From Polynucleobacter arcticus (GTDB lineage Bacteria; Pseudomonadota; Gammaproteobacteria; Burkholderiales; Burkholderiaceae), in the NCBI RefSeq assembly GCF_013307205.1, contig NZ_CP028940.1, positions 1,843,702-1,907,701 on the forward strand: DNA of 64,000 bases, read 5' to 3'. How positions within the stretch are numbered: position 1 is the stretch's first letter; each line of letters opens with the position of its first letter. The notes under the pieces are model-generated. The model was not told the origin of the DNA and ran no database searches. It was given only the letters and a program-made list of their open reading frames with translations. Shown piece by piece: positions 1-64,000 of the stretch. The translations under genes and the position numbers were made by a program.

Positions 1-81
1 GATGAGTAAATCTGGAAAGATGTATGCCGTTACCTCCTTTATTAACCACCCTAATGCTTGGAGAGGCTTAGATGCGCATGA

Positions 82-1176
82 TCAACTATTGGCGTGGCTA
101 CTCGATGACGGACCAGAACCAAAACAGGCACGCTGAAGTCGGTCTCTAACGCCATCCCACTCCTCACCGGCTGGCGGCTCCGGAAATAGAATCAGATCCC
201 AGCCCTGTTGATCTAAGTCACGCAAAGTGCGATATAGGCGACTTGCAAACACAGTGCTTTCACTAGGAACAATCACTTCCTCAAAATGGACGGAAGGATG
301 ACCATCCTCACTCAATGAAGAGTCAGAATCCCATACTGCTACTGCTACTTGCGACTTCATGTCCGGAAACTCGCTCAGCGCATCTAAAACTCGTCCTGAT
401 GCATACATTCTTAATGGAGTCGTTGGAGCATAATGCGCGCGCAAACTTCCAGATACTCTTGGCAAAACAGCATCCTGCTCATTGATATCACCTTCGCCGG
501 GCAAATAAACTTTGATAGCCGTCTTAAGTAAAATCTCATTCGGGGTAATCAGACCGGGTCGCAATAAGACTGCACGATCACCAGATGATAAATCGATGAT
601 GGTTGACTCAATACCTACCTCACAATCACCACCATCTAGAATCATCAGATCTAATAGGTCCTCAAACTCGTCACGAACATCAGCCGCGCTCGTTGGAGAT
701 ACTTTTCCAAATCGGTTGGCCGAAGGAGCAACCACTCCACCTTTAAATTTACGGAGTAATTCTTGTGCAATTGGGTGGGCTGGCGCCCGAATGGCTACAG
801 TATCTTGACCGCCTGTCAACTCAGTTAAAACCCGTTTATCTTTTTTAAAGACCAAGGTGAGTGGGCCCGGCCAAAAAGTATTGATAAGCTTTAGTGCATC
901 TTCTGATAAATCCCTCACCCAAGGCGCTAGCACTGGCATCCAATCTACTTTGGCTTGGTCAAACTGATCCGGGGCTGCCAAGTGAACAATCAGCGGGTGA
1001 CTGGACGGTCTACCTTTGGCAGTAAAAATGTGTTTTATTGCCTCAGGGTTATTCGCATCTGCCCCTAAGCCATATACCGTCTCAGTTGGAAAGGCGACTA
1101 ACCCACCATCCCGCAAGGTTTGTACTGCTTCATTCATCACTACAGAGGATTGCAGTGAGCTACTATCGCTGGACAT
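82..1176 (-). CDS. tsaC: L-threonylcarbamoyladenylate synthase, Sua5 type
   Basis: Makes threonylcarbamoyl-AMP from threonine, bicarbonate and ATP for the t6A37 modification of ANN-decoding tRNAs in the cytoplasm. The YrdC domain covers about residues 15-215, with TETVYGLGAD at 31-40, the KGRPSSHPL nucleotide-binding motif at 54-62 and PSAN at 151-154. At 364 residues it is longer than E. coli TsaC (about 190) and carries the extra C-terminal Sua5 domain, so it is Sua5 type. It is the last gene of the minus-strand cluster and starts 2 bases after the purK stop, so it is probably co-transcribed. The Ser-rich tail (SSSSHANS) is not part of the known fold. Confidence 0.93.
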   Translation of the reverse strand: MSSDSSSLQSSVVMNEAVQTLRDGGLVAFPTETVYGLGADANNPEAIKHIFTAKGRPSSHPLIVHLAAPDQFDQAKVDWMPVLAPWVRDLSEDALKLINTFWPGPLTLVFKKDKRVLTELTGGQDTVAIRAPAHPIAQELLRKFKGGVVAPSANRFGKVSPTSAADVRDEFEDLLDLMILDGGDCEVGIESTIIDLSSGDRAVLLRPGLITPNEILLKTAIKVYLPGEGDINEQDAVLPRVSGSLRAHYAPTTPLRMYASGRVLDALSEFPDMKSQVAVAVWDSDSSLSEDGHPSVHFEEVIVPSESTVFASRLYRTLRDLDQQGWDLILFPEPPAGEEWDGVRDRLQRACFGSGPSSSSHANS

Positions 1177-1178
1177 TT

Positions 1179-2363
1179 CTAGGGCTCAATCCCTAATTCA
1201 AGGGCAACGGCTGCACAATTTTGACGGGCTTGATTCAGTGACTCGCCTACACAATTAATATGCCCCATCTTGCGACCCATCCGCGGATCAGATTTACCAT
1301 ATAAATGCAGCTTCGCATCTGGATGAGAAAGTACCTTGTTCCATGCAGGCTCTCTTGCCTGATCTTCGCTACCCTCGTACCACAGGTCTCCCAGTAGATT
1401 CAGCATGGAGACGGGTGCTAGCAGACGAGTATCGCCTAAAGGTAAGCGCGCCATGCTTCGCACCTGTTGCTCAAACTGACTACTCACACAGGCATCCATC
1501 GTGTAGTGGCCTGAGTTGTGTGGACGTGGTGCAATTTCATTCGCCACAATATCGCCACTCTTAAGTACAAAAAACTCAACGCACAAAACACCAACGTAAT
1601 CAATTTTCCGAATCAATGCTTTGGCGGCATCAATAATTTTTTTCTCTTGAGCGGGCTTAAGTGAAGGTGCCGGTACAGTAGAGGTATGCAAGATACCGTC
1701 GCGATGGATATTTTGAGATACAGGATAAGCCACAACTGCATCATCATAGCCGCGTACTACCAAAGCAGATACTTCAAAATCTAAATCCATGCGCTTTTCA
1801 AGAACGCAAGGTACCTTACCGAATTCAGCCCAAGCAGCGACTAGATTGGCAGAGTCATAAACAGTGATTTGACCTTTGCCGTCATAACCCATGCGTGCAG
1901 TTTTCAAAATACCAGGAAAAAGATTTGCGGGAACATGCTCAATATCGGCATCATGCTCAACTACACAGTAGGGTGCTGGACCAATATTGGTTTCCGCTTT
2001 CCAGGTAGCTAAGAACTTTTTCTCAGCGACCCGGTTTTGAGCTAAAGATACGCAGCTGCTTCGGGGTGCTACAAAGACACCCAAAGACTCCAACTCATCT
2101 AAAGCTTGAGCAGGGACATTTTCAAATTCAGTACTGACCGCTTTGCATAATGCTGCCATCTCTTGAAGTGCAGCAGAGTCAGTGTAATCAGCCTGAATAA
2201 ACTTCTCAGCGATTGAGCCGGCTGGGCTATCCGAACCAGGATCAAGAACGCAAACCTTGTACCCCATTGCTTGAGCAGCCTGCGTAAACATCCGCCCCAA
2301 TTGACCGCCACCTAATATTCCTAAATACGAGCCCGGTAAGATGGGCTCCAAAAAATCTGCCAT
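1179..2363 (-). CDS. purK: 5-(carboxyamino)imidazole ribonucleotide synthase PurK
   Basis: Carboxylates AIR to N5-CAIR with ATP and bicarbonate in de novo purine synthesis. The N-terminal Rossmann-like segment GGGQLGRM lies at residues 18-25, and an ATP-grasp fold follows, with EIAPRPHNSGHYT near residue 280 as the ATP/metal-binding signature. At 394 residues it is of normal to slightly long length for PurK. It begins 1 base downstream of the purE stop, the usual purE-purK pairing, and the two products act in consecutive steps. The ATG at 2363 is the first start after that stop. Confidence 0.96.
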   Translation of the reverse strand: MADFLEPILPGSYLGILGGGQLGRMFTQAAQAMGYKVCVLDPGSDSPAGSIAEKFIQADYTDSAALQEMAALCKAVSTEFENVPAQALDELESLGVFVAPRSSCVSLAQNRVAEKKFLATWKAETNIGPAPYCVVEHDADIEHVPANLFPGILKTARMGYDGKGQITVYDSANLVAAWAEFGKVPCVLEKRMDLDFEVSALVVRGYDDAVVAYPVSQNIHRDGILHTSTVPAPSLKPAQEKKIIDAAKALIRKIDYVGVLCVEFFVLKSGDIVANEIAPRPHNSGHYTMDACVSSQFEQQVRSMARLPLGDTRLLAPVSMLNLLGDLWYEGSEDQAREPAWNKVLSHPDAKLHLYGKSDPRMGRKMGHINCVGESLNQARQNCAAVALELGIEP

Positions 2364-2364
2364 C

Positions 2365-2862
2365 TTATGAATATCCCGGCAATTTCATTGAGCGAGCAGT
2401 ATCAGACTGCTTCGCACGAAATTCTTCTAACTGCTTTGCTAAGGTAGGATCATTGACAGCTAAATTGGCAATCACGTGGAGCGCTGCATTTGCTGCACCG
2501 GCTTCACCAATGGCAAATGTCGCCACCGGAATACCTTTAGGCATCTGCACAATGGAATAAAGAGAGTCTTCGCCACGCAGATACTTACTGGCAACGGGAA
2601 CGCCGTAAATGGGAACGATCGTTTTAGAGGCAAGCATGCCGGGTAAATGGGCAGCACCACCAGCACCAGCAATAATGGCCCTTAGCCCGTTTTTAGCCGC
2701 ATTCTCAGCATAGTGAAACATATCGTCAGGCATACGATGAGCGGAAACTACTTTAGCCTCATGAGCAATACCAAATTGCTCCAGCATTTGAGCAGCATGT
2801 TGCATGGTGTCCCAATCCGAATTGGAGCCCATCACTATTCCGACTATTGGCTTATTACTCAT
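2365..2862 (-). CDS. purE: N5-carboxyaminoimidazole ribonucleotide mutase PurE
   Basis: Interconverts N5-CAIR and CAIR, the step after PurK. Class I PurE motifs are GSNSDWD (residues 12-18), SAHRMP with the active-site Ser and His (40-45) and GAGGAAHLPGM (66-76). It is 165 residues long, typical of the family. I start it at the ATG at 2862, which follows GGAGAGGTCA closely. The frame is open to a TTG at 2874, but that start would place this Shine-Dalgarno inside the gene. It sits in the purC-purE-purK order, with an 80-base gap to purC. Confidence 0.95.
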   Translation of the reverse strand: MSNKPIVGIVMGSNSDWDTMQHAAQMLEQFGIAHEAKVVSAHRMPDDMFHYAENAAKNGLRAIIAGAGGAAHLPGMLASKTIVPIYGVPVASKYLRGEDSLYSIVQMPKGIPVATFAIGEAGAANAALHVIANLAVNDPTLAKQLEEFRAKQSDTARSMKLPGYS

Positions 2863-2942
2863 TGACCTCTCCAAATGCCCTAATCTACATCGTTAATCTG
2901 TCTAAGCCCTTATTATCCCAGCCTTTTAAGGCTTCAAGGAAA

Positions 2943-3839
2943 TTAGGCCTTAGTTAAGCGAGTCAAGGCTTCGCGGTACTTTTCCGCGGTTTTATCAATC
3001 ACATCAGCTGGTAAAGCAGGTGCTGGGGCTGTTTTTGACCAAGGCTTGCCATCTAGCATCGCTGTTTCAAGCCAATCTCGGACAAACTGCTTGTCATAGG
3101 AAGGTGGATTGGAGCCCACATAATAGGTTTCAGCAGGCCAAAAGCGGGAAGAGTCGGCGGTAAGGATTTCATCCATGAGCACCAGCTGTCCGGCGTCATC
3201 TAAGCCAAACTCAAACTTGGTGTCCGCAATAATGATTCCGCGAGTCGCAGCATAGTCAGAAGCTTCTTTGTACAAACGAATACTGACATCACGAATTTGA
3301 TTGGCTAAATTCTCTCCAATCATCTCAACCACTTGGTCAAAAGAGATGTTCTCATCATGCTCACCCATTTCTGCTTTTGCAGCAGGAGTGAAGATTGGCT
3401 CAGGTAACTTTTGGGCATTTTCTAAGTCTACTGGCAATGCAATACCGCAAACCTTGCCAGTCTCTTTGTAATCCTTCCAACCACTGCCAGCTAGATATCC
3501 GCGCACCACCGCCTCAACCATGATTGGCTTGAGTCTTTTGGCCACTACCGCACGGCCTTTAACTTGATCAACCTCATCAACAGACACTACACCTTCTGGA
3601 TCAATACCAGTCAAATGATTGGGAATCACATTGGCTAACTTATCAAACCAAAAGTTGGCCATTTGATTGAGCACAATACCCTTTTCAGGAATCGGCTGAC
3701 CCATCACTACGTCAAAGGCAGATAAGCGATCCGTAGTGATCATTAGCAATTTATCTTCTCCAAGCGCATAAACATCGCGCACCTTTCCTTTAGAAAGCAA
3801 AGGTAGGGACTTGATAGAGGTAGCGTACAAAGCTGGCAT
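2943..3839 (-). CDS. purC: SAICAR synthase PurC
   Basis: Phosphoribosylaminoimidazole-succinocarboxamide synthase; joins aspartate to CAIR with [11 protein letters not shown] (residues 17-24) and TDRLSAFD (36-43) are the N-terminal ATP-site motifs of the family. At 298 residues it is the longer form (E. coli PurC is about 237), as in yeast and many betaproteobacteria. It lies 7 bases after the fba stop and upstream of purE, so three successive purine steps follow directly behind the glycolytic genes. Confidence 0.95.
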
Positions 3840-3846
3840 ATTTATC

Positions 3847-4911
3847 TCAATTCACGATCTGGGCTAATTTGCCGCTCTTGTATAGCTCGGCCATCTTCTC
3901 CAAAGGAATCGGCTTAATTTTGGATGCTTGACCTGAGCTGCCAAAGGCATTGAAGCGTGCAATGCAGACCTTCTTGGCAGCCTCACGTGCAGGCTTGAGG
4001 TAGTCACGGGGATCAAACTTGCTTGGATTCTCGAACATATAACGACGGATAGCACCGGTCATTGCAAGGCGGATATCGGTATCGATATTAATCTTGCGCA
4101 CGCCGTTCTTAATGCCCTCTTGAATTTCTTCAACAGGCACACCATAGGTTTCCTTCATATCCCCACCAAACTCACGAATCTCTGCAAGCAGCTCTTGCGG
4201 GACACTAGATGAACCGTGCATTACTAAATGGGTATTCGGAATGCGAGTATGAATTTCCTTAATACGCTCTATTGCCAAGATATCGCCTGTCGGTTTCTTA
4301 GTAAATTTATAAGCGCCATGACTTGTACCAATTGCGATTGCGAGGGCATCGCACTGAGTCGCTTTTACAAAATCAGCTGCTTGCTCAACATCAGTCAATA
4401 ACTGCTCACGTGTCATCTTGCCATCAGCACCATGACCATCTTCTTTATCGCCTTGCATCGTCTCTAGTGAACCGAGAACCCCCAACTCAGCCTCAACAGT
4501 AACCCCAATAGAATGGGAGAACTTCACCACTTCTCTAGATACATCGACGTTATATTCATAACTGGCAACTGATTTGCCATCAGCCTCCAAAGAGCCATCC
4601 ATCATCACACTAGTAAAACCACTCTTTATCGCTGCCATACACACTGCTGGGCTTTGACCATGATCTTGATGCATCACAACTGGAATATGTGGATATGCCT
4701 CAACTGCTGCAGAAATCAAGTGGCGTAAGAAGGATTCGCCAGCATATTTACGCGCACCAGCAGAAGCTTGCATGATTACTGGAGAATCCGCTTCATGTGC
4801 AGCCTCCATAATCGCCGTAACTTGCTCTAAATTGTTAACGTTAAACGCTGGTAAGCCGTAGCCATTTTCAGCAGCGTGATCCAAGAGTTGTCGTAAAGAT
4901 ACTAAAGCCAT
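3847..4911 (-). CDS. fba: class II fructose-bisphosphate aldolase
   Basis: Zinc-dependent cleavage and condensation of fructose-1,6-bisphosphate to GAP and DHAP. HQDHG at residues 81-85 supplies the catalytic Asp and a zinc-ligand His; VEAELG (139-144) and MHGSSSVP (231-238) supply other metal and phosphate contacts. The 354-residue length and the insert after LGSLE fit the CbbA/Calvin-type subgroup of class II aldolases. It lies between pyk and purC on the same strand, after a 61-base AT-rich gap that carries a perfect 16-bp palindrome. Confidence 0.95.
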
Positions 4912-4955
4912 AATGGTCTCTTAATAAAAATGTTAATAATAAATAATTGGAATAA

Positions 4956-4971
4956 TCACTTTTAAAAGTGA
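4956..4971. promoter_or_regulatory. perfect 16-bp palindrome between pyk and fba
   Basis: TCACTTTTAAAAGTGA is fully self-complementary and begins 2 bases past the pyk stop, in an AT-rich spacer. As RNA it would form only a 6-bp stem with a TTAA loop, so it could be a weak 3' hairpin of pyk or a protein-binding operator for an internal fba promoter. The function is inferred only from symmetry and position. Confidence 0.35.
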
Positions 4972-4972
4972 A

Positions 4973-6409
4973 CTACTTCACCTGAATAATCTTGAGTGAA
5001 TTTGTGCCACCAGGCTCACCCATAGGCTCACCTGAAGTCAGAACAACAACATCACCCTTCTTCACTGCGCCCAAATTCTTTAAGCACTCTTCAACCTCTT
5101 GCAAGGCAGTATCACGATGCTTTGTGTAATCTAATCCAATTGGGAAAACATTGCGATAGGTGCTCAAAGCACGCTGGGTTGCAATCTTTGAAGTTAAGGC
5201 AAAAATAGGGACGTGGATGTTATGGCGACTCATCCACACTGCTGTAGAACCGGAATCAGTCAACGCTGCAATGGCATTAGCATTCAGGTGGTGCGCTGTA
5301 AATAGGGCACCCAATGCAATAGTTTGATCAATACGTGTGAATATTTGATCTAGAAAATCGGTATCGAGTTTTACGGGGTCTGATTTCTCTGCCTCAACAC
5401 AAATTTCAGCCATCGCTTTAATCGTTTGCACTGGATACATACCTGCAGCGGATTCTGCAGAGAGCATAACCGCATCCGTGCCATCCAATACTGCATTAGC
5501 CACATCGCTGACTTCGGCACGAGTTGGTACTGGCGCATTAATCATCGACTCCATCATTTGCGTTGCAGTAATGGTGAATTTATCTGCCTCAAGCGCCAAC
5601 TTAATCATGCGTTTTTGTAAAGCTGGGACGGCGGCATTGCCGACCTCAATAGCTAAATCTCCACGCGCGACCATGATCCCGTCGCTTTCCTCAATAATAC
5701 TGTTAAGCGCATCAGGCTCAATAGCTTCAGCACGCTCCACTTTAGCAATCGTGCGGACCTTTCCAACACCATACTTTGTACTAGCAGCATCTGCCAACTT
5801 ACGGGCATAAGCCATGTCTGCGCCGTCTTTGGGAAAACTAATCGCCAGAAAATCAACGCCCATCGCAATTGCTGCATCCAAGTCGGAAATATCTTTTTCA
5901 GTCAAAGCTGGAGCTGTCAGACCGCCACCTGCACGATTAATACCTTTGTTATTCGATAGCGGGCCTCCTTGCTCTACCAAGGTAAAGATCTCCCCGCCTT
6001 TAACAATTTCAACACGAAGTACTACTAAGCCATCATTTAATAAGAGGCGATCGCCTGGCTTTACATCCTGTGGCAATTCTTTGTAATCCAAACCTACGCG
6101 ATCTTGATTGCCGAGCTCGCATGCTACATCCAGAATAAATTGTGAACCTTCTTTTAAAAGAATTTTGCTATCAATAAATTTACCAACACGAATTTTTGGA
6201 CCTTGGAGATCGGCCATAATGCCAACCTCTTTACCTACTTCGGCAGAGATGCTGCGAACTAAGTCGTGACGTGCTTTATGGTCTGCGACAGTGCCATGAG
6301 AAAAGTTCATTCTCACAACATCCACACCGGCACGAATCATCTCGCGCAATACTTCAGGCTTTTCTGATGCCGGCCCCAAAGTGGCGATGATCTTGGTTGC
6401 TCTCAACAT
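4973..6409 (-). CDS. pyk: pyruvate kinase
   Basis: Final ATP-forming step of glycolysis, PEP to pyruvate. Motifs: KIIATLGPAS (6-15), RMNFSHG (33-39), IAKVERAEA with the catalytic Lys (221-229), and MVARGDLAIE (246-255), followed by ATQMMESM. It is 478 residues long with a C-terminal allosteric domain, as usual. I start at the ATG at 6409 (MLRATK); an upstream in-frame start at 6442 would add 11 residues overlapping the end of pgk. The chosen start lies 1 base past the pgk stop, which points to translational coupling. Confidence 0.95.
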   Translation of the reverse strand: MLRATKIIATLGPASEKPEVLREMIRAGVDVVRMNFSHGTVADHKARHDLVRSISAEVGKEVGIMADLQGPKIRVGKFIDSKILLKEGSQFILDVACELGNQDRVGLDYKELPQDVKPGDRLLLNDGLVVLRVEIVKGGEIFTLVEQGGPLSNNKGINRAGGGLTAPALTEKDISDLDAAIAMGVDFLAISFPKDGADMAYARKLADAASTKYGVGKVRTIAKVERAEAIEPDALNSIIEESDGIMVARGDLAIEVGNAAVPALQKRMIKLALEADKFTITATQMMESMINAPVPTRAEVSDVANAVLDGTDAVMLSAESAAGMYPVQTIKAMAEICVEAEKSDPVKLDTDFLDQIFTRIDQTIALGALFTAHHLNANAIAALTDSGSTAVWMSRHNIHVPIFALTSKIATQRALSTYRNVFPIGLDYTKHRDTALQEVEECLKNLGAVKKGDVVVLTSGEPMGEPGGTNSLKIIQVK

Positions 6410-6410
6410 A

Positions 6411-7622
6411 TTATTCTTTCGCTCTTTCAACCAGCACTGCAAAGGCTGGCAGGGTTTTGCCTTCTAAAAATTCTAAGAAAGCGCCTCCACCAGTAGAGAT
6501 GTAATCCACTTGATTCTCAATGCCATACTTCGCAATCGCCGCCAAGGTATCGCCACCACCAGCGATAGAAAACGCTGGGGAATGTGCAATGGCTGCTGCT
6601 AGCATCTTGGTGCCACCACCAAACTGATCAATCTCAAATACACCTAATGGACCATTCCATACGATCGTGCCGGCGTGAGCCAACATAGTAGATAAACGCG
6701 CAGCAGTTTTGGGACCAATATCCAAGATCATGTCATCTTCAGCTACTTGATCTGCAGCAACTCGGTTCGCGCGTGCTAAGGGAGAGAGTTCGTTTGCCAC
6801 AACAACATCTTCTGGAATAGGAACATGCGCACCGCGCTTCTCCATAATCTCCATAATTTCTCGAGCTTCGTCGACTAAGTCTGGCTCAGCCAATGATTTG
6901 CCAATCGGTAAGCCCTTAGCTAGCATGAAGGTATTGGCAATGCCACCGCCAACAATCAACTCATCGACCTTATCCGCCAAAGCCTTCAAAATTGTGAGCT
7001 TAGAGGATACCTTTGAGCCTGCCACAATCGCTATTAAAGGACGCTTAGGGCTCGCGAGAGCACGACTCAAAGCATCTAACTCAGCAGCCATCAGCGGCCC
7101 TGCACAAGCAATCGGAGCATATTTGGCAACGCCATGAGTAGTCGCTTCGGCACGATGAGCTGTACCAAACGCATCGTTGACATACACATCGCAAAGAGCG
7201 GCAATCTTTTTGGCTAGGTCATCGCTATTTTTTTTCTCACCTACATTGAGACGGCAGTTCTCGAGCAATACCAATTCGCCTGGATTGACCTCAAACCCGC
7301 CATCGACCCAATCACTAATTAAAGGTACTTTTCGATTTAAGATGCTGGCAATCCGATCGGCTACAGGCGCCAAACTATCTTCTGGTTTGAATTCACCCTC
7401 GGTTGGGCGACCCAAGTGGGATGTCACCATGACGGCCGCACCAGCCTCTAAACACATCTGCACTGCCGGCATCGACGCCTTAATGCGCGTATCTTCTGTA
7501 ATGTTGCCCAAATCGTCCTGGGGAACATTGAGGTCGGCACGGATGAGAACCCGTTTTCCCTTAAGAAGACCTGCTGCCGCCAGTTCGCTGAGGCGTTTTA
7601 CTTTGAAGAGTGATTCCGACAT
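6411..7622 (-). CDS. pgk: phosphoglycerate kinase
   Basis: Interconverts 1,3-bisphosphoglycerate + ADP and 3-phosphoglycerate + ATP. RADLNVP (residues 28-34) is the N-terminal substrate-binding signature; GGGDT (355-359) and [11 protein letters not shown] (378-388) form the C-terminal nucleotide site. At 403 residues it is full length. It is the first gene of the minus-strand run pgk-pyk-fba-purC-purE-purK-tsaC, diverging from ilvE across 214 bases that must hold both promoters. gapA, often next to pgk, is not in the window. Confidence 0.96.
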
Positions 7623-7734
7623 GAGAATAGGTAAATTGAGTGGGTTTATAGGGAATGCTCCATTCTAAATCGTCTAGGCCTCCCGCCCCGAAGGAATTGG
7701 GCTGCCCCATTCCGCTCCCTGCTCTACAATAAAG

Positions 7735-7778
7735 ACCAAGATGCTTTCCTAGGTCTGGGAGCTGAAACTCCCGTCTAG
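7735..7778 (+). promoter_or_regulatory. structured 5' leader of ilvE
   Basis: The ilvE upstream region contains GGGAG-CTGAAA-CTCCC (7757-7772), flanked by CTAG on both sides (7749-7752 and 7775-7778). A competing pairing is possible between AGACC (7735-7739) and GGTCT (7752-7756). A TACAAT that could be a -10 element lies just upstream. There is no U-tract after the hairpin and I recognise no known riboswitch. The rest of 7623-7836 shows nothing else I can name. Confidence 0.3.
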
Positions 7779-7836
7779 CACCCAGTTTTACCGATTTGAA
7801 TCACCCAATTGATTAAATATTTAAAAGGTAGAGAAA

Positions 7837-8760
7837 ATGTCGATGTCCGACCGCGATGGCTTTATTTGGTCCGATGGGAAGCTCGTTCCCTGGCGTGAGG
7901 CCAATATTCATGTGCTAACCCACAGTCTCCATTATGGAATGGGCGTTTTTGAAGGTATTCGTGCCTACAAAACCCCCCAAGGTACTGCCATTTTCCGCCT
8001 GCCTGAGCACGTTAAACGCCTGTTTAACGGCACCAAGATTTTCCAGATGAACATGCCCTATAGCCCAGAGCAAATTTTCAACGGCATCATCGAGGTTGTT
8101 AATAGCAACCAGTTAGAAGCTTGCTATATCCGCCCTATCATCTTTATTGGGTCCGAAAAGCTCGGTATTTCCCCTAAAGGCAATACCATCCACACTGCCA
8201 TCGCCGCTTGGGAGTGGGGTGCGTACTTGGGTGAAGATGGCATCAACAAGGGTATCCGCGTTAAAACTTCCTCATTTACCCGTCACTTTGTAAACTCCTC
8301 GCTAGTTCGAGCCAAGGCATCGGGTTACTACATTAACTCTATTCTGGCTAACCAAGAAGTCACTGCTAATGGCTACGATGAAGCGCTGCTATTAGATACA
8401 GAGGGTTATGTATCGGAAGGTTCCGGTGAAAATATTTTCATTGTTAATAACGGGATTATTTACACCCCAGACCTTGCTTCCTGTTTGGACGGCATTACCC
8501 GTAACTCCATTATTCAAATCGTTAAAGATCTTGGCTATGAATTGCGTGAGAAACGCATTACTCGTGATGAAGTGTATTCAGCAGATGAAGCCTTCTTTAC
8601 TGGTACTGCGGCTGAAGTAACACCAATTCGTGAGTTGGATGATCGCACTATTGGTGATGGCAAGCGTGGCCCAATTACCGAGAAAATTCAAAAGACCTAC
8701 TTTGATGCGGTCTACGGCAGAAATGATCAGTACAAGTCCTGGCTAACCTACGTCAAGTAA
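7837..8760 (+). CDS. ilvE: branched-chain amino acid aminotransferase
   Basis: PLP-dependent class IV aminotransferase; last step of valine, leucine and isoleucine synthesis and first step of their breakdown. SLHYGMGVFEGIRAY (30-44) is typical. Lys160 in RAKASGYY is the Schiff-base lysine, and EGSGENIF (194-201) binds the PLP phosphate. It is 307 residues, standard length. The start ATG at 7837 follows AAAGGTAGAG. It is the first gene of a plus-strand run; the next gene begins 14 bases on. Confidence 0.95.
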   Translation: MSMSDRDGFIWSDGKLVPWREANIHVLTHSLHYGMGVFEGIRAYKTPQGTAIFRLPEHVKRLFNGTKIFQMNMPYSPEQIFNGIIEVVNSNQLEACYIRPIIFIGSEKLGISPKGNTIHTAIAAWEWGAYLGEDGINKGIRVKTSSFTRHFVNSSLVRAKASGYYINSILANQEVTANGYDEALLLDTEGYVSEGSGENIFIVNNGIIYTPDLASCLDGITRNSIIQIVKDLGYELREKRITRDEVYSADEAFFTGTAAEVTPIRELDDRTIGDGKRGPITEKIQKTYFDAVYGRNDQYKSWLTYVK

Positions 8761-8774
8761 TAGGAAATTAGAGA

Positions 8775-8963
8775 ATGAGTGAAGCTCAAGTGGTGATGGT
8801 TGATGGCAAAGATTTACCTTTGCATTGCCCAACCAATAAAACTCCTAACTGGAATTCACATCCACGCGTATTTCTCGATGTTGCCAAAACAGGTGAAGCA
8901 AAGTGTCCTTACTGTGGCACTGAGTACAAACTCATTCCTGGTACTGAGCCACACGGACACTAA
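8775..8963 (+). CDS. zinc-finger domain protein, zf-CHCC (NDUFS6-like)
   Basis: A 62-residue protein with one likely zinc site: Cys18, His29, Cys44 and Cys47 (LHCP...SHP...CPYCG). This is the CHCC pattern of a small family conserved in proteobacteria and related to the mitochondrial complex I subunit NDUFS6. The bacterial role is not established. It sits 14 bases after ilvE and 44 before waaF, an arrangement I recall from other Burkholderiales genomes. Fold assignment is good; function unknown. Confidence 0.85.
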   Translation: MSEAQVVMVDGKDLPLHCPTNKTPNWNSHPRVFLDVAKTGEAKCPYCGTEYKLIPGTEPHGH

Positions 8964-9007
8964 CCCATCAGCACCCCATGCATGGGGTGCTGTATCGGGA
9001 TAGCTCT

Positions 9008-10045
9008 ATGAACCGTATTCTGATCATCGCTCCCAATTGGATAGGTGATGCCGTCATGTCCCAGCCGCTGCTGGCGACCCTCAAAGCCCATTACCCACAT
9101 TGTCAGATTGATGTCTTAGCCAGCTTGTGGGTTGCGCCCATCTACAGAGCCTGCATAGAAGTGCACCAAGTGATTGAAGCCCAACTGGAACACAAGCAAT
9201 TGCAATGGGGCTTACGCAAGCAGCTAGCAAAGCAGCTAGAAAAGAATCAGTATGATGCCTGCTATGTTTTACCCAATAGTTTGAAGTCTGCCCTCATTCC
9301 CTGGCTTGCTAATATCCCCCTACGTATTGGTTATCGCGGAGAGATGCGCTTTGGACTCATTAACATTGCCTTGGATAACCCCAGAAAAATCAATCGTCCG
9401 CCTATGGCGAATCATTACTTGGCACTTTGCAATGCTTTGGTTCATTCGCAAGAGATAAATGTCAACGAGCCAGTAAAGCCCACGCTCAATATTTCATCTA
9501 CAGCCAAAGAATCTGTCAGCGCTCAGTTGCTAGTAGCCGGAATCGATAAAAGATTCATCTATGTGCTTTGTCCGGGTGCCGAGTATGGAGTGACAAAGCG
9601 CTGGCCTGCCGAGTACTTTGCAACTCTCGCAAAACAACTCATCAGTCATGAGCCAAATGCACAGATCATTCTCCTGGGAGGCAAAGGAGATCATGTTTTA
9701 GCTAGCAGCATTCAATCTCAAGCAGACCACCTTCCGCAAATTCATAATTGGTGCGGAAGCACCTCTTTAGATGAAGCCATTGCGCTGATTGGTATGAGCA
9801 AGGTCTTGGTCAGCAATGATTCAGGTTTAATGCATGTTGGCGCAGCATTAGAGGTTCCACAGGTGGCGATTTTTGGCTCAAGCGATCCACATCACACGCC
9901 ACCACTATCGAATAAGGCAAAAGTCCTTTGGCTAAACTTACCTTGTAGCCCCTGCCATAAGAGAGAATGCCCACTGGGCCATCTCAAATGTTTAAAAGAT
10001 ATCACGCCAGCAACTGTATTGAGTACTATTCAAACACTTCATTAA
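9008..10045 (+). CDS. waaF: lipopolysaccharide heptosyltransferase II
   Basis: Adds the second L,D-heptose to the inner core of LPS on the cytoplasmic face of the inner membrane. GT9 family: NWIGDAVMSQPLL at residues 10-22 and NDSGLMHVGAAL followed by FGSSDP in the C-terminal half form the ADP-heptose site; SPCHKRECP near the C-terminus is also typical. With the ATG at 9008 the protein has 345 residues. An upstream in-frame start at 8978 would add ten non-conserved residues. It is functionally linked to gmhB further along the window, which helps make the heptose donor. Confidence 0.93.
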   Translation: MNRILIIAPNWIGDAVMSQPLLATLKAHYPHCQIDVLASLWVAPIYRACIEVHQVIEAQLEHKQLQWGLRKQLAKQLEKNQYDACYVLPNSLKSALIPWLANIPLRIGYRGEMRFGLINIALDNPRKINRPPMANHYLALCNALVHSQEINVNEPVKPTLNISSTAKESVSAQLLVAGIDKRFIYVLCPGAEYGVTKRWPAEYFATLAKQLISHEPNAQIILLGGKGDHVLASSIQSQADHLPQIHNWCGSTSLDEAIALIGMSKVLVSNDSGLMHVGAALEVPQVAIFGSSDPHHTPPLSNKAKVLWLNLPCSPCHKRECPLGHLKCLKDITPATVLSTIQTLH

Positions 10046-10074
10046 TCCTGTAGCAAACCACCAGAAAGTAAGCC

Positions 10075-10509
10075 ATGTCTAAACTTGCCAGACTCTTTCA
10101 TAATGCAGATGAGGTAGTGGAAGCATGGCGAGATGCCCTTAAGCATCGAGACGTCAAAGGCGCTTTAGCAATCTGGCTAGATGATGACTCTATTACCTGC
10201 GTTCTTCCAGAGGGTCAACGCCTCAGTGGTCATGCTGAAATTCGGGCGGGCCTAGAGCGTCTCTTAGAAAAGCAAGCGCTATTTCTAGAGCCCATTGCCT
10301 GCATCACGCACTCTGTTTTAGGGGCTGCAGTCTATGACACCACGGAAGCAGTTCATCTAAAACCTGATCAAATTGAAGCAGCATTCTTTCTGAACATCAC
10401 CTTAGTTCTACTGCAAGATAGTCAAGGCTGGCGGATTGCACATCTCCATGCCAGTCATTCCAGCGACGATACTTTTGATGCCCCATCCACTCCACACGGC
10501 CTACATTAA
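10075..10509 (+). CDS. NTF2-like / SnoaL-like protein
   Basis: A 144-residue protein with the pattern of the NTF2-like superfamily: an N-terminal helix (AWRDALKHRDVKGALAIWLDDDSITCVLP), a loop with GHAEIRAGLERLLE, then strands ending in GWRIAHLHAS, the usual last strand. Members range from enzymes to simple binding proteins, so no substrate can be named. It lies 29 bases after waaF and upstream of another uncharacterised gene on the same strand. No signal peptide. Confidence 0.7.
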   Translation: MSKLARLFHNADEVVEAWRDALKHRDVKGALAIWLDDDSITCVLPEGQRLSGHAEIRAGLERLLEKQALFLEPIACITHSVLGAAVYDTTEAVHLKPDQIEAAFFLNITLVLLQDSQGWRIAHLHASHSSDDTFDAPSTPHGLH

Positions 10510-10537
10510 ATAAACTTGGTGAAAAGATTACTGCCTC

Positions 10538-11152
10538 ATGGATGAGCAAGTACTACGGTCACTGACTAAGTGGCCCAATGTCCCCAATTGCTTTGGATGG
10601 CTAGCTTTAGACCGACGCGGCCAATGGCGTATGCGTGATGAGTATGCCCAAGAAAATCAACTTCCTGGTAATGCCATTCAACATGTAGCCTTAAATGAAT
10701 TCATTTCCAGAAATTATGCTCACGATACGTTGGGAAGATATTTTTTTCAGAATGGTCCCCAAAGAGTGTTTATCGCACTGGATGCTAGCCCGTGGATTAC
10801 AAGAATCATTCCTAGTGAAAGCGGTACTCAGCTACTTACTCAATGCGGCACAGAAATACAGCCGGAGGGCGCCCTAAGTGACGAGAAAGGCAACATTTAT
10901 ATTTATGGAATGCTTTTGCAATCAATAGCCGACCCCATAGATGAGAAAGTATTTCATCAAACAGAAATACTTTCTGTAGCATTACTTCATGATCATGATT
11001 TAGATCTATTTGCGGATCAGTCTAAAGTACAAGAAGATGCCTGTAGTTTTAGAGGGTTATGGCATTGGGATAATGAACGCCTACCTATTGAACCGATTCA
11101 CTCCGCAGAATTGAGCCAACGCTTTCAATTCATCAAAGCACCTATTAGTTAA
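10538..11152 (+). CDS. conserved betaproteobacterial protein of unknown function
   Basis: 204 residues, no signal peptide or membrane segment. The N-terminus has a dense pattern (KWPNVPNCFGWLALDRRGQW) that I recall from a family common in Burkholderiales and usually annotated only by a DUF number (possibly DUF2944; unverified). The middle holds YFFQNGPQRVFIALD; the C-terminus (GLWHWDNERLPIEPI) is Trp-rich. It begins 28 bases after the NTF2-like gene and its stop abuts the convergent bepA-like gene with no gap, so neither has room for a separate terminator. Confidence 0.7.
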   Translation: MDEQVLRSLTKWPNVPNCFGWLALDRRGQWRMRDEYAQENQLPGNAIQHVALNEFISRNYAHDTLGRYFFQNGPQRVFIALDASPWITRIIPSESGTQLLTQCGTEIQPEGALSDEKGNIYIYGMLLQSIADPIDEKVFHQTEILSVALLHDHDLDLFADQSKVQEDACSFRGLWHWDNERLPIEPIHSAELSQRFQFIKAPIS

Positions 11153-12871
11153 TTAGCCGGGCATACTCTTACCCTGCTCTTTTAACTCCTCTTGGTATTG
11201 CTTTTGCATTTCTCGAAGGCGCGCATCAATACTCGAGGCTTGATAAAAGTCTGCACTACCTGAGGATCTGGCTATTTTGAGTTGCTCAATTGCTGAAGGC
11301 CAGGCACCTTCAAGAGCATACTTTTCACCTAGAGCGTAATGGCGCATCGGCACATTTTTTGCTTGATCATACGCATTAGAAAGCATCGCCCACCATACCA
11401 CCTCATTCGGCTGAACTCTGGTACGGGCTTTTAGCCACGTGATTGCATCATTAGTTCGACCTAGCTTTAGATACGCATTCATCATCGCTGCTCCAGCAGC
11501 ATAGGACTGCGGATACGCCCTCAAAGTTGTCTGAGCAATTTGGAGTGCCTCTTCATTTTTTCCTTTAGCTAAAGCCAGCTCAGAGGAAGTAATATCCAAG
11601 GAAAGACTCTGTCTCTGAATAGGCGATCCTGGGGCGCTGGCACTATTGGCTAAATTACGCGCTTGCTGCAAATAAGCTGCGGCCTGATCAAACTTACCTT
11701 GTTTTTGAGCAACGAGTGCAAGCCCATAAATACCCTCCATTTGCTTTCCAGGAGTTGATTGCTTACTTAAACCTTCAAAGGTATTTTTTAAATCGTACAT
11801 CTGACTAGAGCTACCGGATTGCTCCATACGAGCCCGAGCTTTTATGAAATAAAACTCTACTGCCGTCGGGACATTTCTACTGCCAACATTGCGAGCACGG
11901 TCTTGCATATCTGCAATACGATCAGTAGTTAATGGGTGAGTGCGAACATAGGAGGGCACTCCACTATCCATAATCCCGGTGGCTTTTTGCAGGCGCTGGA
12001 AAAATCCTGGCGCTCCATTGACGTCATAACCACTAGCAGCCAGTATCTGAAAACCAATCCGGTCTGCCTCGCGCTCTGCATCCCTCGAATAAGAGAGCTG
12101 ATTATTAATAGCAACTGCTTGACCACCTTGCATGAGACCCGAAGCTGCACCAGGATTACGTGAGGCAGCCAAGGCACCTAATAAGATTCCAGCCAAAGCA
12201 ATCATCGTATTGGTAGTCTGCTTATCCATTTGGCGGGCGAGATGACGCTGTAATACATGCCCTATCTCATGCCCCATGACCGAAGCGACTTCTGAGTCCG
12301 ATTCAGCGCTGACCAACAATCCCGTATGAAAACCAATAAATCCACCAGGCAGTGCAAACGCGTTAATACTGCCATCTTTCACAGCAAACACTTCAAAGTT
12401 ATAAGCGCCACTACCTTGTTCATTAGCGCCGCCTAATTGCAACCGTTTCGCAGCCTCTAACAAACGTCGCTTCATTTGATTGAGATAATCATAGATTGGC
12501 AGATCATTAGAATAATCAGGATCAGGACGAATCTGACGCATGATCATCTCACCATATTTTTTTTCATCCAAGCGACTGAGGCTATCACCACCAGGATCAC
12601 CCATGTCAGGCAATACAAAAGTTGGTTGCACCAGGGGAGCATTACGAGATGGTAAATTCGTGGAGCGGGCATCTGGTGACTGAACTGCTCTGCCCAAGTT
12701 TTGCAAAGCTGCGGATTCGCCCTGTACCGAGACATCCCCTGATACGCTTGAAGAAGCGGGACCAGCAGCATAAACAAAGCCGGTGCTAGGCAAGGCTAAA
12801 GCCAAAATAAGCTGGCACGCCAAAATTCGCTTAAATAACGATGATTTTTGTGGTGTTTTTATAGCCTGCAT
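11153..12871 (-). CDS. bepA: BepA-like M48 metalloprotease with TPR repeats
   Basis: Periplasmic chaperone-protease of the BepA/YfgC family, which in E. coli helps assemble or remove stalled LptD. A signal peptide is clear (residues 1-36: KR, then [19 protein letters not shown]). The zinc motif HEIGH is at 201-205, with a further Glu ligand in EREAD around 266-270. TPR-like helices follow from about residue 330 to the end. The 572-residue length is somewhat above E. coli BepA (487). Only 23 bases separate it from the divergent moaC. Its presence fits the lptD-surA cluster further on. Confidence 0.88.
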
Positions 12872-12894
12872 CTCTATATGGTAAAACTTATCTT

Positions 12895-13371
12895 ATGAAT
12901 AAACTAACTCATTTTGATGCTAGTGGCCAAGCCCACATGGTTAATGTTGGAGATAAGCCCAATACCCACCGAATTGCCATTGCTACAGGCAAAATTACCA
13001 TGCTCCCCGAGACTTTCGGCATGATTGAGGCGGGTACCCACAAAAAAGGGGATGTTTTGGGCATTGCCAGAATCGCCGGCATTCAGGCTTCCAAGAAAAC
13101 ATCAGATCTCATCCCGCTTTGTCACCCGCTAGCCTTAACGCACGTCAGCCTAGAGTTTTCACTCAACAAAGACACCAGTAGCATTACTTGCCAAGTGAAA
13201 GCTGAGACCACCGGCCCTACAGGCGTAGAAATGGAGGCCCTCACCGCCGTTCAAGTTGCGCTACTCACCATCTATGACATGGCGAAAGCTGTTGATAGGG
13301 GCATGGTGATGGGTGATGTTCACCTTCTGGAAAAGAGTGGTGGGAAGTCTGGTGAATGGAAGTCCGATTAA
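12895..13371 (+). CDS. moaC: cyclic pyranopterin monophosphate synthase MoaC
   Basis: Converts the MoaA product, 3',8-cyclo-7,8-dihydro-GTP, into cPMP in molybdenum cofactor synthesis. The active-site segments are [13 protein letters not shown] (67-79), [12 protein letters not shown] (107-118) and YDMAKAVD (127-134). It is 158 residues, normal for the family. It stands apart from other moa genes in this window. A hairpin follows 20 bases after its stop. Confidence 0.95.
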
Positions 13372-13390
13372 TTAGAAACTCCAAAATAAA

Positions 13391-13432
13391 AGCAGCTAAG
13401 CCACCCCGATGAATTGAGGCAGCTTAGTTGCT
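13391..13432. terminator. hairpin between convergent moaC and pilin gene
   Basis: AGCAGCTAAGCC pairs with GGCAGCTTAGTTGCT across a 13-base loop, with a mismatch and a bulge. It lies between the convergent moaC and pilin genes and probably ends both transcripts. The U-tracts are poor, so termination strength is uncertain. Confidence 0.5.
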
Positions 13433-13453
13433 TATGTAATGCCGTTAACTATT

Positions 13454-13951
13454 CTATTTAGTAAAACGGCACTCTGAAGGTAAGAGCTGAGGTAACAAGT
13501 TTGTTTCAGCAGAACGGCAAGACCACCCACCTGCCCAGGTCGAACCCTCCGGCTTAGATAAATTAATTGCTTTCGGGGCATTAGCATCCGGATCATTCGT
13601 TGGAATGAGGTGCAATGTATTTTTATTATCTGGGGCTACGTTACTCTGAAAGTCGATGGCTATAGCGCCTGATGGTGTGATTTCAATTAACTTCACACTG
13701 CGAGTGGGTACGAAAGTAAATGAACCATGAGTTGCCTCATCCATTGCTACAGTACCCCTACTAGCAAAGGCCTCCGTTACTGCCAGCTTTGCACTGGAAG
13801 ACAGGTTCATGCCCTCTACGATGCGACTACGGGCGATATAGTCTTGATATTGAGGAACTGCAACGGCAACTAAGATGCCAATGATGGCGACCACCACCAT
13901 AACCTCAATCAAGGTAAATCCAGACTCTTGCTGTTGATCTTGTAAAGACAT
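13454..13951 (-). CDS. pilA: type IV pilin (PilA-like major prepilin)
   Basis: Type IV prepilin. The leader [11 protein letters not shown] ends at Gly11, followed by mature Phe12 and [20 protein letters not shown], with the conserved Glu5 of the mature protein at residue 16. PilD would cut and N-methylate here. The C-terminal pair Cys145 and Cys161 fits the D-region disulfide. It is 165 residues long. The start ATG at 13951 follows an AGGAG; a longer reading to 13981 would break the short leader. No other pil gene lies in the window, so it is a single major-pilin-like locus. Confidence 0.9.
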
Positions 13952-13990
13952 ATTCACTAGCTCCTGAGGGTTGAATCTCACATGATCCAG

Positions 13991-14019
13991 TCTATACCCA
14001 ACAAACTCAAGATCTCCAA
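13991..14019 (-). promoter_or_regulatory. candidate sigma-70 promoter of the pilin gene
   Basis: On the minus strand TTGGAG (14019-14014), a 17-base spacer and TATAGA (13996-13991) lie 40 bases before the pilin start and just after the terC terminator. I did not find a clear RpoN (-24 GG / -12 GC) promoter here, although many pilA genes use one. Confidence 0.4.
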
Positions 14020-14024
14020 ATATA

Positions 14025-14055
14025 AGAAAAGCCGGCTTTCAAGGCCGGCTTTTCT
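14025..14055 (-). terminator. intrinsic terminator of terC
   Basis: AGAAAAGCCGGC (14025-14036) pairs perfectly over 12 bp with GCCGGCTTTTCT (14044-14055), with a 7-base loop. It begins 21 bases past the terC stop, and the stem ends in a U-rich arm on the minus strand. Confidence 0.85.
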
Positions 14056-14076
14056 GATTAATGCGAAAGAAAATAT

Positions 14077-14775
14077 TTACGCTTTTTTGCCGCTCCGCTT
14101 CACAATCTCGCCAAGGGCCATTACACCGATGGCACCTACAGCACCTGCTACTAGGCTGTATGCCTCGACTCCAGCGCCGAAGTATTTGATTACGCCAGGA
14201 TCGGATAGCATCATGCCGCCAGCAATCCAACCAAGCAAACCGGCTCCAGCCGTCACGATAATTGGGAATCGATCAATCAGATACAGAACAATTCGGCTGC
14301 CACCAATAATGAGGGGTACAGAAACCAATAAACCGAAAACAATGTATCCCAACTGATGAGCTTGGTCATCAACCTGACCTGCGGCACCAGCAATTGCGAG
14401 AACGTTGTCCAGACTCATAACGATATCCGCAATGATGATGGTCTTAATAGCTGCAAATAACTTATCAGGTGCTTGAAGATCATGACCCTCTTCGCCACCA
14501 GTGTCCACCATCAACTTGTAACCAATCCACAGCAAGGCAAGAGCGCCAACAAACTTTAAGAACGGAATTTGCAGCAAAGTTACTGCGAAGGCAACCAGCA
14601 CAACACGCAAAATGATTGCGCCGGCGGTTCCCCACAAAATTCCCTTACGACGTTGATTTGGGTGCAAATTACGGCAGGCTAAGGCGATCACAACCGCGTT
14701 ATCACCGCCCAACAGAATATCGATCAAGATGATCTGCGCGATCACCGACCAATCCAGCATTGTAAAAAACTCCAT
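14077..14775 (-). CDS. TerC family integral membrane protein (YjbE type)
   Basis: Integral inner-membrane protein of the TerC/LysE-like superfamily, 232 residues with about seven hydrophobic segments. The acidic motifs LLGGDNAVVIA (about residues 21-31) and MSLDNVLAIAGAAG (about 119-132) are characteristic; they may bind metal, and relatives act in manganese export. This member's substrate is unknown. It follows sucD on the same strand, but a terminator separates them. GAGG lies 5 bases before the chosen ATG. Confidence 0.85.
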   Translation of the reverse strand: MEFFTMLDWSVIAQIILIDILLGGDNAVVIALACRNLHPNQRRKGILWGTAGAIILRVVLVAFAVTLLQIPFLKFVGALALLWIGYKLMVDTGGEEGHDLQAPDKLFAAIKTIIIADIVMSLDNVLAIAGAAGQVDDQAHQLGYIVFGLLVSVPLIIGGSRIVLYLIDRFPIIVTAGAGLLGWIAGGMMLSDPGVIKYFGAGVEAYSLVAGAVGAIGVMALGEIVKRSGKKA

Positions 14776-14819
14776 GTCTTCCTCTTATATTTTTATGTTT
14801 TAACTTCTTAGCACCACAA

Positions 14820-14846
14820 AAAAGGATGCTTTTTCGGCACCCTTTT
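14820..14846 (-). terminator. intrinsic terminator of sucCD
   Basis: AAAAGGATGC and GGCACCCTTTT pair with one mismatch (nine paired bases, 7-base loop). Read on the minus strand it follows the sucD stop at 14859 by about a dozen bases and ends in a U-run. Confidence 0.7.
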
Positions 14847-14858
14847 CCTAATTCGTAA

Positions 14859-15752
14859 TTACAACATGGCTTTCAGTAATGCTGCCATTTCTGATGGATT
14901 TTTTGTTACTTTAAAGCCACATTCTTCCATCACTGCAAGCTTAGCATCAGCAGTGTCAGCACCACCAGAAATCAATGCACCAGCATGGCCCATACGTTTT
15001 CCAGGGGGCGCTGTCACACCGGCAATAAAGCCAACTACGGGCTTTTTCATATTAGCCTTGCACCAGCGAGCTGCTTCAGCCTCGTCCGGCCCACCAATTT
15101 CACCGATCATGATGACGGCATCCGTATCAGGGTCTTCATTGAACATTCTCATGATGTCAATGTGCTTGAGTCCATTGATTGGATCACCACCAATACCTAC
15201 TGCAGTAGATTGGCCCAAACCAATAGCCGTTAATTGACCAACCGCCTCATAAGTCAAGGTGCCGGAACGGCTAACCACACCAATACGACCTTTTTTATGA
15301 ATATGCCCAGGCATGATGCCAATCTTGATTTCATCTGGAGTGATGATTCCAGGGCAATTAGGCCCCAGCAGTAAAGTCTTCTTACCGCCAGCAGCTTCTT
15401 TTGCCATCATTTTATTACGCACTTCCAACATATCCTTAACTGGAATGCCTTCAGTAATACAAATAACAAAATCGAGATCCGCTTCAACGGCTTCCCAAAT
15501 AGCAGCTGCAGCGCCAGGAGGCGGAACATAAATAACGGAAGTAGTAGCGCCAGTTTGTTGAGCGGCTTCTTTTACTGTTCCATAAATAGGAATATTAAAA
15601 ATAGACTCGCCGGCTTTTTTAGGATTTACACCAGCAACAAAACAATTCTTACCATTGGCATAGTCCTGGCACTTTTCAGTGTGAAATTGGCCAGTCTTAC
15701 CAGTAATACCTTGCGTAATTACTTTAGTATTTTTATTTACCAAAATAGACAT
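14859..15752 (-). CDS. sucD: succinyl-CoA ligase alpha subunit
   Basis: CoA-binding and phosphohistidine subunit of succinyl-CoA synthetase (TCA cycle). The N-terminal CoA-binding Rossmann domain starts with [25 protein letters not shown] lies mid-protein, and His256 in [10 protein letters not shown] is the residue phosphorylated in catalysis. It is 297 residues, standard. It follows sucC by 14 bases on the same strand. Confidence 0.96.
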
Positions 15753-15766
15753 ATTGATTTCCTTGA

Positions 15767-16936
15767 TTATTTGTTTTTCGCAACAGCAGCCACTACCTTG
15801 GTAGCAGCTTCAGCCATTGAATCGGCGCTAATGATTGGCAAACCAGAGTCTGCAAGAATCTTCTTACCTAATTCCTCATTGGTACCCTTCATGCGCACAA
15901 CCAAAGGTACAGTCAAGTTCACGGCTTTACATGCGGTTACCACGCCATCAGCGATCACATCGCAACGCATGATGCCGCCAAAAATATTCACCAAAATCGC
16001 TTCAACACTCTTATTTTTGAGCATGATTTTGAATGCTTCAGTCACTTTCTCTGCTGTAGCACCACCGCCAACGTCCAGGAAGTTGGCTGGCTCACCGCCG
16101 AATAGCTTGATGGTGTCCATCGTTGCCATTGCCAAGCCTGCACCGTTCACTAAGCAGCCGATATTGCCATCGAGTGAAATGTAAGCCAAGTCGAACTTAG
16201 AAGCCTCGATCTCCGCTGCATCCTCTTCATCGATATCGCGGTAAGCAACGATTTCAGGATGGCGATACAAGGCATTTGGATCAAAATTAAATTTAGCATC
16301 AAGAGCTTTGATCTTGCCATTACCCTCAAGAATCAATGGATTAATTTCAACCAATGAAGCGTCAGTTTCCCAATAGGTTTTGTATAAGTTCTTAAACACA
16401 TCACTTGCCATTGGAATGGAGGCATCGGGAACTCCAATACCTTTCGCAATAATCTGGCAATCAGCATCCGTCAATCCAACTAATGGATCAACAAATACCT
16501 TAATAATTTTTTCTGGATGAGATTCTGCAACCTCTTCAATGTCCATACCGCCTTCGCTGGAGGCCATGATCACATTTTTTTGTGTGCCACGGTCAGTAAC
16601 GATGCTGAAGTAGTACTCTTTTTTGATATCGGCGCCATCTTCAACCAAGAGGCGATTCACTTTTTGACCTTCTGGACCGGTTTGGTGCGTCTTCAATTGC
16701 ATGCCTAAAATTTCAGAAGCGTACTTTTTTACTTCGTCCATGCTGCGCGCTAATTTCACGCCGCCGCCTTTACCACGACCACCCGCATGAATTTGCGCCT
16801 TAACAACCCACACAGGGCCGCCTAATTGTTCAGCAGCTTTGATTGCCTCATCCACACTAAATGCAGGAATGCCATTTGGAACAGGCACATTAAATTGGCG
16901 AAGTAGTTCTTTGCCTTGGTACTCGTGAATTTTCAT
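15767..16936 (-). CDS. sucC: succinyl-CoA ligase (ADP-forming) beta subunit
   Basis: ATP-grasp subunit that partners Suc[16 protein letters not shown] opens the protein as in the family. [20 protein letters not shown] (about 44-63) is the nucleotide-binding segment; [11 protein letters not shown] and [14 protein letters not shown] lie in the C-terminal CoA-ligase domain. It is 389 residues, normal. First gene of the sucC-sucD unit. The 189 bases between it and recX should carry its promoter, though I cannot pick out convincing -35/-10 boxes there. Confidence 0.96.
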
Positions 16937-17125
16937 TATTACTCCCGAAACAGTATCTTTTTTAGCAAGCGATGAGGATTAGTAAAGCCGATTACACCTT
17001 TAGCGCCAACTTATTTAAGGACTAACTGTTAAAAGTTAAATTAAATAAATGGGAAGGGCTTTACCGACTGCATAAGTCTATCATGCTGCAATGCCGCAAC
17101 ATGGGATATTGGCTACGTAATTGCC

Positions 17126-17662
17126 CTAGTCGGGACGCCCTGCCACTACCTTGGACACCACGTCTGAGCTAAACCCCTTGGAAGCTAGAAAACGATACTG
17201 GCGCGCACGCTCTTTTTGTTCCGTTGCTAAAACTCCAAACTTGCGCAGCCAGAGCTCGTTCGCCCTTTGATATTCAGTCGCCTTAAGCGCCTTCAATAAG
17301 TCTGCAGTCTTTGCGCTATCTACACCAGCCTGCGACAGTTCATCCTGAATTTTGCGAGTGCCAAATCGCTCACTACGGCGTCGAACCAAAGCTTCTGCAA
17401 AGCGCTGGTCGGAAAGCCAGCCGCGAGCCTCAAAATCATCTAAAACTGCCTCTATTTGAAGGGCCAAGGGAATCGCTGGGACTGCAGCCTCATCGCCCTC
17501 CTCAGTCGAACTGAATTTTAACTTTCTTGCTTCGGACTCTTCAAGCTTAGATGCTAGTCCCTTGCGACTGTACTCTCGCATCGACAAAAGGCGCAAAGCC
17601 CGAGCTTTAAGACTCGGGCTTTGTTTCTGACTTTTTTTAGTAGCGCTGCCTAACTCAGACAT
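17126..17662 (-). CDS. recX: RecX regulator of RecA
   Basis: RecX binds RecA filaments and limits their growth. The sequence is 178 residues, helical and highly charged, with the RecX pattern ALRLLSMREYSRKGLASKL (about 22-40), LDDFEARGWLSDQRFAEALVRRRSERFG (about 94-121) and a C-terminal third repeat ending RQYRFLASKGFSSDVVSKV. It starts 7 bases after the recA stop and is surely co-transcribed with it. Confidence 0.92.
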   Translation of the reverse strand: MSELGSATKKSQKQSPSLKARALRLLSMREYSRKGLASKLEESEARKLKFSSTEEGDEAAVPAIPLALQIEAVLDDFEARGWLSDQRFAEALVRRRSERFGTRKIQDELSQAGVDSAKTADLLKALKATEYQRANELWLRKFGVLATEQKERARQYRFLASKGFSSDVVSKVVAGRPD

Positions 17663-17669
17663 TGAACGA

Positions 17670-18758
17670 TTACGCTTCCTCTTCTTCGCTCAACACATCA
17701 CTCACTATGGCTGTTCCAGCCTTCACACCTAATTTCGCACGAATCTTTGCTTCGATATCTTGCGCAATAGCGGGATTCTCTTTCAAGAACTCACGGACGT
17801 TATCTTTTCCTTGGCCAATACGATCACCGTTGTAGGCATACCAAGAGCCTGATTTCTCAACGATATCGGCTTCAACACCCATATCGATAATTTCACCTTC
17901 TCTGGAAATACCCTGGCCGTACATGATGTCGAAGATCGCCTCGCGGAATGGAGGGGATACCTTGTTCTTCACGACTTTCACACGCGTCTCATTACCAACG
18001 ACTTCATCGCCCTTCTTGATGCTGCCGATACGACGAATGTCTAAACGCATAGAAGCGTAGAACTTTAATGCATTACCACCTGTAGTCGTTTCAGGTGAAC
18101 CAAACATCACACCAATCTTCATACGAATCTGATTAATAAAGATGACTGTTGTATTGGTACGCTTGATCGCGCCAGTTAGCTTACGCAAGGCTTGACTCAT
18201 TAGGCGGGCTTGTAAGCCCGGCAATGAATCACCCATATCGCCCTCGATCTCTGCCCTTGGCACCAAGGCCGCTACAGAGTCGATCACGATCAAATCAATG
18301 GAGCCGGAACGCACCAAGGCATCAGCAATTTCTAAAGCCTGCTCGCCAGTATCCGGTTGTGAAATCAGTAAATTGTTTACATCAACACCAAGTCGCGAGG
18401 CGTATTGAACATCTAAAGCGTGCTCGGCATCGATAAAGGCGCAAGTTCCACCAATCTTTTGCATCTCCGCAATGGCATGCAAAGTCAGCGTTGTTTTGCC
18501 TGAAGACTCGGGACCATAAATCTCAATGACGCGCCCACGTGCCAAACCACCAACCCCAAGGGCAATATCCAGCCCTAATGAGCCGCTGGATACCACTTGA
18601 ATATCTTGATGAATCTCTGCGTCGCCCAATCTCATGATTGAGCCCTTGCCAAATTGCTTCTCAATTTGCGCCAAGGCCGCAGTCAAGGCCTTTTGCTTAT
18701 CTCCACTCATGCCGTCAAATTCTGATGAGGCTGATTTTTTCTTATCATCCAAGGCCAT
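17670..18758 (-). CDS. recA: recombinase RecA
   Basis: ATP-dependent strand exchange and SOS co-protease. Walker A GPESSGKT is at residues 82-89, followed by FIDAEHALD and [15 protein letters not shown] (Walker B); [12 protein letters not shown] is the L2 DNA-binding region. With the ATG at 18758 (MALDDKKKS) it has 362 residues. That ATG follows AGGGAG at good spacing, while the longer reading to 18824 would begin with a Lys/Asn-rich extension covering the leader. A LexA box lies about 70-85 bases upstream. Confidence 0.97.
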
Positions 18759-18827
18759 GTGCACTCCCTTTTCGCTATTTGTTAGGCTGTTTTTTGAGTT
18801 TTTTGTGTTTTTTGTCAACATCAATGT

Positions 18828-18856
18828 ACTGTATATAAGAACAGTACTATTTGCAA
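18828..18856 (-). promoter_or_regulatory. recA promoter with LexA SOS box
   Basis: 18829-18844 reads CTGTATATAAGAACAG, an exact CTGT-N8-ACAG LexA operator, extended by flanking TA on both sides. On the minus strand TTGCAA (18856-18851) could be the -35, with TACAGT or TATACA inside the box as the -10, so LexA would cover the promoter. This is the standard proteobacterial arrangement for recA. It implies SOS control of recA-recX; lexA is not in the window. Confidence 0.88.
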
Positions 18857-18874
18857 GTCACTTTTTAAAAGAAT

Positions 18875-19408
18875 TTACTGATTTTGCTCTAGGCTAAGTC
18901 TGATATGACGACCATGCCAGTAAAAGAATAGCGGGATAGCAGCACCCCACACAATCGCTAGGAATAGCAGTCCGCCTAATTGCCCATGTTCACCCCAGGA
19001 GCCTGCGCCCATACGAATCCCTGCCTCGTAGGACAGTGGACCGGATATGGCCCCTAATAAGGCCCCCAACAATGGCTTGCTACGCAACCAGGATAAAGAG
19101 CCATTAATGGTGCTAGCGACCAATGCCCAAAGCGTCCACATCCAAAAAGGAGATAAATAAGGGCTAGGCCAAGCATCTTGGAAGTGTAAAAAGCCCAGAT
19201 TTGCTATTAGCGTGTCAGTGCACACTCCAAATATCAGCGCCTTCAATATGAGCTTTAACTCAAACTTGGGATGTTCTGAGCGCCAAATATGTATGGCTAG
19301 GTATAAAAGAGTGCCAATGACAGGCCAGAAGACCTGATTATTAGCCGCGCCAATGATGCATGAGAACCACCCAGCCTGAAAGAATACGAAATTCCAAAAT
19401 TTAGCCAT
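18875..19408 (-). CDS. DUF2878 family membrane protein
   Basis: A 177-residue integral membrane protein with about five hydrophobic segments (for example FVFFQAGWFSCIIGAA, VFWPVIGTLLYLAIHIW and LGGLLFLAIVWGAAIPLFFY). The pattern FWNFVFFQAGWF...D.LIAN.G is that of DUF2878, whose function is not known. I use the ATG at 19408, which has GGAG upstream. The longer reading to 19447 would run into the tRNA-Met terminator. It lies between the tRNA gene and the recA promoter. Confidence 0.8.
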   Translation of the reverse strand: MAKFWNFVFFQAGWFSCIIGAANNQVFWPVIGTLLYLAIHIWRSEHPKFELKLILKALIFGVCTDTLIANLGFLHFQDAWPSPYLSPFWMWTLWALVASTINGSLSWLRSKPLLGALLGAISGPLSYEAGIRMGAGSWGEHGQLGGLLFLAIVWGAAIPLFFYWHGRHIRLSLEQNQ

Positions 19409-19437
19409 TGATCCACTCCAAACGACACTACCTAAGA

Positions 19438-19469
19438 AAAAGGCCACTGCCGATGGGCAATGGCCTTTT
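19438..19469 (-). terminator. intrinsic terminator of tRNA-Met
   Basis: AAAAGGCCACTGCC (19438-19451) pairs with GGCAATGGCCTTTT (19456-19469) with one mismatch and a GATG loop, and ends in U on the minus strand. It starts 5 bases after the tRNA CCA end. Confidence 0.85.
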
Positions 19470-19473
19470 GATT

Positions 19474-19550
19474 TGGTGGCGATTCAGGGATTCGAACCCC
19501 GGACCTGTGGATTATGATTCCATCGCTCTAACCAACTGAGCTAAATCGCC
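19474..19550 (-). tRNA. tRNA-Met (CAT anticodon, probably elongator)
   Basis: Read on the minus strand, GGCGATT pairs with AATCGCC in the acceptor stem, the D-arm is GCTC...GAGC, the anticodon loop is ATCATAA (anticodon CAT), the T-arm contains GTTCGAATC, and CCA is encoded. Length 77 with CCA. The form fits elongator tRNA-Met; a CAT anticodon could also be tRNA-Ile2 with lysidine. Position 27-43 is an A-C mismatch in an otherwise good fold. Confidence 0.93.
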
Positions 19551-19567
19551 GAAGTTGGGATTTTATC

Positions 19568-20221
19568 TTATTTGGAACGAAGCTGAAGTTTTTTCAATAC
19601 TTCTTTAATAAAAATCCACAGGGCGGGCAAGCCCGGAATAATGATCATCGCTAGAGCAACTAGCGAAAAGTTGCTCTTTACCCAGGCATTGTCCCCAATG
19701 AGGAAGCCCAAACTGGTCAAGCTACACACCCACAGGATCCCACCGGCAATATTATAAAAAGCGAATACGGGATAGCGCATATGAGCAACCCCAGCCACAA
19801 AAGGAGCGAAGGTGCGTATGAATGGCATAAAACGTCCAAGAACAATCGTCACTGGACCATATTTTTCATAAAAAGCATGGGCTTGATCAAATGCATTGCG
19901 ATTAAACCAACGGGAGTTTTCCCAGGAGAAGACCCGGTTTCCGACATACCTCCCAATGGAATAGTTCAGAGCGTCGCCGATGACGGCCGCAAAGGTCAGC
20001 AAAGCCATGAGTGCGAATAAATCCAAACCACCTACTGCAGCAATAGCACCCGCCACGAATAGCAAGGAATCTCCAGGCAGAAACGGCATCACTACAAAGC
20101 CTGTTTCTACAAAAATAATGGCAAACAACAGAGCGTAAATCCATACGCCCCACTCATTAGCCACCAGGGCTAAGTTTTTATCCAGGTGGAGAAAGAGATC
20201 TAAGAGATAGGAAAAATCCAA
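19568..20221 (-). CDS. DedA family membrane protein
   Basis: 217 residues with four to five hydrophobic segments and the DedA signature: FVETGFVVMPFLPGDSLLFVAGAIA (about 38-62), GDALNYSIGRYVGNRVF and LGRFMPFIRTFAPFVAGVAHM (about 128-148). DedA proteins support membrane homeostasis; some recycle undecaprenyl phosphate or affect polymyxin resistance. The start codon appears to be TTG at 20221 with AAGGA 7 bases before it. I see no in-frame ATG before the first membrane segment. It lies upstream of tRNA-Met on the same strand. Confidence 0.88.
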   Translation of the reverse strand: MDFSYLLDLFLHLDKNLALVANEWGVWIYALLFAIIFVETGFVVMPFLPGDSLLFVAGAIAAVGGLDLFALMALLTFAAVIGDALNYSIGRYVGNRVFSWENSRWFNRNAFDQAHAFYEKYGPVTIVLGRFMPFIRTFAPFVAGVAHMRYPVFAFYNIAGGILWVCSLTSLGFLIGDNAWVKSNFSLVALAMIIIPGLPALWIFIKEVLKKLQLRSK

Positions 20222-20437
20222 AAGGGCATCCTTAATAAGTGGCGTAATGAGCAGCTAGTTTACCTATTGTAGGATCGGTAGTGAGACATGCATACGTATC
20301 CAAATTTGAGGCTACTGAATCTGAAAAATACCAACCGGCTAATAGGTATGCAAAAAATTGCTTTTACTGCCCAGTTATAAACGGGCATTATTTACTGTCC
20401 TAGCTCGATCAACTCACCTTATCAGCGACCTATATTT

Positions 20438-21049
20438 ATGCGCCTTTTATCGATTTCTTCCGGAAAAGTCACATCTCTTTTTGGATCTCATCATCCGAAC
20501 TACGATAGAGTGGCCTCTGCGATCAACAAAAAATCTATTAGCAATCTTCATCACCTAGTCCCCGTTGAAATTAATCGACTAGGTATTGCAGGGGATGAAC
20601 AAGCAGATTTATCCGTTCATGGCGGACTTGAAAAAGCAATCTACGTATATCCAATTGAACACTACGCATTTTGGAATGTACTCTTAACTCGAGAAACAAA
20701 AAAACCAGTCGATCTACCGCTAGGTGCTTTTGGGGAAAACTTCACGATTGAAGGTTTAGTAGAAACCGAGGTATTTGTTGGCGATCAAATGCAGATCGGT
20801 AATCTTGGATTCACCGTAGTCAAACTGCGCGAACCCTGCTTTAAGTTCAATGCCAAGATGGGCTATAAAGGCGCAGCGAAAGCCATGCTCCAATCCGGAT
20901 TTAGTGGGTGGTACTTGCGAGTCAATCAAACGGGTACCCTCACGGCAGACTCCGACATCAAAGTCATTCCTGGTGAAAGAGTCACATCGATAGCCGATCA
21001 AAACAAAGTACTGTTTAATCGGGGCAATCAAACCAATCTTTGGGATTAA
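20438..21049 (+). CDS. MOSC domain protein, YiiM type
   Basis: 203 residues of the MOSC family, which handles molybdopterin-bound or other sulfur groups. Seen: N-terminal RLLSISSGKV, GDEQADLSVHGGLEKAIYVYPIEHYAFW (about 50-78), AFGENFTIEGL and LREPCFKFNAKMG (about 129-141), where the Cys is the conserved candidate catalytic residue. E. coli YiiM reduces 6-hydroxylaminopurine; whether this one does is unknown. The 216 bases upstream separate it from the divergent dedA gene and contain a small inverted repeat (GCCCAGTTATAAACGGGC, 20369-20386) but no clear promoter. Confidence 0.85.
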   Translation: MRLLSISSGKVTSLFGSHHPNYDRVASAINKKSISNLHHLVPVEINRLGIAGDEQADLSVHGGLEKAIYVYPIEHYAFWNVLLTRETKKPVDLPLGAFGENFTIEGLVETEVFVGDQMQIGNLGFTVVKLREPCFKFNAKMGYKGAAKAMLQSGFSGWYLRVNQTGTLTADSDIKVIPGERVTSIADQNKVLFNRGNQTNLWD

Positions 21050-21094
21050 CTCAGAGCTAACTCAGAAGTAACTAAGGATAACTTAGACAATAAA

Positions 21095-21119
21095 AAACCC
21101 GACCACTAGGGTCGGGTTT
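21095..21119. terminator. bidirectional terminator
   Basis: AAACCCGACC (21095-21104) pairs perfectly with GGTCGGGTTT (21110-21119), with A-runs on one side and T-runs on the other, between the convergent MOSC gene and transporter gene. Confidence 0.85.
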
Positions 21120-21144
21120 AGTTTTTAAAGCAGACTAGTAAAAC

Positions 21145-22815
21145 TTAGTCTTTCGCGTAGATATCCACGTCTTTTGTTTCTTTAACAAACAGTACGCCGA
21201 TTACCAATGTCACCGAAGCGATGATGATTGGGTACCAGAGACCGTAGTAAATATTACCGTTTTGCGCAACCAAGGCAAAGGCGATTGTTGGCATCAAACC
21301 ACCGAACCAACCGTTACCAATGTGGTATGGCAAGGACATCGAGGTGTAACGAATACGAGTTGGGAACATCTCAACCAACATCGCAGCGATTGGGCCATAA
21401 ACCATGGTTACCAAGAGCACCAAAATTACCAAGATACCAAGAATTGCAGCATGGTTGATAGCAGCAGGATCAGCCTTTACAGGATAACCAGCAGCATTCA
21501 ATCCCTCACGAATCGCTTTCTTGAACTCAGCATCTTTCGCTTTCGCATCAGCTGGAGCCATACCTTTTGATGAGTAACCTTGAATCTCTGTATCGCCAAT
21601 CTTCACAACCGCAGTTCCACCAGCTGGGCCAGCAATCGTTGTGTAGCTTGCAGAGTTAGAGGCCATCACCTGCTTTGCAATGTCGCAAGAACTTGTGAAC
21701 TTGGCAGTACCCGTTGGGTTGAACTGGAAAGTACATTCGTTCAAATCAGCAGTGATACTTGCTGGTGCACTTGCCATTGCTTTTTCAAGCGCTGGGTTAG
21801 CAAAGTGGGTTAAGCCATTGAACAAGGAAACCGGTGTGTTCGGGATGTACAAAATGATGGCTAATAATAAGCCGCCCATGATGATGGGCTTACGGCCAAT
21901 CTTATCTGACCAAGTACCAAAGATCACAAAGAACGGTGTACCGATTACCAATGAAGCAGCAATCAATAAGTTTGCAGTCTTAGGATCTACCTTCAATACT
22001 TGAGTGAGGTAGAACAAAGCATAGAACTGACCTGTGTACCAAACCACCGCTTGACCTGCAACCAGACCAAACAATGCCAAGATCACAATCTTCAAGTTCT
22101 TCCATTGAGCGAATGACTCTGTCAAAGGCGCTTTAGAGAGTTTGCCCTCTTCCTTCATCTTTTTGAAAGCTGGGGATTCGTTCATCGATAAACGGATGTA
22201 AACAGAAATACCCAACAACACAATAGAAAGAAGGAATGGAACACGCCAGCCCCAAACCTCAAAGTCTGGACCTGTGAGCTCGCGTGTGAACAAAATCACG
22301 AGCAAGGACAAGAACAAACCTAATGTTGCTGTAGTTTGAATCCAAGCTGTGTAAGCACCGCGCTTGCCATTAGGAGCATGTTCAGCAACGTAAGTTGCCG
22401 CACCACCATACTCACCACCCAAAGCCAAACCTTGAAGCATACGCAATGCGATCAAGATTACAGGGGCAGCAACACCAATAGTTGCATAGTTAGGCAATAA
22501 ACCGACGATGAAAGTTGCGCCACCCATCAACAGGATCGTTACCAAGAAGGTGTACTTACGACCAATCAAATCACCTAAGCGACCGAATACCAAAGCGCCA
22601 AATGGGCGAACGATAAAGCCGGCAGCAAATGCTAACAAAGCGAAAATGAAGGCTGAACCTGCATCTAAGCCTGAGAAAAACTGCTTGGCCATAACCGCGG
22701 CCAATGAACCGTAAAGATAAAAGTCGTACCACTCAAAAACCGTACCTAAAGAGGAAGCAAAAATAACTTTGCGTTCTTCAGCGGTCATTGGGGCTGCTTT
22801 AGTTGATGTTGACAT
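21145..22815 (-). CDS. MFS transporter, metabolite:H+ symporter (MHS) type, with a periplasmic insert
   Basis: Inner-membrane symporter of the ProP/KgtP/ShiA class. FASSLGTVFEWYDFYLYG (19-36) and GRLGDLIGRKYTFL (78-91) are MHS signatures, repeated as GTWSDKIGRKP (300-310). At 556 residues it is about 120 longer than usual. The extra length is a hydrophilic stretch at about 335-455, between membrane segments 9 and 10, facing the periplasm and holding Cys361 and Cys377. The substrate (a carboxylate or betaine-like solute) cannot be told. It diverges from the gamma-glutamyltransferase-like gene. Confidence 0.87.
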   Translation of the reverse strand: MSTSTKAAPMTAEERKVIFASSLGTVFEWYDFYLYGSLAAVMAKQFFSGLDAGSAFIFALLAFAAGFIVRPFGALVFGRLGDLIGRKYTFLVTILLMGGATFIVGLLPNYATIGVAAPVILIALRMLQGLALGGEYGGAATYVAEHAPNGKRGAYTAWIQTTATLGLFLSLLVILFTRELTGPDFEVWGWRVPFLLSIVLLGISVYIRLSMNESPAFKKMKEEGKLSKAPLTESFAQWKNLKIVILALFGLVAGQAVVWYTGQFYALFYLTQVLKVDPKTANLLIAASLVIGTPFFVIFGTWSDKIGRKPIIMGGLLLAIILYIPNTPVSLFNGLTHFANPALEKAMASAPASITADLNECTFQFNPTGTAKFTSSCDIAKQVMASNSASYTTIAGPAGGTAVVKIGDTEIQGYSSKGMAPADAKAKDAEFKKAIREGLNAAGYPVKADPAAINHAAILGILVILVLLVTMVYGPIAAMLVEMFPTRIRYTSMSLPYHIGNGWFGGLMPTIAFALVAQNGNIYYGLWYPIIIASVTLVIGVLFVKETKDVDIYAKD

Positions 22816-22868
22816 CAGTAGCTCCTAACTATTTTTATTGAAATAAAAAACAACGGGTCGATTATGCT

Positions 22869-22937
22869 TTGAAAAAAATCAAAGAAATCCACTAGTTAGG
22901 GTAATTCCTCATCAAATTAGATCGGGGTTTTCCCGAT
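22869..22937. promoter_or_regulatory. symmetrical sites between the divergent transporter and GGT-like genes
   Basis: Three dyads lie in this 213-base divergent intergenic region: TTGAAAAAAATCAA (22869-22882), one base off the Crp/Fnr pattern TTGAT-N4-ATCAA; TTAGGGTAATTCCTCA (22896-22911), a weaker dyad (AGG...CCT); and ATCGGG-GTTTT-CCCGAT (22921-22937), a perfect 6-bp inverted repeat. They could be operators for one or both genes. No known regulator can be assigned from sequence alone. Confidence 0.35.
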
Positions 22938-23028
22938 AAATCATCAATCTAAAGGCAATAATGCAACAACTATTCGTCTAGCGTCTAATGGATACAGGTA
23001 GAACACTATTTATTTGGGATAGAAAATA

Positions 23029-24627
23029 ATGCAACAAAAATGGGGTATTCGAGGGATGGCAGTAGCGCCACATTCCCTGGCATCTGAGTCTGCTTTGGCA
23101 GTATTGAGAGAGGGCGGAAATGCCCTGGAAGCAATGGTGGCAGCTGCCGCTACTATTGCTGTCGTATATCCCCATATGAACTCTATTGGCGGTGACTCAT
23201 TCTGGGTAGTTCACTCCCCCGGTAAAGCGATGGGCGGCATTGATGCCTGTGGCGCAGCTGCCGGTCTGGCAACCAAGCAGTGGTATGCCGAGCGCGGAAT
23301 CACAAAGGCCATTCCTTTTCGGGGCGCCATTGCAGCCAACACGGTAGCTGGAACTATTTCAGGCTGGGGTGCTGCCCAGAAACTGTCACAACAAGGCCTT
23401 GGGGGTAAGCTCCCACTCTCTCGTTTGCTGGCGGATGCTATTCACTATGCGCAAGCTGGTGTACCAGTAACTTACAGTCAGTCTAGCCTCACGGCTCAGA
23501 AGCGTACTGAACTTGTTGATATTCCAGGATTTGCTGAAACCTTTTTAGTCAATGGTAAGGCGCCTGACGTTGGTAGCATTTTTAAGCAAGAACGGCTTGC
23601 TAAAACCTTGCGGCAAATTGCTCGCAAAGGAACCGAGGATTACTACCGCGGTGATCTGGCTGACTTACTAGCAAAAGAACTCACGGAGATCGGAAGTCCA
23701 CTCAGACTTGGCGATCTACACCGCCACCAGGCCAAACTCATTGATCCACTCGAACTTAAGCACAGCCTCGGCAATGTATACAACATGACGCCACCTACCC
23801 AAGGCGTTGTGTCCTTAATGATTATTGGCATTCTGGATCAACTTAATCTCAAGCGTTTTAAAGTCGATAGTGCACAGTATGTTCACCACTGTGTTGAAGC
23901 TACCAAGCAAGCCTTCAAAGTACGCGATCAATTTGTCACAGATCCGGCGTATATGAAAAGAAATGCACAGTCATTTTTATCGCCCGCATTTCTTAAAAAA
24001 CTAGCAAAGAATATTGATCCTGAAAAAGCGTTACCTTGGGGCCAAGGCAAAGGACCAGCCGACACGATTTGGATGGGTGTCATTGATGGCAATGGTAATT
24101 GCGTTTCTTTTATTCAAAGTATTTATCACGAGTTTGGCGCTGGAATTGTTCTTCCTCAATCGGGCGTGAACTGGCAGAACCGAGGCTGCAGCTTTTCCCT
24201 TGACCCAAAGACACTGAATCACCTTGAGCCCTATCGCAAACCATTCCATACATTGAACCCGGCAATGGCTTTGTTTAAAGATGGTCGGTCTATGGTGTAT
24301 GGCACGATGGGTGGTGATGGTCAACCCCAAACCCAATGCGCAGTATTTACACGCACAGCCACTTATGGATTAGATCCGCAAGACGCGATTAGTCGTCCAC
24401 GTTGGTTGCTTGGGCGAACTTGGGGCCAAAGCAGTGATAGCTTAAAACTGGAGTCACGCTTTAGTCCTTGGGTCGCTAAAGAACTGCATAGCCTAGGACA
24501 TGAAATTGAAATGCTCGATGCCTTTGATGAAACCGTCGGTCATGCTGGCTGCATCATTCGAGATCCATCTGGTACCTTACATGGCGGCTGGGATCCTCGA
24601 AGCGATGGCGCAGTTAGCGCGTTTTAG
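23029..24627 (+). CDS. gamma-glutamyltransferase family protein
   Basis: An Ntn-hydrolase of the gamma-glutamyltranspeptidase superfamily, 532 residues, without a signal peptide. GGNALEAMVAAAAT (29-42) and NSIGGDSFWVV (51-61) are N-terminal GGT motifs. Thr346 in ADTIWMGVID aligns with the processing and catalytic Thr that starts the small subunit. The usual TTH is missing, and YGTMGGDGQPQ follows later. This fits the broader 'GGT family' of amidases or acylases more than classical Ggt. The last 14 bases overlap the convergent TRIC gene. Confidence 0.85.
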   Translation: MQQKWGIRGMAVAPHSLASESALAVLREGGNALEAMVAAAATIAVVYPHMNSIGGDSFWVVHSPGKAMGGIDACGAAAGLATKQWYAERGITKAIPFRGAIAANTVAGTISGWGAAQKLSQQGLGGKLPLSRLLADAIHYAQAGVPVTYSQSSLTAQKRTELVDIPGFAETFLVNGKAPDVGSIFKQERLAKTLRQIARKGTEDYYRGDLADLLAKELTEIGSPLRLGDLHRHQAKLIDPLELKHSLGNVYNMTPPTQGVVSLMIIGILDQLNLKRFKVDSAQYVHHCVEATKQAFKVRDQFVTDPAYMKRNAQSFLSPAFLKKLAKNIDPEKALPWGQGKGPADTIWMGVIDGNGNCVSFIQSIYHEFGAGIVLPQSGVNWQNRGCSFSLDPKTLNHLEPYRKPFHTLNPAMALFKDGRSMVYGTMGGDGQPQTQCAVFTRTATYGLDPQDAISRPRWLLGRTWGQSSDSLKLESRFSPWVAKELHSLGHEIEMLDAFDETVGHAGCIIRDPSGTLHGGWDPRSDGAVSAF

Positions 24628-25243
24628 TAATAAATAATTTAGGTACGCGCAGATCCCAGTAAATGGCAGCTGCGCGTAATCCAAAAATAGCCAGCATGCA
24701 AATCACTGAACCCTGTAGCGTGTACTCAGGCAAGAAATTCAGAATTAACACATAGATACAACATCCCAAAGTGACTGGGATTGCATAAAGCTCATGGGAC
24801 ATGAGCAAGGTTTTTCTACCCGCCAAGATGTCACGCAGTAAGCCACCGCCAATCGCAGTGACAACGCCCAAGATTACTGGCGCAACTGGCAATCCAAATC
24901 CTAAGTTCCACGCCTTATCAGCACCCTGAATACCAAACAAGGCAGCGCCTAGGCCATCGATATACAGCATCCAGCGGTAAATCTGAGGTTGAGTAAAAAA
25001 AGATTCGGCAAAAAAAGTAACCACGCACGCGCCCAGTGCAACCCAAATATAAATTTGGGCAACAGACCAAAAGGCAGGTACATCCAAAATAATGTCTCTC
25101 AATGTTCCGCCACCTATGGCCGTAATGACACCCAGGACCAAAACGCCAAATAGATCGACACCGCGATCAGCAATAGCTAGAACACCCGTCACAGCAAATG
25201 CGATTGTGGCGATGATGCCAATCCAGAAATTAATTTGATCCAT
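24614..25243 (-). CDS. TRIC cation channel family protein (YicG/UPF0126)
   Basis: 209 residues with about seven membrane segments in two related halves. Each half carries the signature: TAIGGGTLRDIILD (about 40-53) and TAIGGGLLRDILAG (about 129-142), as in prokaryotic trimeric intracellular cation channels. These conduct K+ and other cations; the physiological role in bacteria is open. It overlaps the convergent GGT-like gene by 14 bases. Confidence 0.9.
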   Translation of the reverse strand: MDQINFWIGIIATIAFAVTGVLAIADRGVDLFGVLVLGVITAIGGGTLRDIILDVPAFWSVAQIYIWVALGACVVTFFAESFFTQPQIYRWMLYIDGLGAALFGIQGADKAWNLGFGLPVAPVILGVVTAIGGGLLRDILAGRKTLLMSHELYAIPVTLGCCIYVLILNFLPEYTLQGSVICMLAIFGLRAAAIYWDLRVPKLFITKTR

Positions 25244-25325
25244 AGAGTGAGTCTAAATCACTGGAAGCAGACGAGCAATCAAGCCCTGCATATACTGGGG
25301 GTTATGCAAATTAAGGAGCCCCTCC

Positions 25326-26006
25326 ATGAAAACCCAGCTTTATAGTTTTTGGCGTAGCTCGGCAGCCTTTCGGGTTCGCATTGCCCTGAATTTAAAAGGC
25401 CTGGGTTACGAAGTGATTCCGGTCCATATTGTTAAAAGTGGGGGCGCCCAAAATGCTGACGATTACGCTAAAAAAAATCCCAATCGCTTAGTACCCCTTT
25501 ATACCGATGGTAATCACAGCATTCATCAATCCCTTGCCATCGTTGAATACCTGGAGGAGATCCAAGCAAATCCGCCTTTACTCCCTGAGAGCCTGATCGA
25601 TCGAGCTTGGGTACGTGCAATAGCGATGGATATCGCTATTGAGATTCATCCTTTGAATAATTTGCGAGTCTTACGCTACCTAATGAAAAACTTAGGCATT
25701 AACGCGGAGGCAAAGGATGCCTGGTATCAGCATTGGATGTTGTTAGGTCTGACAAGTCTAGAAACGCAACTTAGCACAGACTCCAGAGTAGGTCGATTTG
25801 CTTGTGGAGGTCAACCTGGCCTGATTGATATCTGTTTAGTGCCCCAAATATTTAACGCACTCAGCACAAAGATGGATATGACAGCTTACCCAACCCTCAT
25901 GCGAATTTATGCCGAGTGTATGACGCTACCAGCGTTTATTGATGCCTCTTGGGAAAAACAAATTGATGCAGAGGGATCGAATCCCTTTATGCCGCCAGAG
26001 AATTAA
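25326..26006 (+). CDS. maiA: maleylacetoacetate isomerase / zeta-class glutathione transferase
   Basis: Thioredoxin-fold N-domain plus helical GST C-domain, 226 residues. LYSFWRSSAAFRVRIALNLKG (5-25) matches the zeta-class motif SSxxxRVRIALxLKG, though the Cys often found in SSCSxR is Ala here. ANPPLLPE and the N-capping segment GLIDICLVPQIFNA are also typical. Zeta enzymes isomerise maleylacetoacetate or maleylpyruvate in aromatic breakdown. No aromatic-pathway gene is next to it, so the substrate is inferred from the family only. Confidence 0.82.
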   Translation: MKTQLYSFWRSSAAFRVRIALNLKGLGYEVIPVHIVKSGGAQNADDYAKKNPNRLVPLYTDGNHSIHQSLAIVEYLEEIQANPPLLPESLIDRAWVRAIAMDIAIEIHPLNNLRVLRYLMKNLGINAEAKDAWYQHWMLLGLTSLETQLSTDSRVGRFACGGQPGLIDICLVPQIFNALSTKMDMTAYPTLMRIYAECMTLPAFIDASWEKQIDAEGSNPFMPPEN

Positions 26007-26022
26007 GGTGATTCTCTTTACG

Positions 26023-26547
26023 TCAAGCAATCTTCTTTAGCGTGAGCTGGTATCGCTGCGCATTCGCGACATAGCGCCCAGCAATGTCTTCAATACCAGC
26101 GATCTGCTCTGGTGTTAGCATTTTTACTGCCTTAGCAGGTGAGCCTAAAATCATGGAGCCATCAGGAAACTCTTTGCCTTCAGTCACCAATGCGCCGGCA
26201 CCGACTAAACAATTCTTCCCAATCTTGGCGCCATTCAAAATCACTGCCCCAATCCCAACCAAGCTACCGTCACCGATTTGACAACCATGCAGCATGACTT
26301 GATGACCCACGGTCACGCGCTTACCAATAATGAGGGGATAACCTGGATCGGTATGCAAAATGGATGCGTCTTGCACATTACTGCCCTCACCAATCTGAAT
26401 GAGATCGTTATCACCGCGGATAACCACCTTAGGCCAGACACTAGCATTTGCATGCAATTCGACCCTGCCGATGACTTCTGCACTTTCGGCAACCCAAGCT
26501 CCATCGCCCAACTGGGGAGCATTTCCATCTAGTTCAAATATAGCCAT
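26023..26547 (-). CDS. gamma-carbonic anhydrase family protein (YrdA-like)
   Basis: A left-handed beta-helix protein with hexapeptide repeats ([27 protein letters not shown]), 174 residues. The three zinc-ligand histidines of the gamma-CA family are visible: His65 (ILHTDPGYP), His82 and His87 ([10 protein letters not shown]). Many YrdA-type members bind zinc but show little carbonic anhydrase activity, so the enzymatic role is uncertain. It lies 16 bases from the end of convergent maiA. Confidence 0.9.
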
Positions 26548-26582
26548 GACTCATTATAAGTAATGGCTATATTTAAGAAAGC

Positions 26583-27785
26583 CTACCAGTTAGACTCGCG
26601 ATCTGGTGAGGAGGAAATACGGTGAATACTCAAATCGGCACCCTCGTACTCTTCCTCTTGCGACATCCGAATTCCTAAAATCGCTTTAAGCGACCCGTAG
26701 ACCACAAAACCGCCGACAAGGGCAATCGCTACCCCTAGGCTAGTTCCAATCAACTGCCCAAAGAAGGTCACTCCACCAAGACCGCCTAATGCTTTTGTTC
26801 CAAAGATACCCGCGGCTAAACCACCCCATAAACCGCACAAGCCGTGCAATGGCCATACGCCCAGAACATCATCAATCTTCCAGCGGTTTTGCACTAAGGT
26901 AAACATATAGACAAACAAGGCGCCGGCAATTAAGCCAACGACTAAGGCGCCCATGGGATGCATTAAATCGGATCCGGCACACACAGCAACTAAGCCAGCT
27001 AAAGGGCCGTTGTAGGTAAAACCTGGATCATTGCGCCCAATCACCCAAGCAGCCAAGGTGCCGCCAACCATAGCCATCAAGGAATTCATGGCAACTAAGC
27101 CACTGACCTTATCAATAGTCTGAGCACTCATAACGTTAAAACCAAACCAACCTACCGCCAAAATCCATGCACCTAAGGCCAAAAATGGAATGCTGGATGG
27201 GGGATGTGCAGCAACGTTGCCATCCTTGGTGTAGCGACCACGACGGGCGCCCAAGAGAATGATTGCTGGCAGGGCGATCCAACCACCTACTGCATGCACA
27301 ACCACTGATCCAGCGAAATCATGAAACTCTTCACCAGTGAAACCCTTAATCCAAGCCTGGATACCGTAATGTTGATTCCAGGCGATACCCTCGAAGAAGG
27401 GGTAAATAAAGCCAACTAGGATAAAGGTAGCAATCAATTGAGGATTGAACTTGGCACGCTCTGCAATGCCACCGGAGACAATGGCGGGAATAGCGGCAGC
27501 GAAAGTTAACAAGAAAAAGAATTTGACCAATTCATAACCGTTTTTCTGGGCGAGTAATTCCGCACCAGAGAAAAAGTCCACGCCATAGGCAATGCTGTAG
27601 CCAATGAAGAAATAAGCAATGGTCGAGACAGCAAAGTCGACCAATATTTTGACCAAGGCATTGACCTGGTTCTTTTTACGCACAGTGCCTAGCTCAAGAA
27701 AAGCAAATCCAGCGTGCATAGCTAGAACCATGATTGCGCCGAGCAAAATAAATAGAACGTCACTGCCAGATTTCAAAGTTTCCAT
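26583..27785 (-). CDS. amt: ammonium transporter Amt
   Basis: Trimeric ammonium channel of the inner membrane, 400 residues with eleven expected membrane segments. His164 (VVVHAVGGW) and His314 (WPLHGLCG) are the twin pore histidines, and AAAIPAIVSGGIAERAKF is a family signature. There is no N-terminal signal sequence and the mature N-terminus is short. glnK, commonly next to amtB, is absent here. An NtrC-like box lies 64-80 bases before the start, so nitrogen limitation is the likely inducer. Confidence 0.94.
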   Translation of the reverse strand: METLKSGSDVLFILLGAIMVLAMHAGFAFLELGTVRKKNQVNALVKILVDFAVSTIAYFFIGYSIAYGVDFFSGAELLAQKNGYELVKFFFLLTFAAAIPAIVSGGIAERAKFNPQLIATFILVGFIYPFFEGIAWNQHYGIQAWIKGFTGEEFHDFAGSVVVHAVGGWIALPAIILLGARRGRYTKDGNVAAHPPSSIPFLALGAWILAVGWFGFNVMSAQTIDKVSGLVAMNSLMAMVGGTLAAWVIGRNDPGFTYNGPLAGLVAVCAGSDLMHPMGALVVGLIAGALFVYMFTLVQNRWKIDDVLGVWPLHGLCGLWGGLAAGIFGTKALGGLGGVTFFGQLIGTSLGVAIALVGGFVVYGSLKAILGIRMSQEEEYEGADLSIHRISSSPDRESNW

Positions 27786-27848
27786 TGAAAAACTCCCTTA
27801 TGTTTTGGCGACACTATGGGGAATGTATAGGCTGATTTTGAGCACAAA

Positions 27849-27865
27849 TGCACCTATTTAGTGCA
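27849..27865. promoter_or_regulatory. NtrC-like binding site upstream of amt
   Basis: TGCACCTATTTAGTGCA matches the NtrC consensus TGCACC-N5-GGTGCA in all but one base and is a near-perfect dyad. It lies 64 bases from the amt start and 58 bases before the divergent Rap1a-like gene. I looked for a matching sigma-54 promoter toward amt and found only a GG...GC pair with spacing one base short. Confidence 0.65.
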
Positions 27866-27922
27866 ATTTATCATCGTCAATATGGTTTATTATGAAATTT
27901 ACATACATCCAAGGGAGAACCC

Positions 27923-28285
27923 ATGAAAAAAATCTTCGTTCTATTAGCCGCCTTAGGCGCTTTTTGCGGCTCAATCCAAGCCCAAGAAAAAATTCCAGTA
28001 CTGAGCACACAAGAGCTCGTCAATGTCTGCAAATTACCAGCGAGCCCTGAATCCCGCAGTTTCTGCGTGGGATATACAACAGCCATTTATGACACTTATT
28101 TAGCTACGCGTCACCCACAACGTGCAAAACCGTATATTTGCGTTAAGCAACCAGCACCAGCACGCGACGACGTAATCAGTGAATTCGTCAAATTTAGCGC
28201 AAGCAATCCACAGGCTTCCGATAAACCTGCCGCAGGCGTCTTCTTAGGCTTCTTGGCAGCACGTTTTCCTTGTGCCGGCAAATAA
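27923..28285 (+). CDS. Rap1a/Tai-like small exported protein
   Basis: 120 residues with a clear signal peptide (KKIFVLLAALGAFCGSIQAQ, cut near residue 20-21). The mature part has LSTQELVNVCKLPASPESRSFCVGYTTAIYDTY and ends FLGFLAARFPC: the pattern of the Rap1a/Tai family, periplasmic immunity proteins against type VI amidase effectors, with paired cysteines. No type VI or effector gene lies nearby, so it is either an orphan immunity gene or a family member with another role. Confidence 0.75.
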   Translation: MKKIFVLLAALGAFCGSIQAQEKIPVLSTQELVNVCKLPASPESRSFCVGYTTAIYDTYLATRHPQRAKPYICVKQPAPARDDVISEFVKFSASNPQASDKPAAGVFLGFLAARFPCAGK

Positions 28286-28333
28286 TCGAAGTGAATGAGC
28301 CAATTCAATATTTAGACTGAAGGAACTATTGAT

Positions 28334-28621
28334 ATGAAAAAAATAATCGCTATTACCGCCGCAACCCTAGCAATCGCAGGTTGCTCCAATATGAGCAATA
28401 CAGAACAGCGTACCTTATCTGGCGCCGGTATCGGTGCAGCTGCTGGAGCAGTTGGCACGGCCATTTTTCACGGTAATCCAATCTGGGGTGCAGTGGGTGG
28501 CGCAGCAGTTGGTGCAGCCTCTGGTTATGTTTACGATGCCTACAAAAAAGAGCAGGCTTCCCAATACAATTCAGGATACAACGCTGGGAAAAATAATCAG
28601 CCAGCCAAAGCTCCACAGTAA
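28334..28621 (+). CDS. glycine-zipper lipoprotein
   Basis: 95 residues. A lipobox lies at the end of the signal peptide: ATLAIAGC with Cys17 as the lipidated residue. The mature part is a glycine zipper, with small residues every four positions (GAGIGAAAGAVGTAIFHGNPIWGAVGGAAVG), as in YMGG/OmpA-like outer-membrane lipoproteins, followed by a hydrophilic tail. Function unknown. It follows the Rap1a-like gene by 48 bases, so both may share a transcript ending at the next hairpin. Confidence 0.8.
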   Translation: MKKIIAITAATLAIAGCSNMSNTEQRTLSGAGIGAAAGAVGTAIFHGNPIWGAVGGAAVGAASGYVYDAYKKEQASQYNSGYNAGKNNQPAKAPQ

Positions 28622-28676
28622 TATTCAGCATCAATACTCAACATCAATACTCAGTATTTTTAGTAGCAGTAAAAAT

Positions 28677-28714
28677 AAAAAACCCGACCTGCGTAATGCA
28701 AGTCGGGTTTTTCT
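28677..28714. terminator. bidirectional terminator
   Basis: AACCCGACCTGC pairs with GCAAGTCGGGTT with one mismatch, flanked by A-run and T-run, between the convergent lipoprotein gene and htpG. The core (AACCCGAC/GTCGGGTT) is the same as in the terminator at 21095. Confidence 0.88.
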
Positions 28715-28731
28715 TTTAGCTCTCTTTAAGA

Positions 28732-30633
28732 CTAAGACAGTAAAAGCTGATTGATACGTTTTACGTAGGCAGCAGGATCATTTAATTGAGCACCCTCAGC
28801 CAAGAGAGCTTGGTCAAACAAGACTTGCGTCCATTCATCAAAATGCTTGTCATCTGATTTCAACTTCAAGAGCAAGGGATGCTCTGGGTTAATTTCCAGA
28901 ATTGGCTTTGTATCAGGCGCCTGCTGGCCCGCTGCCTTAAGCATGCGCAATAAGTTACCAGAGAGCTCATTCTCATCGGAAACTAGGCACGCTGGAGAAT
29001 CCGTTAAGCGGAAGGTCACACGAACATCCTTCACCTTATCTTCTAATGTTGCTTTCATGCGATCGAGCAAGTCCTTGAAATTTTTCTCAGTCTCTTCATG
29101 CTCTTGCTTTTCTTTTTCATCACTTAAGCTGCCAAGGTCAAGTCCACCTTTTGCTACCGAAGTCATGTGCTTACCATCAAATTCAGTGAAGAAAGAAAGC
29201 ATCCATTCATCAACTCGATCCGAGAGCAGGAGTACCTCGACACCCTTCTTACGGAAAATTTCTAAATGCGGACTATTCTTAGCAGCATTAAAAGTATCGC
29301 CTGTGACGTAATAAATCTTGTCCTGACCTTCCTTCATACGCGAAACATATTTAGCTAAAGAAACAGTTTGATCGACAGAATCTGTGTGCGTGCTTGCAAA
29401 ACGCAAGAGCTTTAGGATGCGCTCTTGGTTTGGTTGGTCTTCACCCATACCCTCTTTAAGTACTTGTCCGAACTGAGTCCAAAAAATGCGGTACTTTTCT
29501 TGCTTGGCCTCATCATCACTGTTAGCCAAATCTTCCAGCATACTAAGAACGCGCTTGGTAGAGCTCTCGCGAATGATCTTGACGTCACGCGATTCTTGCA
29601 GGATTTCACGAGAGACATTCAATGGTAAATCTGTTGAGTCAATCACGCCGGTGACAAAACGCAGATACATCGGCATCAATTGCTCTGCATCATCCATGAT
29701 GAAGACCCGCTTCACATACAACTTAATGCCACCACGCTTATTGCGGTCCCATAAATCAAAAGGTGCGCGGGCTGGCACATACAAAAGTTGAGTAAATTCG
29801 CTACGACCCTCTACTCTATTAAGGGAGTAGCACAAAGGACTTTCATAGTCATGTGATAAATGCTTGTAAAACTCATCATATTGTTCTTCGGTAATGTCAG
29901 ATTTAGCACGCGCCCACAAGGCACTTGATTGATTAATACTCTCAAGCTCATCCTGAATAACATGCTCACTTTTATCGGCATCCCATTCCTCTTTATGCAT
30001 CTGAATCGGTAGCGAGATGTGATCGGAGTACTTGCGAATAATAGATTTCAGCTTATGAGTTGAAAGAAAGTCATCCTCGCCTTCACGCAAATGCATGATG
30101 ATTGATGTCCCGCGTTGCGGACGATCAATACTTTCCACCGTAAATTCACCTGAACCATCTGACTCCCAGCGAATACCGTCGGTAGAAGGCAAACCTGCGC
30201 GACGAGTTTCAACAGTAATACGGTCAGCCACAATGAAGGCTGAATAGAAACCCACGCCAAACTGGCCAATCAAAGCAGCATCTTTTTGTTGATCGCCAGA
30301 CAGCTTGGAAAAGAACTCTTTCGTACCAGAGCGGGCAATCGTTCCGAGATTAGAAATCACTTCGTCTCGACTCATGCCGATACCGTTATCAGAAATAGTG
30401 ACTGTTCTCGCAGTTTTATCAAAACTCACTTTGATCTTCAGATCAGGATCATCCCCATACCAATCCGGATGCGCAATTCCCTCGAAACGCAGTTTGTCAG
30501 ATGCATCAGATGCATTGGAGATCAACTCACGGAGAAAAATTTCCTTATTTGAATATAAGGAATGAATCATTAGTTGTAAAAGTTGCTTTACCTCGGCTTG
30601 AAAGCCTAAGGTTTCTTTGCTAGCGACAGTCAT
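28732..30633 (-). CDS. htpG: chaperone HtpG (Hsp90)
   Basis: Bacterial Hsp90, cytoplasmic homodimeric chaperone. The GHKL ATPase motifs are [11 protein letters not shown] (40-50), DNGIGMS (82-88) and GQFGVGFYS (123-131); the middle and C-terminal dimerisation domains follow. It is 633 residues, full length. A strong sigma-32 promoter lies upstream, so it is a heat-shock gene. It appears monocistronic, ending at the bidirectional terminator. Confidence 0.97.
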
Positions 30634-30672
30634 AAAAATATCCTCATCATTAATAAACTGAACCCCCTGTAA

Positions 30673-30698
30673 ATGGGGGCTAATTACCGTATTTCAAG
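30673..30698 (-). promoter_or_regulatory. sigma-32 (heat-shock) promoter of htpG
   Basis: On the minus strand CTTGAA (30698-30693), a 14-base spacer and CCCCAT (30678-30673) followed by TTA match the RpoH consensus. It lies about 40 bases before the htpG ATG. A C5/G5 inverted repeat (CCCCC-TGTAAAT-GGGGG, 30663-30679) overlaps the -10 region. Confidence 0.82.
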
Positions 30699-30716
30699 AT
30701 CTTTAGAGCCGGAAAT

Positions 30717-31127
30717 TTAACCGAGGTGCGGCTTCGAATGCTTCTCTGCCACAGGCAGTTCTGCCTTTTTCCAAGCGGTAAAACCACCCTCTAAGTGACA
30801 AATCCCAGGAACCCCCATTCTTTGGAGGGTCTCGGTTGCTAAAGCAGAGCGCCATGCTGAGGCGCAATAGAGCACCAAGCGCTTACCTTCGCCAAAAACA
30901 GGCTTGTAATAGGGGCTGTCTGGGTCAACCCAAAATTCCAGCATGCCACGGGGTGCATGCAAGGCATTGGGGATCATCCCCTCTCGCTCTAACTCTCTGA
31001 TATCGCGAATATCTACAAATAGCGTATTTTTATCATCCATTAGTTTTTGGGCTTGCTCCAAAGAAAGAGTGTCAATTTGAGACATCGCCTGAGCAATTAA
31101 TGCTTGATAACCTAATTTCAATTTCAT
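30717..31127 (-). CDS. rhodanese-like domain protein
   Basis: A single rhodanese domain of 136 residues: LFVDIRDIRELEREGMIPNALHAPRG (about 36-61), then the active-site loop starting at Cys88 in LYCASAWRSA, and HLEGGFTAWKKAELP near the C-terminus. It probably carries persulfide sulfur, but the partner is unknown. The ATG at 31127 has AGGAG 7 bases upstream; the preceding TTG is less likely. It lies upstream of htpG on the same strand, but htpG has its own promoter in between. Confidence 0.88.
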   Translation of the reverse strand: MKLKLGYQALIAQAMSQIDTLSLEQAQKLMDDKNTLFVDIRDIRELEREGMIPNALHAPRGMLEFWVDPDSPYYKPVFGEGKRLVLYCASAWRSALATETLQRMGVPGICHLEGGFTAWKKAELPVAEKHSKPHLG

Positions 31128-31207
31128 CAAAATCTCCTAAATTATTAACATTTTTGTTTCATTAATCTTAAGGGTATTTTTATGGAGCATGCTGATAAGA
31201 TAGCTCT

Positions 31208-32470
31208 ATGAACTTTACCCCTACAGAGCTTGGTGCAAGCATTATTTTTGCCATTGCAGTACTGCATACTTTTTGCACTTCGTATTTTGAAGCGCTTGCT
31301 AAAAAGTCATCTAGACATTCAGGACTATGGCACTTACTAGGTGAAGTTGAAATCGTTTTCGGATTTTGGGCTGCCATTTTCATTATCTTTATGTGGCTTG
31401 CAAATGATTTAGAGACTGCCAAAGAATATGCCAGAAAACGGAACTTTACCGAGCCTCTCTTTGTCTTTGCAATTATGGTGGTAGCTGGTAGTAAACCGAT
31501 TCTCCATTTTGCGACACAGTTCTTGCATAAAATAGGGGCTGGCTTGCAGATTATTTTACGCACCAAGCAAGCGCCAACACTCTATTTTCTGACCTTGAGT
31601 ATCACACCGCTATTGGGCTCATTAATTACTGAGCCAGCAGCAATGACACTTGCAGCCTTTTTATTGCGTGACCTCGTCTATCGTCATAAATGCTCCACTC
31701 CCTTGATGTTTGGAACGCTTGGCGTGTTATTCGTGAACATTTCGATCGGCGGTACCCTCACGAACTTTGCTGCCCCACCCGTACTGATGGTGGCCGCTAC
31801 CTGGGGCTGGGATTCGGCATTCATGTTTAGAAATTTCGGCTTTGAAGCATGTGTAGCTATTTTTATTAACACATTGATCGTGACTTTACTTTTTCACAAG
31901 CAACTTGTTGAACCAGAAATTAAAAATAAAGTCGCTCATATTCCCCTTGACATCATCGCAATCCATCTTTTGTTCTTGGCTGGAGTTGTCGGCTTTGCCC
32001 ATGATCCTGTGATTTTTATGTGGCTACTACTCTTTTTTATTGGCTTCACTACTGCCTACCCAAAACATCAAAGCCCACTCATTTTGCGTGAGGCCCTGCT
32101 GGTGGGATTCTTCTTGGCTGGATTAGTTGTCCTGGGAGCACTTCAAGGTTGGTGGCTACAACCTATCCTCGAAAAAATGAGCCCTACCGCAGTGTTCTAC
32201 GGCAGCCTGGCACTGACAGCCATTACTGATAATGCAGCTCTCACTTACTTGGGCTCACTTGTGCAAGGGACCTCACCAGAGTTCAAGCTCGCCTTAGTCA
32301 GTGGCGCAGTTGCTGGTGGTGGCCTAACTGTGATTGCTAATGCTCCTAATCCAGCGGGTATTGCTATTTTGCGCAGCCACTTTCCTAATGCCGCCGTTTC
32401 TGCAGGATTGCTCCTCGTAGCGGCAATTCCACCCACGATTGTTGCCATTTTGGCATTCCGTCTGCTCTAA
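31208..32470 (+). CDS. putative Na+/H+ antiporter family membrane protein
   Basis: 420 residues with about eleven membrane segments. It resembles the family labelled 'putative Na+/H+ antiporter' (Pfam Na_H_antiport_2, to my memory) in the ion-transporter superfamily. Paired helical-hairpin motifs are visible: FVNISIGGTLTNFAAPPVLMVA (about 178-199) and TAITDNAALTYLGSL (about 337-351), with VSGAVAGGGLTVIANAPNPAG (about 363-383). Ion specificity cannot be read from sequence. It stands alone, diverging from the rhodanese gene. Confidence 0.78.
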   Translation: MNFTPTELGASIIFAIAVLHTFCTSYFEALAKKSSRHSGLWHLLGEVEIVFGFWAAIFIIFMWLANDLETAKEYARKRNFTEPLFVFAIMVVAGSKPILHFATQFLHKIGAGLQIILRTKQAPTLYFLTLSITPLLGSLITEPAAMTLAAFLLRDLVYRHKCSTPLMFGTLGVLFVNISIGGTLTNFAAPPVLMVAATWGWDSAFMFRNFGFEACVAIFINTLIVTLLFHKQLVEPEIKNKVAHIPLDIIAIHLLFLAGVVGFAHDPVIFMWLLLFFIGFTTAYPKHQSPLILREALLVGFFLAGLVVLGALQGWWLQPILEKMSPTAVFYGSLALTAITDNAALTYLGSLVQGTSPEFKLALVSGAVAGGGLTVIANAPNPAGIAILRSHFPNAAVSAGLLLVAAIPPTIVAILAFRLL

Positions 32471-32526
32471 ACGTCTTTCCCGTAAAATCTGAGCTTCGCC
32501 TCCAGCTATAAACCTGAGAACGGCAT

Positions 32527-33885
32527 ATGAAAAAGCTCTATATCAAAACCTTTGGCTGTCAGATGAACGAGTATGACTCGGGCAAGATGGCCGACCTCCT
32601 GCATGCCAACGATGGCATGGTCATGACTGATACTCCTGAAGATGCGGACGTAGTTCTGCTGAATACCTGCTCAATTCGTGAAAAAGCGGAAGATAAAGTA
32701 TTTTCAGATTTAGGACGTCTGCGTGAGCTCAAGAAAACTAAACCAAACCTACTAATCGGTGTTGGTGGCTGCGTTGCCAGCCAGGAAGGCCAGCAAATTA
32801 TTAGTAGGGCGCCGTATGTCGATGTCGTCTTCGGACCGCAAACATTGCATCGCCTATCTGATCTACTGACACAACGTCGCGAAACTGGAAGATCACAAGT
32901 AGATATCTCTTTTCCAGAAATTGAGAAGTTTGATCATCTTCCTGCTTCACGCCAAACTCGAGGCTCTGCTTACGTCTCGATCATGGAGGGTTGCTCAAAG
33001 TATTGCAGCTACTGTGTAGTTCCCTATACTCGCGGCGAAGAGGTATCGCGCCCCTTTGAGGATGTATTGACTGAAGTGGCTGGTCTTGCAGCTCAAGGTG
33101 TGAAAGAAATTGTTTTACTCGGCCAAAATGTCAATGCATACCTTGGCAAGATGGGCGGCACTGAAGATATTGCAGACTTTGCACTCCTCATTGAATACGT
33201 TGCAGAAATTCCGGGTGTGGAAAGAATTCGTTTTACTACTAGCCACCCTAAAGAATTTACCCAACGTCTAATTGATGTCTATGCAAAGGTACCGAAATTA
33301 GTAAGTCACCTGCACCTGCCAGTACAGCATGCATCGGATTCAGTTCTATCAGCAATGAAGCGAGGCTATACCGCTCTGGAATACAAAAGTATTATTCGCA
33401 AGATGCGTGCTGTGAGGCCTGACTTCACACTCTCTAGCGACTTCATTGTGGGCTTTCCTGGCGAAACCGATGAAGATTTTGCCAAACTACTCAAAATGGT
33501 TGAAGAGCTCAATTTTGATAATAGCTTTTGCTTTATCTTCAGCGCGCGCCCAGGTACACCCGCGGCCAATTTAAGCGATGACACCCCATACGCAGTCAAG
33601 CTCAAACGACTGCAGACACTGCTTGGACTGGTAGAGTCGCAGGCAAATCTAATCAGCAAAAATATGCTGGGAAATACTGAACGGGTACTTGTTGAAGGTC
33701 TAGCCAAAGATGGCGTTAATCTTCAAGGTCGTGCCGCGAATAATCGTGTGATTCACTTTACTGCGCCACATGAGGATATCGAATCGCTCATAGGTCAAAT
33801 GGTAGATATTCATATTACCGAGGTTCTGAATTTCACCCTACGAGGCGAGTTGATCAATACACTGACCCTCACTGATGGCAACTAA
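32527..33885 (+). CDS. miaB: tRNA-2-methylthio-N6-dimethylallyladenosine synthase MiaB
   Basis: Radical-SAM methylthiotransferase that makes ms2i6A37 in tRNAs. Cys11, Cys48 and Cys82 are ligands of the auxiliary cluster; Cys156-x3-Cys160-x2-Cys163 (CSKYCSYC) binds the radical-SAM cluster. A TRAM domain lies at the C-terminus (about 385-447). It is 452 residues. It opens the plus-strand run miaB-ybeY-corC-lnt and overlaps ybeY by 11 bases. The PhoH-like gene ybeZ, which normally follows miaB, is missing. Confidence 0.96.
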
Positions 33886-34363
33886 GATGATTGCTAAGCA
33901 CGCATCCCCCGCTAAATTAGAGATTGATCTTCAATTTGCCAGTACCGCCATTGAAGAAAAAGTGCTTGCACTTGCCTCTCAGCTAGCAATCAAGAAATGG
34001 GTGAAAGCGGCGGTTCAATTGAATGGCTTGATCACCTTACGCTTTGTTAATGCAGCTGAAGGGAAAAAACTGAATCTTGCTTTTCGCGCCAAAGATAAAG
34101 CAACCAACGTACTCACTTTTCCGTACGAGCTCACCAAAAAGACTGTTGCTGCAGACATTATTTTCTGTCTTCCCATCATTCAAAAAGAGGCACTTGAGCA
34201 AGGTAAAGCCGTGAAAGCCCATTTGGCTCACCTCATTATTCATGGCTGCCTGCATGCCCAAGGCTTAGATCATGAGAGCGATCAAGAAGCAAAAAAAATG
34301 GAAGGTCGAGAAGTGAGCCTTTTGAAATCCTTGGGCTTTGCCAATCCCTACTCACCGGTTTAA
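33875..34363 (+). CDS. ybeY: endoribonuclease YbeY
   Basis: Zinc RNase involved in 16S rRNA 3' maturation and ribosome quality control. The metal motif is [11 protein letters not shown] with His123, His127 and His133; [13 protein letters not shown] (about 73-85) is also conserved. It is 162 residues. The start at 33875 overlaps miaB; an alternative ATG at 33887, just after the miaB stop, is possible, and neither has a strong Shine-Dalgarno. It lies directly downstream of miaB with no ybeZ between. Confidence 0.94.
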
Positions 34364-34419
34364 AGCGTCTTTATTGCCTTCTTCACCGAATTTACTTATT
34401 TCTGCGATATTCTTGCTAT

Positions 34420-35259
34420 ATGCCTGACCCCAATAAATCCCTTTTAGAACGCTTGGCTGATTTTTTAACGCCACAACCAACTAGTCCAGTAGAACGTCGT
34501 CAAGAACTGATTGACACCCTTAGAGAGGCCCAATCTGAAGGTTTAATTGATGCAGATGCTCTCTCCATGATTGAGGGTGTATTCCAAGTGGGTCAATTGT
34601 GCGCTCGTGACATTTTGATTCCCCGAGCACAGATTGACTGGATTGATATCAACTTGCCATTAGCTGAAATCATTAAATGCGTCATTACAGCAGCGCACTC
34701 GCGTTTCCCTGTTTTTGAAGGCGCTCGCGACAATGTCATCGGCACTCTGTTAGCGAAAGATTTATTACGTCATTCCACTGAAAAAGATTTTCAAGTACGC
34801 GACTGGTTACGCCCCGCGGTATTTATTCCTGAATCCAAGCGTTTAAGCGTCTTATTGCGTGACTTCAAAGACAACCGCAATCACCTAGCTATTGTTGTAG
34901 ATGAATACAGTGGCGTCGCTGGAATCATCACGATTGAAGATGTCCTTGAGCAAATTGTTGGCGACATTGAGGATGAGCATGACATTGATGAAGAAGCGGA
35001 TAACCTCATCTCATTAGACAATGGCGACATACGGGTAAAAGGCATTACTGAACTTGAACAATTCAATGAAACCCTAGGCACCAAATTCGAGGTTGAAGGT
35101 ATTGAAACGGTTGCCGGTCTAGTCATTCAGCATCTGGGCCGTGTACCGAAGATGGGTGAGCTCATCAAGATCGATGGGGTTGAATTTGAAGTTCAGCGTG
35201 CCGACCCAAGACAGATTCATATTTTGCTCGCACGACAACTTCCCAAAAAGCCTGACTAA
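34420..35259 (+). CDS. corC: CorC/HlyC family protein with tandem CBS domains
   Basis: 279 residues. Two CBS domains cover about residues 65-185 (ARDILIPRAQIDWIDI and HLAIVVDEYSGVAGIITIEDVLEQIVGDIEDEHD), followed by the CorC_HlyC domain (about 200-275, with GLVIQHLGRVPKMGE). There is no membrane domain, as in E. coli CorC. It is linked to magnesium/cobalt efflux and envelope homeostasis. Standard position between ybeY and lnt. Confidence 0.92.
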   Translation: MPDPNKSLLERLADFLTPQPTSPVERRQELIDTLREAQSEGLIDADALSMIEGVFQVGQLCARDILIPRAQIDWIDINLPLAEIIKCVITAAHSRFPVFEGARDNVIGTLLAKDLLRHSTEKDFQVRDWLRPAVFIPESKRLSVLLRDFKDNRNHLAIVVDEYSGVAGIITIEDVLEQIVGDIEDEHDIDEEADNLISLDNGDIRVKGITELEQFNETLGTKFEVEGIETVAGLVIQHLGRVPKMGELIKIDGVEFEVQRADPRQIHILLARQLPKKPD

Positions 35260-35267
35260 GGATTGCT

Positions 35268-36794
35268 TTGATTGATCGGCTACTGCCAAGGCTTAGCGGT
35301 AACATCGGCTATCTGGTGTTGTTTGCTCTTGGCGCATTACTGGCAGGTGTTGCAGAGCTGCCATTAGGTGGATGGATTCAGATTCCGATCCTCAGCGTAA
35401 TTTGGTGGCAAATTACAAAATATCAATCCACTTCCTTTAAGAGCACCTTCTTCCTAGGGTTGTCATTTGGCCTTGGCTACTTTGTACTGGGGCTTTGGTG
35501 GATCTTCATTAGTCTGCATGACATTGGCGGAATGAACGTCATACTCTCCTGCACTGCAGTCTTCTTGTTGGCCGGCTTGCTAGCTATCTTCTTTGCTTGT
35601 GCCTCGCTCACACTACACTTTTCAAAAGGATTATTTTTTTCGGGTTTGTTGCTGGGATCAAGCTGGGTAGCGACAGAGTATTTGCGCGGCATACTCTTTA
35701 CTGGCTTTCCGTGGATGGGTCTAGGAGAAACTCAAGTCTATGGTCCTTTTGCACCAGTAGCTCCATATTTAGGTGGATTGGGGTGTACGTTTTTTACAGT
35801 ATTGCTCTCTCGGCAATTACTCTTCTTGAAGTCACACTTCAAAGTCAGTTCAATTTCTGTAGCGTCTCTAATCGTACTGAGTCAACTATTGGGCTTCTGG
35901 TCCTTTACGAAGCCCACTGGCGAGCCTCTTACTGTAGAGCTCATTCAAGGAAATATTGCTCAAAGCTTGGTCTTCAAACCGGAAGGTATGCTGCAACAAA
36001 TTGCATTTTATAAATCCGCGATGCTGAATTCACAAGCAGACTTGGTAGTGTCTCCAGAAACGGCGATACCATGGCCCGAGACCAATTTACCCACAGGCAC
36101 CTTAGAAGACCTACAGGACTTTGCAGTCAACAATCAGCGTTTTCTTTTATTTGGCATCTTGGGACGGCACTTTAATCCCGCGGATGGAAGAGAATTCTCT
36201 AATCGAGCGATCGGCCTTAGTCCAAGCAATCCACCTTATCGTTACGATAAATCGCATCTAGTTCCTTTCGGAGAATTTATTCCCCCAGGATTTCATTGGT
36301 TTGTAAATGCATTTAGCGTGCCACTAAGTGATTTTTCTCGAGGACCTCAAAATCAACCCTTGTTCTTGATTAATAGAGAGGGACAATCGCCACTTTACGC
36401 AGCGATCACTATTTGCTATGAAGATGTATTTGGTGATGAACTTGCTGCACGCTTACGCAATAGCAAAGAATCCGCCAACCTCTTCATCAATATGACAAAT
36501 CTTGCCTGGTTCGGGGATTCTCAAGCACCAACACAACAATTGCGACTTTCACAATTACGCTCTCTAGAAACAGGTCTTCCTGCGTTGCGAGCAACCAATA
36601 CTGGGATCACGGCGGTACTGGGGCCAGATGGCAAAATTCTGGCAGAACTTCCCAAGTTCACCCAAGGCATCTTAAAGACCAGTATTCAAGCCTACTCAGG
36701 CAAAACTCCTTATGTGTTTTGGGGAAATGCACCCATTTTGAGTCTTTCTTGCCTGGTTCTAATCCTAGGCTTCATTCGCCAAAAACGAATTTAA
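35268..36794 (+). CDS. lnt: apolipoprotein N-acyltransferase
   Basis: Third enzyme of lipoprotein maturation, inner membrane; transfers an acyl chain to the N-terminal Cys. Six or so membrane segments cover residues 10-215, then a nitrilase-like periplasmic domain with the catalytic triad Glu264 (SPETAIPWP), Lys328 and Cys383 (ICYEDVFG). A last membrane segment lies near the C-terminus. It is 508 residues. The start is TTG at 35268 with AAGGA upstream; no nearby ATG precedes the first membrane segment. It starts 8 bases after corC. Confidence 0.94.
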   Translation: MIDRLLPRLSGNIGYLVLFALGALLAGVAELPLGGWIQIPILSVIWWQITKYQSTSFKSTFFLGLSFGLGYFVLGLWWIFISLHDIGGMNVILSCTAVFLLAGLLAIFFACASLTLHFSKGLFFSGLLLGSSWVATEYLRGILFTGFPWMGLGETQVYGPFAPVAPYLGGLGCTFFTVLLSRQLLFLKSHFKVSSISVASLIVLSQLLGFWSFTKPTGEPLTVELIQGNIAQSLVFKPEGMLQQIAFYKSAMLNSQADLVVSPETAIPWPETNLPTGTLEDLQDFAVNNQRFLLFGILGRHFNPADGREFSNRAIGLSPSNPPYRYDKSHLVPFGEFIPPGFHWFVNAFSVPLSDFSRGPQNQPLFLINREGQSPLYAAITICYEDVFGDELAARLRNSKESANLFINMTNLAWFGDSQAPTQQLRLSQLRSLETGLPALRATNTGITAVLGPDGKILAELPKFTQGILKTSIQAYSGKTPYVFWGNAPILSLSCLVLILGFIRQKRI

Positions 36795-36808
36795 TGACGA
36801 TTTCATGG

Positions 36809-36852
36809 TTAACTAGCTTAGCCATGTAAAATCAAAGGCTTAGCTAGGTTAA
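36809..36852 (+). promoter_or_regulatory. long hairpin covering the glyQ ribosome-binding site
   Basis: TTAACTAGCTTAGCC (36809-36823) pairs with GGCTTAGCTAGGTTAA (36837-36852): 14 pairs, one mismatch and one bulged G, 13-base loop. The right arm contains the only Shine-Dalgarno-like AGG and ends 2 bases before the glyQ ATG, so the folded RNA would hide the start site. It could also serve as a weak lnt terminator, but it lacks a U-tract. Confidence 0.5.
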
Positions 36853-36854
36853 AC

Positions 36855-37748
36855 ATGCTTACTTTTCAGCAAATCATTCTCAAACTCCAAGATTACTGGG
36901 ACCAACAAGGTTGCGCCCTTTTGCAACCTATTGACCTTGAGGTCGGTGCCGGTACATCTCATACAGCCACTTTCTTGAGGGCCATCGGTCCTGAGCCATG
37001 GAAAGCTGCTTACGTCCAACCCTCACGTAGACCTAAAGACGGTCGCTACGGAGAAAATCCCAACCGTTTACAGCACTACTATCAATACCAGGTAGTGCTA
37101 AAGCCTGCCCCAGAAAATATCCTTGAGCTATACCTTGGCTCACTTGCTGCCTTAGGCTTAGATCTACAAAAGAATGATGTCCGTTTTGTAGAGGATGACT
37201 GGGAAAACCCAACATTAGGTGCATGGGGCTTAGGCTGGGAAGTCTGGCTAAACGGCATGGAAGTGACCCAGTTCACTTATTTCCAACAAGTGGGCGGCAT
37301 TGACTGCAAACCTGTTTTAGGTGAAATCACTTACGGTATCGAGCGTTTGGCTATGTATATTCAAAATTGCTCTAACGTATATGACCTCGTATGGGCAGAT
37401 GGCATCTCTTATGGTGATGTGTACCACCAAAATGAGGTTGAGCAATCTTGCTACAACTTTGAACACTCCAACACCGATCTGCTGTTTGCCAACTTCACTA
37501 ACTACGAAAGTGAAGCCAAGCGTTTAATGGAAGTGCCATTAGCCCTACCCGCCTATGAAATGGTTCTCAAAGCTGGGCATACCTTTAACTTACTCGATGC
37601 CCGTGGCGCCATCTCCGTTACTGAGCGTGCGGCTTATATTGGACGCATCCGCAATCTTTCTCGCGCAGTAGCGCAGGCTTATTATGAGTCTCGAGAGAAA
37701 TTGGGATTCCCGATGTGCCAGCGTCAATCTAAAGCGTCAGCAGCGTAA
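36855..37748 (+). CDS. glyQ: glycyl-tRNA synthetase alpha subunit
   Basis: Catalytic subunit of the heterotetrameric bacterial GlyRS. Family motifs seen: [32 protein letters not shown] (3-34), [23 protein letters not shown] and [22 protein letters not shown]. It is 297 residues, standard. It pairs with glyS 7 bases downstream. A strong inverted repeat occupies its ribosome-binding region. Confidence 0.97.
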
Positions 37749-37755
37749 CTTTATT

Positions 37756-39894
37756 ATGAGCACACCGAATTCTCTCTCTCAAACAGATACTCTTTTGATT
37801 GAAGTATTTACCGAAGAGCTGCCACCAAAATCATTACGTCGCTTAGGTGACGCCTTTAGTGAAGGCATTTACTCTGCGCTGAAAGCTGCTGGGCTCTTGA
37901 GCGAAAACTCCGTTGCTACTGGCTACGCTACACCGCGACGCCTTGCCGTTCAAGTTACGAAGGTCTTAGGCCAAGCCCTCGACTATCCAGTGCGGGAAAA
38001 ATTACTGCCAACTAGTATTGCTTTTGATGGTGATGGCAAACCTACTGCACCCCTACAAAAGAAATTGGCTTCTCTTGGTTATGCTGATATTGACCTTTCC
38101 ACCCTAGAAAAAGCAGGCGAAGGAAAAAATGAAGCGCTTTATCTCAATGTCATCGCCAAAGGTGCAGCATTGGAACAAACTGCCCAACAAGCGCTCGCGC
38201 AGACATTAAGTAAATTACCCATTGCCAAAATGATGCACTATCAAGTGCTACAGAAAAATGGGGAGTTAGCCGATGTTGAATTTGCTCGCCCTGCACATCG
38301 CATCATTGCATTGCATGGCAAACAAACACTCAGCATCAGTGCCTTAGGTATTGATGGGTCCAATCAAACAGAAGGCCATCGCTTTCTGGCTCCAGGCGTC
38401 ATTACCATTGCCTCTGCAGATCAGTATGAGACAGATCTGACCGCCAAGGCAAAAGTATTGCCAAGCTTTAGCAAGCGTCGTGCATTGATCGAATCCGCTT
38501 TATTAAAAGCCGCTGGACTGGATTTAGTGTTGATGCCAGATAGCTTGCTCGATGAAGTTACTGCCCTAGTTGAGTGGCCTGCAATTTATGAGTGTCATTT
38601 TGATCAAGAGTTCTTGGAAGTTCCACAAGAATGCTTAATTCTGACGATGCAGACCAATCAAAAATACTTTGCACTAACTGATCAACAAGGCAAGCTACGC
38701 AATCGATTCTTGATCGTTTCCAATATTGAGACCGAGCAACCTGAGGCGATTATTTCAGGTAACGAGCGTGTGGTACGTCCGCGCCTATCTGATGCGCGCT
38801 TTTTCTTTCAACAAGATCAAAAACGTCCGTTAGCCTCCCGTGTAGCTGACCTTGGAAGAGTGGTTTATCACAATCAACTTGGCAATCAACTGGATCGCAC
38901 TAAGCGCGTGCAAGGGATTGCTATTGGGATCGCTAAATCCTTATCTGCGGATGAAACATCAGCCAGCCGTGCCGCTGAAATTGCTAAAACGGACTTGCTA
39001 ACCGATATGGTTGGTGAGTTCCCAGAACTCCAAGGCATCATGGGTCGCTACTACGCAACCCATGATGGTGAGAACGCCGAAGTAGCTTCTGCTTGTAGCG
39101 AACATTACATGCCCCGTTTTGCAGGTGATACTTTGCCGCAGACTCAAACTGGCACCATCCTGGCGATCGCCGACAAACTAGAGACCCTCGTTGGAATTTG
39201 GGGTGTGGGTCTCGCCCCAACTGGTGACAAAGACCCATACGCATTACGTCGTCATGCTCTCGGTATCTGTCGACTCTTACTAGAGAAGAATCTCAGTTTG
39301 AGCCTACCTGAATTAATTGAACTTGCCCGTAAACAATTTCCACAGACAGATGTACAAGAAAAAGCTAAGGCTGAAGATATTTATGCCTTCATCATTGATC
39401 GTCTGCGTGCTTATTTGCGAGATCAGGCTGTTGCTGGCAAGCCATTCACTACCGAAGAGATTGATGCGGTATTGAGCCAATCTCCAGCGCAATTGAATGA
39501 CTTAATTGATCGGTTAACGGCCTTACGCGAATTCAATGCCTTAGATGAAGCTGCTCAATTGGCTGCAGCCAATAAGCGTATTAGCAATATCCTGAAAAAA
39601 AATGCTACCGTCATTCCAGCCGCTTGCTCAAGCAAACTATTGCAGGTTCCCGCTGAGATCGCACTACATCAGGCGCTTGAGAGACTCATTCCTACACTGA
39701 TCACTGCTTATGAGCAACGTCAGTTCGTAGATCTATTAAAGTCACTAGTCGCATTAAGCGCCCCAATTGATCAATTCTTTGCTGATGTGATGGTGATGGA
39801 TCCGAATCCAGAGTTGCGCGACAACCGCCTAGCCCTCCTGCAACAACTTCACCAGAAAATGAATCTCATTGCCGACCTCGGCAAATTAGCATGA
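37756..39894 (+). CDS. glyS: glycyl-tRNA synthetase beta subunit
   Basis: tRNA-recognition subunit of GlyRS, 712 residues with the ATG at 37756. The reading frame extends upstream inside glyQ, but MSTPNSLSQTDTLLIEVFTEELPPK is the right N-terminus for the family. HD-like and anticodon-binding regions are in the C-terminal half (GTILAIADKLETLVGIW, then DPYALRRHALGICRLLLE). Its last four bases overlap the gmhB start (ATGA), so the two are coupled. Confidence 0.96.
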   Translation: MSTPNSLSQTDTLLIEVFTEELPPKSLRRLGDAFSEGIYSALKAAGLLSENSVATGYATPRRLAVQVTKVLGQALDYPVREKLLPTSIAFDGDGKPTAPLQKKLASLGYADIDLSTLEKAGEGKNEALYLNVIAKGAALEQTAQQALAQTLSKLPIAKMMHYQVLQKNGELADVEFARPAHRIIALHGKQTLSISALGIDGSNQTEGHRFLAPGVITIASADQYETDLTAKAKVLPSFSKRRALIESALLKAAGLDLVLMPDSLLDEVTALVEWPAIYECHFDQEFLEVPQECLILTMQTNQKYFALTDQQGKLRNRFLIVSNIETEQPEAIISGNERVVRPRLSDARFFFQQDQKRPLASRVADLGRVVYHNQLGNQLDRTKRVQGIAIGIAKSLSADETSASRAAEIAKTDLLTDMVGEFPELQGIMGRYYATHDGENAEVASACSEHYMPRFAGDTLPQTQTGTILAIADKLETLVGIWGVGLAPTGDKDPYALRRHALGICRLLLEKNLSLSLPELIELARKQFPQTDVQEKAKAEDIYAFIIDRLRAYLRDQAVAGKPFTTEEIDAVLSQSPAQLNDLIDRLTALREFNALDEAAQLAAANKRISNILKKNATVIPAACSSKLLQVPAEIALHQALERLIPTLITAYEQRQFVDLLKSLVALSAPIDQFFADVMVMDPNPELRDNRLALLQQLHQKMNLIADLGKLA

Positions 39895-40463
39895 GCAACA
39901 GCTCTTCTAAACTGATCATTCTTGATCGCGATGGCGTAATCAATGAGGATCGAGATGATTATGTGAAGTCGAGTGAGGAGTGGATTCCGTTACCTGGAAG
40001 CTTAGAGGCGATTGCACTGCTCAATCAAGCGGGCTATCAAATTACTGTAGCAACTAATCAATCTGGTTTGGCACGCGGCTATTTCAATATCAATGATTTA
40101 CATGCGATGCATAGCAAAATGGATAAACTGCTTAAGCCCTTAGGTGGCCACATTGACAGCATTTTCTTTTGCCCGCATACCGACGCTCATGCTTGTGATT
40201 GCCGAAAGCCCCTGCCAGGGATGATGAAGGAGATTGCATTACGGTATAAAAAAAATCAGAATGCCGCGCCTTTATTGGGAGTGCCAATTGTGGGCGACTC
40301 CTTGCGCGATCTTCAGGCAGGCGTTGCCCTAGGGGCTAGTCCGCATTTGGTATTAACTGGCAAAGGAAGTAAAACTTTAGAAAAAGGTGGGTTACCAGAG
40401 GGTACGCAAATTCATACGGATTTGATGGCATTTGCTAGTGCGCTCTTGCGAGATCAGGTTTAA
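39891..40463 (+). CDS. gmhB: D-glycero-beta-D-manno-heptose 1,7-bisphosphate 7-phosphatase
   Basis: HAD-family phosphatase in ADP-heptose synthesis for LPS. Catalytic DRDGVIN at 12-18 (nucleophile Asp12, acid Asp14), ATNQSGLARG (54-63), and the zinc loop with Cys94, His96, Cys102 and Cys104, which marks GmhB within HADs; GDSLRDLQAG follows. It is 190 residues. It couples to glyS by ATGA overlap. Works upstream of WaaF, encoded at 9008. Confidence 0.93.
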   Translation: MSNSSSKLIILDRDGVINEDRDDYVKSSEEWIPLPGSLEAIALLNQAGYQITVATNQSGLARGYFNINDLHAMHSKMDKLLKPLGGHIDSIFFCPHTDAHACDCRKPLPGMMKEIALRYKKNQNAAPLLGVPIVGDSLRDLQAGVALGASPHLVLTGKGSKTLEKGGLPEGTQIHTDLMAFASALLRDQV

Positions 40464-40470
40464 TAGAAAC

Positions 40471-41220
40471 ATGACTTTTATCCGCTCCGCCCTATTTACT
40501 CTATTTCTACTGATCTTTACACCGATCTGGTCAGTACTGTGCATATTGGTTTTTCCATTTCTCAATCCTGAGAATCGATATCGATTTATCGGTCTTTGGA
40601 ATAAAGTGGTGATTTGGATATTGCAACCACTCTGCGGCATTCGTTATGAAATTCGCGGTATGGAAAATATGATGGCAGTATTGGATCAACCCGTTGTCGT
40701 GCTGAGTAAACACCAATCGGCTTACGAGACTATTTTTTACATCGCCCTGCTTCCCAAACAAGTCTGCTTCGTCTTTAAAAGAGAATTGCTCTGGATCCCG
40801 TTCTTCGGCTGGGCCTTAGCTTTGCTCAAGATGATTCACATCAACCGCAATAGCAAGGAAACTGCAGCGCTCTCTGTGGTTGGACAAGGACGTAAACGCT
40901 TAAGCGAAGGCAAATGGATCTTACTGTTTCCCGAGGGTACTAGAACACCGACCGGGTCCCATAGGCCCTACAGCAAGGGTGGCGCCAGACTTGCGAGCGC
41001 TACCGAGGCATTGGTGATTCCGATTGCGCATAATGCGGGTCGCTGCTGGCCAAAGAATAGCTTCCTAAAACAACCAGGCACAGTCATATTCTCAATTGGT
41101 CCCGCGATTACCTCGGCTGGAAAAACTGGAGGCCAGCTTCATCAAGAGGTAGAAAAGTGGATTGAAGCCGAGATGCGAGTAATTGATCCGACTGCATATC
41201 AGCAGTCAATAAGCTCTTAG
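40471..41220 (+). CDS. plsC: 1-acyl-sn-glycerol-3-phosphate acyltransferase
   Basis: Makes phosphatidic acid at the inner membrane. An N-terminal hydrophobic segment (about 5-35) precedes the acyltransferase motifs KHQSAYET (HX4E here rather than the usual HX4D) and FPEGTRTPTG. It is 249 residues from the ATG at 40471; the frame upstream lies inside gmhB. It is the last gene of the plus-strand run and ends 4 bases from the convergent rsmA stop. Confidence 0.92.
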   Translation: MTFIRSALFTLFLLIFTPIWSVLCILVFPFLNPENRYRFIGLWNKVVIWILQPLCGIRYEIRGMENMMAVLDQPVVVLSKHQSAYETIFYIALLPKQVCFVFKRELLWIPFFGWALALLKMIHINRNSKETAALSVVGQGRKRLSEGKWILLFPEGTRTPTGSHRPYSKGGARLASATEALVIPIAHNAGRCWPKNSFLKQPGTVIFSIGPAITSAGKTGGQLHQEVEKWIEAEMRVIDPTAYQQSISS

Positions 41221-41224
41221 AGAT

Positions 41225-42004
41225 TTATGTGGCTAGGACTTTAGCCCATTCAATATAGCGCTCCACTGAAATATCTTGTGCGCGCGCCTTCAACTCGGAA
41301 TCGGACAGAGCTAGCCGGTCAGAGAAAACGGACAGGTTAGTACGCAACATTTTTCTTCTTTGAGAAAATGCTGCTGCTACGACTTTTTCCAAAGCATGCC
41401 ACTGGGCATCACTTAAATGAAAATCTCTTCTAGGAATCATGCGAACTACAGCAGAGTTCACCTTAGGCTGTGGATCGAATGCCTCAGGAGGAACCTCAAG
41501 CACCAGCTCCATGTCATAGCGCGCTTGCAACATCACCGATAGCCTACTGAATTCTGAACCACCAGCCTTAGATACCATGCGCTCTACTACCTCAGCCTGC
41601 AGCATGAATACTTGTTCATCAATCACATGAGCAGCTGAGACTAAATGAAAAAGTAATGGCGAAGAAATGTTGTATGGCAGGTTACCGACGACCTTACACA
41701 AACCACCATTGACTGGTCGCGTTGTTGCCCAAGCTAGAAAATCAAACTTAAGAGCATCCCCCTCAATTATATTAAGACCTTTGAGATTTTCTTGATTCCA
41801 ATAAGCCACTAAATCTCGGTCAATCTCTAAAAGATCTAAATGATCAAGGCTGCTGAGCAAAGGCTTTGTCAGTGCGCCAAGACCCGGGCCGATTTCAATC
41901 ACGTGCATATTCTCGCTGGGATTGATTGCGGCAACGATGGAATAAATCACTCCCGAGTCCTGCAAAAAGTTTTGACCAAATCGCTTGCGAGCACGATGCA
42001 TCAT
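41225..42004 (-). CDS. rsmA: 16S rRNA dimethyladenosine transferase RsmA/KsgA
   Basis: Dimethylates A1518 and A1519 of 16S rRNA. KRFGQNFLQDSGV (7-19), SAM-binding IGPGLGALTKPLL (37-49) and catalytic NLPYNISSPLLF are the KsgA motifs. It is 259 residues. The start ATG at 42004 overlaps the pdxA stop (ATGA). It completes the conserved lptD-surA-pdxA-rsmA order. Confidence 0.96.
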   Translation of the reverse strand: MMHRARKRFGQNFLQDSGVIYSIVAAINPSENMHVIEIGPGLGALTKPLLSSLDHLDLLEIDRDLVAYWNQENLKGLNIIEGDALKFDFLAWATTRPVNGGLCKVVGNLPYNISSPLLFHLVSAAHVIDEQVFMLQAEVVERMVSKAGGSEFSRLSVMLQARYDMELVLEVPPEAFDPQPKVNSAVVRMIPRRDFHLSDAQWHALEKVVAAAFSQRRKMLRTNLSVFSDRLALSDSELKARAQDISVERYIEWAKVLAT

Positions 42005-43026
42005 GTATTGGCACTCTGAGAATTGACTGCTAATTGATAAGCCAAGCCCAAAGCTTCAAGCATGCTGCCAGAGTCCGCTAGGCCTTTACCAGCAATATCT
42101 AGTGCGGTGCCATGATCAACTGAAGTACGAATAATTGGTAGTCCCAAGGTGACATTTACCCCGCCACCAAAGCTAACAAACTTAAATGGTGCTAGACCTT
42201 GGTCGTGATACATCGCAATAAATGCATCCACGGTTTCTAAGCAGCCAGCATCAAACATCGTGTCACCAGGATAGGGTCCGCTTACCTGCATATCAAGATC
42301 TTTTGCAGCTTGAATAGCTGGACTAATTATCTCGATTTCTTCGCGCCCGAGATAACCTGATTCACCCGCATGAGGGTTTAGGCCAGCAACACGAATTACC
42401 GGCTTAGCGATACCGAATTTTGTTCGCAAGTCAGAATCAACAATACGAATAGTTTCCAGAATATGCTCGCAACTCAATGCAGAAGGCACATCGCTCAATG
42501 GCAAATGCGTAGTGGCTAAAGCAACCCGTAGCGCACGAGCACTCTGGAGACCTAAAAATCCTGCTGGCAAGCTTGCGCACAACATCATGACAACATGATC
42601 TCGATGACATAACTTTGCTAAATATTCGGTATGTCCAGTAAACAGTACATTACCTGTAGTACATCCATCATTGATCACGCTCTTTTGAATTGGTGCAGTC
42701 ACCATAGCAGCGAAGCGACCATCAAGACATCCCTCTACTGCGGTGTTGAGCATTTCGAGAACATACTGGGCATTTAATGAATTTAATTGACCGGAAATAA
42801 CTGGTACAGAAAGTGAAACTTCCTCTACCTTCAAGCGAGTTAGTAGGTCCTGAGGTATTTCAGCTATTGGGAGTAGGCTTCGGTCACCCAGCAAGGTAAT
42901 AATTACGTTAGGCTGGACTTGCAAGAAGGCAAGCGCTGCTGCAACTGAAACCTCCGGACCAACCCCGGCGGGCTCGCCAGTACTGATGACGAGATTAACG
43001 AGGGCTGGCTGCTGGATCATCTGCAT
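42001..43026 (-). CDS. pdxA: 4-hydroxythreonine-4-phosphate dehydrogenase PdxA
   Basis: NAD-dependent oxidation in pyridoxal phosphate synthesis (DXP-independent route). STGEPAGVGPE (15-25) opens the family. Metal-site histidines are in HTEYLAKL, in the motif MYHDQGLAPFK and in GLNPHAGESG. It is 341 residues. It overlaps the end of surA by 32 bases (26 if the second Met is the start), so it is probably translationally coupled. Confidence 0.94.
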   Translation of the reverse strand: MQMIQQPALVNLVISTGEPAGVGPEVSVAAALAFLQVQPNVIITLLGDRSLLPIAEIPQDLLTRLKVEEVSLSVPVISGQLNSLNAQYVLEMLNTAVEGCLDGRFAAMVTAPIQKSVINDGCTTGNVLFTGHTEYLAKLCHRDHVVMMLCASLPAGFLGLQSARALRVALATTHLPLSDVPSALSCEHILETIRIVDSDLRTKFGIAKPVIRVAGLNPHAGESGYLGREEIEIISPAIQAAKDLDMQVSGPYPGDTMFDAGCLETVDAFIAMYHDQGLAPFKFVSFGGGVNVTLGLPIIRTSVDHGTALDIAGKGLADSGSMLEALGLAYQLAVNSQSANT

Positions 43027-44446
43027 TAATGATCTTCACCGTAGCGGTATCGCGCAATTCACGTAACCAATCCTGGTAAGCCTGCTCAAACTTACGCTCA
43101 CGGATAGCCGCACGGGCAAATTGACGCTGCTTCTCTAAAGTGAGTTGCGCTTCACGACGTTCGAGCACTTGAATTAAATGCCAGCCAAACTCTGTCTTTA
43201 CGGGGTTACTCACCTCACCAATTTGTAAGCGATTCATTGCTTGATCAAACTCTGGAACCAAATCGCCAGGACCCATCCAACCAAGATTTCCGCCATTAGC
43301 CGCAGAACCATCCTCTGAATATTTTTTAGCCAACTCACCAAAATCAACCGTCTTTGAACGAATCTGATCTCGGAAACCTGCCAAGCGTCTTTCAGCATCT
43401 TGGTCAGTCAATCCAGTACGACTACGTAATAAGATATGGCGAGATAGGGTCTGTGTCACCATAATATTTTGAGGTGTCGACGCAGCATTCTCCTGCGGAG
43501 CAGCTTGTTGTGGCACAGAGGCACTAGCCATTAGCGCACGTCGATCCAGAACCTTGAGGACGTGATAACCAGCCGGACTCTTCACAACTGCATTAGCAAC
43601 CTGACCGCTCCCAATGTTTCTAATGGCCTCATAAAATAATTGCGGCAAGCGATCTGGGGTGCGATAACCCAGATCCTGAAACTTAATCTTCGGATTGTCT
43701 TTGGCTGCCATCGCTCCCAGTTGCAAGAAATCAACATCGCCCCGGGCATCGCGTAACAGTGATTCTGCTTTTTTCTTTGCTTCAGCTTGGGCACCTACGC
43801 CTGCACTAGCATCCGCAGGAATAAAAATTTGTGCCACATCAATTTCTTCAGGCTCACCTTTTGCCGCTGGTGTTGAGCGTGCTACTTTTCCCGCGCCAGC
43901 GACCTCACGATTCCGGTCTGCAATGAAGTTATCAATTTCCGCATCAGAAATCTTAATTTTGCCTTCTACCTCGCGCTCGCGATAACGGCTAATAACAATA
44001 TCGTCACGCAACAGCTCTCGATAACGCTCATAAGTACTACCAGTTGCTGCTATTTTGACCTTTAATTCGGCAATAGTTAATTTATTCTTGGCAGCAATAT
44101 CACCGACGATTTTATCGAGCTCTTTGTTGCTGACAGCGAGACCCTCTAGTTCAGCATTTTGGACTTGAATCTTTTCAAGGATGAGGCGCTCAAGTACGGT
44201 CTTGCGCACAGTTGCTGCATCAGGCAGTTTGGTTCCCTGCTTTTGCAGCGCCGCGATTCGATCGTCAATCTCTTTGCGTGTGACGTAGCCTGTATTGACT
44301 ACTGCAGCAACACCATCAATATTGCGAATTTTGCTATCTGATGAAGTCTTGGTGCTATCTTGCGCAAAAGCAAATTGAGACAGCAAAGCAGCACCAGCTA
44401 ACATCATGGCTGCAAGAGCTTGGTTAAATCGATTCCTATGCATCAT
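42995..44446 (-). CDS. surA: periplasmic chaperone and peptidyl-prolyl isomerase SurA
   Basis: Escort of outer-membrane proteins such as LptD. Signal peptide 1-29 (ALAAMMLAGAALLSQFAFAQ). An N-terminal chaperone domain (about 45-190) is followed by two parvulin domains: a degenerate one at about 205-310, and a better one at about 340-440 with HILLRSRTGLT, YSEDGSAANGGNLGWMGPGDLVPEFDQAM and GWHLIQVLERRE. It is 483 residues, slightly longer than E. coli SurA. It overlaps lptD by 4 bases (ATGA). Confidence 0.94.
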   Translation of the reverse strand: MMHRNRFNQALAAMMLAGAALLSQFAFAQDSTKTSSDSKIRNIDGVAAVVNTGYVTRKEIDDRIAALQKQGTKLPDAATVRKTVLERLILEKIQVQNAELEGLAVSNKELDKIVGDIAAKNKLTIAELKVKIAATGSTYERYRELLRDDIVISRYREREVEGKIKISDAEIDNFIADRNREVAGAGKVARSTPAAKGEPEEIDVAQIFIPADASAGVGAQAEAKKKAESLLRDARGDVDFLQLGAMAAKDNPKIKFQDLGYRTPDRLPQLFYEAIRNIGSGQVANAVVKSPAGYHVLKVLDRRALMASASVPQQAAPQENAASTPQNIMVTQTLSRHILLRSRTGLTDQDAERRLAGFRDQIRSKTVDFGELAKKYSEDGSAANGGNLGWMGPGDLVPEFDQAMNRLQIGEVSNPVKTEFGWHLIQVLERREAQLTLEKQRQFARAAIRERKFEQAYQDWLRELRDTATVKIINADDPAASPR

Positions 44447-46977
44447 TGATAGTTCTCATATATTGAAGGTGGTATAGGCTTAGAAGTAGGCATATATCCG
44501 GGAACATTAAACTTCATGATATCAACTGGATTGCTACCGGCGCTACCAAAGCCCCTAAATTCTATTTGGAATAAAACTTGGGTAGTCGTTATTTGTGAGG
44601 TATTTAGCATCTGTGAGTAGGCGCCACGTAAGGTCCAACAGTCTCGCATCCACTCCAAAGCTACTAAGGTATTGAGTGTTTTGGTCGTTAAAGCATCATA
44701 TCCCCAGCGGCCTAAGACAGAGACCTCACGAGTGAGGGGCCATTGGCCTGAAATATTGTATTGATCTGTGGTGGTTGCTGAGGGTACAAAAGCTTGGTTA
44801 TTCTGAACGGATGCTTGCGTTGGCGGCGTCCAAACATTGCGATAGCCAAAGTTCAAACTTCTACCCGGTGTAGGGCGCCAACTTCCCCCAACCGTTGTTT
44901 GAACCAGGCGATTTAATTGAGTGTTGTACTGGCCGAATACATCCGTGCTGAAATTGCCAAGCAAGCGCACTGAAGCCGAGCCTAAGGTATCGGAATAGGT
45001 TGTTGGGTTGGCAATAGTGCCATTTAGACCCACTTTCTGGCCCGTAAAGGCCTGGCGCTGAGCAAGTGTGACATTAGCGCGCTCTGCACCGGTACTAGCT
45101 TCAATCATGCGGCTAGTTAAACCACCAGTCAATTTATTGTTATCGGCAATACGGTCATTACCGATAAACGTGTTTTCACTAAAAATTTGAGTGACCCCAA
45201 AACCAGCATCGGCCGTATCAAACAATGGGGTTTGGGCTTGGCTTTGAAATGGCGTGTAAACATAAAAAGCTCTTGGCTCCATGGTGAGCAACATATCGCG
45301 ACCAAAGAAGCCTTTTAATTCTGCGGCATCTCTTTCAAATGACAGACCTGAATCCAAACTAACTGTGGGTATCGTAAAACCTTGGGCAATCGGAGCGCCT
45401 ACTGGGTTGTATGGTGTTACGTTATAAGTATTCGACTGAAAACTCACCTTTGGCGTAATGTAATAGCCAGGGGTAATTTGAGGCAGGGCTAAGGCGCCCT
45501 TAATTACCGTTCTATCCGCTTGGCTATAAGCCCCCGGCGCGGTTGCCGCCAGGTTGCTTCCAATGTTATAGGCAAAGCGTGTGAAATCCGTTGAAAAAGT
45601 CGTTGTGGGACCAGATGGCAAAATAATGTACTTCCCACTAGCATCAGCAACTGTTGGTGTTAAGCGGTTGTTATAGGCGGCCGTAATATTAGGCAAAATA
45701 TTGTAAGGGGACTGCACCGTCACAGTTGGATCTGGCTGCAAGGTTTGAAAGGTCATTGCCCTTGCTCCCACAGTCCAATTACTTAATGTCCCCGTCAGAT
45801 TCTTGGTAGTACCGACATCTTGACGAAATTGGTTTGTCACAGCCCCGGCAATAGTTTGTGAGAAGTCGGTTGGATATAAGTTATCCGAAACGCGAGCCAC
45901 ATTGGCATAGCCCGTCCATGCCCCAGCAATGGGGATCCCGCCCATTCCCAATAAATCGCCACTAAAGTTCTGTCTCTGCTGCCAGTCGTAGCGCCAGCGA
46001 TCAGTTCCAGTCTTACGGTCATAAGGCAGATAGTCTCCGCCTAAGCTACCTGAATATTGCTTATCTAGGAACTGATACTTGGCACCCAACTGAACACCAC
46101 GTTGACCCATGACTCGGGGCAGTAACAGCAGATCACGATTTGGAGCGATATTGACGTAATAGGGCTGCGTGATGTCAATACCGTTGTTAGAGTTATAGCC
46201 AGCTACTGGGGCTAATATTCCAGAACGACGTTGATTCGATGTTGGGGCCGTGAAATAAGGTACATAAGCAATGGGTACGTCAAAGAACCGCATGACACCA
46301 TGTGTACCCACCATTTCTTTTTGTTCGTTATCTATTTCAAGGGTACTAGCTGTGAAATACCAATCGAGGTTTTCTGGAGTGCAAGTAGTGTAAGTTGCCT
46401 TGTCAAATACGAATACGTCAGAGCTTGCGATCGTTAATTTTTTTGCTTTACCACTAGCGCGATTATCTCGGAGCTCATAATTTGGAGTCTCCATTTCACC
46501 GTCACGTGCATCTACTCGTAAACGCGCCTTTGGGCCCTTAAATAATGCGTTCCCTTTTGAAAATTCAGCATTACCTAATAAATTTGCCACATCAGAATCA
46601 GGGTCGTATTTAATTTCATCTGCTTTAATGACGGCGCCATTACGACGAATTTGTGCCCGTCCTTTTAAACGCATTTCCCGATCCACAATTCCATCAATCG
46701 AATCACTCGATGTAAAGGTTAATGCTTTGCTATCCTCAATAGGCTTTCCAACTCGCAGTTGATCATCCAGCTTGAGAACGGTGACATCGCCACGATCAGG
46801 GATCAAAACAGAGTTAGCAGAGCTTCCTAAAGACTGCGCTGAGGGGGGTAGAGGCGCTGGTGCTTGAGCAACACTTGGGAGCGCAAATTGCGACAATCCA
46901 ACCCCCATCATTACGCGCAGGGTGACAGTTAAAAAAAGAGGGGCGCAAAGGCCGGCGCGACGGCGATAATGACTCAT
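44443..46977 (-). CDS. lptD: LPS-assembly protein LptD
   Basis: Outer-membrane barrel that inserts LPS with LptE. Signal peptide about 1-38 (LTVTLRVMMGVGLSQFALPSVAQA). The periplasmic beta-jellyroll (OstA-like, about 85-215) is followed by the barrel domain to the C-terminus. It is 844 residues. The mature protein has just two cysteines, Cys199 and Cys780, fitting a single disulfide between the jellyroll and barrel domains, where E. coli has two. It diverges from amgK across about 33 bases. Confidence 0.95.
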   Translation of the reverse strand: MSHYRRRAGLCAPLFLTVTLRVMMGVGLSQFALPSVAQAPAPLPPSAQSLGSSANSVLIPDRGDVTVLKLDDQLRVGKPIEDSKALTFTSSDSIDGIVDREMRLKGRAQIRRNGAVIKADEIKYDPDSDVANLLGNAEFSKGNALFKGPKARLRVDARDGEMETPNYELRDNRASGKAKKLTIASSDVFVFDKATYTTCTPENLDWYFTASTLEIDNEQKEMVGTHGVMRFFDVPIAYVPYFTAPTSNQRRSGILAPVAGYNSNNGIDITQPYYVNIAPNRDLLLLPRVMGQRGVQLGAKYQFLDKQYSGSLGGDYLPYDRKTGTDRWRYDWQQRQNFSGDLLGMGGIPIAGAWTGYANVARVSDNLYPTDFSQTIAGAVTNQFRQDVGTTKNLTGTLSNWTVGARAMTFQTLQPDPTVTVQSPYNILPNITAAYNNRLTPTVADASGKYIILPSGPTTTFSTDFTRFAYNIGSNLAATAPGAYSQADRTVIKGALALPQITPGYYITPKVSFQSNTYNVTPYNPVGAPIAQGFTIPTVSLDSGLSFERDAAELKGFFGRDMLLTMEPRAFYVYTPFQSQAQTPLFDTADAGFGVTQIFSENTFIGNDRIADNNKLTGGLTSRMIEASTGAERANVTLAQRQAFTGQKVGLNGTIANPTTYSDTLGSASVRLLGNFSTDVFGQYNTQLNRLVQTTVGGSWRPTPGRSLNFGYRNVWTPPTQASVQNNQAFVPSATTTDQYNISGQWPLTREVSVLGRWGYDALTTKTLNTLVALEWMRDCWTLRGAYSQMLNTSQITTTQVLFQIEFRGFGSAGSNPVDIMKFNVPGYMPTSKPIPPSIYENYQ

Positions 46978-47010
46978 AGATCCAGACCCGCCTTATTATA
47001 CGAATCGACC

Positions 47011-48012
47011 ATGACTGACTCCCGCTTAGACTCCCTCCGCAACTGGCTAAAAGGCCTTGAACCTAGCTGGCAATTAGATCTCCCCACTTTGGCCCCGGCC
47101 TCGGCAGATGCCAGCTTTCGGCGATATTTCCGGATTGAGTCTAAAAACCCCGATTTTCGGACTTTAATTGTGATGGACGCCCCACCCCAACATGAGCCCT
47201 TAGATGCCTTCATCGCGGTCGATTTATTGCTCGACAATGGGGGTTTAAATGTTCCAAAAATCCTAGAACAAAATACTGTCGAGGGTTTTCTTTTACTCAA
47301 CGATTTGGGCAATAAAACCTACCTAGCGGAACTCAATTCTGAGAGCGCTGATCATTTGTATAAAGATGCGACGCACGCTTTAGTGCAAATGCAATTAGCG
47401 AGCAAACCCGATGTATTACCAAACTACGATGAAGCACTGTTGCAACGAGAATTAGATTTATTTCCTAAGTGGTATCTAAAGGAACATCTACACCTTGAGT
47501 TAACCGAACTTCAGCATGCTCAAATGAAGCAGGCGTTTGAACTCATCCTGCAAAATAACCTTGCACAGGCGAAAGTCTATGTTCACCGTGATTACCATTC
47601 ACGCAATCTCATGGTGACTGAAAAAAATAATCCAGGCGTCATTGATTTTCAAGATGCTGTGTATGGACCAATTACGTACGATGCCGCTTCTCTCTGGCGT
47701 GATGCTTACATTGTATGGCCCGAAGAACGCGTGATTGATTGGGTTATTAAGTTCTGGGAAGAAGGTCGTCAAGCAGGCTTACCCATGCCTAATGATTTTG
47801 GGCAGTTCTATCGTGACTTTGAATGGATGGGTTTACAACGCCACCTCAAAGTCTTAGGTATCTTTGCAAGGCTATTTCATCGTGATGGTAAGGATGCTTA
47901 TCTCAAAGATATTCCATTAGTACTCGAATATGCGATTGCTACTGCTAATCGTTATATTGAACTAAAGCCTTTGGCGCGAATTTTAGAATCGACACGGCCA
48001 ACTCAGAAATAA
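47011..48012 (+). CDS. amgK: AmgK-like sugar kinase (anomeric MurNAc/GlcNAc kinase)
   Basis: Aminoglycoside-phosphotransferase-fold kinase, 333 residues. HRDYHSRNL (192-200) holds the catalytic Asp and DFQDA (212-216) the metal Asp. Of several possible kinases, AmgK is chosen because the next gene is MurU, as in Pseudomonas, where both make UDP-MurNAc from recycled MurNAc. The ATG at 47011 is used; the frame upstream would run across the lptD start. Confidence 0.87.
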   Translation: MTDSRLDSLRNWLKGLEPSWQLDLPTLAPASADASFRRYFRIESKNPDFRTLIVMDAPPQHEPLDAFIAVDLLLDNGGLNVPKILEQNTVEGFLLLNDLGNKTYLAELNSESADHLYKDATHALVQMQLASKPDVLPNYDEALLQRELDLFPKWYLKEHLHLELTELQHAQMKQAFELILQNNLAQAKVYVHRDYHSRNLMVTEKNNPGVIDFQDAVYGPITYDAASLWRDAYIVWPEERVIDWVIKFWEEGRQAGLPMPNDFGQFYRDFEWMGLQRHLKVLGIFARLFHRDGKDAYLKDIPLVLEYAIATANRYIELKPLARILESTRPTQK

Positions 48013-48022
48013 GCACCCATTC

Positions 48023-48742
48023 ATGATGAATCAGACCAGTCGTATTCCTTGTTTGTTGCTTGCCGCAGGTCGAGGTGAGCGCATGCGTCCTTTAACGGAT
48101 GAGCTACCAAAACCACTCCTCACGATCAAAAATAAATCTCTGTTAGCCTGGCATCTGGAAGCATTTAGTCCGGCAGGGATCAAACAAGTGGTGATTAACC
48201 ATGCTTGGCTTGGTAAAAAGATTGAGGATGCCCTAGGTGATGGCAGTCAGTTTGATCTCAATATTGCCTATTCGCCAGAAGCTACAGCCCTAGAAACGGC
48301 AGGGGGCATTCGGAAGGCACTGCCTTTACTTAGGCCCAGCGACTATTTCCTAGTCATCAATGGTGATGTGTTTAGTCCGTATCTGCCAATTGAGCAGCTT
48401 TTAGACCAAGTTTCTAGCCTACGTAGCATGCCAAACAAGCCTTTAGCGCATCTATTAATGGTTCCAAACCCAGTACAGCACCCTGAGGGCGACTTTTATC
48501 TCAAAGGATCCCAGGTGGCTTTTGAGCCCTTCAATGGTGCTGAAAAGCTGACATTTTCCGGCATTGGACTCTATCACCTCGACCTCTTCAAGGATTTAGA
48601 GCTAGACGTGCCATCCAAACTGGCCCCACTACTTAGAGAGGCAATGGCTGAAAATAGAGTGTCCGGTGAAAAATACACCGGTCCGTGGCACGATGTAGGT
48701 ACGCCACAACGATTACAAGAGCTCAATGCAGTTGATGAATAA
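48023..48742 (+). CDS. murU: N-acetylmuramate alpha-1-phosphate uridylyltransferase MurU
   Basis: Sugar-nucleotidyltransferase of 239 residues. The N-terminal signature LLAAGRGERMRPLTDELPKP (12-31) binds UTP. VINGDVFSPY (about 111-120) holds the metal Asp, and FSGIGLYHLDLF and GPWHDVGTPQRL follow. The length and the pairing with amgK point to MurU, which bypasses de novo synthesis of UDP-MurNAc and lowers sensitivity to fosfomycin. It overlaps pepP by 8 bases. Confidence 0.88.
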   Translation: MMNQTSRIPCLLLAAGRGERMRPLTDELPKPLLTIKNKSLLAWHLEAFSPAGIKQVVINHAWLGKKIEDALGDGSQFDLNIAYSPEATALETAGGIRKALPLLRPSDYFLVINGDVFSPYLPIEQLLDQVSSLRSMPNKPLAHLLMVPNPVQHPEGDFYLKGSQVAFEPFNGAEKLTFSGIGLYHLDLFKDLELDVPSKLAPLLREAMAENRVSGEKYTGPWHDVGTPQRLQELNAVDE

Positions 48743-50105
48743 AATCCACATCTACCAACAACGCCGAACAGATCTGGCCAAACAGATCTGCGCCAAAACT
48801 GGTGGTGGCATTGCCATAATCACTACAGCGCCTGAGACTGCGCGCAATCGAGATAGCGAATTTCCTTATCGTCACGACAGTGATTTCTTCTACCTCACCG
48901 GCTTTGAAGAGCCAGGCGCAACGCTCGTATTGAAGATTACTGGATCGTCATCGCAACCCCAACTCGAATCACATCTCTTTTGCAGACCCAAAGATGCAGA
49001 GCGTGAAATTTGGGATGGCATTCGCCTAGGTCCAGAGGCTGCACCTGAAGCGTTAGGCGTGGAATATGCTCACAGTAATCATGAGCTTGATCGCAAACTG
49101 AGTGCGCTTCTAGCGGATCAAGATGCAGTTTATGTTCGCCTGGCTGAAAGTGCAGAGGCAGATCGTCGCTTACGTCATTGGATGAAACAAGTGCGAGGCC
49201 AAGCCCGTGCCGGCATTAACCCTCCTTCCGAGTTTCATGATGTAGAAAGTTTGATTCATGAAATGCGTCTCTTTAAAGATGCGCATGAGATTGACATCAT
49301 GCGTCGTGCTGCAGCCATTTCTGCGCGCGCTCACATCCGCGCTATGCAGACTTGCAAACCTGGACTTCGTGAATACCACCTTGAGGCAGAATTACTTTAT
49401 GAGTTCCGTCATAGCGGCGCACAAAGTGTTGCCTACAACAGCATTGTTGCTGGTGGTGCCAACTCTTGCATTCTTCATTACCGCGCTGGCGATACTGAAC
49501 TCCGTAGTGGTGAACTTTGCTTGATTGATGCCGGCTGCGAACTGGATGGCTATGCCTCCGATATCACCCGGACCTTTCCAGTCAACGGTCAATTTTCTGG
49601 TCCTCAACGTGCTTTGTACAACATCACACTTGCCTCACAAGAGGCTGCCGTTGCGGCTACCAAGCCCGGCAACACATTTATGCAGCCACATGAGGCCGCA
49701 CTCAAGGTACTCACTCAAGGCTTGCTCGATGAGAAGCTACTCAAGCTTGCAGAGTTAGGCTCACTAGATAACGCGATTGAGACAGGGGCCTATCGTCGTT
49801 TCTATATGCACCGCACCTCACATTGGCTAGGCATGGACGTGCATGACGTTGGTTCGTATCGCGAACCGCTTAGCACAGCAACAAATGCTTCAGAAAAGCC
49901 ATGGCGTCTTCTCCAATCGGGTATGGTACTAACTATTGAGCCAGGCCTGTATGTTCGCCCAGCAGATGATGTAGACGAGCGCTTTTGGAATATCGGTATT
50001 CGCATTGAGGATGATGCTGTAGTGAATGATGCTGGTTGTGAATTGATTTCTCGTGGTGTGCCAGTCAAGGCTGATGAAATCGAAGCGCTGATAAAAAATC
50101 ATTAA
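48735..50105 (+). CDS. pepP: Xaa-Pro aminopeptidase PepP
   Basis: Mn2+-dependent removal of the N-terminal residue before proline. AMP_N domain (about 1-135), then the pita-bread fold with the five metal ligands in IDAGCELDGYASDITRTFP (two Asp), TSHWLGMDVHDVG (His), MVLTIEPGLYV (Glu) and IGIRIEDDAVV (Glu). It is 456 residues from the ATG at 48735; a start three codons earlier is possible. It sits between murU and ubiH, a common grouping with ubiH in proteobacteria. Confidence 0.95.
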   Translation: MNKIHIYQQRRTDLAKQICAKTGGGIAIITTAPETARNRDSEFPYRHDSDFFYLTGFEEPGATLVLKITGSSSQPQLESHLFCRPKDAEREIWDGIRLGPEAAPEALGVEYAHSNHELDRKLSALLADQDAVYVRLAESAEADRRLRHWMKQVRGQARAGINPPSEFHDVESLIHEMRLFKDAHEIDIMRRAAAISARAHIRAMQTCKPGLREYHLEAELLYEFRHSGAQSVAYNSIVAGGANSCILHYRAGDTELRSGELCLIDAGCELDGYASDITRTFPVNGQFSGPQRALYNITLASQEAAVAATKPGNTFMQPHEAALKVLTQGLLDEKLLKLAELGSLDNAIETGAYRRFYMHRTSHWLGMDVHDVGSYREPLSTATNASEKPWRLLQSGMVLTIEPGLYVRPADDVDERFWNIGIRIEDDAVVNDAGCELISRGVPVKADEIEALIKNH

Positions 50106-50133
50106 TGCATCATTGAATACAACATTACCTAAT

Positions 50134-51297
50134 ATGCAAGTAAATAACTTCGATATTGTGATTCAAGGTGGAGGGCCAGTGGCCTTAGCCTGCGCAGCCT
50201 GGTGCCTGCAAAAGTTTCCAGAAGCCAAGCTTGCTTTACTAGACCGAAATCCGATTGATGATGCTGATTTAGTGGCTGCAGATAGTAGGGGAGTCGCCCT
50301 ATCACATGGCAGTAAGCTATTGTTAGACACGATTAATGCTTGGCCTACTGAATGCGCTGACATTCATCAGGTGCATGTGTCTCAAGCAGGTCGCTTTGGT
50401 CGTGCACTCATGACACGCGAAGAACTGAAGCAAGATGCGCTGGGTCACATCATTCGCTATCGCGATATTCACCTCACTTTGCGCAAAGCCCTAAGAGCTA
50501 TTCAAAAAAATAGCCCCCATTTTGTTTGGGAGCACCTTGATAGCAATACCAACGTCGATACTAAAGAAGCACAAGCTCGATGCGTAGTGCATGCTGAGGG
50601 TGGATTATTTAAAACTCAGGATTGGGTCGAGTCTGGTCGGGACTATGAACAGTCCGCATTAGTAGGCTTAGTTGAGGTTGAGCAAGTAGCACCACATCAA
50701 GCTTGGGAGCGTTTCACCTCAGAAGGGCCTTTAGCAGTTTTACCAAGCCACTCCGGCCCCCATATTCTCAATTTGATTTGGTGCGGATCACCAGCATCAT
50801 CAAAAGCTCGTCTCGCCTTGAGTGATGCGGATTTCTTAAAAAGCTTACAAGCGGAGTTTGGCTCACGCGTTGGACAGTTCCTCAAAATCCAAGATCGTCG
50901 TCTTTATGAACTAGGGCTGAATTACCGCAAAGAAATTACCCAAGGCAACGAAGTGTGGATTGGCAATGCCGCCCAGACCTTGCATCCGGTCGCAGGACAA
51001 GGTCTCAATCTTGGATTGAGGGATGCTTATCTTTTGGCTGAAAAACTCAGCGCCCTCTTCTCCAAGCCCGAAGATCAAAAAACTCCCAAGGCAATTGAAG
51101 CGACACTTCAGGAGTACGCTCAAAGTCGTAAGTTAGACCGATCCGCCACGATTGGCCTAACTGACTTTATGGCTAGAATCTTTACCTCCAATCTGCTGCC
51201 CATCGTGATCGGCCGTGGATTAGCTCTATCGGCCCTCCAATGGCTCCCATCAGTCAAAATAGCCTTAGCTCGCCAGATGATGTTTGGCAGGCGCTAA
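50134..51297 (+). CDS. ubiH: 2-polyprenyl-6-methoxyphenol hydroxylase UbiH-like
   Basis: FAD-dependent monooxygenase of ubiquinone synthesis. The FAD-binding start DIVIQGGGPVALACAAW lies near the N-terminus. GNAAQTLHPVAGQGLNLGLRDAYLL shows the UbiH form (GNAAQ rather than the GDAAH of UbiF and relatives). It is 387 residues from the ATG at 50134; a TTG at 50113 is possible, but neither shows a clear Shine-Dalgarno. The pepP-ubiH order supports the assignment; UbiI or other UbiH/COQ6 paralogues are alternatives. Confidence 0.85.
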   Translation: MQVNNFDIVIQGGGPVALACAAWCLQKFPEAKLALLDRNPIDDADLVAADSRGVALSHGSKLLLDTINAWPTECADIHQVHVSQAGRFGRALMTREELKQDALGHIIRYRDIHLTLRKALRAIQKNSPHFVWEHLDSNTNVDTKEAQARCVVHAEGGLFKTQDWVESGRDYEQSALVGLVEVEQVAPHQAWERFTSEGPLAVLPSHSGPHILNLIWCGSPASSKARLALSDADFLKSLQAEFGSRVGQFLKIQDRRLYELGLNYRKEITQGNEVWIGNAAQTLHPVAGQGLNLGLRDAYLLAEKLSALFSKPEDQKTPKAIEATLQEYAQSRKLDRSATIGLTDFMARIFTSNLLPIVIGRGLALSALQWLPSVKIALARQMMFGRR

Positions 51298-51335
51298 AGG
51301 GCTGAAATAGCCTCCAAACTACAAGCGTTCCCGGT

Positions 51336-51372
51336 TTGATCTAAATCAGTGAATCTGCCTATTTTTTAGGCA
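51336..51372 (+). promoter_or_regulatory. Crp/Fnr-like box and inverted repeat upstream of dusB-fis
   Basis: TTGATCTAAATCAG (51336-51349) differs from the Fnr pattern TTGAT-N4-ATCAA by one base. TGCCTA-TTTTT-TAGGCA (51356-51372) is a perfect 6-bp inverted repeat just after it. TGTGCTAAAGT (51387-51397) looks like an extended -10; a start 7 bases on (about 51404) would place the box centre near -61.5, a class I activator position. The transcription start is guessed, not known. Confidence 0.45.
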
Positions 51373-51446
51373 AATTTAGGCCGACCTGTGCTAAAGTGAC
51401 ACCCTTTCTCCAGCACTAAAGACCCCCATAACCCAATCTGCGACAC

Positions 51447-52463
51447 ATGAAGATCGGCCCACACCTTCTCGCCAATAGATTATTTGTTGCCCCCATGGCG
51501 GGAGTAACAGATCGTCCATTTCGGCAACTGTGTAAAACGCTGGGTGCTGGCTATGCTGTTTCCGAAATGGTTGCTTCCAATGCTTTGTTGTGGAAGAGTG
51601 AGAAAACCCAACGTCGCGCGAATCACCAAGGTGAATTTAATCCCATCGCAGTCCAAATCGCTGGTGCTGATCCCAGGATGATGGCCGCAGCAGCTAAGCT
51701 CAACGTTGATCATGGCGCCCAGATTATTGATATCAATATGGGTTGCCCCGCCAAAAAGGTATGTAATGTTGCGGCTGGTTCCGCACTATTGCGAGATGAA
51801 CCCCTAGTACAACAAATTCTGGAAGCTGTCGTTCAAGCTGTGGGTGTAGGCGCTGATGCAGTTCCTGTAACCTTAAAAATTCGGACGGGCTGGGATCGCG
51901 AGCACAAGAATGCGATCGATATCGCCCGCCTTGCAGAAAAATCAGGAATCTCCATGTTGACCGTACATGGTCGTACGCGAGCTGATTTGTATCATGGCGA
52001 AGCTGAGTATGAAACTATCACCGCCGTGAAAAACAGTGTTGCCATTCCAGTCGTCGCAAATGGCGATATCACCACACCTGAAAAAGCGGAATTTGTTTTA
52101 AAGGAAACTGGTGCTGATGCCATCATGATTGGTCGTGCCGCTCAAGGACGCCCTTGGATTTTTCGTGAGATCAATCATTTTTTGGAGACGGGCGGTAAAT
52201 TGCCGACACCCCAAATTAATGAGATTCAGGACATCATGAATGCCCACCTTCTGGATCACTATGCGTTTTATGGTGAATATATCGGCTTACGTACAGCACG
52301 TAAGCATATCGGCTGGTACTGCAAGGGTTTACGTGATTCCCATGCATTTCGTCAAAGAATGAATACAGCTGATGATTGCAAAACCCAATTACAAATGGTT
52401 AATGATTTTTTTAATGAAATGAAATCCCACTCGGATCGTTTGTTATTTTTAGAAGCAGCCTAA
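51447..52463 (+). CDS. dusB: tRNA-dihydrouridine synthase B
   Basis: FMN enzyme that reduces uridine to dihydrouridine in the tRNA D-loop. FVAPMAGVTDRPFR (13-26), NMGCPAKKVCN with catalytic Cys100, HGRTRADLYHGEAEY (about 176-190) and MIGRAAQGRPWIF are present. It is 338 residues. It is followed 28 bases on by a Fis-type gene, the classic dusB-fis unit known from gammaproteobacteria. Confidence 0.95.
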   Translation: MKIGPHLLANRLFVAPMAGVTDRPFRQLCKTLGAGYAVSEMVASNALLWKSEKTQRRANHQGEFNPIAVQIAGADPRMMAAAAKLNVDHGAQIIDINMGCPAKKVCNVAAGSALLRDEPLVQQILEAVVQAVGVGADAVPVTLKIRTGWDREHKNAIDIARLAEKSGISMLTVHGRTRADLYHGEAEYETITAVKNSVAIPVVANGDITTPEKAEFVLKETGADAIMIGRAAQGRPWIFREINHFLETGGKLPTPQINEIQDIMNAHLLDHYAFYGEYIGLRTARKHIGWYCKGLRDSHAFRQRMNTADDCKTQLQMVNDFFNEMKSHSDRLLFLEAA

Positions 52464-52491
52464 ATCTTGTTTTTAGTTATTTAATTTATTT

Positions 52492-52746
52492 ATGACCAAT
52501 AAGCACCCCATCACCGAATGCATTGAAACCCAACTCCAGGGTTACTTAGACGATCTCAAGGGCACGCCTCCTTCCGACTTGTACCAAATGGTTCTCGCGG
52601 TAGTTGAAAAGCCCATGCTTGAATTAGTCATGCAACATGCGAAGCAGAATCAGTCTTTGGCTGCTCAGTATCTTGGCATTAACCGTAATACGCTGCACAA
52701 GAAATTGGTCGAGCACCAGCTCCTGAAACAAATCACACCTAATTAA
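52492..52746 (+). CDS. fis: Fis-type DNA-binding protein
   Basis: 84 residues ending in the Fis helix-turn-helix: LELVMQHAKQNQSLAAQYLGINRNTLHKKLVEH (about 44-76), preceded by a helical dimerisation segment (LYQMVLAVVEKPML). Slightly shorter than E. coli Fis (98). Fis shapes the nucleoid and activates rRNA promoters. The dusB-fis linkage supports identity over NtrC-type domains with the same helix-turn-helix. purH follows 33 bases downstream. Confidence 0.92.
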   Translation: MTNKHPITECIETQLQGYLDDLKGTPPSDLYQMVLAVVEKPMLELVMQHAKQNQSLAAQYLGINRNTLHKKLVEHQLLKQITPN

Positions 52747-52779
52747 CCAATTCTTTATTCATTACCCCCTCTAAAAAAT

Positions 52780-54360
52780 ATGATCCGCACAGCCCTACTC
52801 TCTGTATCTGATAAAAATGGCATCGTGCCTTTTGCCAAAGCCCTGCATGAGCAAGGCATCAAGCTGATCTCTACTGGTGGTACCGCAAAACTCTTGGCTG
52901 AAAATAACCTACCCGTAGTAGAAGTATCTTCACTCACCAAGTTTCCAGAGATGCTTGACGGTCGCGTAAAGACTTTGCACCCCATAGTGCATGGCGGTTT
53001 ACTGGCTCGCAGAGATTTTCCTGAACACATGGCCGCACTAAAAGAGCATGGCATCGATACGATCGACATGCTCGTGATTAATCTCTATCCGTTTAACGAG
53101 ACAGTTGCTAAAGCAGATTGCTCGTTTGAAGATGCGGTTGAGAACATTGATATTGGTGGTCCAGCGATGTTGCGTGCTGCTGCTAAGAATCACCAAGACG
53201 TGACTGTGCTCATTTCTCCAGAGGATTACGCGCCCGTTCTCGAAGAAATGAAAGCCAATAAGAACGTAGTTTCTTATAAGACCAATTTGGGCCTGGCTAA
53301 AAAAGTATTTGCTCATACCGCACAATACGACGGTGCGATTGCCAATTATTTATCTGCATTAGGTGATGACCTCGATCACAAGAAACGCTCTGCTTATCCA
53401 GAAACGCTGCATCTTGCCTTTGAGAAGGTACAAGAGATGCGCTATGGCGAGAACCCACACCAATCAGCTGCTTTCTACAAAGACATTTATCTAGTGGATG
53501 GTGCGCTTGCCAACTACAAGCAATTGCAAGGTAAAGAGCTCTCCTACAACAATATCGCTGATGCAGATTCTGCCTGGGAATGCGTCAAGAGCTTTACTGG
53601 CAATGCTGGTGGTGCTGCAGCGTGCGTCATCATTAAGCACGCTAACCCTTGCGGCGTAGCTGTTGCTGCCAATGCTCTCGAGGCCTATCAAAAAGCATTT
53701 AAAACAGATCCTAGTTCAGCCTTCGGTGGCATCATTGCCTTTAACGTGCCATGTGATGGTGCAGCAGCTGAAGCTATCTCCAAGCAATTTGTAGAAGTAT
53801 TAATTGCCCCCAGCTTTAGCACTGAAGCTAAAGCGATCTTTGCTACCAAGCAAAATGTCCGACTCTTAGAAATTCCCCTAGGTACCGCATTTAATACCTT
53901 TGATTTCAAACGCGTTGGTGGTGGCTTGCTCGTTCAATCTCCTGATGCGAAGAACGTCCTTGATAACGAAATGCGGGTTGTTAGCAAGCGTCTTCCAACC
54001 CCTACTGAAATGCACGACATGATGTTTGCCTGGCGGGTTGCCAAGTTCGTCAAATCCAATGCGATTGTGTATTGCGCTAACGGCATGACTCTGGGTATCG
54101 GTGCAGGCCAAATGAGCCGCGTAGACTCTGCTCGTATGGCAAGTATTAAGGCTGAGAATGCAGGTCTTAGTCTCAAAGGCTCAGCGGTAGCCAGTGATGC
54201 TTTCTTTCCATTCCGCGATGGCTTAGACGTAGTTGTGAATGGCGGCGCCAGCTGCGCTATCCAACCCGGTGGCAGTATGCGTGATGATGAAATCATTGCA
54301 GCAGCTGATGAACATGGTATTGCCATGATCTTTACTGGCACACGCCATTTCCGCCACTAA
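52780..54360 (+). CDS. purH: bifunctional AICAR formyltransferase / IMP cyclohydrolase PurH
   Basis: Last two steps of de novo IMP synthesis. N-terminal cyclohydrolase (about 1-195: [35 protein letters not shown]) and C-terminal transformylase (about 205-526: [29 protein letters not shown] with the catalytic Lys-His, and RHFRH at the end). It is 526 residues, standard. It lies between fis and ruvC, an order also seen in other Burkholderiales to my recollection. Confidence 0.97.
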
Positions 54361-54366
54361 TCACTT

Positions 54367-54888
54367 ATGCGCTGGATAGGAATCGACCCAGGTCTACGAA
54401 CAACCGGTTTTGGTGTCATTGATGTTGATGGCCAAAAACTGAGTTACGTAGCCTCTGGGACGATTGAAAGCGGTGATCCAGACCAAGGTCTTCCTGTGAG
54501 ATTAGGAATCTTGTACTCAGGCATTAAAGAGGTTCTAGAGATCTACCACCCAGAACAAGCAGCTATCGAAGAAGTATTTCTGAACGTTAATCCTCGTTCT
54601 ACCCTGATGTTAGGTCAGGCACGAGGTGCGGTGATTGCAGCTCTAGTCTCCGACAAACTCCCTGTTGCAGAGTTCAGCGCACTCAGGGTAAAGCAGTCCA
54701 TCGTAGGGACCGGGAGAGCCACCAAGCCCCAAGTTCAAGAAATGGTGAAACGTTTGCTGCGCTTAAGTCGTGCTCCTGGAACCGATGCAGCAGATGCTTT
54801 AGGGGTCGCCATCTGCGCTGCGCATCATGCCCAGATTCCGAAAGCAATTACCGCTGCTCTTGCACCCAAAAAGAGTAGTAAGAAATAA
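54367..54888 (+). CDS. ruvC: Holliday junction resolvase RuvC
   Basis: Endonuclease that resolves four-way junctions with Ruv[17 protein letters not shown] (2-16) has the first catalytic Asp (Asp7), [13 protein letters not shown] the Glu and [15 protein letters not shown] the last acidic pair. It is 173 residues. It begins 6 bases after purH and heads a complete ruvC-ruvA-ruvB set. Confidence 0.96.
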
Positions 54889-54914
54889 CAATACAAACAG
54901 GTTAAGATCTTTAC

Positions 54915-55499
54915 ATGATTGGTCGCATACAAGGCATTCTCGTTTCAGTTCATCCACCCCGCCTCTTGGTCGATTGCCAAGGCGTTGGCTATGAGATCGA
55001 CGTGCCGATGAGCACCCTGTATCAACTACCAGAAACCAATCAAAAAATTACGCTTCTTACCCACTTCCAAGTTCGTGAAGATGCCCAGCAACTTTTTGGC
55101 TTTGCTACAGAAATTGAGCGTGAAGCATTTAGACAATTGATCAAGATTAGCGGTGTCGGTTCACGTACCGCCCTTGCCGTACTTTCTGGCATGAGCGTCA
55201 ATGAATTAGCTCAAGCAATTGCCATGCAAGAAGCGGGACGTCTGACTCAAGTCCCCGGCATTGGCAAAAAGACTGCTGAGCGCCTTTGTCTTGAGTTAAA
55301 AGGGAAGCTAGCTCCCGATCTGGGAATCGTGGGTGGCAAACCCCAAGCAGTGGAAGCGAGTAGCGAAGTATTGCAAGCTCTCTTAGCACTGGGTTATTCA
55401 GAAAAAGAAGCGTTCTTGGCCCTCAAACAAATCCCTCCAGATAGCAGTGTTTCGGATGGTATTCGCATGGGCTTGAAATACCTCTCCAAGTCTTCATAA
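54915..55499 (+). CDS. ruvA: Holliday junction branch-migration protein RuvA
   Basis: Tetrameric junction-binding protein. OB domain (1-64: [28 protein letters not shown]), double HhH region ([15 protein letters not shown] and [17 protein letters not shown]) and C-terminal RuvB-binding domain (about 145-194: [16 protein letters not shown]). It is 194 residues, normal. Between ruvC and ruvB. Confidence 0.96.
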
Positions 55500-55530
55500 C
55501 TAGTCACCCAAACACCACTACACTTGCAGT

Positions 55531-56598
55531 ATGGCAATCCACACAGAAGACCTCAGTTCAATCCCCGAAGATTTACCGGAGAATAACGATCGCATCGTTA
55601 GTGGTGCAGCCGGCAATGCTGAAGCTGTCTTTGAAAGGGCCCTGCGTCCAAAACAACTGGATGAGTATGTTGGTCAAACCAAGGCTCGTGCCCAATTAGA
55701 GATTTTTATCACTGCGACAAGAGCACGTCAAGAAGCTCTAGATCACGTTCTTTTGTTTGGCCCTCCCGGATTAGGTAAAACCACCTTAGCTCACATTATT
55801 GCTAGAGAGCTTGGTGTGAACTTGCGCCAAACTAGCGGCCCCGTTCTCGATAGACCTGGTGACCTCGCTGCTTTACTGACCAATTTAGAAGCAAACGATG
55901 TGCTCTTTATTGATGAGATTCATCGCCTCTCTCCGATAGTTGAGGAGATTCTGTATCCAGCACTGGAGGATTACAGCCTAGACATCATGATTGGCGAAGG
56001 TCCCGCAGCACGCAGCGTCAAGATTGATCTCAAGCCATTTACCCTGATTGGCGCAACCACTCGTGCTGGCATGCTCACCAATCCACTGCGTGATCGCTTT
56101 GGCATTGTGGCAAGACTGGAGTTCTACACAACCGAAGAGCTGACCAAAATCGTTACTCGCTCTGCCAGCTTACTGAAGGCTGATATTGACCCCGAGGGAT
56201 CAATTGAGATTGCGAAGCGCGCTAGAGGTACTCCGCGTATCGCTAATCGCCTATTACGCCGCGTACGTGACTATGCTGAAGTAAAAGGTACTGGCACGAT
56301 TACTAAAGAAATGGCTGATGCAGCGTTGAAGATGCTTGATGTCGACCCAAGTGGTTTTGATGTGATGGACCGTAAATTACTAGAAGCCATTTTGCATAAG
56401 TTTGATGGTGGCCCGGTAGGCATTGATAACTTGGCTGCAGCGATTGGCGAAGAGCGTGACACCATTGAGGATGTGTTGGAGCCTTACCTGATTCAACAGG
56501 GCTACCTACAAAGAACCTCTCGTGGACGGATAGCAACGCGTCAAGCTTATGAGCACTTTGGGCTTACGCCACCAAGCAACTCCGCAATAGAGTCTTAA
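55531..56598 (+). CDS. ruvB: Holliday junction branch-migration ATPase RuvB
   Basis: AAA+ hexameric motor. [13 protein letters not shown], Walker [13 protein letters not shown], Walker [11 protein letters not shown] and sensor [18 protein letters not shown] are present, then the C-terminal winged helix ending in [17 protein letters not shown]. It is 355 residues. It ends only 3 bases from the tyrS stop on the other strand. No LexA box is visible in front of ruvC, so SOS control is not evident here. Confidence 0.97.
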
Positions 56599-56601
56599 GA
56601 A

Positions 56602-57834
56602 CTAGCTCAGCGTTACCTTGGAAAACTTACGCTTACCTACCTGCACTACATACGTACCAGCTTCAACTTTTAACTGTTTATCAGTAATCGTTGCGCCATC
56701 AATTTTTACACCGTTTTGTTCGATGTTGCGATTCGCTTCGGATGTTGATGGGGCTAAGCCAGCAGCCTTCAGAAGATTGGCGATTTGCATTGGCGCTCCA
56801 GACAAGCTTACTTCTGAAATGTCATCTGGGATTCCACCTTTAGCACGATGATTAAAGTCTTCCAAAGCTTTTTCTGCAGCAGCTTGCGAATGGAAGCGCG
56901 CAACGATTTCTTGTGCGAGCAGTACTTTGCAATCTTTTGGATTTCTGCCAGCAGCAACTTCTTGTTTCATTAAATCAATTTCAGCCATCGGGCGGAATGA
57001 CAGCAATGTGAAGTAATCCCACATCAACTCATCGGAGATGCTCAAGAGCTTGCCAAACATCTCGCCAGCAGGCTCGCTGATACCAATGTAATTTCCTTTG
57101 GACTTACTCATCTTGTCTACGCCATCCAAACCAACGAGGAGAGGCATAGTCAAAATACATTGTGGCTCTTGGCTATACTCACGTTGGAGCTCGCGACCGA
57201 CTAAGAGATTAAATTTCTGATCAGTACCACCAAGCTCTAAGTCACTCTTTAAAGCAACAGAGTCATAGCCCTGCATCAATGGATACAAGAACTCATGTAC
57301 AGAGATGGGCACGCCGTTACGGTAGCGCTTGGTAAAGTCATCCCGCTCTAACATTTGCGCAACGGTATATCGCGCTGCCAACTGAATCATGCCGCGTGCG
57401 CCCAGTGGATCACACCACTCGCTGTTGTAACGGACTTCAGTTTTAGCAGGATCGAGCACCATGCTGGCTTGACGATAGTAGGTCTGCGCATTAACGGCAA
57501 TTTCTTCTGCAGTCAGCGGTGGACGGGTTGCATTACGTCCAGAGGGATCACCAATCATGCTGGTGAAGTCACCAATTAAGAAAATCACGGTGTGGCCCAA
57601 ATCTTGTAGCTGACGTAATTTGTTCAAAACAACCGTATGACCCAAATGAATATCAGGCGCCGTTGGATCTAAACCCAACTTAATACGCAAAGGCGTACCC
57701 GTAGCCTGACTCTTGGCTAGCTTCTGAATCCAATCCGCCTCGACCAATAACTCATCACAACCCCTTTTGGTTACCTCAAGGGCTGCAAAAACTTCAGGAG
57801 TCAGTGGATATTTTTGTTCTGGTTTAGCCGTCAT
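56602..57834 (-). CDS. tyrS: tyrosyl-tRNA synthetase
   Basis: Class I aminoacyl-tRNA synthetase. HIGH-like motif HLGH at 63-66, KMSKS at 241-245, and a C-terminal S4 RNA-binding domain (about 345-410, ending [17 protein letters not shown]). It is 410 residues from the ATG at 57834. The frame is open to 57897, but the extra 21 residues are not family-like and would crowd the divergent anmK promoter. Confidence 0.95.
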
Positions 57835-57922
57835 GCGGAGTCTATAAACTGATTCGGTTAAATTAAGGTTTAGATTACTAAAGCATAATTGTCGCATTCC
57901 TGAGAATACAACCTAGAACCGC

Positions 57923-59053
57923 ATGAATAAGCTCGATTCCCTCTTCATTGGCTTGATGTCTGGCACTAGCCTAGATGGAATAGATGCCGTGTTAGCAAAA
58001 ATAGGCTCCGAAGGTGACGCAACCCTAATAGGGGCATTGAGCAAACCCTTCACACCTGAATTACGTAAAGCCCTACTAGACCTTCAAGCCCCAGGGCCAA
58101 ATGAACTCCACCGAGAAAAACAAGCCGGAAATGCCCTGGCTATAGAGTATGCAAAGGTCGTTCAGGACCTGCTTAACCAGAAGAATCTGAATGCCACTGA
58201 AATCAGCGCAATTGGTGCCCATGGTCAAACTATTCGACATCAGGCCAATCTCGCCAATCACCTGGCCTATACCCACCAGACCCTCAATCCAGCACTATTG
58301 GCCGAGCTCACTGGAATTGATGTGATTGCGGACTTTAGAAGTCGTGACCTTGCCGCTGGTGGTCATGGCGCCCCTCTAGTGCCAGCCTTTCATGCACAAC
58401 AATTTGCTACAGATCAAAATATCGCCGTACTCAACCTTGGCGGCATTGCCAACCTCACTCTATTACCCAAAGATGGTGAGGTGAAGGGTTTTGATTGCGG
58501 CCCCGGCAATATGTTGATGGATGCTTGGGTTGCGGATCAGCAGGGTCACCCTTTTGATGAGAACGGTACTTGGGCATCACAAGGCAAAGTCAATCAAGCG
58601 CTGTTATCAAGAATGCTGACAGATTCATTTTTCGCAAAAGCGCCACCAAAGAGCACGGGGCGTGATGACTTTCATCTAGAGTGGTTGCAAAAGCAAATTG
58701 GTTCGGACAACATTAATTCCGAAGATGTTCAAGCAACGCTATTGCAATTAACTGTGGACTCAGCCTTGCAAGCTTTAGAGGGCTATGCCCCGCAAACCCA
58801 AACACTGGTTATCTGTGGTGGCGGTGCGCGCAATACTGCCTTATTGGATTTATTTAAAACCAAAGCCGAAGCCTTGTTCAAAAACTCACTGGAAATTGTG
58901 ACCAGTGATGTACTTGGTATCGATCCACAACTTGTAGAAGGCCTCGCGTTCGCATGGCTTGCCTGGGCCCATAAAGAAAAACGGCCAGCAAATTTGCCAG
59001 CCGTTACGGGAGCGAAGGGCCCTAGAATTCTAGGCGCTTGCTATCCTGCGTAA
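57923..59053 (+). CDS. anmK: anhydro-N-acetylmuramic acid kinase
   Basis: Opens and phosphorylates 1,6-anhydro-MurNAc from recycled peptidoglycan to MurNAc-6-P. FIGLMSGTSLDGIDAVL (8-24) is the ATP-binding signature; DFRSRDLAAGGHGAPLVPAFHA and NLGGIANLTLL follow. It is 376 residues. It diverges from tyrS across 88 bases. With amgK-murU it suggests a Pseudomonas-like recycling route in which MurNAc-6-P is dephosphorylated before AmgK acts. Confidence 0.95.
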   Translation: MNKLDSLFIGLMSGTSLDGIDAVLAKIGSEGDATLIGALSKPFTPELRKALLDLQAPGPNELHREKQAGNALAIEYAKVVQDLLNQKNLNATEISAIGAHGQTIRHQANLANHLAYTHQTLNPALLAELTGIDVIADFRSRDLAAGGHGAPLVPAFHAQQFATDQNIAVLNLGGIANLTLLPKDGEVKGFDCGPGNMLMDAWVADQQGHPFDENGTWASQGKVNQALLSRMLTDSFFAKAPPKSTGRDDFHLEWLQKQIGSDNINSEDVQATLLQLTVDSALQALEGYAPQTQTLVICGGGARNTALLDLFKTKAEALFKNSLEIVTSDVLGIDPQLVEGLAFAWLAWAHKEKRPANLPAVTGAKGPRILGACYPA

Positions 59054-59061
59054 TTAAATTG

Positions 59062-59085
59062 CTTTCTCTCTTTAAGCAGAGAAAG
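59062..59085. terminator. hairpin between convergent anmK and erpA
   Basis: CTTTCTCT (59062-59069) and AGAGAAAG (59078-59085) pair perfectly. The right arm includes the last codons of erpA. It has no long U-tract and low GC, so it is only a possible terminator. Confidence 0.35.
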
Positions 59086-59458
59086 AAGATCCACAACCAC
59101 AAGTAGTTTGGGCATTTGGATTTTTGATTACGAACTGTGAGCCGTTGATATCTTCTTTGTAATCAATCTCTGCGCCAACTAAATATTGGAAGCTCATTGA
59201 ATCAACCAATAAAGTCACACCGTTCTTTTCAAAGAGTGTGTCATCTTCATTCACAGCATCATCAAATGTGAAGCCATACTGAAATCCTGAGCAACCACCA
59301 CCTTGTACAAATACACGTAGCTTTAACTCTGGATTACCTTCTTCAGCAATCAAGTCAGCTACTTTTGCAGCAGCGCTGTCCGTAAACACCAATGGGGTTG
59401 GTGGTTCGGCTAAATCTTGTGCGGGTTGCGCAGTTTCTTGCGTAGCTAATTGGGTCAT
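59072..59458 (-). CDS. erpA: iron-sulfur cluster insertion protein ErpA
   Basis: A-type carrier that delivers [4Fe-4S] clusters. Cys56 ([11 protein letters not shown]) and Cys120/Cys122 (TTCGCGSSF) are the three ligands. It is 128 residues, with an N-terminal extension ([21 protein letters not shown]) beyond the core. IscA or SufA is possible by sequence alone. An isolated gene next to anmK and argC, not in an isc or suf operon, favours ErpA. Confidence 0.9.
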
Positions 59459-59541
59459 GATTTACTCCTAATTCAAAAGGCAATAGTCTATTTTAGGCTT
59501 TTAATTCTAAGCGTGCTGAAGGGTCTCTCCAGCTGACCCCA

Positions 59542-60600
59542 TTATGGTGAAACAGCGATCTGGGTCAACCCCGTGGTCTCTGGCAGGCCAAACATCAAAT
59601 TCATGCACTGCACGCCCTGGCCTGAAGCACCTTTTACCAAGTTATCCTCAACCACCAAAATGACTAAAGTGTCCCCATCGCCAGGACGATGAATGGCAAT
59701 ACGTAAGCCATTACTACCCCTTACAGAGCGTGTTTCTGGATGACTTCCAGCTGGCATCACATCAACAAAAGGCTCACCTTTGTAGAACTCTTCGTATAAC
59801 TTTTGGAAATCCACCTGCATTCCAGCCTCAGTCAAGCGGACATATAAGGTTGAATGAATTCCTCTAATCATTGGCGTCAAATGCGGCACAAAAGTCAGAC
59901 CAATCTGATCATGACCAGCAATAGCTTTTAAACCTTGGACGATTTCGGGAAGATGGCGATGGCCTTTAACACCGTAAGCCTTGAAGTTATCACTCGATTC
60001 AGACAACAAGGTTCCGATTTCTGCCTTGCGTCCAGCACCAGAAGTTCCTGACTTTGAGTCAGAAATAATATGTGTGCCATCAATTAATTGCTTGCCACCG
60101 GTAGACTTAGGTGAAAGCAATGGCGCAAGGCCCAGTTGTACTGAAGTTGGATAGCAACCAGCCAAACCTACTACGCGGGCTTTTTTAATTGCTTCACGAT
60201 TAATTTCCGCCAAACCATAAACTGCTTCAGCCAAAATCTCTGGGCAGCCATGCTCCATACCGTACCACTTAGAAAATTCTTTCACGTCTTTTAAACGGAA
60301 GTCGGCAGCCAGATCCAAAATCTTCACATTATTCGCAAGCAATTCTTTAGCTTGTGCCATTGCGACACCATGTGGCGTTGCAAAGAACACGACATCGCAT
60401 TCATTTAACTTAGCCTCGTTAGGCGTTGTGAATTTCAGATCAATGCGGCCACGCAAAGAGGGGAACATCTCCGCTACTGGCATACCAGCTTCTGTACGAG
60501 ACGTAATCGCCTGGATCTTCACATCAGGGTGTTGCGCTAACAAACGCAATAATTCCACGCCGGTATATCCGGTTCCACCAACGATGCCAACTTTAATCAT
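59542..60600 (-). CDS. argC: N-acetyl-gamma-glutamyl-phosphate reductase
   Basis: Third step of arginine synthesis. NADP-binding [17 protein letters not shown] (5-21), catalytic Cys149 in GLAGCYPTS, and a dimerisation segment with HRHLPEI. It is 352 residues from the ATG at 60600, which has GGAG 4 bases upstream; a start four codons earlier is unlikely. It lies downstream of rpsI, but a terminator and a short tandem repeat separate them. Confidence 0.94.
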
Positions 60601-60649
60601 GTCATTCTCCAAAATACTGACAGGTGAATTTTATTTCTTTCATACCTAG

Positions 60650-60677
60650 ATTGTAGAAACAAAATTGTAGAAACAAA
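60650..60677. repeat. 14-base tandem duplication
   Basis: ATTGTAGAAACAAA occurs twice head-to-tail (60650-60663 and 60664-60677) in the argC-rpsI intergenic region, next to the rpsI terminator. Probably a recent slippage product. Confidence 0.8.
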
Positions 60678-60700
60678 AAGGGCCGCTTGCGCGACCCTTT
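60677..60700 (-). terminator. intrinsic terminator of rplM-rpsI
   Basis: AAAGGGCCGC and GCGACCCTTT pair with one mismatch around a TTGC loop, and a U-rich tract follows on the minus strand. It lies 27 bases past the rpsI stop. Confidence 0.8.
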
Positions 60701-60726
60701 CAATAATACTAAGCGACTGAAAGAAA

Positions 60727-61128
60727 TTAGCGCTTGCTGAACTGCTTACGACGACGCGCGCCGTGCAGACCAACCTTCTTACGCTCAACTTCACGAGCAT
60801 CGCGAGTTACCAAACCTGCTTTAGACAGGGCTGGCTTCAAAGTGATGTCGTAGTCCATCAACGCACGAGTTACGCCGTGACGTACTGCACCAGCTTGGCC
60901 AGTTTCACCGCCACCAGAAACGTTTACTTTGATATCAAAGGTCGTTAAGTGGGCTGTGAGAGCCAAAGGCTGACGAGCGATCATGCGGGATGTTTCACGA
61001 GCAAAATACGCGTCGATAGGCTTACCATTCACAATGATTTCGCCCTTGCCAGATTTAATGAATACACGCGCCACAGAACTCTTGCGACGACCAGTACCGT
61101 AATTCCAATTTCCGTAATTAATAGCCAT
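60727..61128 (-). CDS. rpsI: 30S ribosomal protein S9
   Basis: 133 residues. [21 protein letters not shown] near the N-terminus and the end [22 protein letters not shown] are the S9 signatures; the C-terminal Lys-Arg tail reaches the tRNA anticodon in the P site. It follows rplM by 9 bases, the universal rplM-rpsI operon. Confidence 0.98.
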
Positions 61129-61137
61129 TTGGTTTCC

Positions 61138-61566
61138 TTAAATCTCTAACGCTTTTGGCTGTTGAGCCGCATGCGGATGACTGGCGTCGCCGTAGACTTT
61201 TAATTTCTTAATCATGGCATAGCCTAGTGGGCCTTTTGGCAACATTCCCTTCACAGCCTTCTCTAAAGCGCGACCTGGAAAACGATCTTGCATTTTGTCG
61301 AAGTTGGTCGAGCTAATACCACCTGGGTATCCGCTGTGACGGTAATAAATTTTGTTCAAGCCTTTTGTGCCTGTGACACGCAGCTTAGAAGAGTTGATGA
61401 CAACAATGAAGTCGCCGGTATCAACGTGTGGGGTGTATTCAGGTTTATGCTTGCCGCGTAGACGGAGTGCCACTTCACTGGCGACACGACCGAGGACTTT
61501 GTCCGTAGCGTCAATCACGAACCATTCATGCACTACCTCATGGGATTTTGCAGAAAAAGTTTTCAT
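61138..61566 (-). CDS. rplM: 50S ribosomal protein L13
   Basis: 142 residues. [45 protein letters not shown] (about 15-59) and RHSGYPGG are characteristic. First gene of rplM-rpsI. Its 5' region (61567 upward) is unusually long, about 400 bases to the divergent osmC start, and contains a complete promoter-hairpin-terminator unit. Confidence 0.98.
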
Positions 61567-61725
61567 GATTTCTCAAATTGTTATAGTCAAAAAAAATTAC
61601 TCCAACCAAACTACGTCCACCTTGGCCCTGCTTATGTTTGCAAGCTCGCAGATTCTGTAATTCACTTGGTACAACCATTACCGCTGACTGGTTCGGTAAT
61701 TCAGTAAAGCCTTGAATTGTAACCC

Positions 61726-61827
61726 AAAAAAAACCCAGGAACGAGTCCTGGGTTGGAATCCACCTATGTTTAAGTGGAGGAGACACTGGGAGGTAAGTCG
61801 CAGTCTTGTATAAGACTGACTACCAAT
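61726..61827 (-). ncRNA. candidate small RNA upstream of rplM with anti-Shine-Dalgarno motifs
   Basis: About 102 nt on the minus strand. Near its 5' end is CAGTCTT-ATAC-AAGACTG (7-bp stem, 61818-61801). Then come ACCTCCC (61794-61788) and CTCCTCC (61782-61776), which resemble the 16S 3' end CACCUCC. A small stem TCCAC/GTGGA (61778-61774 and 61763-61759) follows, and finally a perfect 9-bp stem (61754-61746 with 61740-61732) with eight U. No reading frame with a start fits. From memory it resembles the reported betaproteobacterial toxic small RNA family near the L13 operon. It could instead be an rplM leader attenuator. Confidence 0.65.
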
Positions 61828-61833
61828 ATGGTT

Positions 61834-61863
61834 ATTCTACACAAAAATTATGGTGCAACGCAA
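61834..61863 (-). promoter_or_regulatory. sigma-70 promoter of the candidate small RNA
   Basis: On the minus strand TTGCGT (61863-61858), an 18-base spacer and TAGAAT (61839-61834): four of six and five of six consensus bases. Transcription would begin near 61827, shortly before the first hairpin. Confidence 0.55.
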
Positions 61864-61868
61864 GAAAA

Positions 61869-61947
61869 TTGACCAAAATCAATTAATTGATGTTTTTTAG
61901 CCAAAACCTCTTTCCTTAAAAATTGATAAACTATTGATAATATTGAT
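61869..61947. promoter_or_regulatory. Crp/Fnr-like box and ATTGAT repeats upstream of osmC
   Basis: TTGACCAAAATCAA (61869-61882) is one base off TTGAT-N4-ATCAA. ATTGAT recurs at 61886, 61922, 61933 and 61942; the last three are spaced 11 and 9 bases. TTGATA elements here can also act as -35 boxes for osmC (for example TTGATA-17-ATTAAT). Which are regulator sites and which are promoter elements cannot be settled by eye. With the small RNA, this accounts for what I see in the 408-base gap. Confidence 0.35.
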
Positions 61948-61974
61948 TAATTTACTAAGTTAGGGGTCACTAAT

Positions 61975-62397
61975 ATGGAATGTCAAGTATCTTGGTTGGG
62001 AGTTGGTGGCATGGCTTTTTCAGCAGAAACAGGTAGCGGCCACCTTGTAAAAATGGACGGCCCACCCGATGCAGGCGGTCAAAATAGCGCCCCGAGACCG
62101 ATGGAGTTGATTTTGGCTGGTACTGGAGGATGCTCTGCATTTGATGTAGTTTTAATCCTACAGCGTGCCAAACAAGCTATTAGCGCTTGTGACGTAAAGC
62201 TCACTGCGGAACGGGCGGAAGTGGAACCCAAGGTCTTTACAAAAATTCATCTGCATTTCACAGTAACCGGCAAAGACCTAGAGCAAGCTAAGGTTGAGCG
62301 GGCCGTAAAGCTATCTCACGAAAAGTATTGCTCAGCGACCAACATGTTGGCAAAAACCGCTGAAATCACTTACAGCATTGATCTCATTTCTGAATAA
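61975..62397 (+). CDS. OsmC family protein (YhfA-like)
   Basis: 140 residues. The redox pair of the OsmC/Ohr superfamily is present: Cys53 in GTGGCSAFDVVLIL and Cys119 in EKYCSATNML. Family relatives reduce organic hydroperoxides, but this short form, with RPMELILAGTGGC, is closer to YhfA, whose role is not well known. It reads toward rnpB, only 2 bases away on the other strand. Confidence 0.85.
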   Translation: MECQVSWLGVGGMAFSAETGSGHLVKMDGPPDAGGQNSAPRPMELILAGTGGCSAFDVVLILQRAKQAISACDVKLTAERAEVEPKVFTKIHLHFTVTGKDLEQAKVERAVKLSHEKYCSATNMLAKTAEITYSIDLISE

Positions 62398-62399
62398 GT

Positions 62400-62706
62400 G
62401 CAGAGTCAATCGATAAGCCGGATTCTGTCGCCTAGATTTGCATCTAGGGGCAATCATTCCTCTAGGCCGGCAGTTACCTGACGGCTCAAGCTCCCTACCC
62501 GCAGACTCAGCGGATCGCCTCATCGCCTGCTTACTTGGGATTGCTCCGGGTGGAGGTTACCGCGTTTCACCGTAACTAAATACGCTCGTCTCTGTGGCCC
62601 TATTCCTCACGTCACCGTGGATGGTCGTTAACCATCACCCTATCCTATGGAGTCCGGACTTTCCTCCCCCTCAATAAAGAGGCGGCGATTGCCCAATTGA
62701 CTCTGC
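62400..62706 (-). ncRNA. rnpB: RNase P RNA (rnpB), class A
   Basis: Catalytic RNA that matures tRNA 5' ends. P1 is formed by GCAGAGTCAAT (62706-62696) and ATTGACTCTGC (62410-62400). The conserved GAGGAAAGTCCGGACT lies at about 62666-62651 and the 3' ACAGAATCCGGCTTAT at about 62428-62413; GAGCAATCCCAAGTAAGCAGGCGATG and GGGAGCTTGAGCC regions lie between. At about 307 nt it is on the short side for class A. It converges on osmC, so its terminator, if any, lies within that gene. Confidence 0.95.
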
Positions 62707-62775
62707 GCCTGCAGTCTAACGCAGTCGCAGAAACTTAACCTAAAAACGAAAAAACAGGGATTGGTGAAGTGGGGT

Positions 62776-63834
62776 CTAAGCCAGAGACCAGGCAATGGTC
62801 TCACCAGCACGCAATGGCACGATGGTTGCCTCGCCCAAAGGAAGTTCAGCAGGAACGCTTTGCGCCTGCTTTACCAAAGTGATGGTTTTCGTATTGCGCG
62901 GCAAACAGTAAAAATCGGGACCAAAAAAGCTAGCAAACCCTTCGAGCATATCCAACTTGCCAACACTCTCAAATGCCTCGGCGTATAAACCCAAGGCATT
63001 AAATGCGCTATAACAACCTGCGCAACCACAGGCGGCTTCTTTTGCTCCCTTCTCATGTGGCGCACTATCGGTACCTAGAAAAAATCGTGAACTGCCACTG
63101 GTAGCCGCTTCAAGCAAAGCTACGCGATGCTCCTCTCGCTTGAGTACCGGCAGACAATAGTTATGTGGCCGAATACCGCCAGCAAAAATCGCATTGCGGT
63201 TCATGAGCAAATGCTGTGGAGTAATCGTAGCTGCTAAGATATTTTTTCCACCAGTAGACGTATCACGCACATAGTGCGCTGCTTGCTTGGTTGTGATGTG
63301 CTCAAAAATAATCTTGAGCTCAGGAAAATCTTTTCGTAATGGCACAAGGATTTGATCAATAAATACCGCCTCGCGATCAAAAATATCAATGTGAGCACTA
63401 GTCACTTCACCATGAACCAGTAGCGGCATACCTACAGCCTGCATCGCTTCCAGCGCGGCGTAACAATGCTTAATATCGCTCACCCCAGCATCGCTGTTAG
63501 TAGTTGCTCCAGCGGGATACAACTTAAATCCAGCAATACCTGCAGTCTTGGCTTTCCGAACTTCATCGGCGGAAGTATTGTCTGTAAGGTACAAGGTCAT
63601 CAAGGGCGTAAAACCATAGATTCCGAGAGATTGGAGATTGGCTTCAATTCGACTGCGGTAAGCATTTGCTAAATCCACAGTAGTCACTGGCGGCTTCAAG
63701 TTAGGCATGATGATGGCACGTGCAAATTGCCGAGCAGTATCTGCCAATACATCCTTCATGACCGCACCATCACGAATATGCAAATGCCAGTCGTCTGGCT
63801 GAATCAATTGAATTTGGTTTGAGCTAGTAGACAT
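62776..63834 (-). CDS. pyrC: dihydroorotase PyrC (type II)
   Basis: Third step of pyrimidine synthesis, carbamoyl aspartate to dihydroorotate. Metal ligands His17 and His19 (WHLHIRDG), carboxylated Lys104 ([14 protein letters not shown]), HGEVT, and [20 protein letters not shown] with the catalytic Asp are present. It is 352 residues from the ATG at 63834; the longer TTG start at 63882 would overlap the preceding gene. No good Shine-Dalgarno is visible. It lies 40 bases downstream of the glycerate kinase stop. Confidence 0.95.
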
Positions 63835-63874
63835 ATATTTTTGATGAAGTTTTGTGTAATCAATTTTTATTGCA

Positions 63875-64000
63875 TTAATCAAGCAAGATAATACGGAAAT
63901 CGTTCACATTAGTTAGTGTAGGGCCAGTTTCCACTAAAGCGTCTAATTTAGAGAAAAAACCATAGCAATCATGTTGGGCTAAATACTGGGCCGGAAAGAG
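63875..64000 (-). CDS. glycerate 2-kinase, C-terminal fragment (cut by window edge)
   Basis: The last 41 codons of a minus-strand gene that enters from the right edge and stops at TAA (63877-63875). The translation ends [26 protein letters not shown]. TGPTxTNVNDFR is the C-terminal MOFRL-domain signature of class II glycerate kinases (TtuD/GckA type), which phosphorylate D-glycerate in the glyoxylate and tartronate route. The rest of the gene is outside the window. Confidence 0.85.

Follow-up and report, generated by a model that had tools for sequence, protein, structure and literature searches.

We analysed a window of 64,000 nucleotides from the genome of Polynucleobacter arcticus (contig NZ_CP028940.1, positions 1,843,702 to 1,907,701). 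Near one end, its minus strand carries a compact small RNA (sRNA) unit (Table 1). The downstream neighbour of the sRNA is rplM, the gene of ribosomal protein L13, with relatives that are 82-100% identical in 80 loci. Upstream lie an RNase P RNA gene (RF00010, 240.8 bits; 62398-62704, minus strand) and, between this gene and the sRNA, a 140-aa ORF on the opposite strand.

Table 1 Features of the sRNA locus (positions are those of the window).
Feature	Position	Strand	Remarks
Whole sRNA unit	61863-61725	minus	Promoter, 5′ hairpin, CU-rich stretch, 8-bp hairpin, 9-bp terminator
Putative sRNA promoter	61834..61863	minus	TTGCGT 61863-61858, 18 nt, TAGAAT 61839-61834; by sequence
PhaR-consensus site TGCGTTGCACCA	61851..61862	minus	Perfect match to TGCRNYGCASMA; overlaps the −35 element and spacer
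Predicted primary transcript	61726..61827	minus	~102 nt; start placed from the −10 element; sequence and fold
5′ hairpin	61801..61818	minus	CAGUCUU-AUAC-AAGACUG, 7 bp
Linker ACCUCCC	61788..61794	minus	Second anti-Shine-Dalgarno (anti-SD) stretch; half paired, clade-specific
Conserved core	61725..61785	minus	RF02278 match, 51.8 bits (gathering score 50)
CU-rich stretch UGUCUCCUCC	61785-61776	minus	By sequence
Open seed UGUCUCC	61779..61785	minus	Complement of GGAGACA at ribosome-binding sites
Hairpin 2	61759..61778	minus	UCCACUUA-AACA-UAGGUGGA; loop without the CUCC of many relatives
Intrinsic terminator	61725..61754	minus	9-bp stem (61754-61732) and U tract
TACAAT	61716..61721	minus	Directly after the sRNA terminator; kept as TACAAT, TAGAAT or TATAAT in rplM-linked Polynucleobacter copies
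rplM (L13)	61138..61566	minus	142-aa ORF; name by reading, not by family search

The promoter TTGCGT-18-TAGAAT, the 7-bp hairpin and the 9-bp terminator named in a preliminary description of this DNA are all present in the sequence, and the U run of the terminator amounts to eight U if the last stem bases are counted. The segment 61834-61726 folds at −35.2 kcal/mol, compared with a mean of −21.2 kcal/mol for shuffled sequences (z −4.51, 0 of 200 as good). Within 61500-62000, the sRNA terminator is the sole terminator-like site (mean of 0.3 in shuffles). A simple promoter scan of the same interval does not list the sRNA promoter, which fits 8 of 12 letters and 3 of 6 in the −35 element. Relatives of the sRNA have a comparable −35/−10 layout, and the promoter assignment is based on this conservation, not on the scan. 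The 5′ arm of the 5′ hairpin is present in 54 of 84 Polynucleobacter copies. This hairpin is probably removed by processing, as in the relatives NcS27 and S17, and the mature sRNA is probably trimmed to ~60 nt. The preliminary description also proposed two exposed or partly exposed CCUCC segments. Both occur in the sequence, but in the fold of the 102-nt transcript pairing is ~95% for the A-C-C of the linker ACCUCCC and 87-100% for the final U-C-C of the second CCUCC, whereas UGUCUCC has an unpaired probability of 0.95-0.99. Since UGUCUCC is open and both CCUCC are partly paired, the seed is GUCUCC more than CCUCC.

The Rfam model RF02278 is matched over its whole length (E 1.6e-7), and the match has the unpaired CU-rich start of the family, followed by two hairpins of which the second is an intrinsic terminator. 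The suspected membership in a betaproteobacterial toxic sRNA family is thus borne out by the Rfam search, and we regard this identity as close to certain. The sRNA belongs to a known family that includes NcS27 and S17, and the element is not a new kind. P. arcticus has exactly one RF02278 match. At E <= 0.001, the genus search gave a match in 86 of 101 genomes (75 of 79 among good assemblies), and 63 of 101 have one over the gathering score; across the family, 137 of 150 genomes, representing 20 of 25 genera, have a match, with up to nine in large genomes. Stricter filters, which lose weak matches, were used in both the genus and family searches. We looked at 90 of the 93 genus matches, and four had no recognisable core.

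The sequence GUCUCCUCCA, which includes the second CCUCC, is invariant in 20 representative cores, copies that were gathered partly by that same motif. The terminator stem is also conserved: among 20 diverse cores, 88% of the cells pair, and both sides changed 32 times, compared with 9.8 in shuffles. The pairs of hairpin 2 were read by script because MAFFT misaligned this hairpin; C-G is the fourth pair in 12 of the 20 cores, and U-A in the other 8. The loop of hairpin 2 carries CUCC in 11 of the 20 representative cores; the sRNA described here lacks it, and its Polynucleobacter clade has the linker ACCUCCC instead. Conservation of the CCUCC segments and the terminator stem, against which the preliminary description wished to be judged, therefore holds for the seed and the stem but not for the first CCUCC, which is clade-specific and present in the linker of 46 of 84 Polynucleobacter copies. 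Genomes G080, G099, G093 and G072 (loci L288, L289, L290 and L295) have a second RF02278-like RNA, a weaker one with the core GUCUCCUCCAUA and a UAUGG stem; it lies under the gathering score and has no PhaR site of the type described below.

The sRNA ends 160 nt before the ATG of rplM (61726 to 61566), in agreement with the earlier estimate, and lies upstream of rplM on the same strand, as do the copies of the rplM-linked (NcS27-type) subgroup. NcS27 itself is presumably situated near rplM. Its published position is BCAL3348a/BCAL3349. By a strict pattern, 30 of 80 named rplM loci have an sRNA copy within 700 nt upstream, and a separate search added L094. At L089, L090 and L104 the copy is found 714-993 nt upstream of rplM, and L074 has just 61 nt of sequence upstream. 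Polynucleobacter, Herbaspirillum, Undibacterium, Limnobacter, Paraburkholderia and Cupriavidus are among the bacteria with rplM-linked copies; with the strict pattern and the 700-nt limit, no copy was found at the rplM loci of Massilia, Janthinobacterium, Duganella and Comamonadaceae in the set of 80. Genomes with several copies (up to nine) must have all but one away from rplM. Given these loci and the multi-copy genomes, the special role at the ribosomal-protein operon suggested earlier is unsupported, and rplM control was set aside as the main function. TACAAT is likely the −10 element of a separate rplM promoter, which would then overlap with the sRNA terminator.

PhaR is a repressor that responds to the storage polymer PHB. 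The consensus TGCRNYGCASMA, matched perfectly in the sRNA promoter, was obtained for Bradyrhizobium PhaR from footprints and an alignment (PMC6201568), and a repeated TTGCRNYGCAMMA is seen at the −35 element of many sRNA copies. The pattern has 18 sites in the P. arcticus genome, compared with 2 for the reversed pattern; most of the 18 sit within open frames, so the pattern alone is no proof. We counted sites within 120 nt upstream of the core and required the core motif TCTCCTCC. A PhaR site with at most one mismatch precedes 122 of 154 unique sRNA copies, and the reversed pattern precedes 0 of 154. Polynucleobacter contributes 67 of 83 copies (57 perfect, 10 with one mismatch) and other genera 55 of 71 (40 perfect, 15 with one mismatch), the latter set being weighted to the 30 best-scoring family hits. 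Shuffled upstream regions gave 0.1 perfect and 0.4 one-mismatch sites per 111. In a core-anchored alignment of short-leader copies from 38 hand-chosen loci, of which 15 were left once similar flanks had been removed, the spacer columns GCA and CA stay conserved in the 15 copies, with farther flanks <60% identical.

Some copies depart from this pattern. No PhaR site at <=1 mismatch precedes 19 of 86 genus copies, and most genomes with such a copy do have phaR. In Cupriavidus, the perfect site of copy L111 lies farther upstream, at −154, and copy L134 has no site within 320 nt. At the usual place, the site has decayed in the Burkholderia rplM-linked copies L089 and L090, which are likely orthologous to NcS27. 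This decay agrees with a published observation (PMC5688073) that an upstream motif is common to three of the four homologues in B. cenocepacia, but it also counts against the PhaR reading, as NcS27 was published with a similar expression profile. On the evidence of the motif, PhaR control of the sRNA promoter is likely. The presence of a PhaR-consensus site in the promoter of this sRNA appears to be new; no statement of RF02278 RNAs under PhaR was found in the literature searched, with Kimelman 2012 and Sass 2019 outside its scope. Perfect PhaR-consensus sites are also present elsewhere in the P. arcticus genome (G000:C1, 981665, 997748 and 902791): L150 has one ahead of a solute-binding protein gene, L151 one ahead of an alternative oxidase gene, and in L148 one lies between sequences that, by eye, resemble secG and tRNA-Leu.

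Besides the promoter consensus, the P. arcticus genome contains one PhaR-type gene (PF07879) and three phasin hits. The best phasin gene has a perfect PhaR site starting 49 nt ahead of its start; the other two hits have none (3 and 2 mismatches), and the phaR leader has a degenerate match only, TGCATTGCGGTA. Phasin hits totalled 34, and for the 30 with a locus the 200 nt upstream were examined for a site in both orientations. For 14 strong phasin genes (>90 bits, 13 genomes), the site is perfect in 11, has one mismatch in two and two mismatches in one, and none of the reversed controls has a match at <=1 mismatch. The 16 weaker hits include three perfect sites and one with one mismatch. A second PhaR-type (PF07879) gene is found in three Polynucleobacter genomes (G014, G020 and G099).

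Among 150 family genomes, 131 have both the sRNA and phaR, 11 have neither, 6 have the sRNA alone and 2 have phaR alone, a co-occurrence that is confounded by genome reduction, as joint absence mostly marks small genomes. In the genus, phaR was found in 97 of 101 genomes. Three genomes without a phaR hit (G101, G134 and G139, 99-100% complete) hold four sRNA copies with 4, 3, 1 and 4 mismatches to the PhaR site; the single-mismatch site lies at another place and has a broken GCA half. G150 (83% complete) has no phaR hit, and its PhaR sites are two perfect ones and one with a single mismatch; its phaR may simply be absent from the assembly. G157 (99%) and G180 (85%), also without a phaR hit, have weak sRNA matches only, with no recognisable core.

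Candidate targets were sought at translation starts. GGAGGAG before ATG (pattern GGAGGAGN{2,10}ATG) has 11 matches in the P. arcticus genome and 6 with the reversed control, a weak excess. Six of the 11 lie at ATGs opening frames of 323-501 aa: four encode carboxylate-uptake proteins of the periplasmic binding type (TctC in three cases and TRAP DctP in one, the DctP gene carrying GGAGGAGA), and one is helicase-like by eye. At ribosome-binding sites, GGAGAC is found in 6 of 11 TctC genes and 0 of 196 others (Fisher 4.5e-9), GGAGACA in 4 of 11 and 0 of 196, and plain GGAG in 7 of 11 and 41 of 196. The TctC set comprises all 11 full genes, leaving out a twelfth, partial match under the cut-off; the background of 196 genes comes from the window and ten 20-kb stretches. 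A single start-picking rule was used for both sets; it placed some background starts at apparently wrong GTG or TTG codons and probably mispicked at least one TctC start (L312). The remaining 5 of the 11 TctC genes lack GGAGAC. Duplex energy with the seed region is stronger for TctC than for the background (p 6e-4), and the gain with linker and seed together is weak (p 0.058). The linker ACCUCCC alone gives no duplex gain for TctC over the background (p 0.55) and, without enrichment, was rejected as the main target site. The SD strength itself is higher in TctC (p 0.014). The TctC leaders might also share the box by common ancestry.

Plasmid genes with annotated starts provided a further comparison, drawn from 25 hand-chosen stretches out of 60 listed of 795 matching records; of eight larger stretches, three unannotated ones (L334, L335 and L337) were left out. 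GGAGAC occurs in 6 of 12 betaproteobacterial TctC genes and 3 of 119 others (p 1e-5), where 10 of the 12 TctC genes are from Comamonadaceae and seven are on one plasmid. The alphaproteobacterial plasmids, with 1 of 15 TctC genes and 3 of 66 others, do not repeat this pattern, and GGAGACA is found in 5 of 12 beta- and 0 of 15 alphaproteobacterial TctC genes (p 0.0098). Since the alphaproteobacterial TctC genes have strong SD sites (GGAG in 11 of 15), it is the extension past the SD that differs, not the SD. The lone Achromobacter TctC gene in the plasmid set lacks the box, and the one gammaproteobacterial TctC gene lacks GGAGAC. An ORF-based version of the test (beta 4 of 6 vs 2 of 113, alpha 0 of 3 vs 1 of 87) was replaced by annotated starts. 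A search of plasmids with one sRNA core found no copy. On plasmid CP099606, three non-TctC genes annotated as glycoside hydrolase, esterase and fumarylacetoacetate hydrolase family protein have a GGAGAC box (L332, 46595-48832; L333, 22491-23534 and 45183-46034) and are possible further catabolic targets. Judging from these boxes, uptake genes are likely targets of the sRNA; as both the SD-strength control and the composition of the plasmid set somewhat weaken the target test, the odds are slightly lowered. The match between the GGAGAC box at TctC starts and the open seed appears to be new.

We propose that the sRNA is a trans-acting RNA of the RF02278 type, with its own promoter and terminator, which is controlled by PhaR and PHB and blocks the translation of uptake proteins; we give this reading a probability of about 0.58. 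When PHB is absent, the repressor PhaR would occupy the sRNA promoter. Under carbon excess, when PHB granules form, PhaR would move to the granules and the sRNA would be made. In mRNAs for TctC-family (and DctP) binding proteins, its seed would then pair with the GGAGAC(A) at the start, blocking their translation, and carbon import would slow. The family owes its name to growth inhibition, which in this view would come from an excess of the uptake block. The published expression profile of the B. cenocepacia relatives, the slower growth upon NcS27 overexpression (PMC5688073) and the repression postulated for the S17 promoter (PMC11722255) are in line with this reading. The joined PhaR-sRNA-uptake circuit has even to somewhat better than even odds. 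The wider proposal, that RF02278 sRNAs form the RNA arm of a PhaR/PHB storage sensor across Betaproteobacteria and shut a GGAGACA-boxed carboxylate-uptake regulon, is more tentative, falling just short of an even chance.

Three other explanations bear on parts of this proposal. The sRNA could be a general translation brake, whose exposed anti-SD binds many strong-SD leaders and slows growth with no dedicated uptake regulon. The conserved CU-rich site and the somewhat stronger SD sites of TctC genes would agree with such a brake, as would the published description of the family as toxic in E. coli and the slower growth upon NcS27 overexpression (PMC5688073). However, the box that distinguishes TctC genes reaches past the SD, as the GGAGAC and GGAG counts above indicate, and a general brake seems quite improbable. 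Alternatively, the −35 motif might be that of another regulator or of the promoter itself, with PhaR uninvolved. The alphaproteobacterial origin of the consensus, the phaR-bearing Polynucleobacter clades without the site and the two NcS27-type Burkholderia copies without an intact one speak for this explanation. It is unlikely in view of the same motif at phasin promoters of the same family, the right half of the motif lying in the sigma-70 spacer, where conservation is unexpected, and the three genomes without a phaR hit (G101, G134 and G139), in which none of the four sRNA copies has an intact, usually placed site.

The position of the sRNA 160 nt before rplM and the TACAAT that abuts its terminator in Polynucleobacter would suit a cis element of rplM, acting by premature termination in a long leader or by promoter occlusion through sRNA transcription. 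Such an element is very hard to reconcile with the 50 of 80 rplM loci that have no copy within 700 nt in the pattern test, the copies that multi-copy genomes must hold elsewhere, the terminator of the sRNA itself and the action of its relatives in trans. The PhaR-controlled, trans-acting uptake block is the reading we prefer. If true, the sRNA signals the cell to halt organic acid import when its carbon store is full. The wiring would then be convergent, as in Sinorhizobium the same regulator controls an sRNA of a different family, MmgR. Once its repressor, signal and target box are named, the "toxic RNA" would become a testable storage-to-uptake feedback, and this circuit concerns non-pathogens of ecological and bioplastic interest. 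What is new is the wiring; the element itself is of a kind already known.

Several known sRNAs can be compared with this system. The Cuckoo RNAs/CcsR anti-SD sRNAs of alphaproteobacteria have CCUCC-rich stem-loops and represent another family and gene context. NcS35 was dropped as a relative, as its paper reports no Rfam hit. B. cenocepacia has four RF02278 homologues, NcS27, ncS03, ncS05 and ncS62 (PMC5688073; PMC10987360). NcS27 is processed, its overexpression slows growth and its silencing speeds growth; levels of the B. cenocepacia relatives rise in biofilm, under starvation and in glucose medium. In 2017, the regulators of their accumulation were called unknown (PMC5688073). According to a review citing Sass 2019, NcS27 attenuates growth on several carbon sources (PMC10987360). 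In a preprint on Bordetella, S17 is processed by RNase E and represses a sigma-54 activator in a reporter; 92 genes are raised in its absence, 70 of which have complementary sequence near ribosome-binding sites. The same preprint describes a lack of activation of the S17 promoter by BvgA~P in vitro and postulates repression in vivo by an unnamed repressor (PMC11722255). Pairing with mRNA leaders, as the preliminary description supposed, matches this published mode of the relatives at ribosome-binding sites (PMC5688073, PMC11722255), and its view that the native role of the family is still unclear is out of date, given the NcS27 and S17 work. In S. meliloti, the sRNA MmgR is repressed by PhaR/AniA (PMC12542648, PMC8401924), and a 2021 review calls riboregulation undeciphered in Cupriavidus necator, the model PHB producer (PMC8401924).

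The sRNA of P. arcticus resembles the NcS27 group in its Rfam match, two hairpins, open CU-rich start, terminator and short length (NcS27 has 92 nt and can be trimmed), and in its place upstream of rplM, which is also found in the Burkholderia loci L089 and L090. Unlike the NcS27 group, it is present as a single copy, has no CUCC in the loop of hairpin 2, and has the 5′ hairpin and the linker ACCUCCC that mark its own clade; its PhaR site is intact, whereas that of L089 and L090 is decayed. With S17 it shares the RF02278 homology stated by the S17 authors and a similar −35 element (TTGCAT in S17), and it would also share pairing at ribosome-binding sites and many transporter targets, but S17 has a 190-nt precursor and another gene neighbourhood and is higher in the Bvg+ mode. 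MmgR is similar as an sRNA that PhaR/AniA represses via a dyad between −35 and −10 and that responds to the C:N ratio. It differs in belonging to the alpha-r8 RNA family and acting on phasin expression, whereas the predicted targets of the P. arcticus sRNA are uptake proteins.
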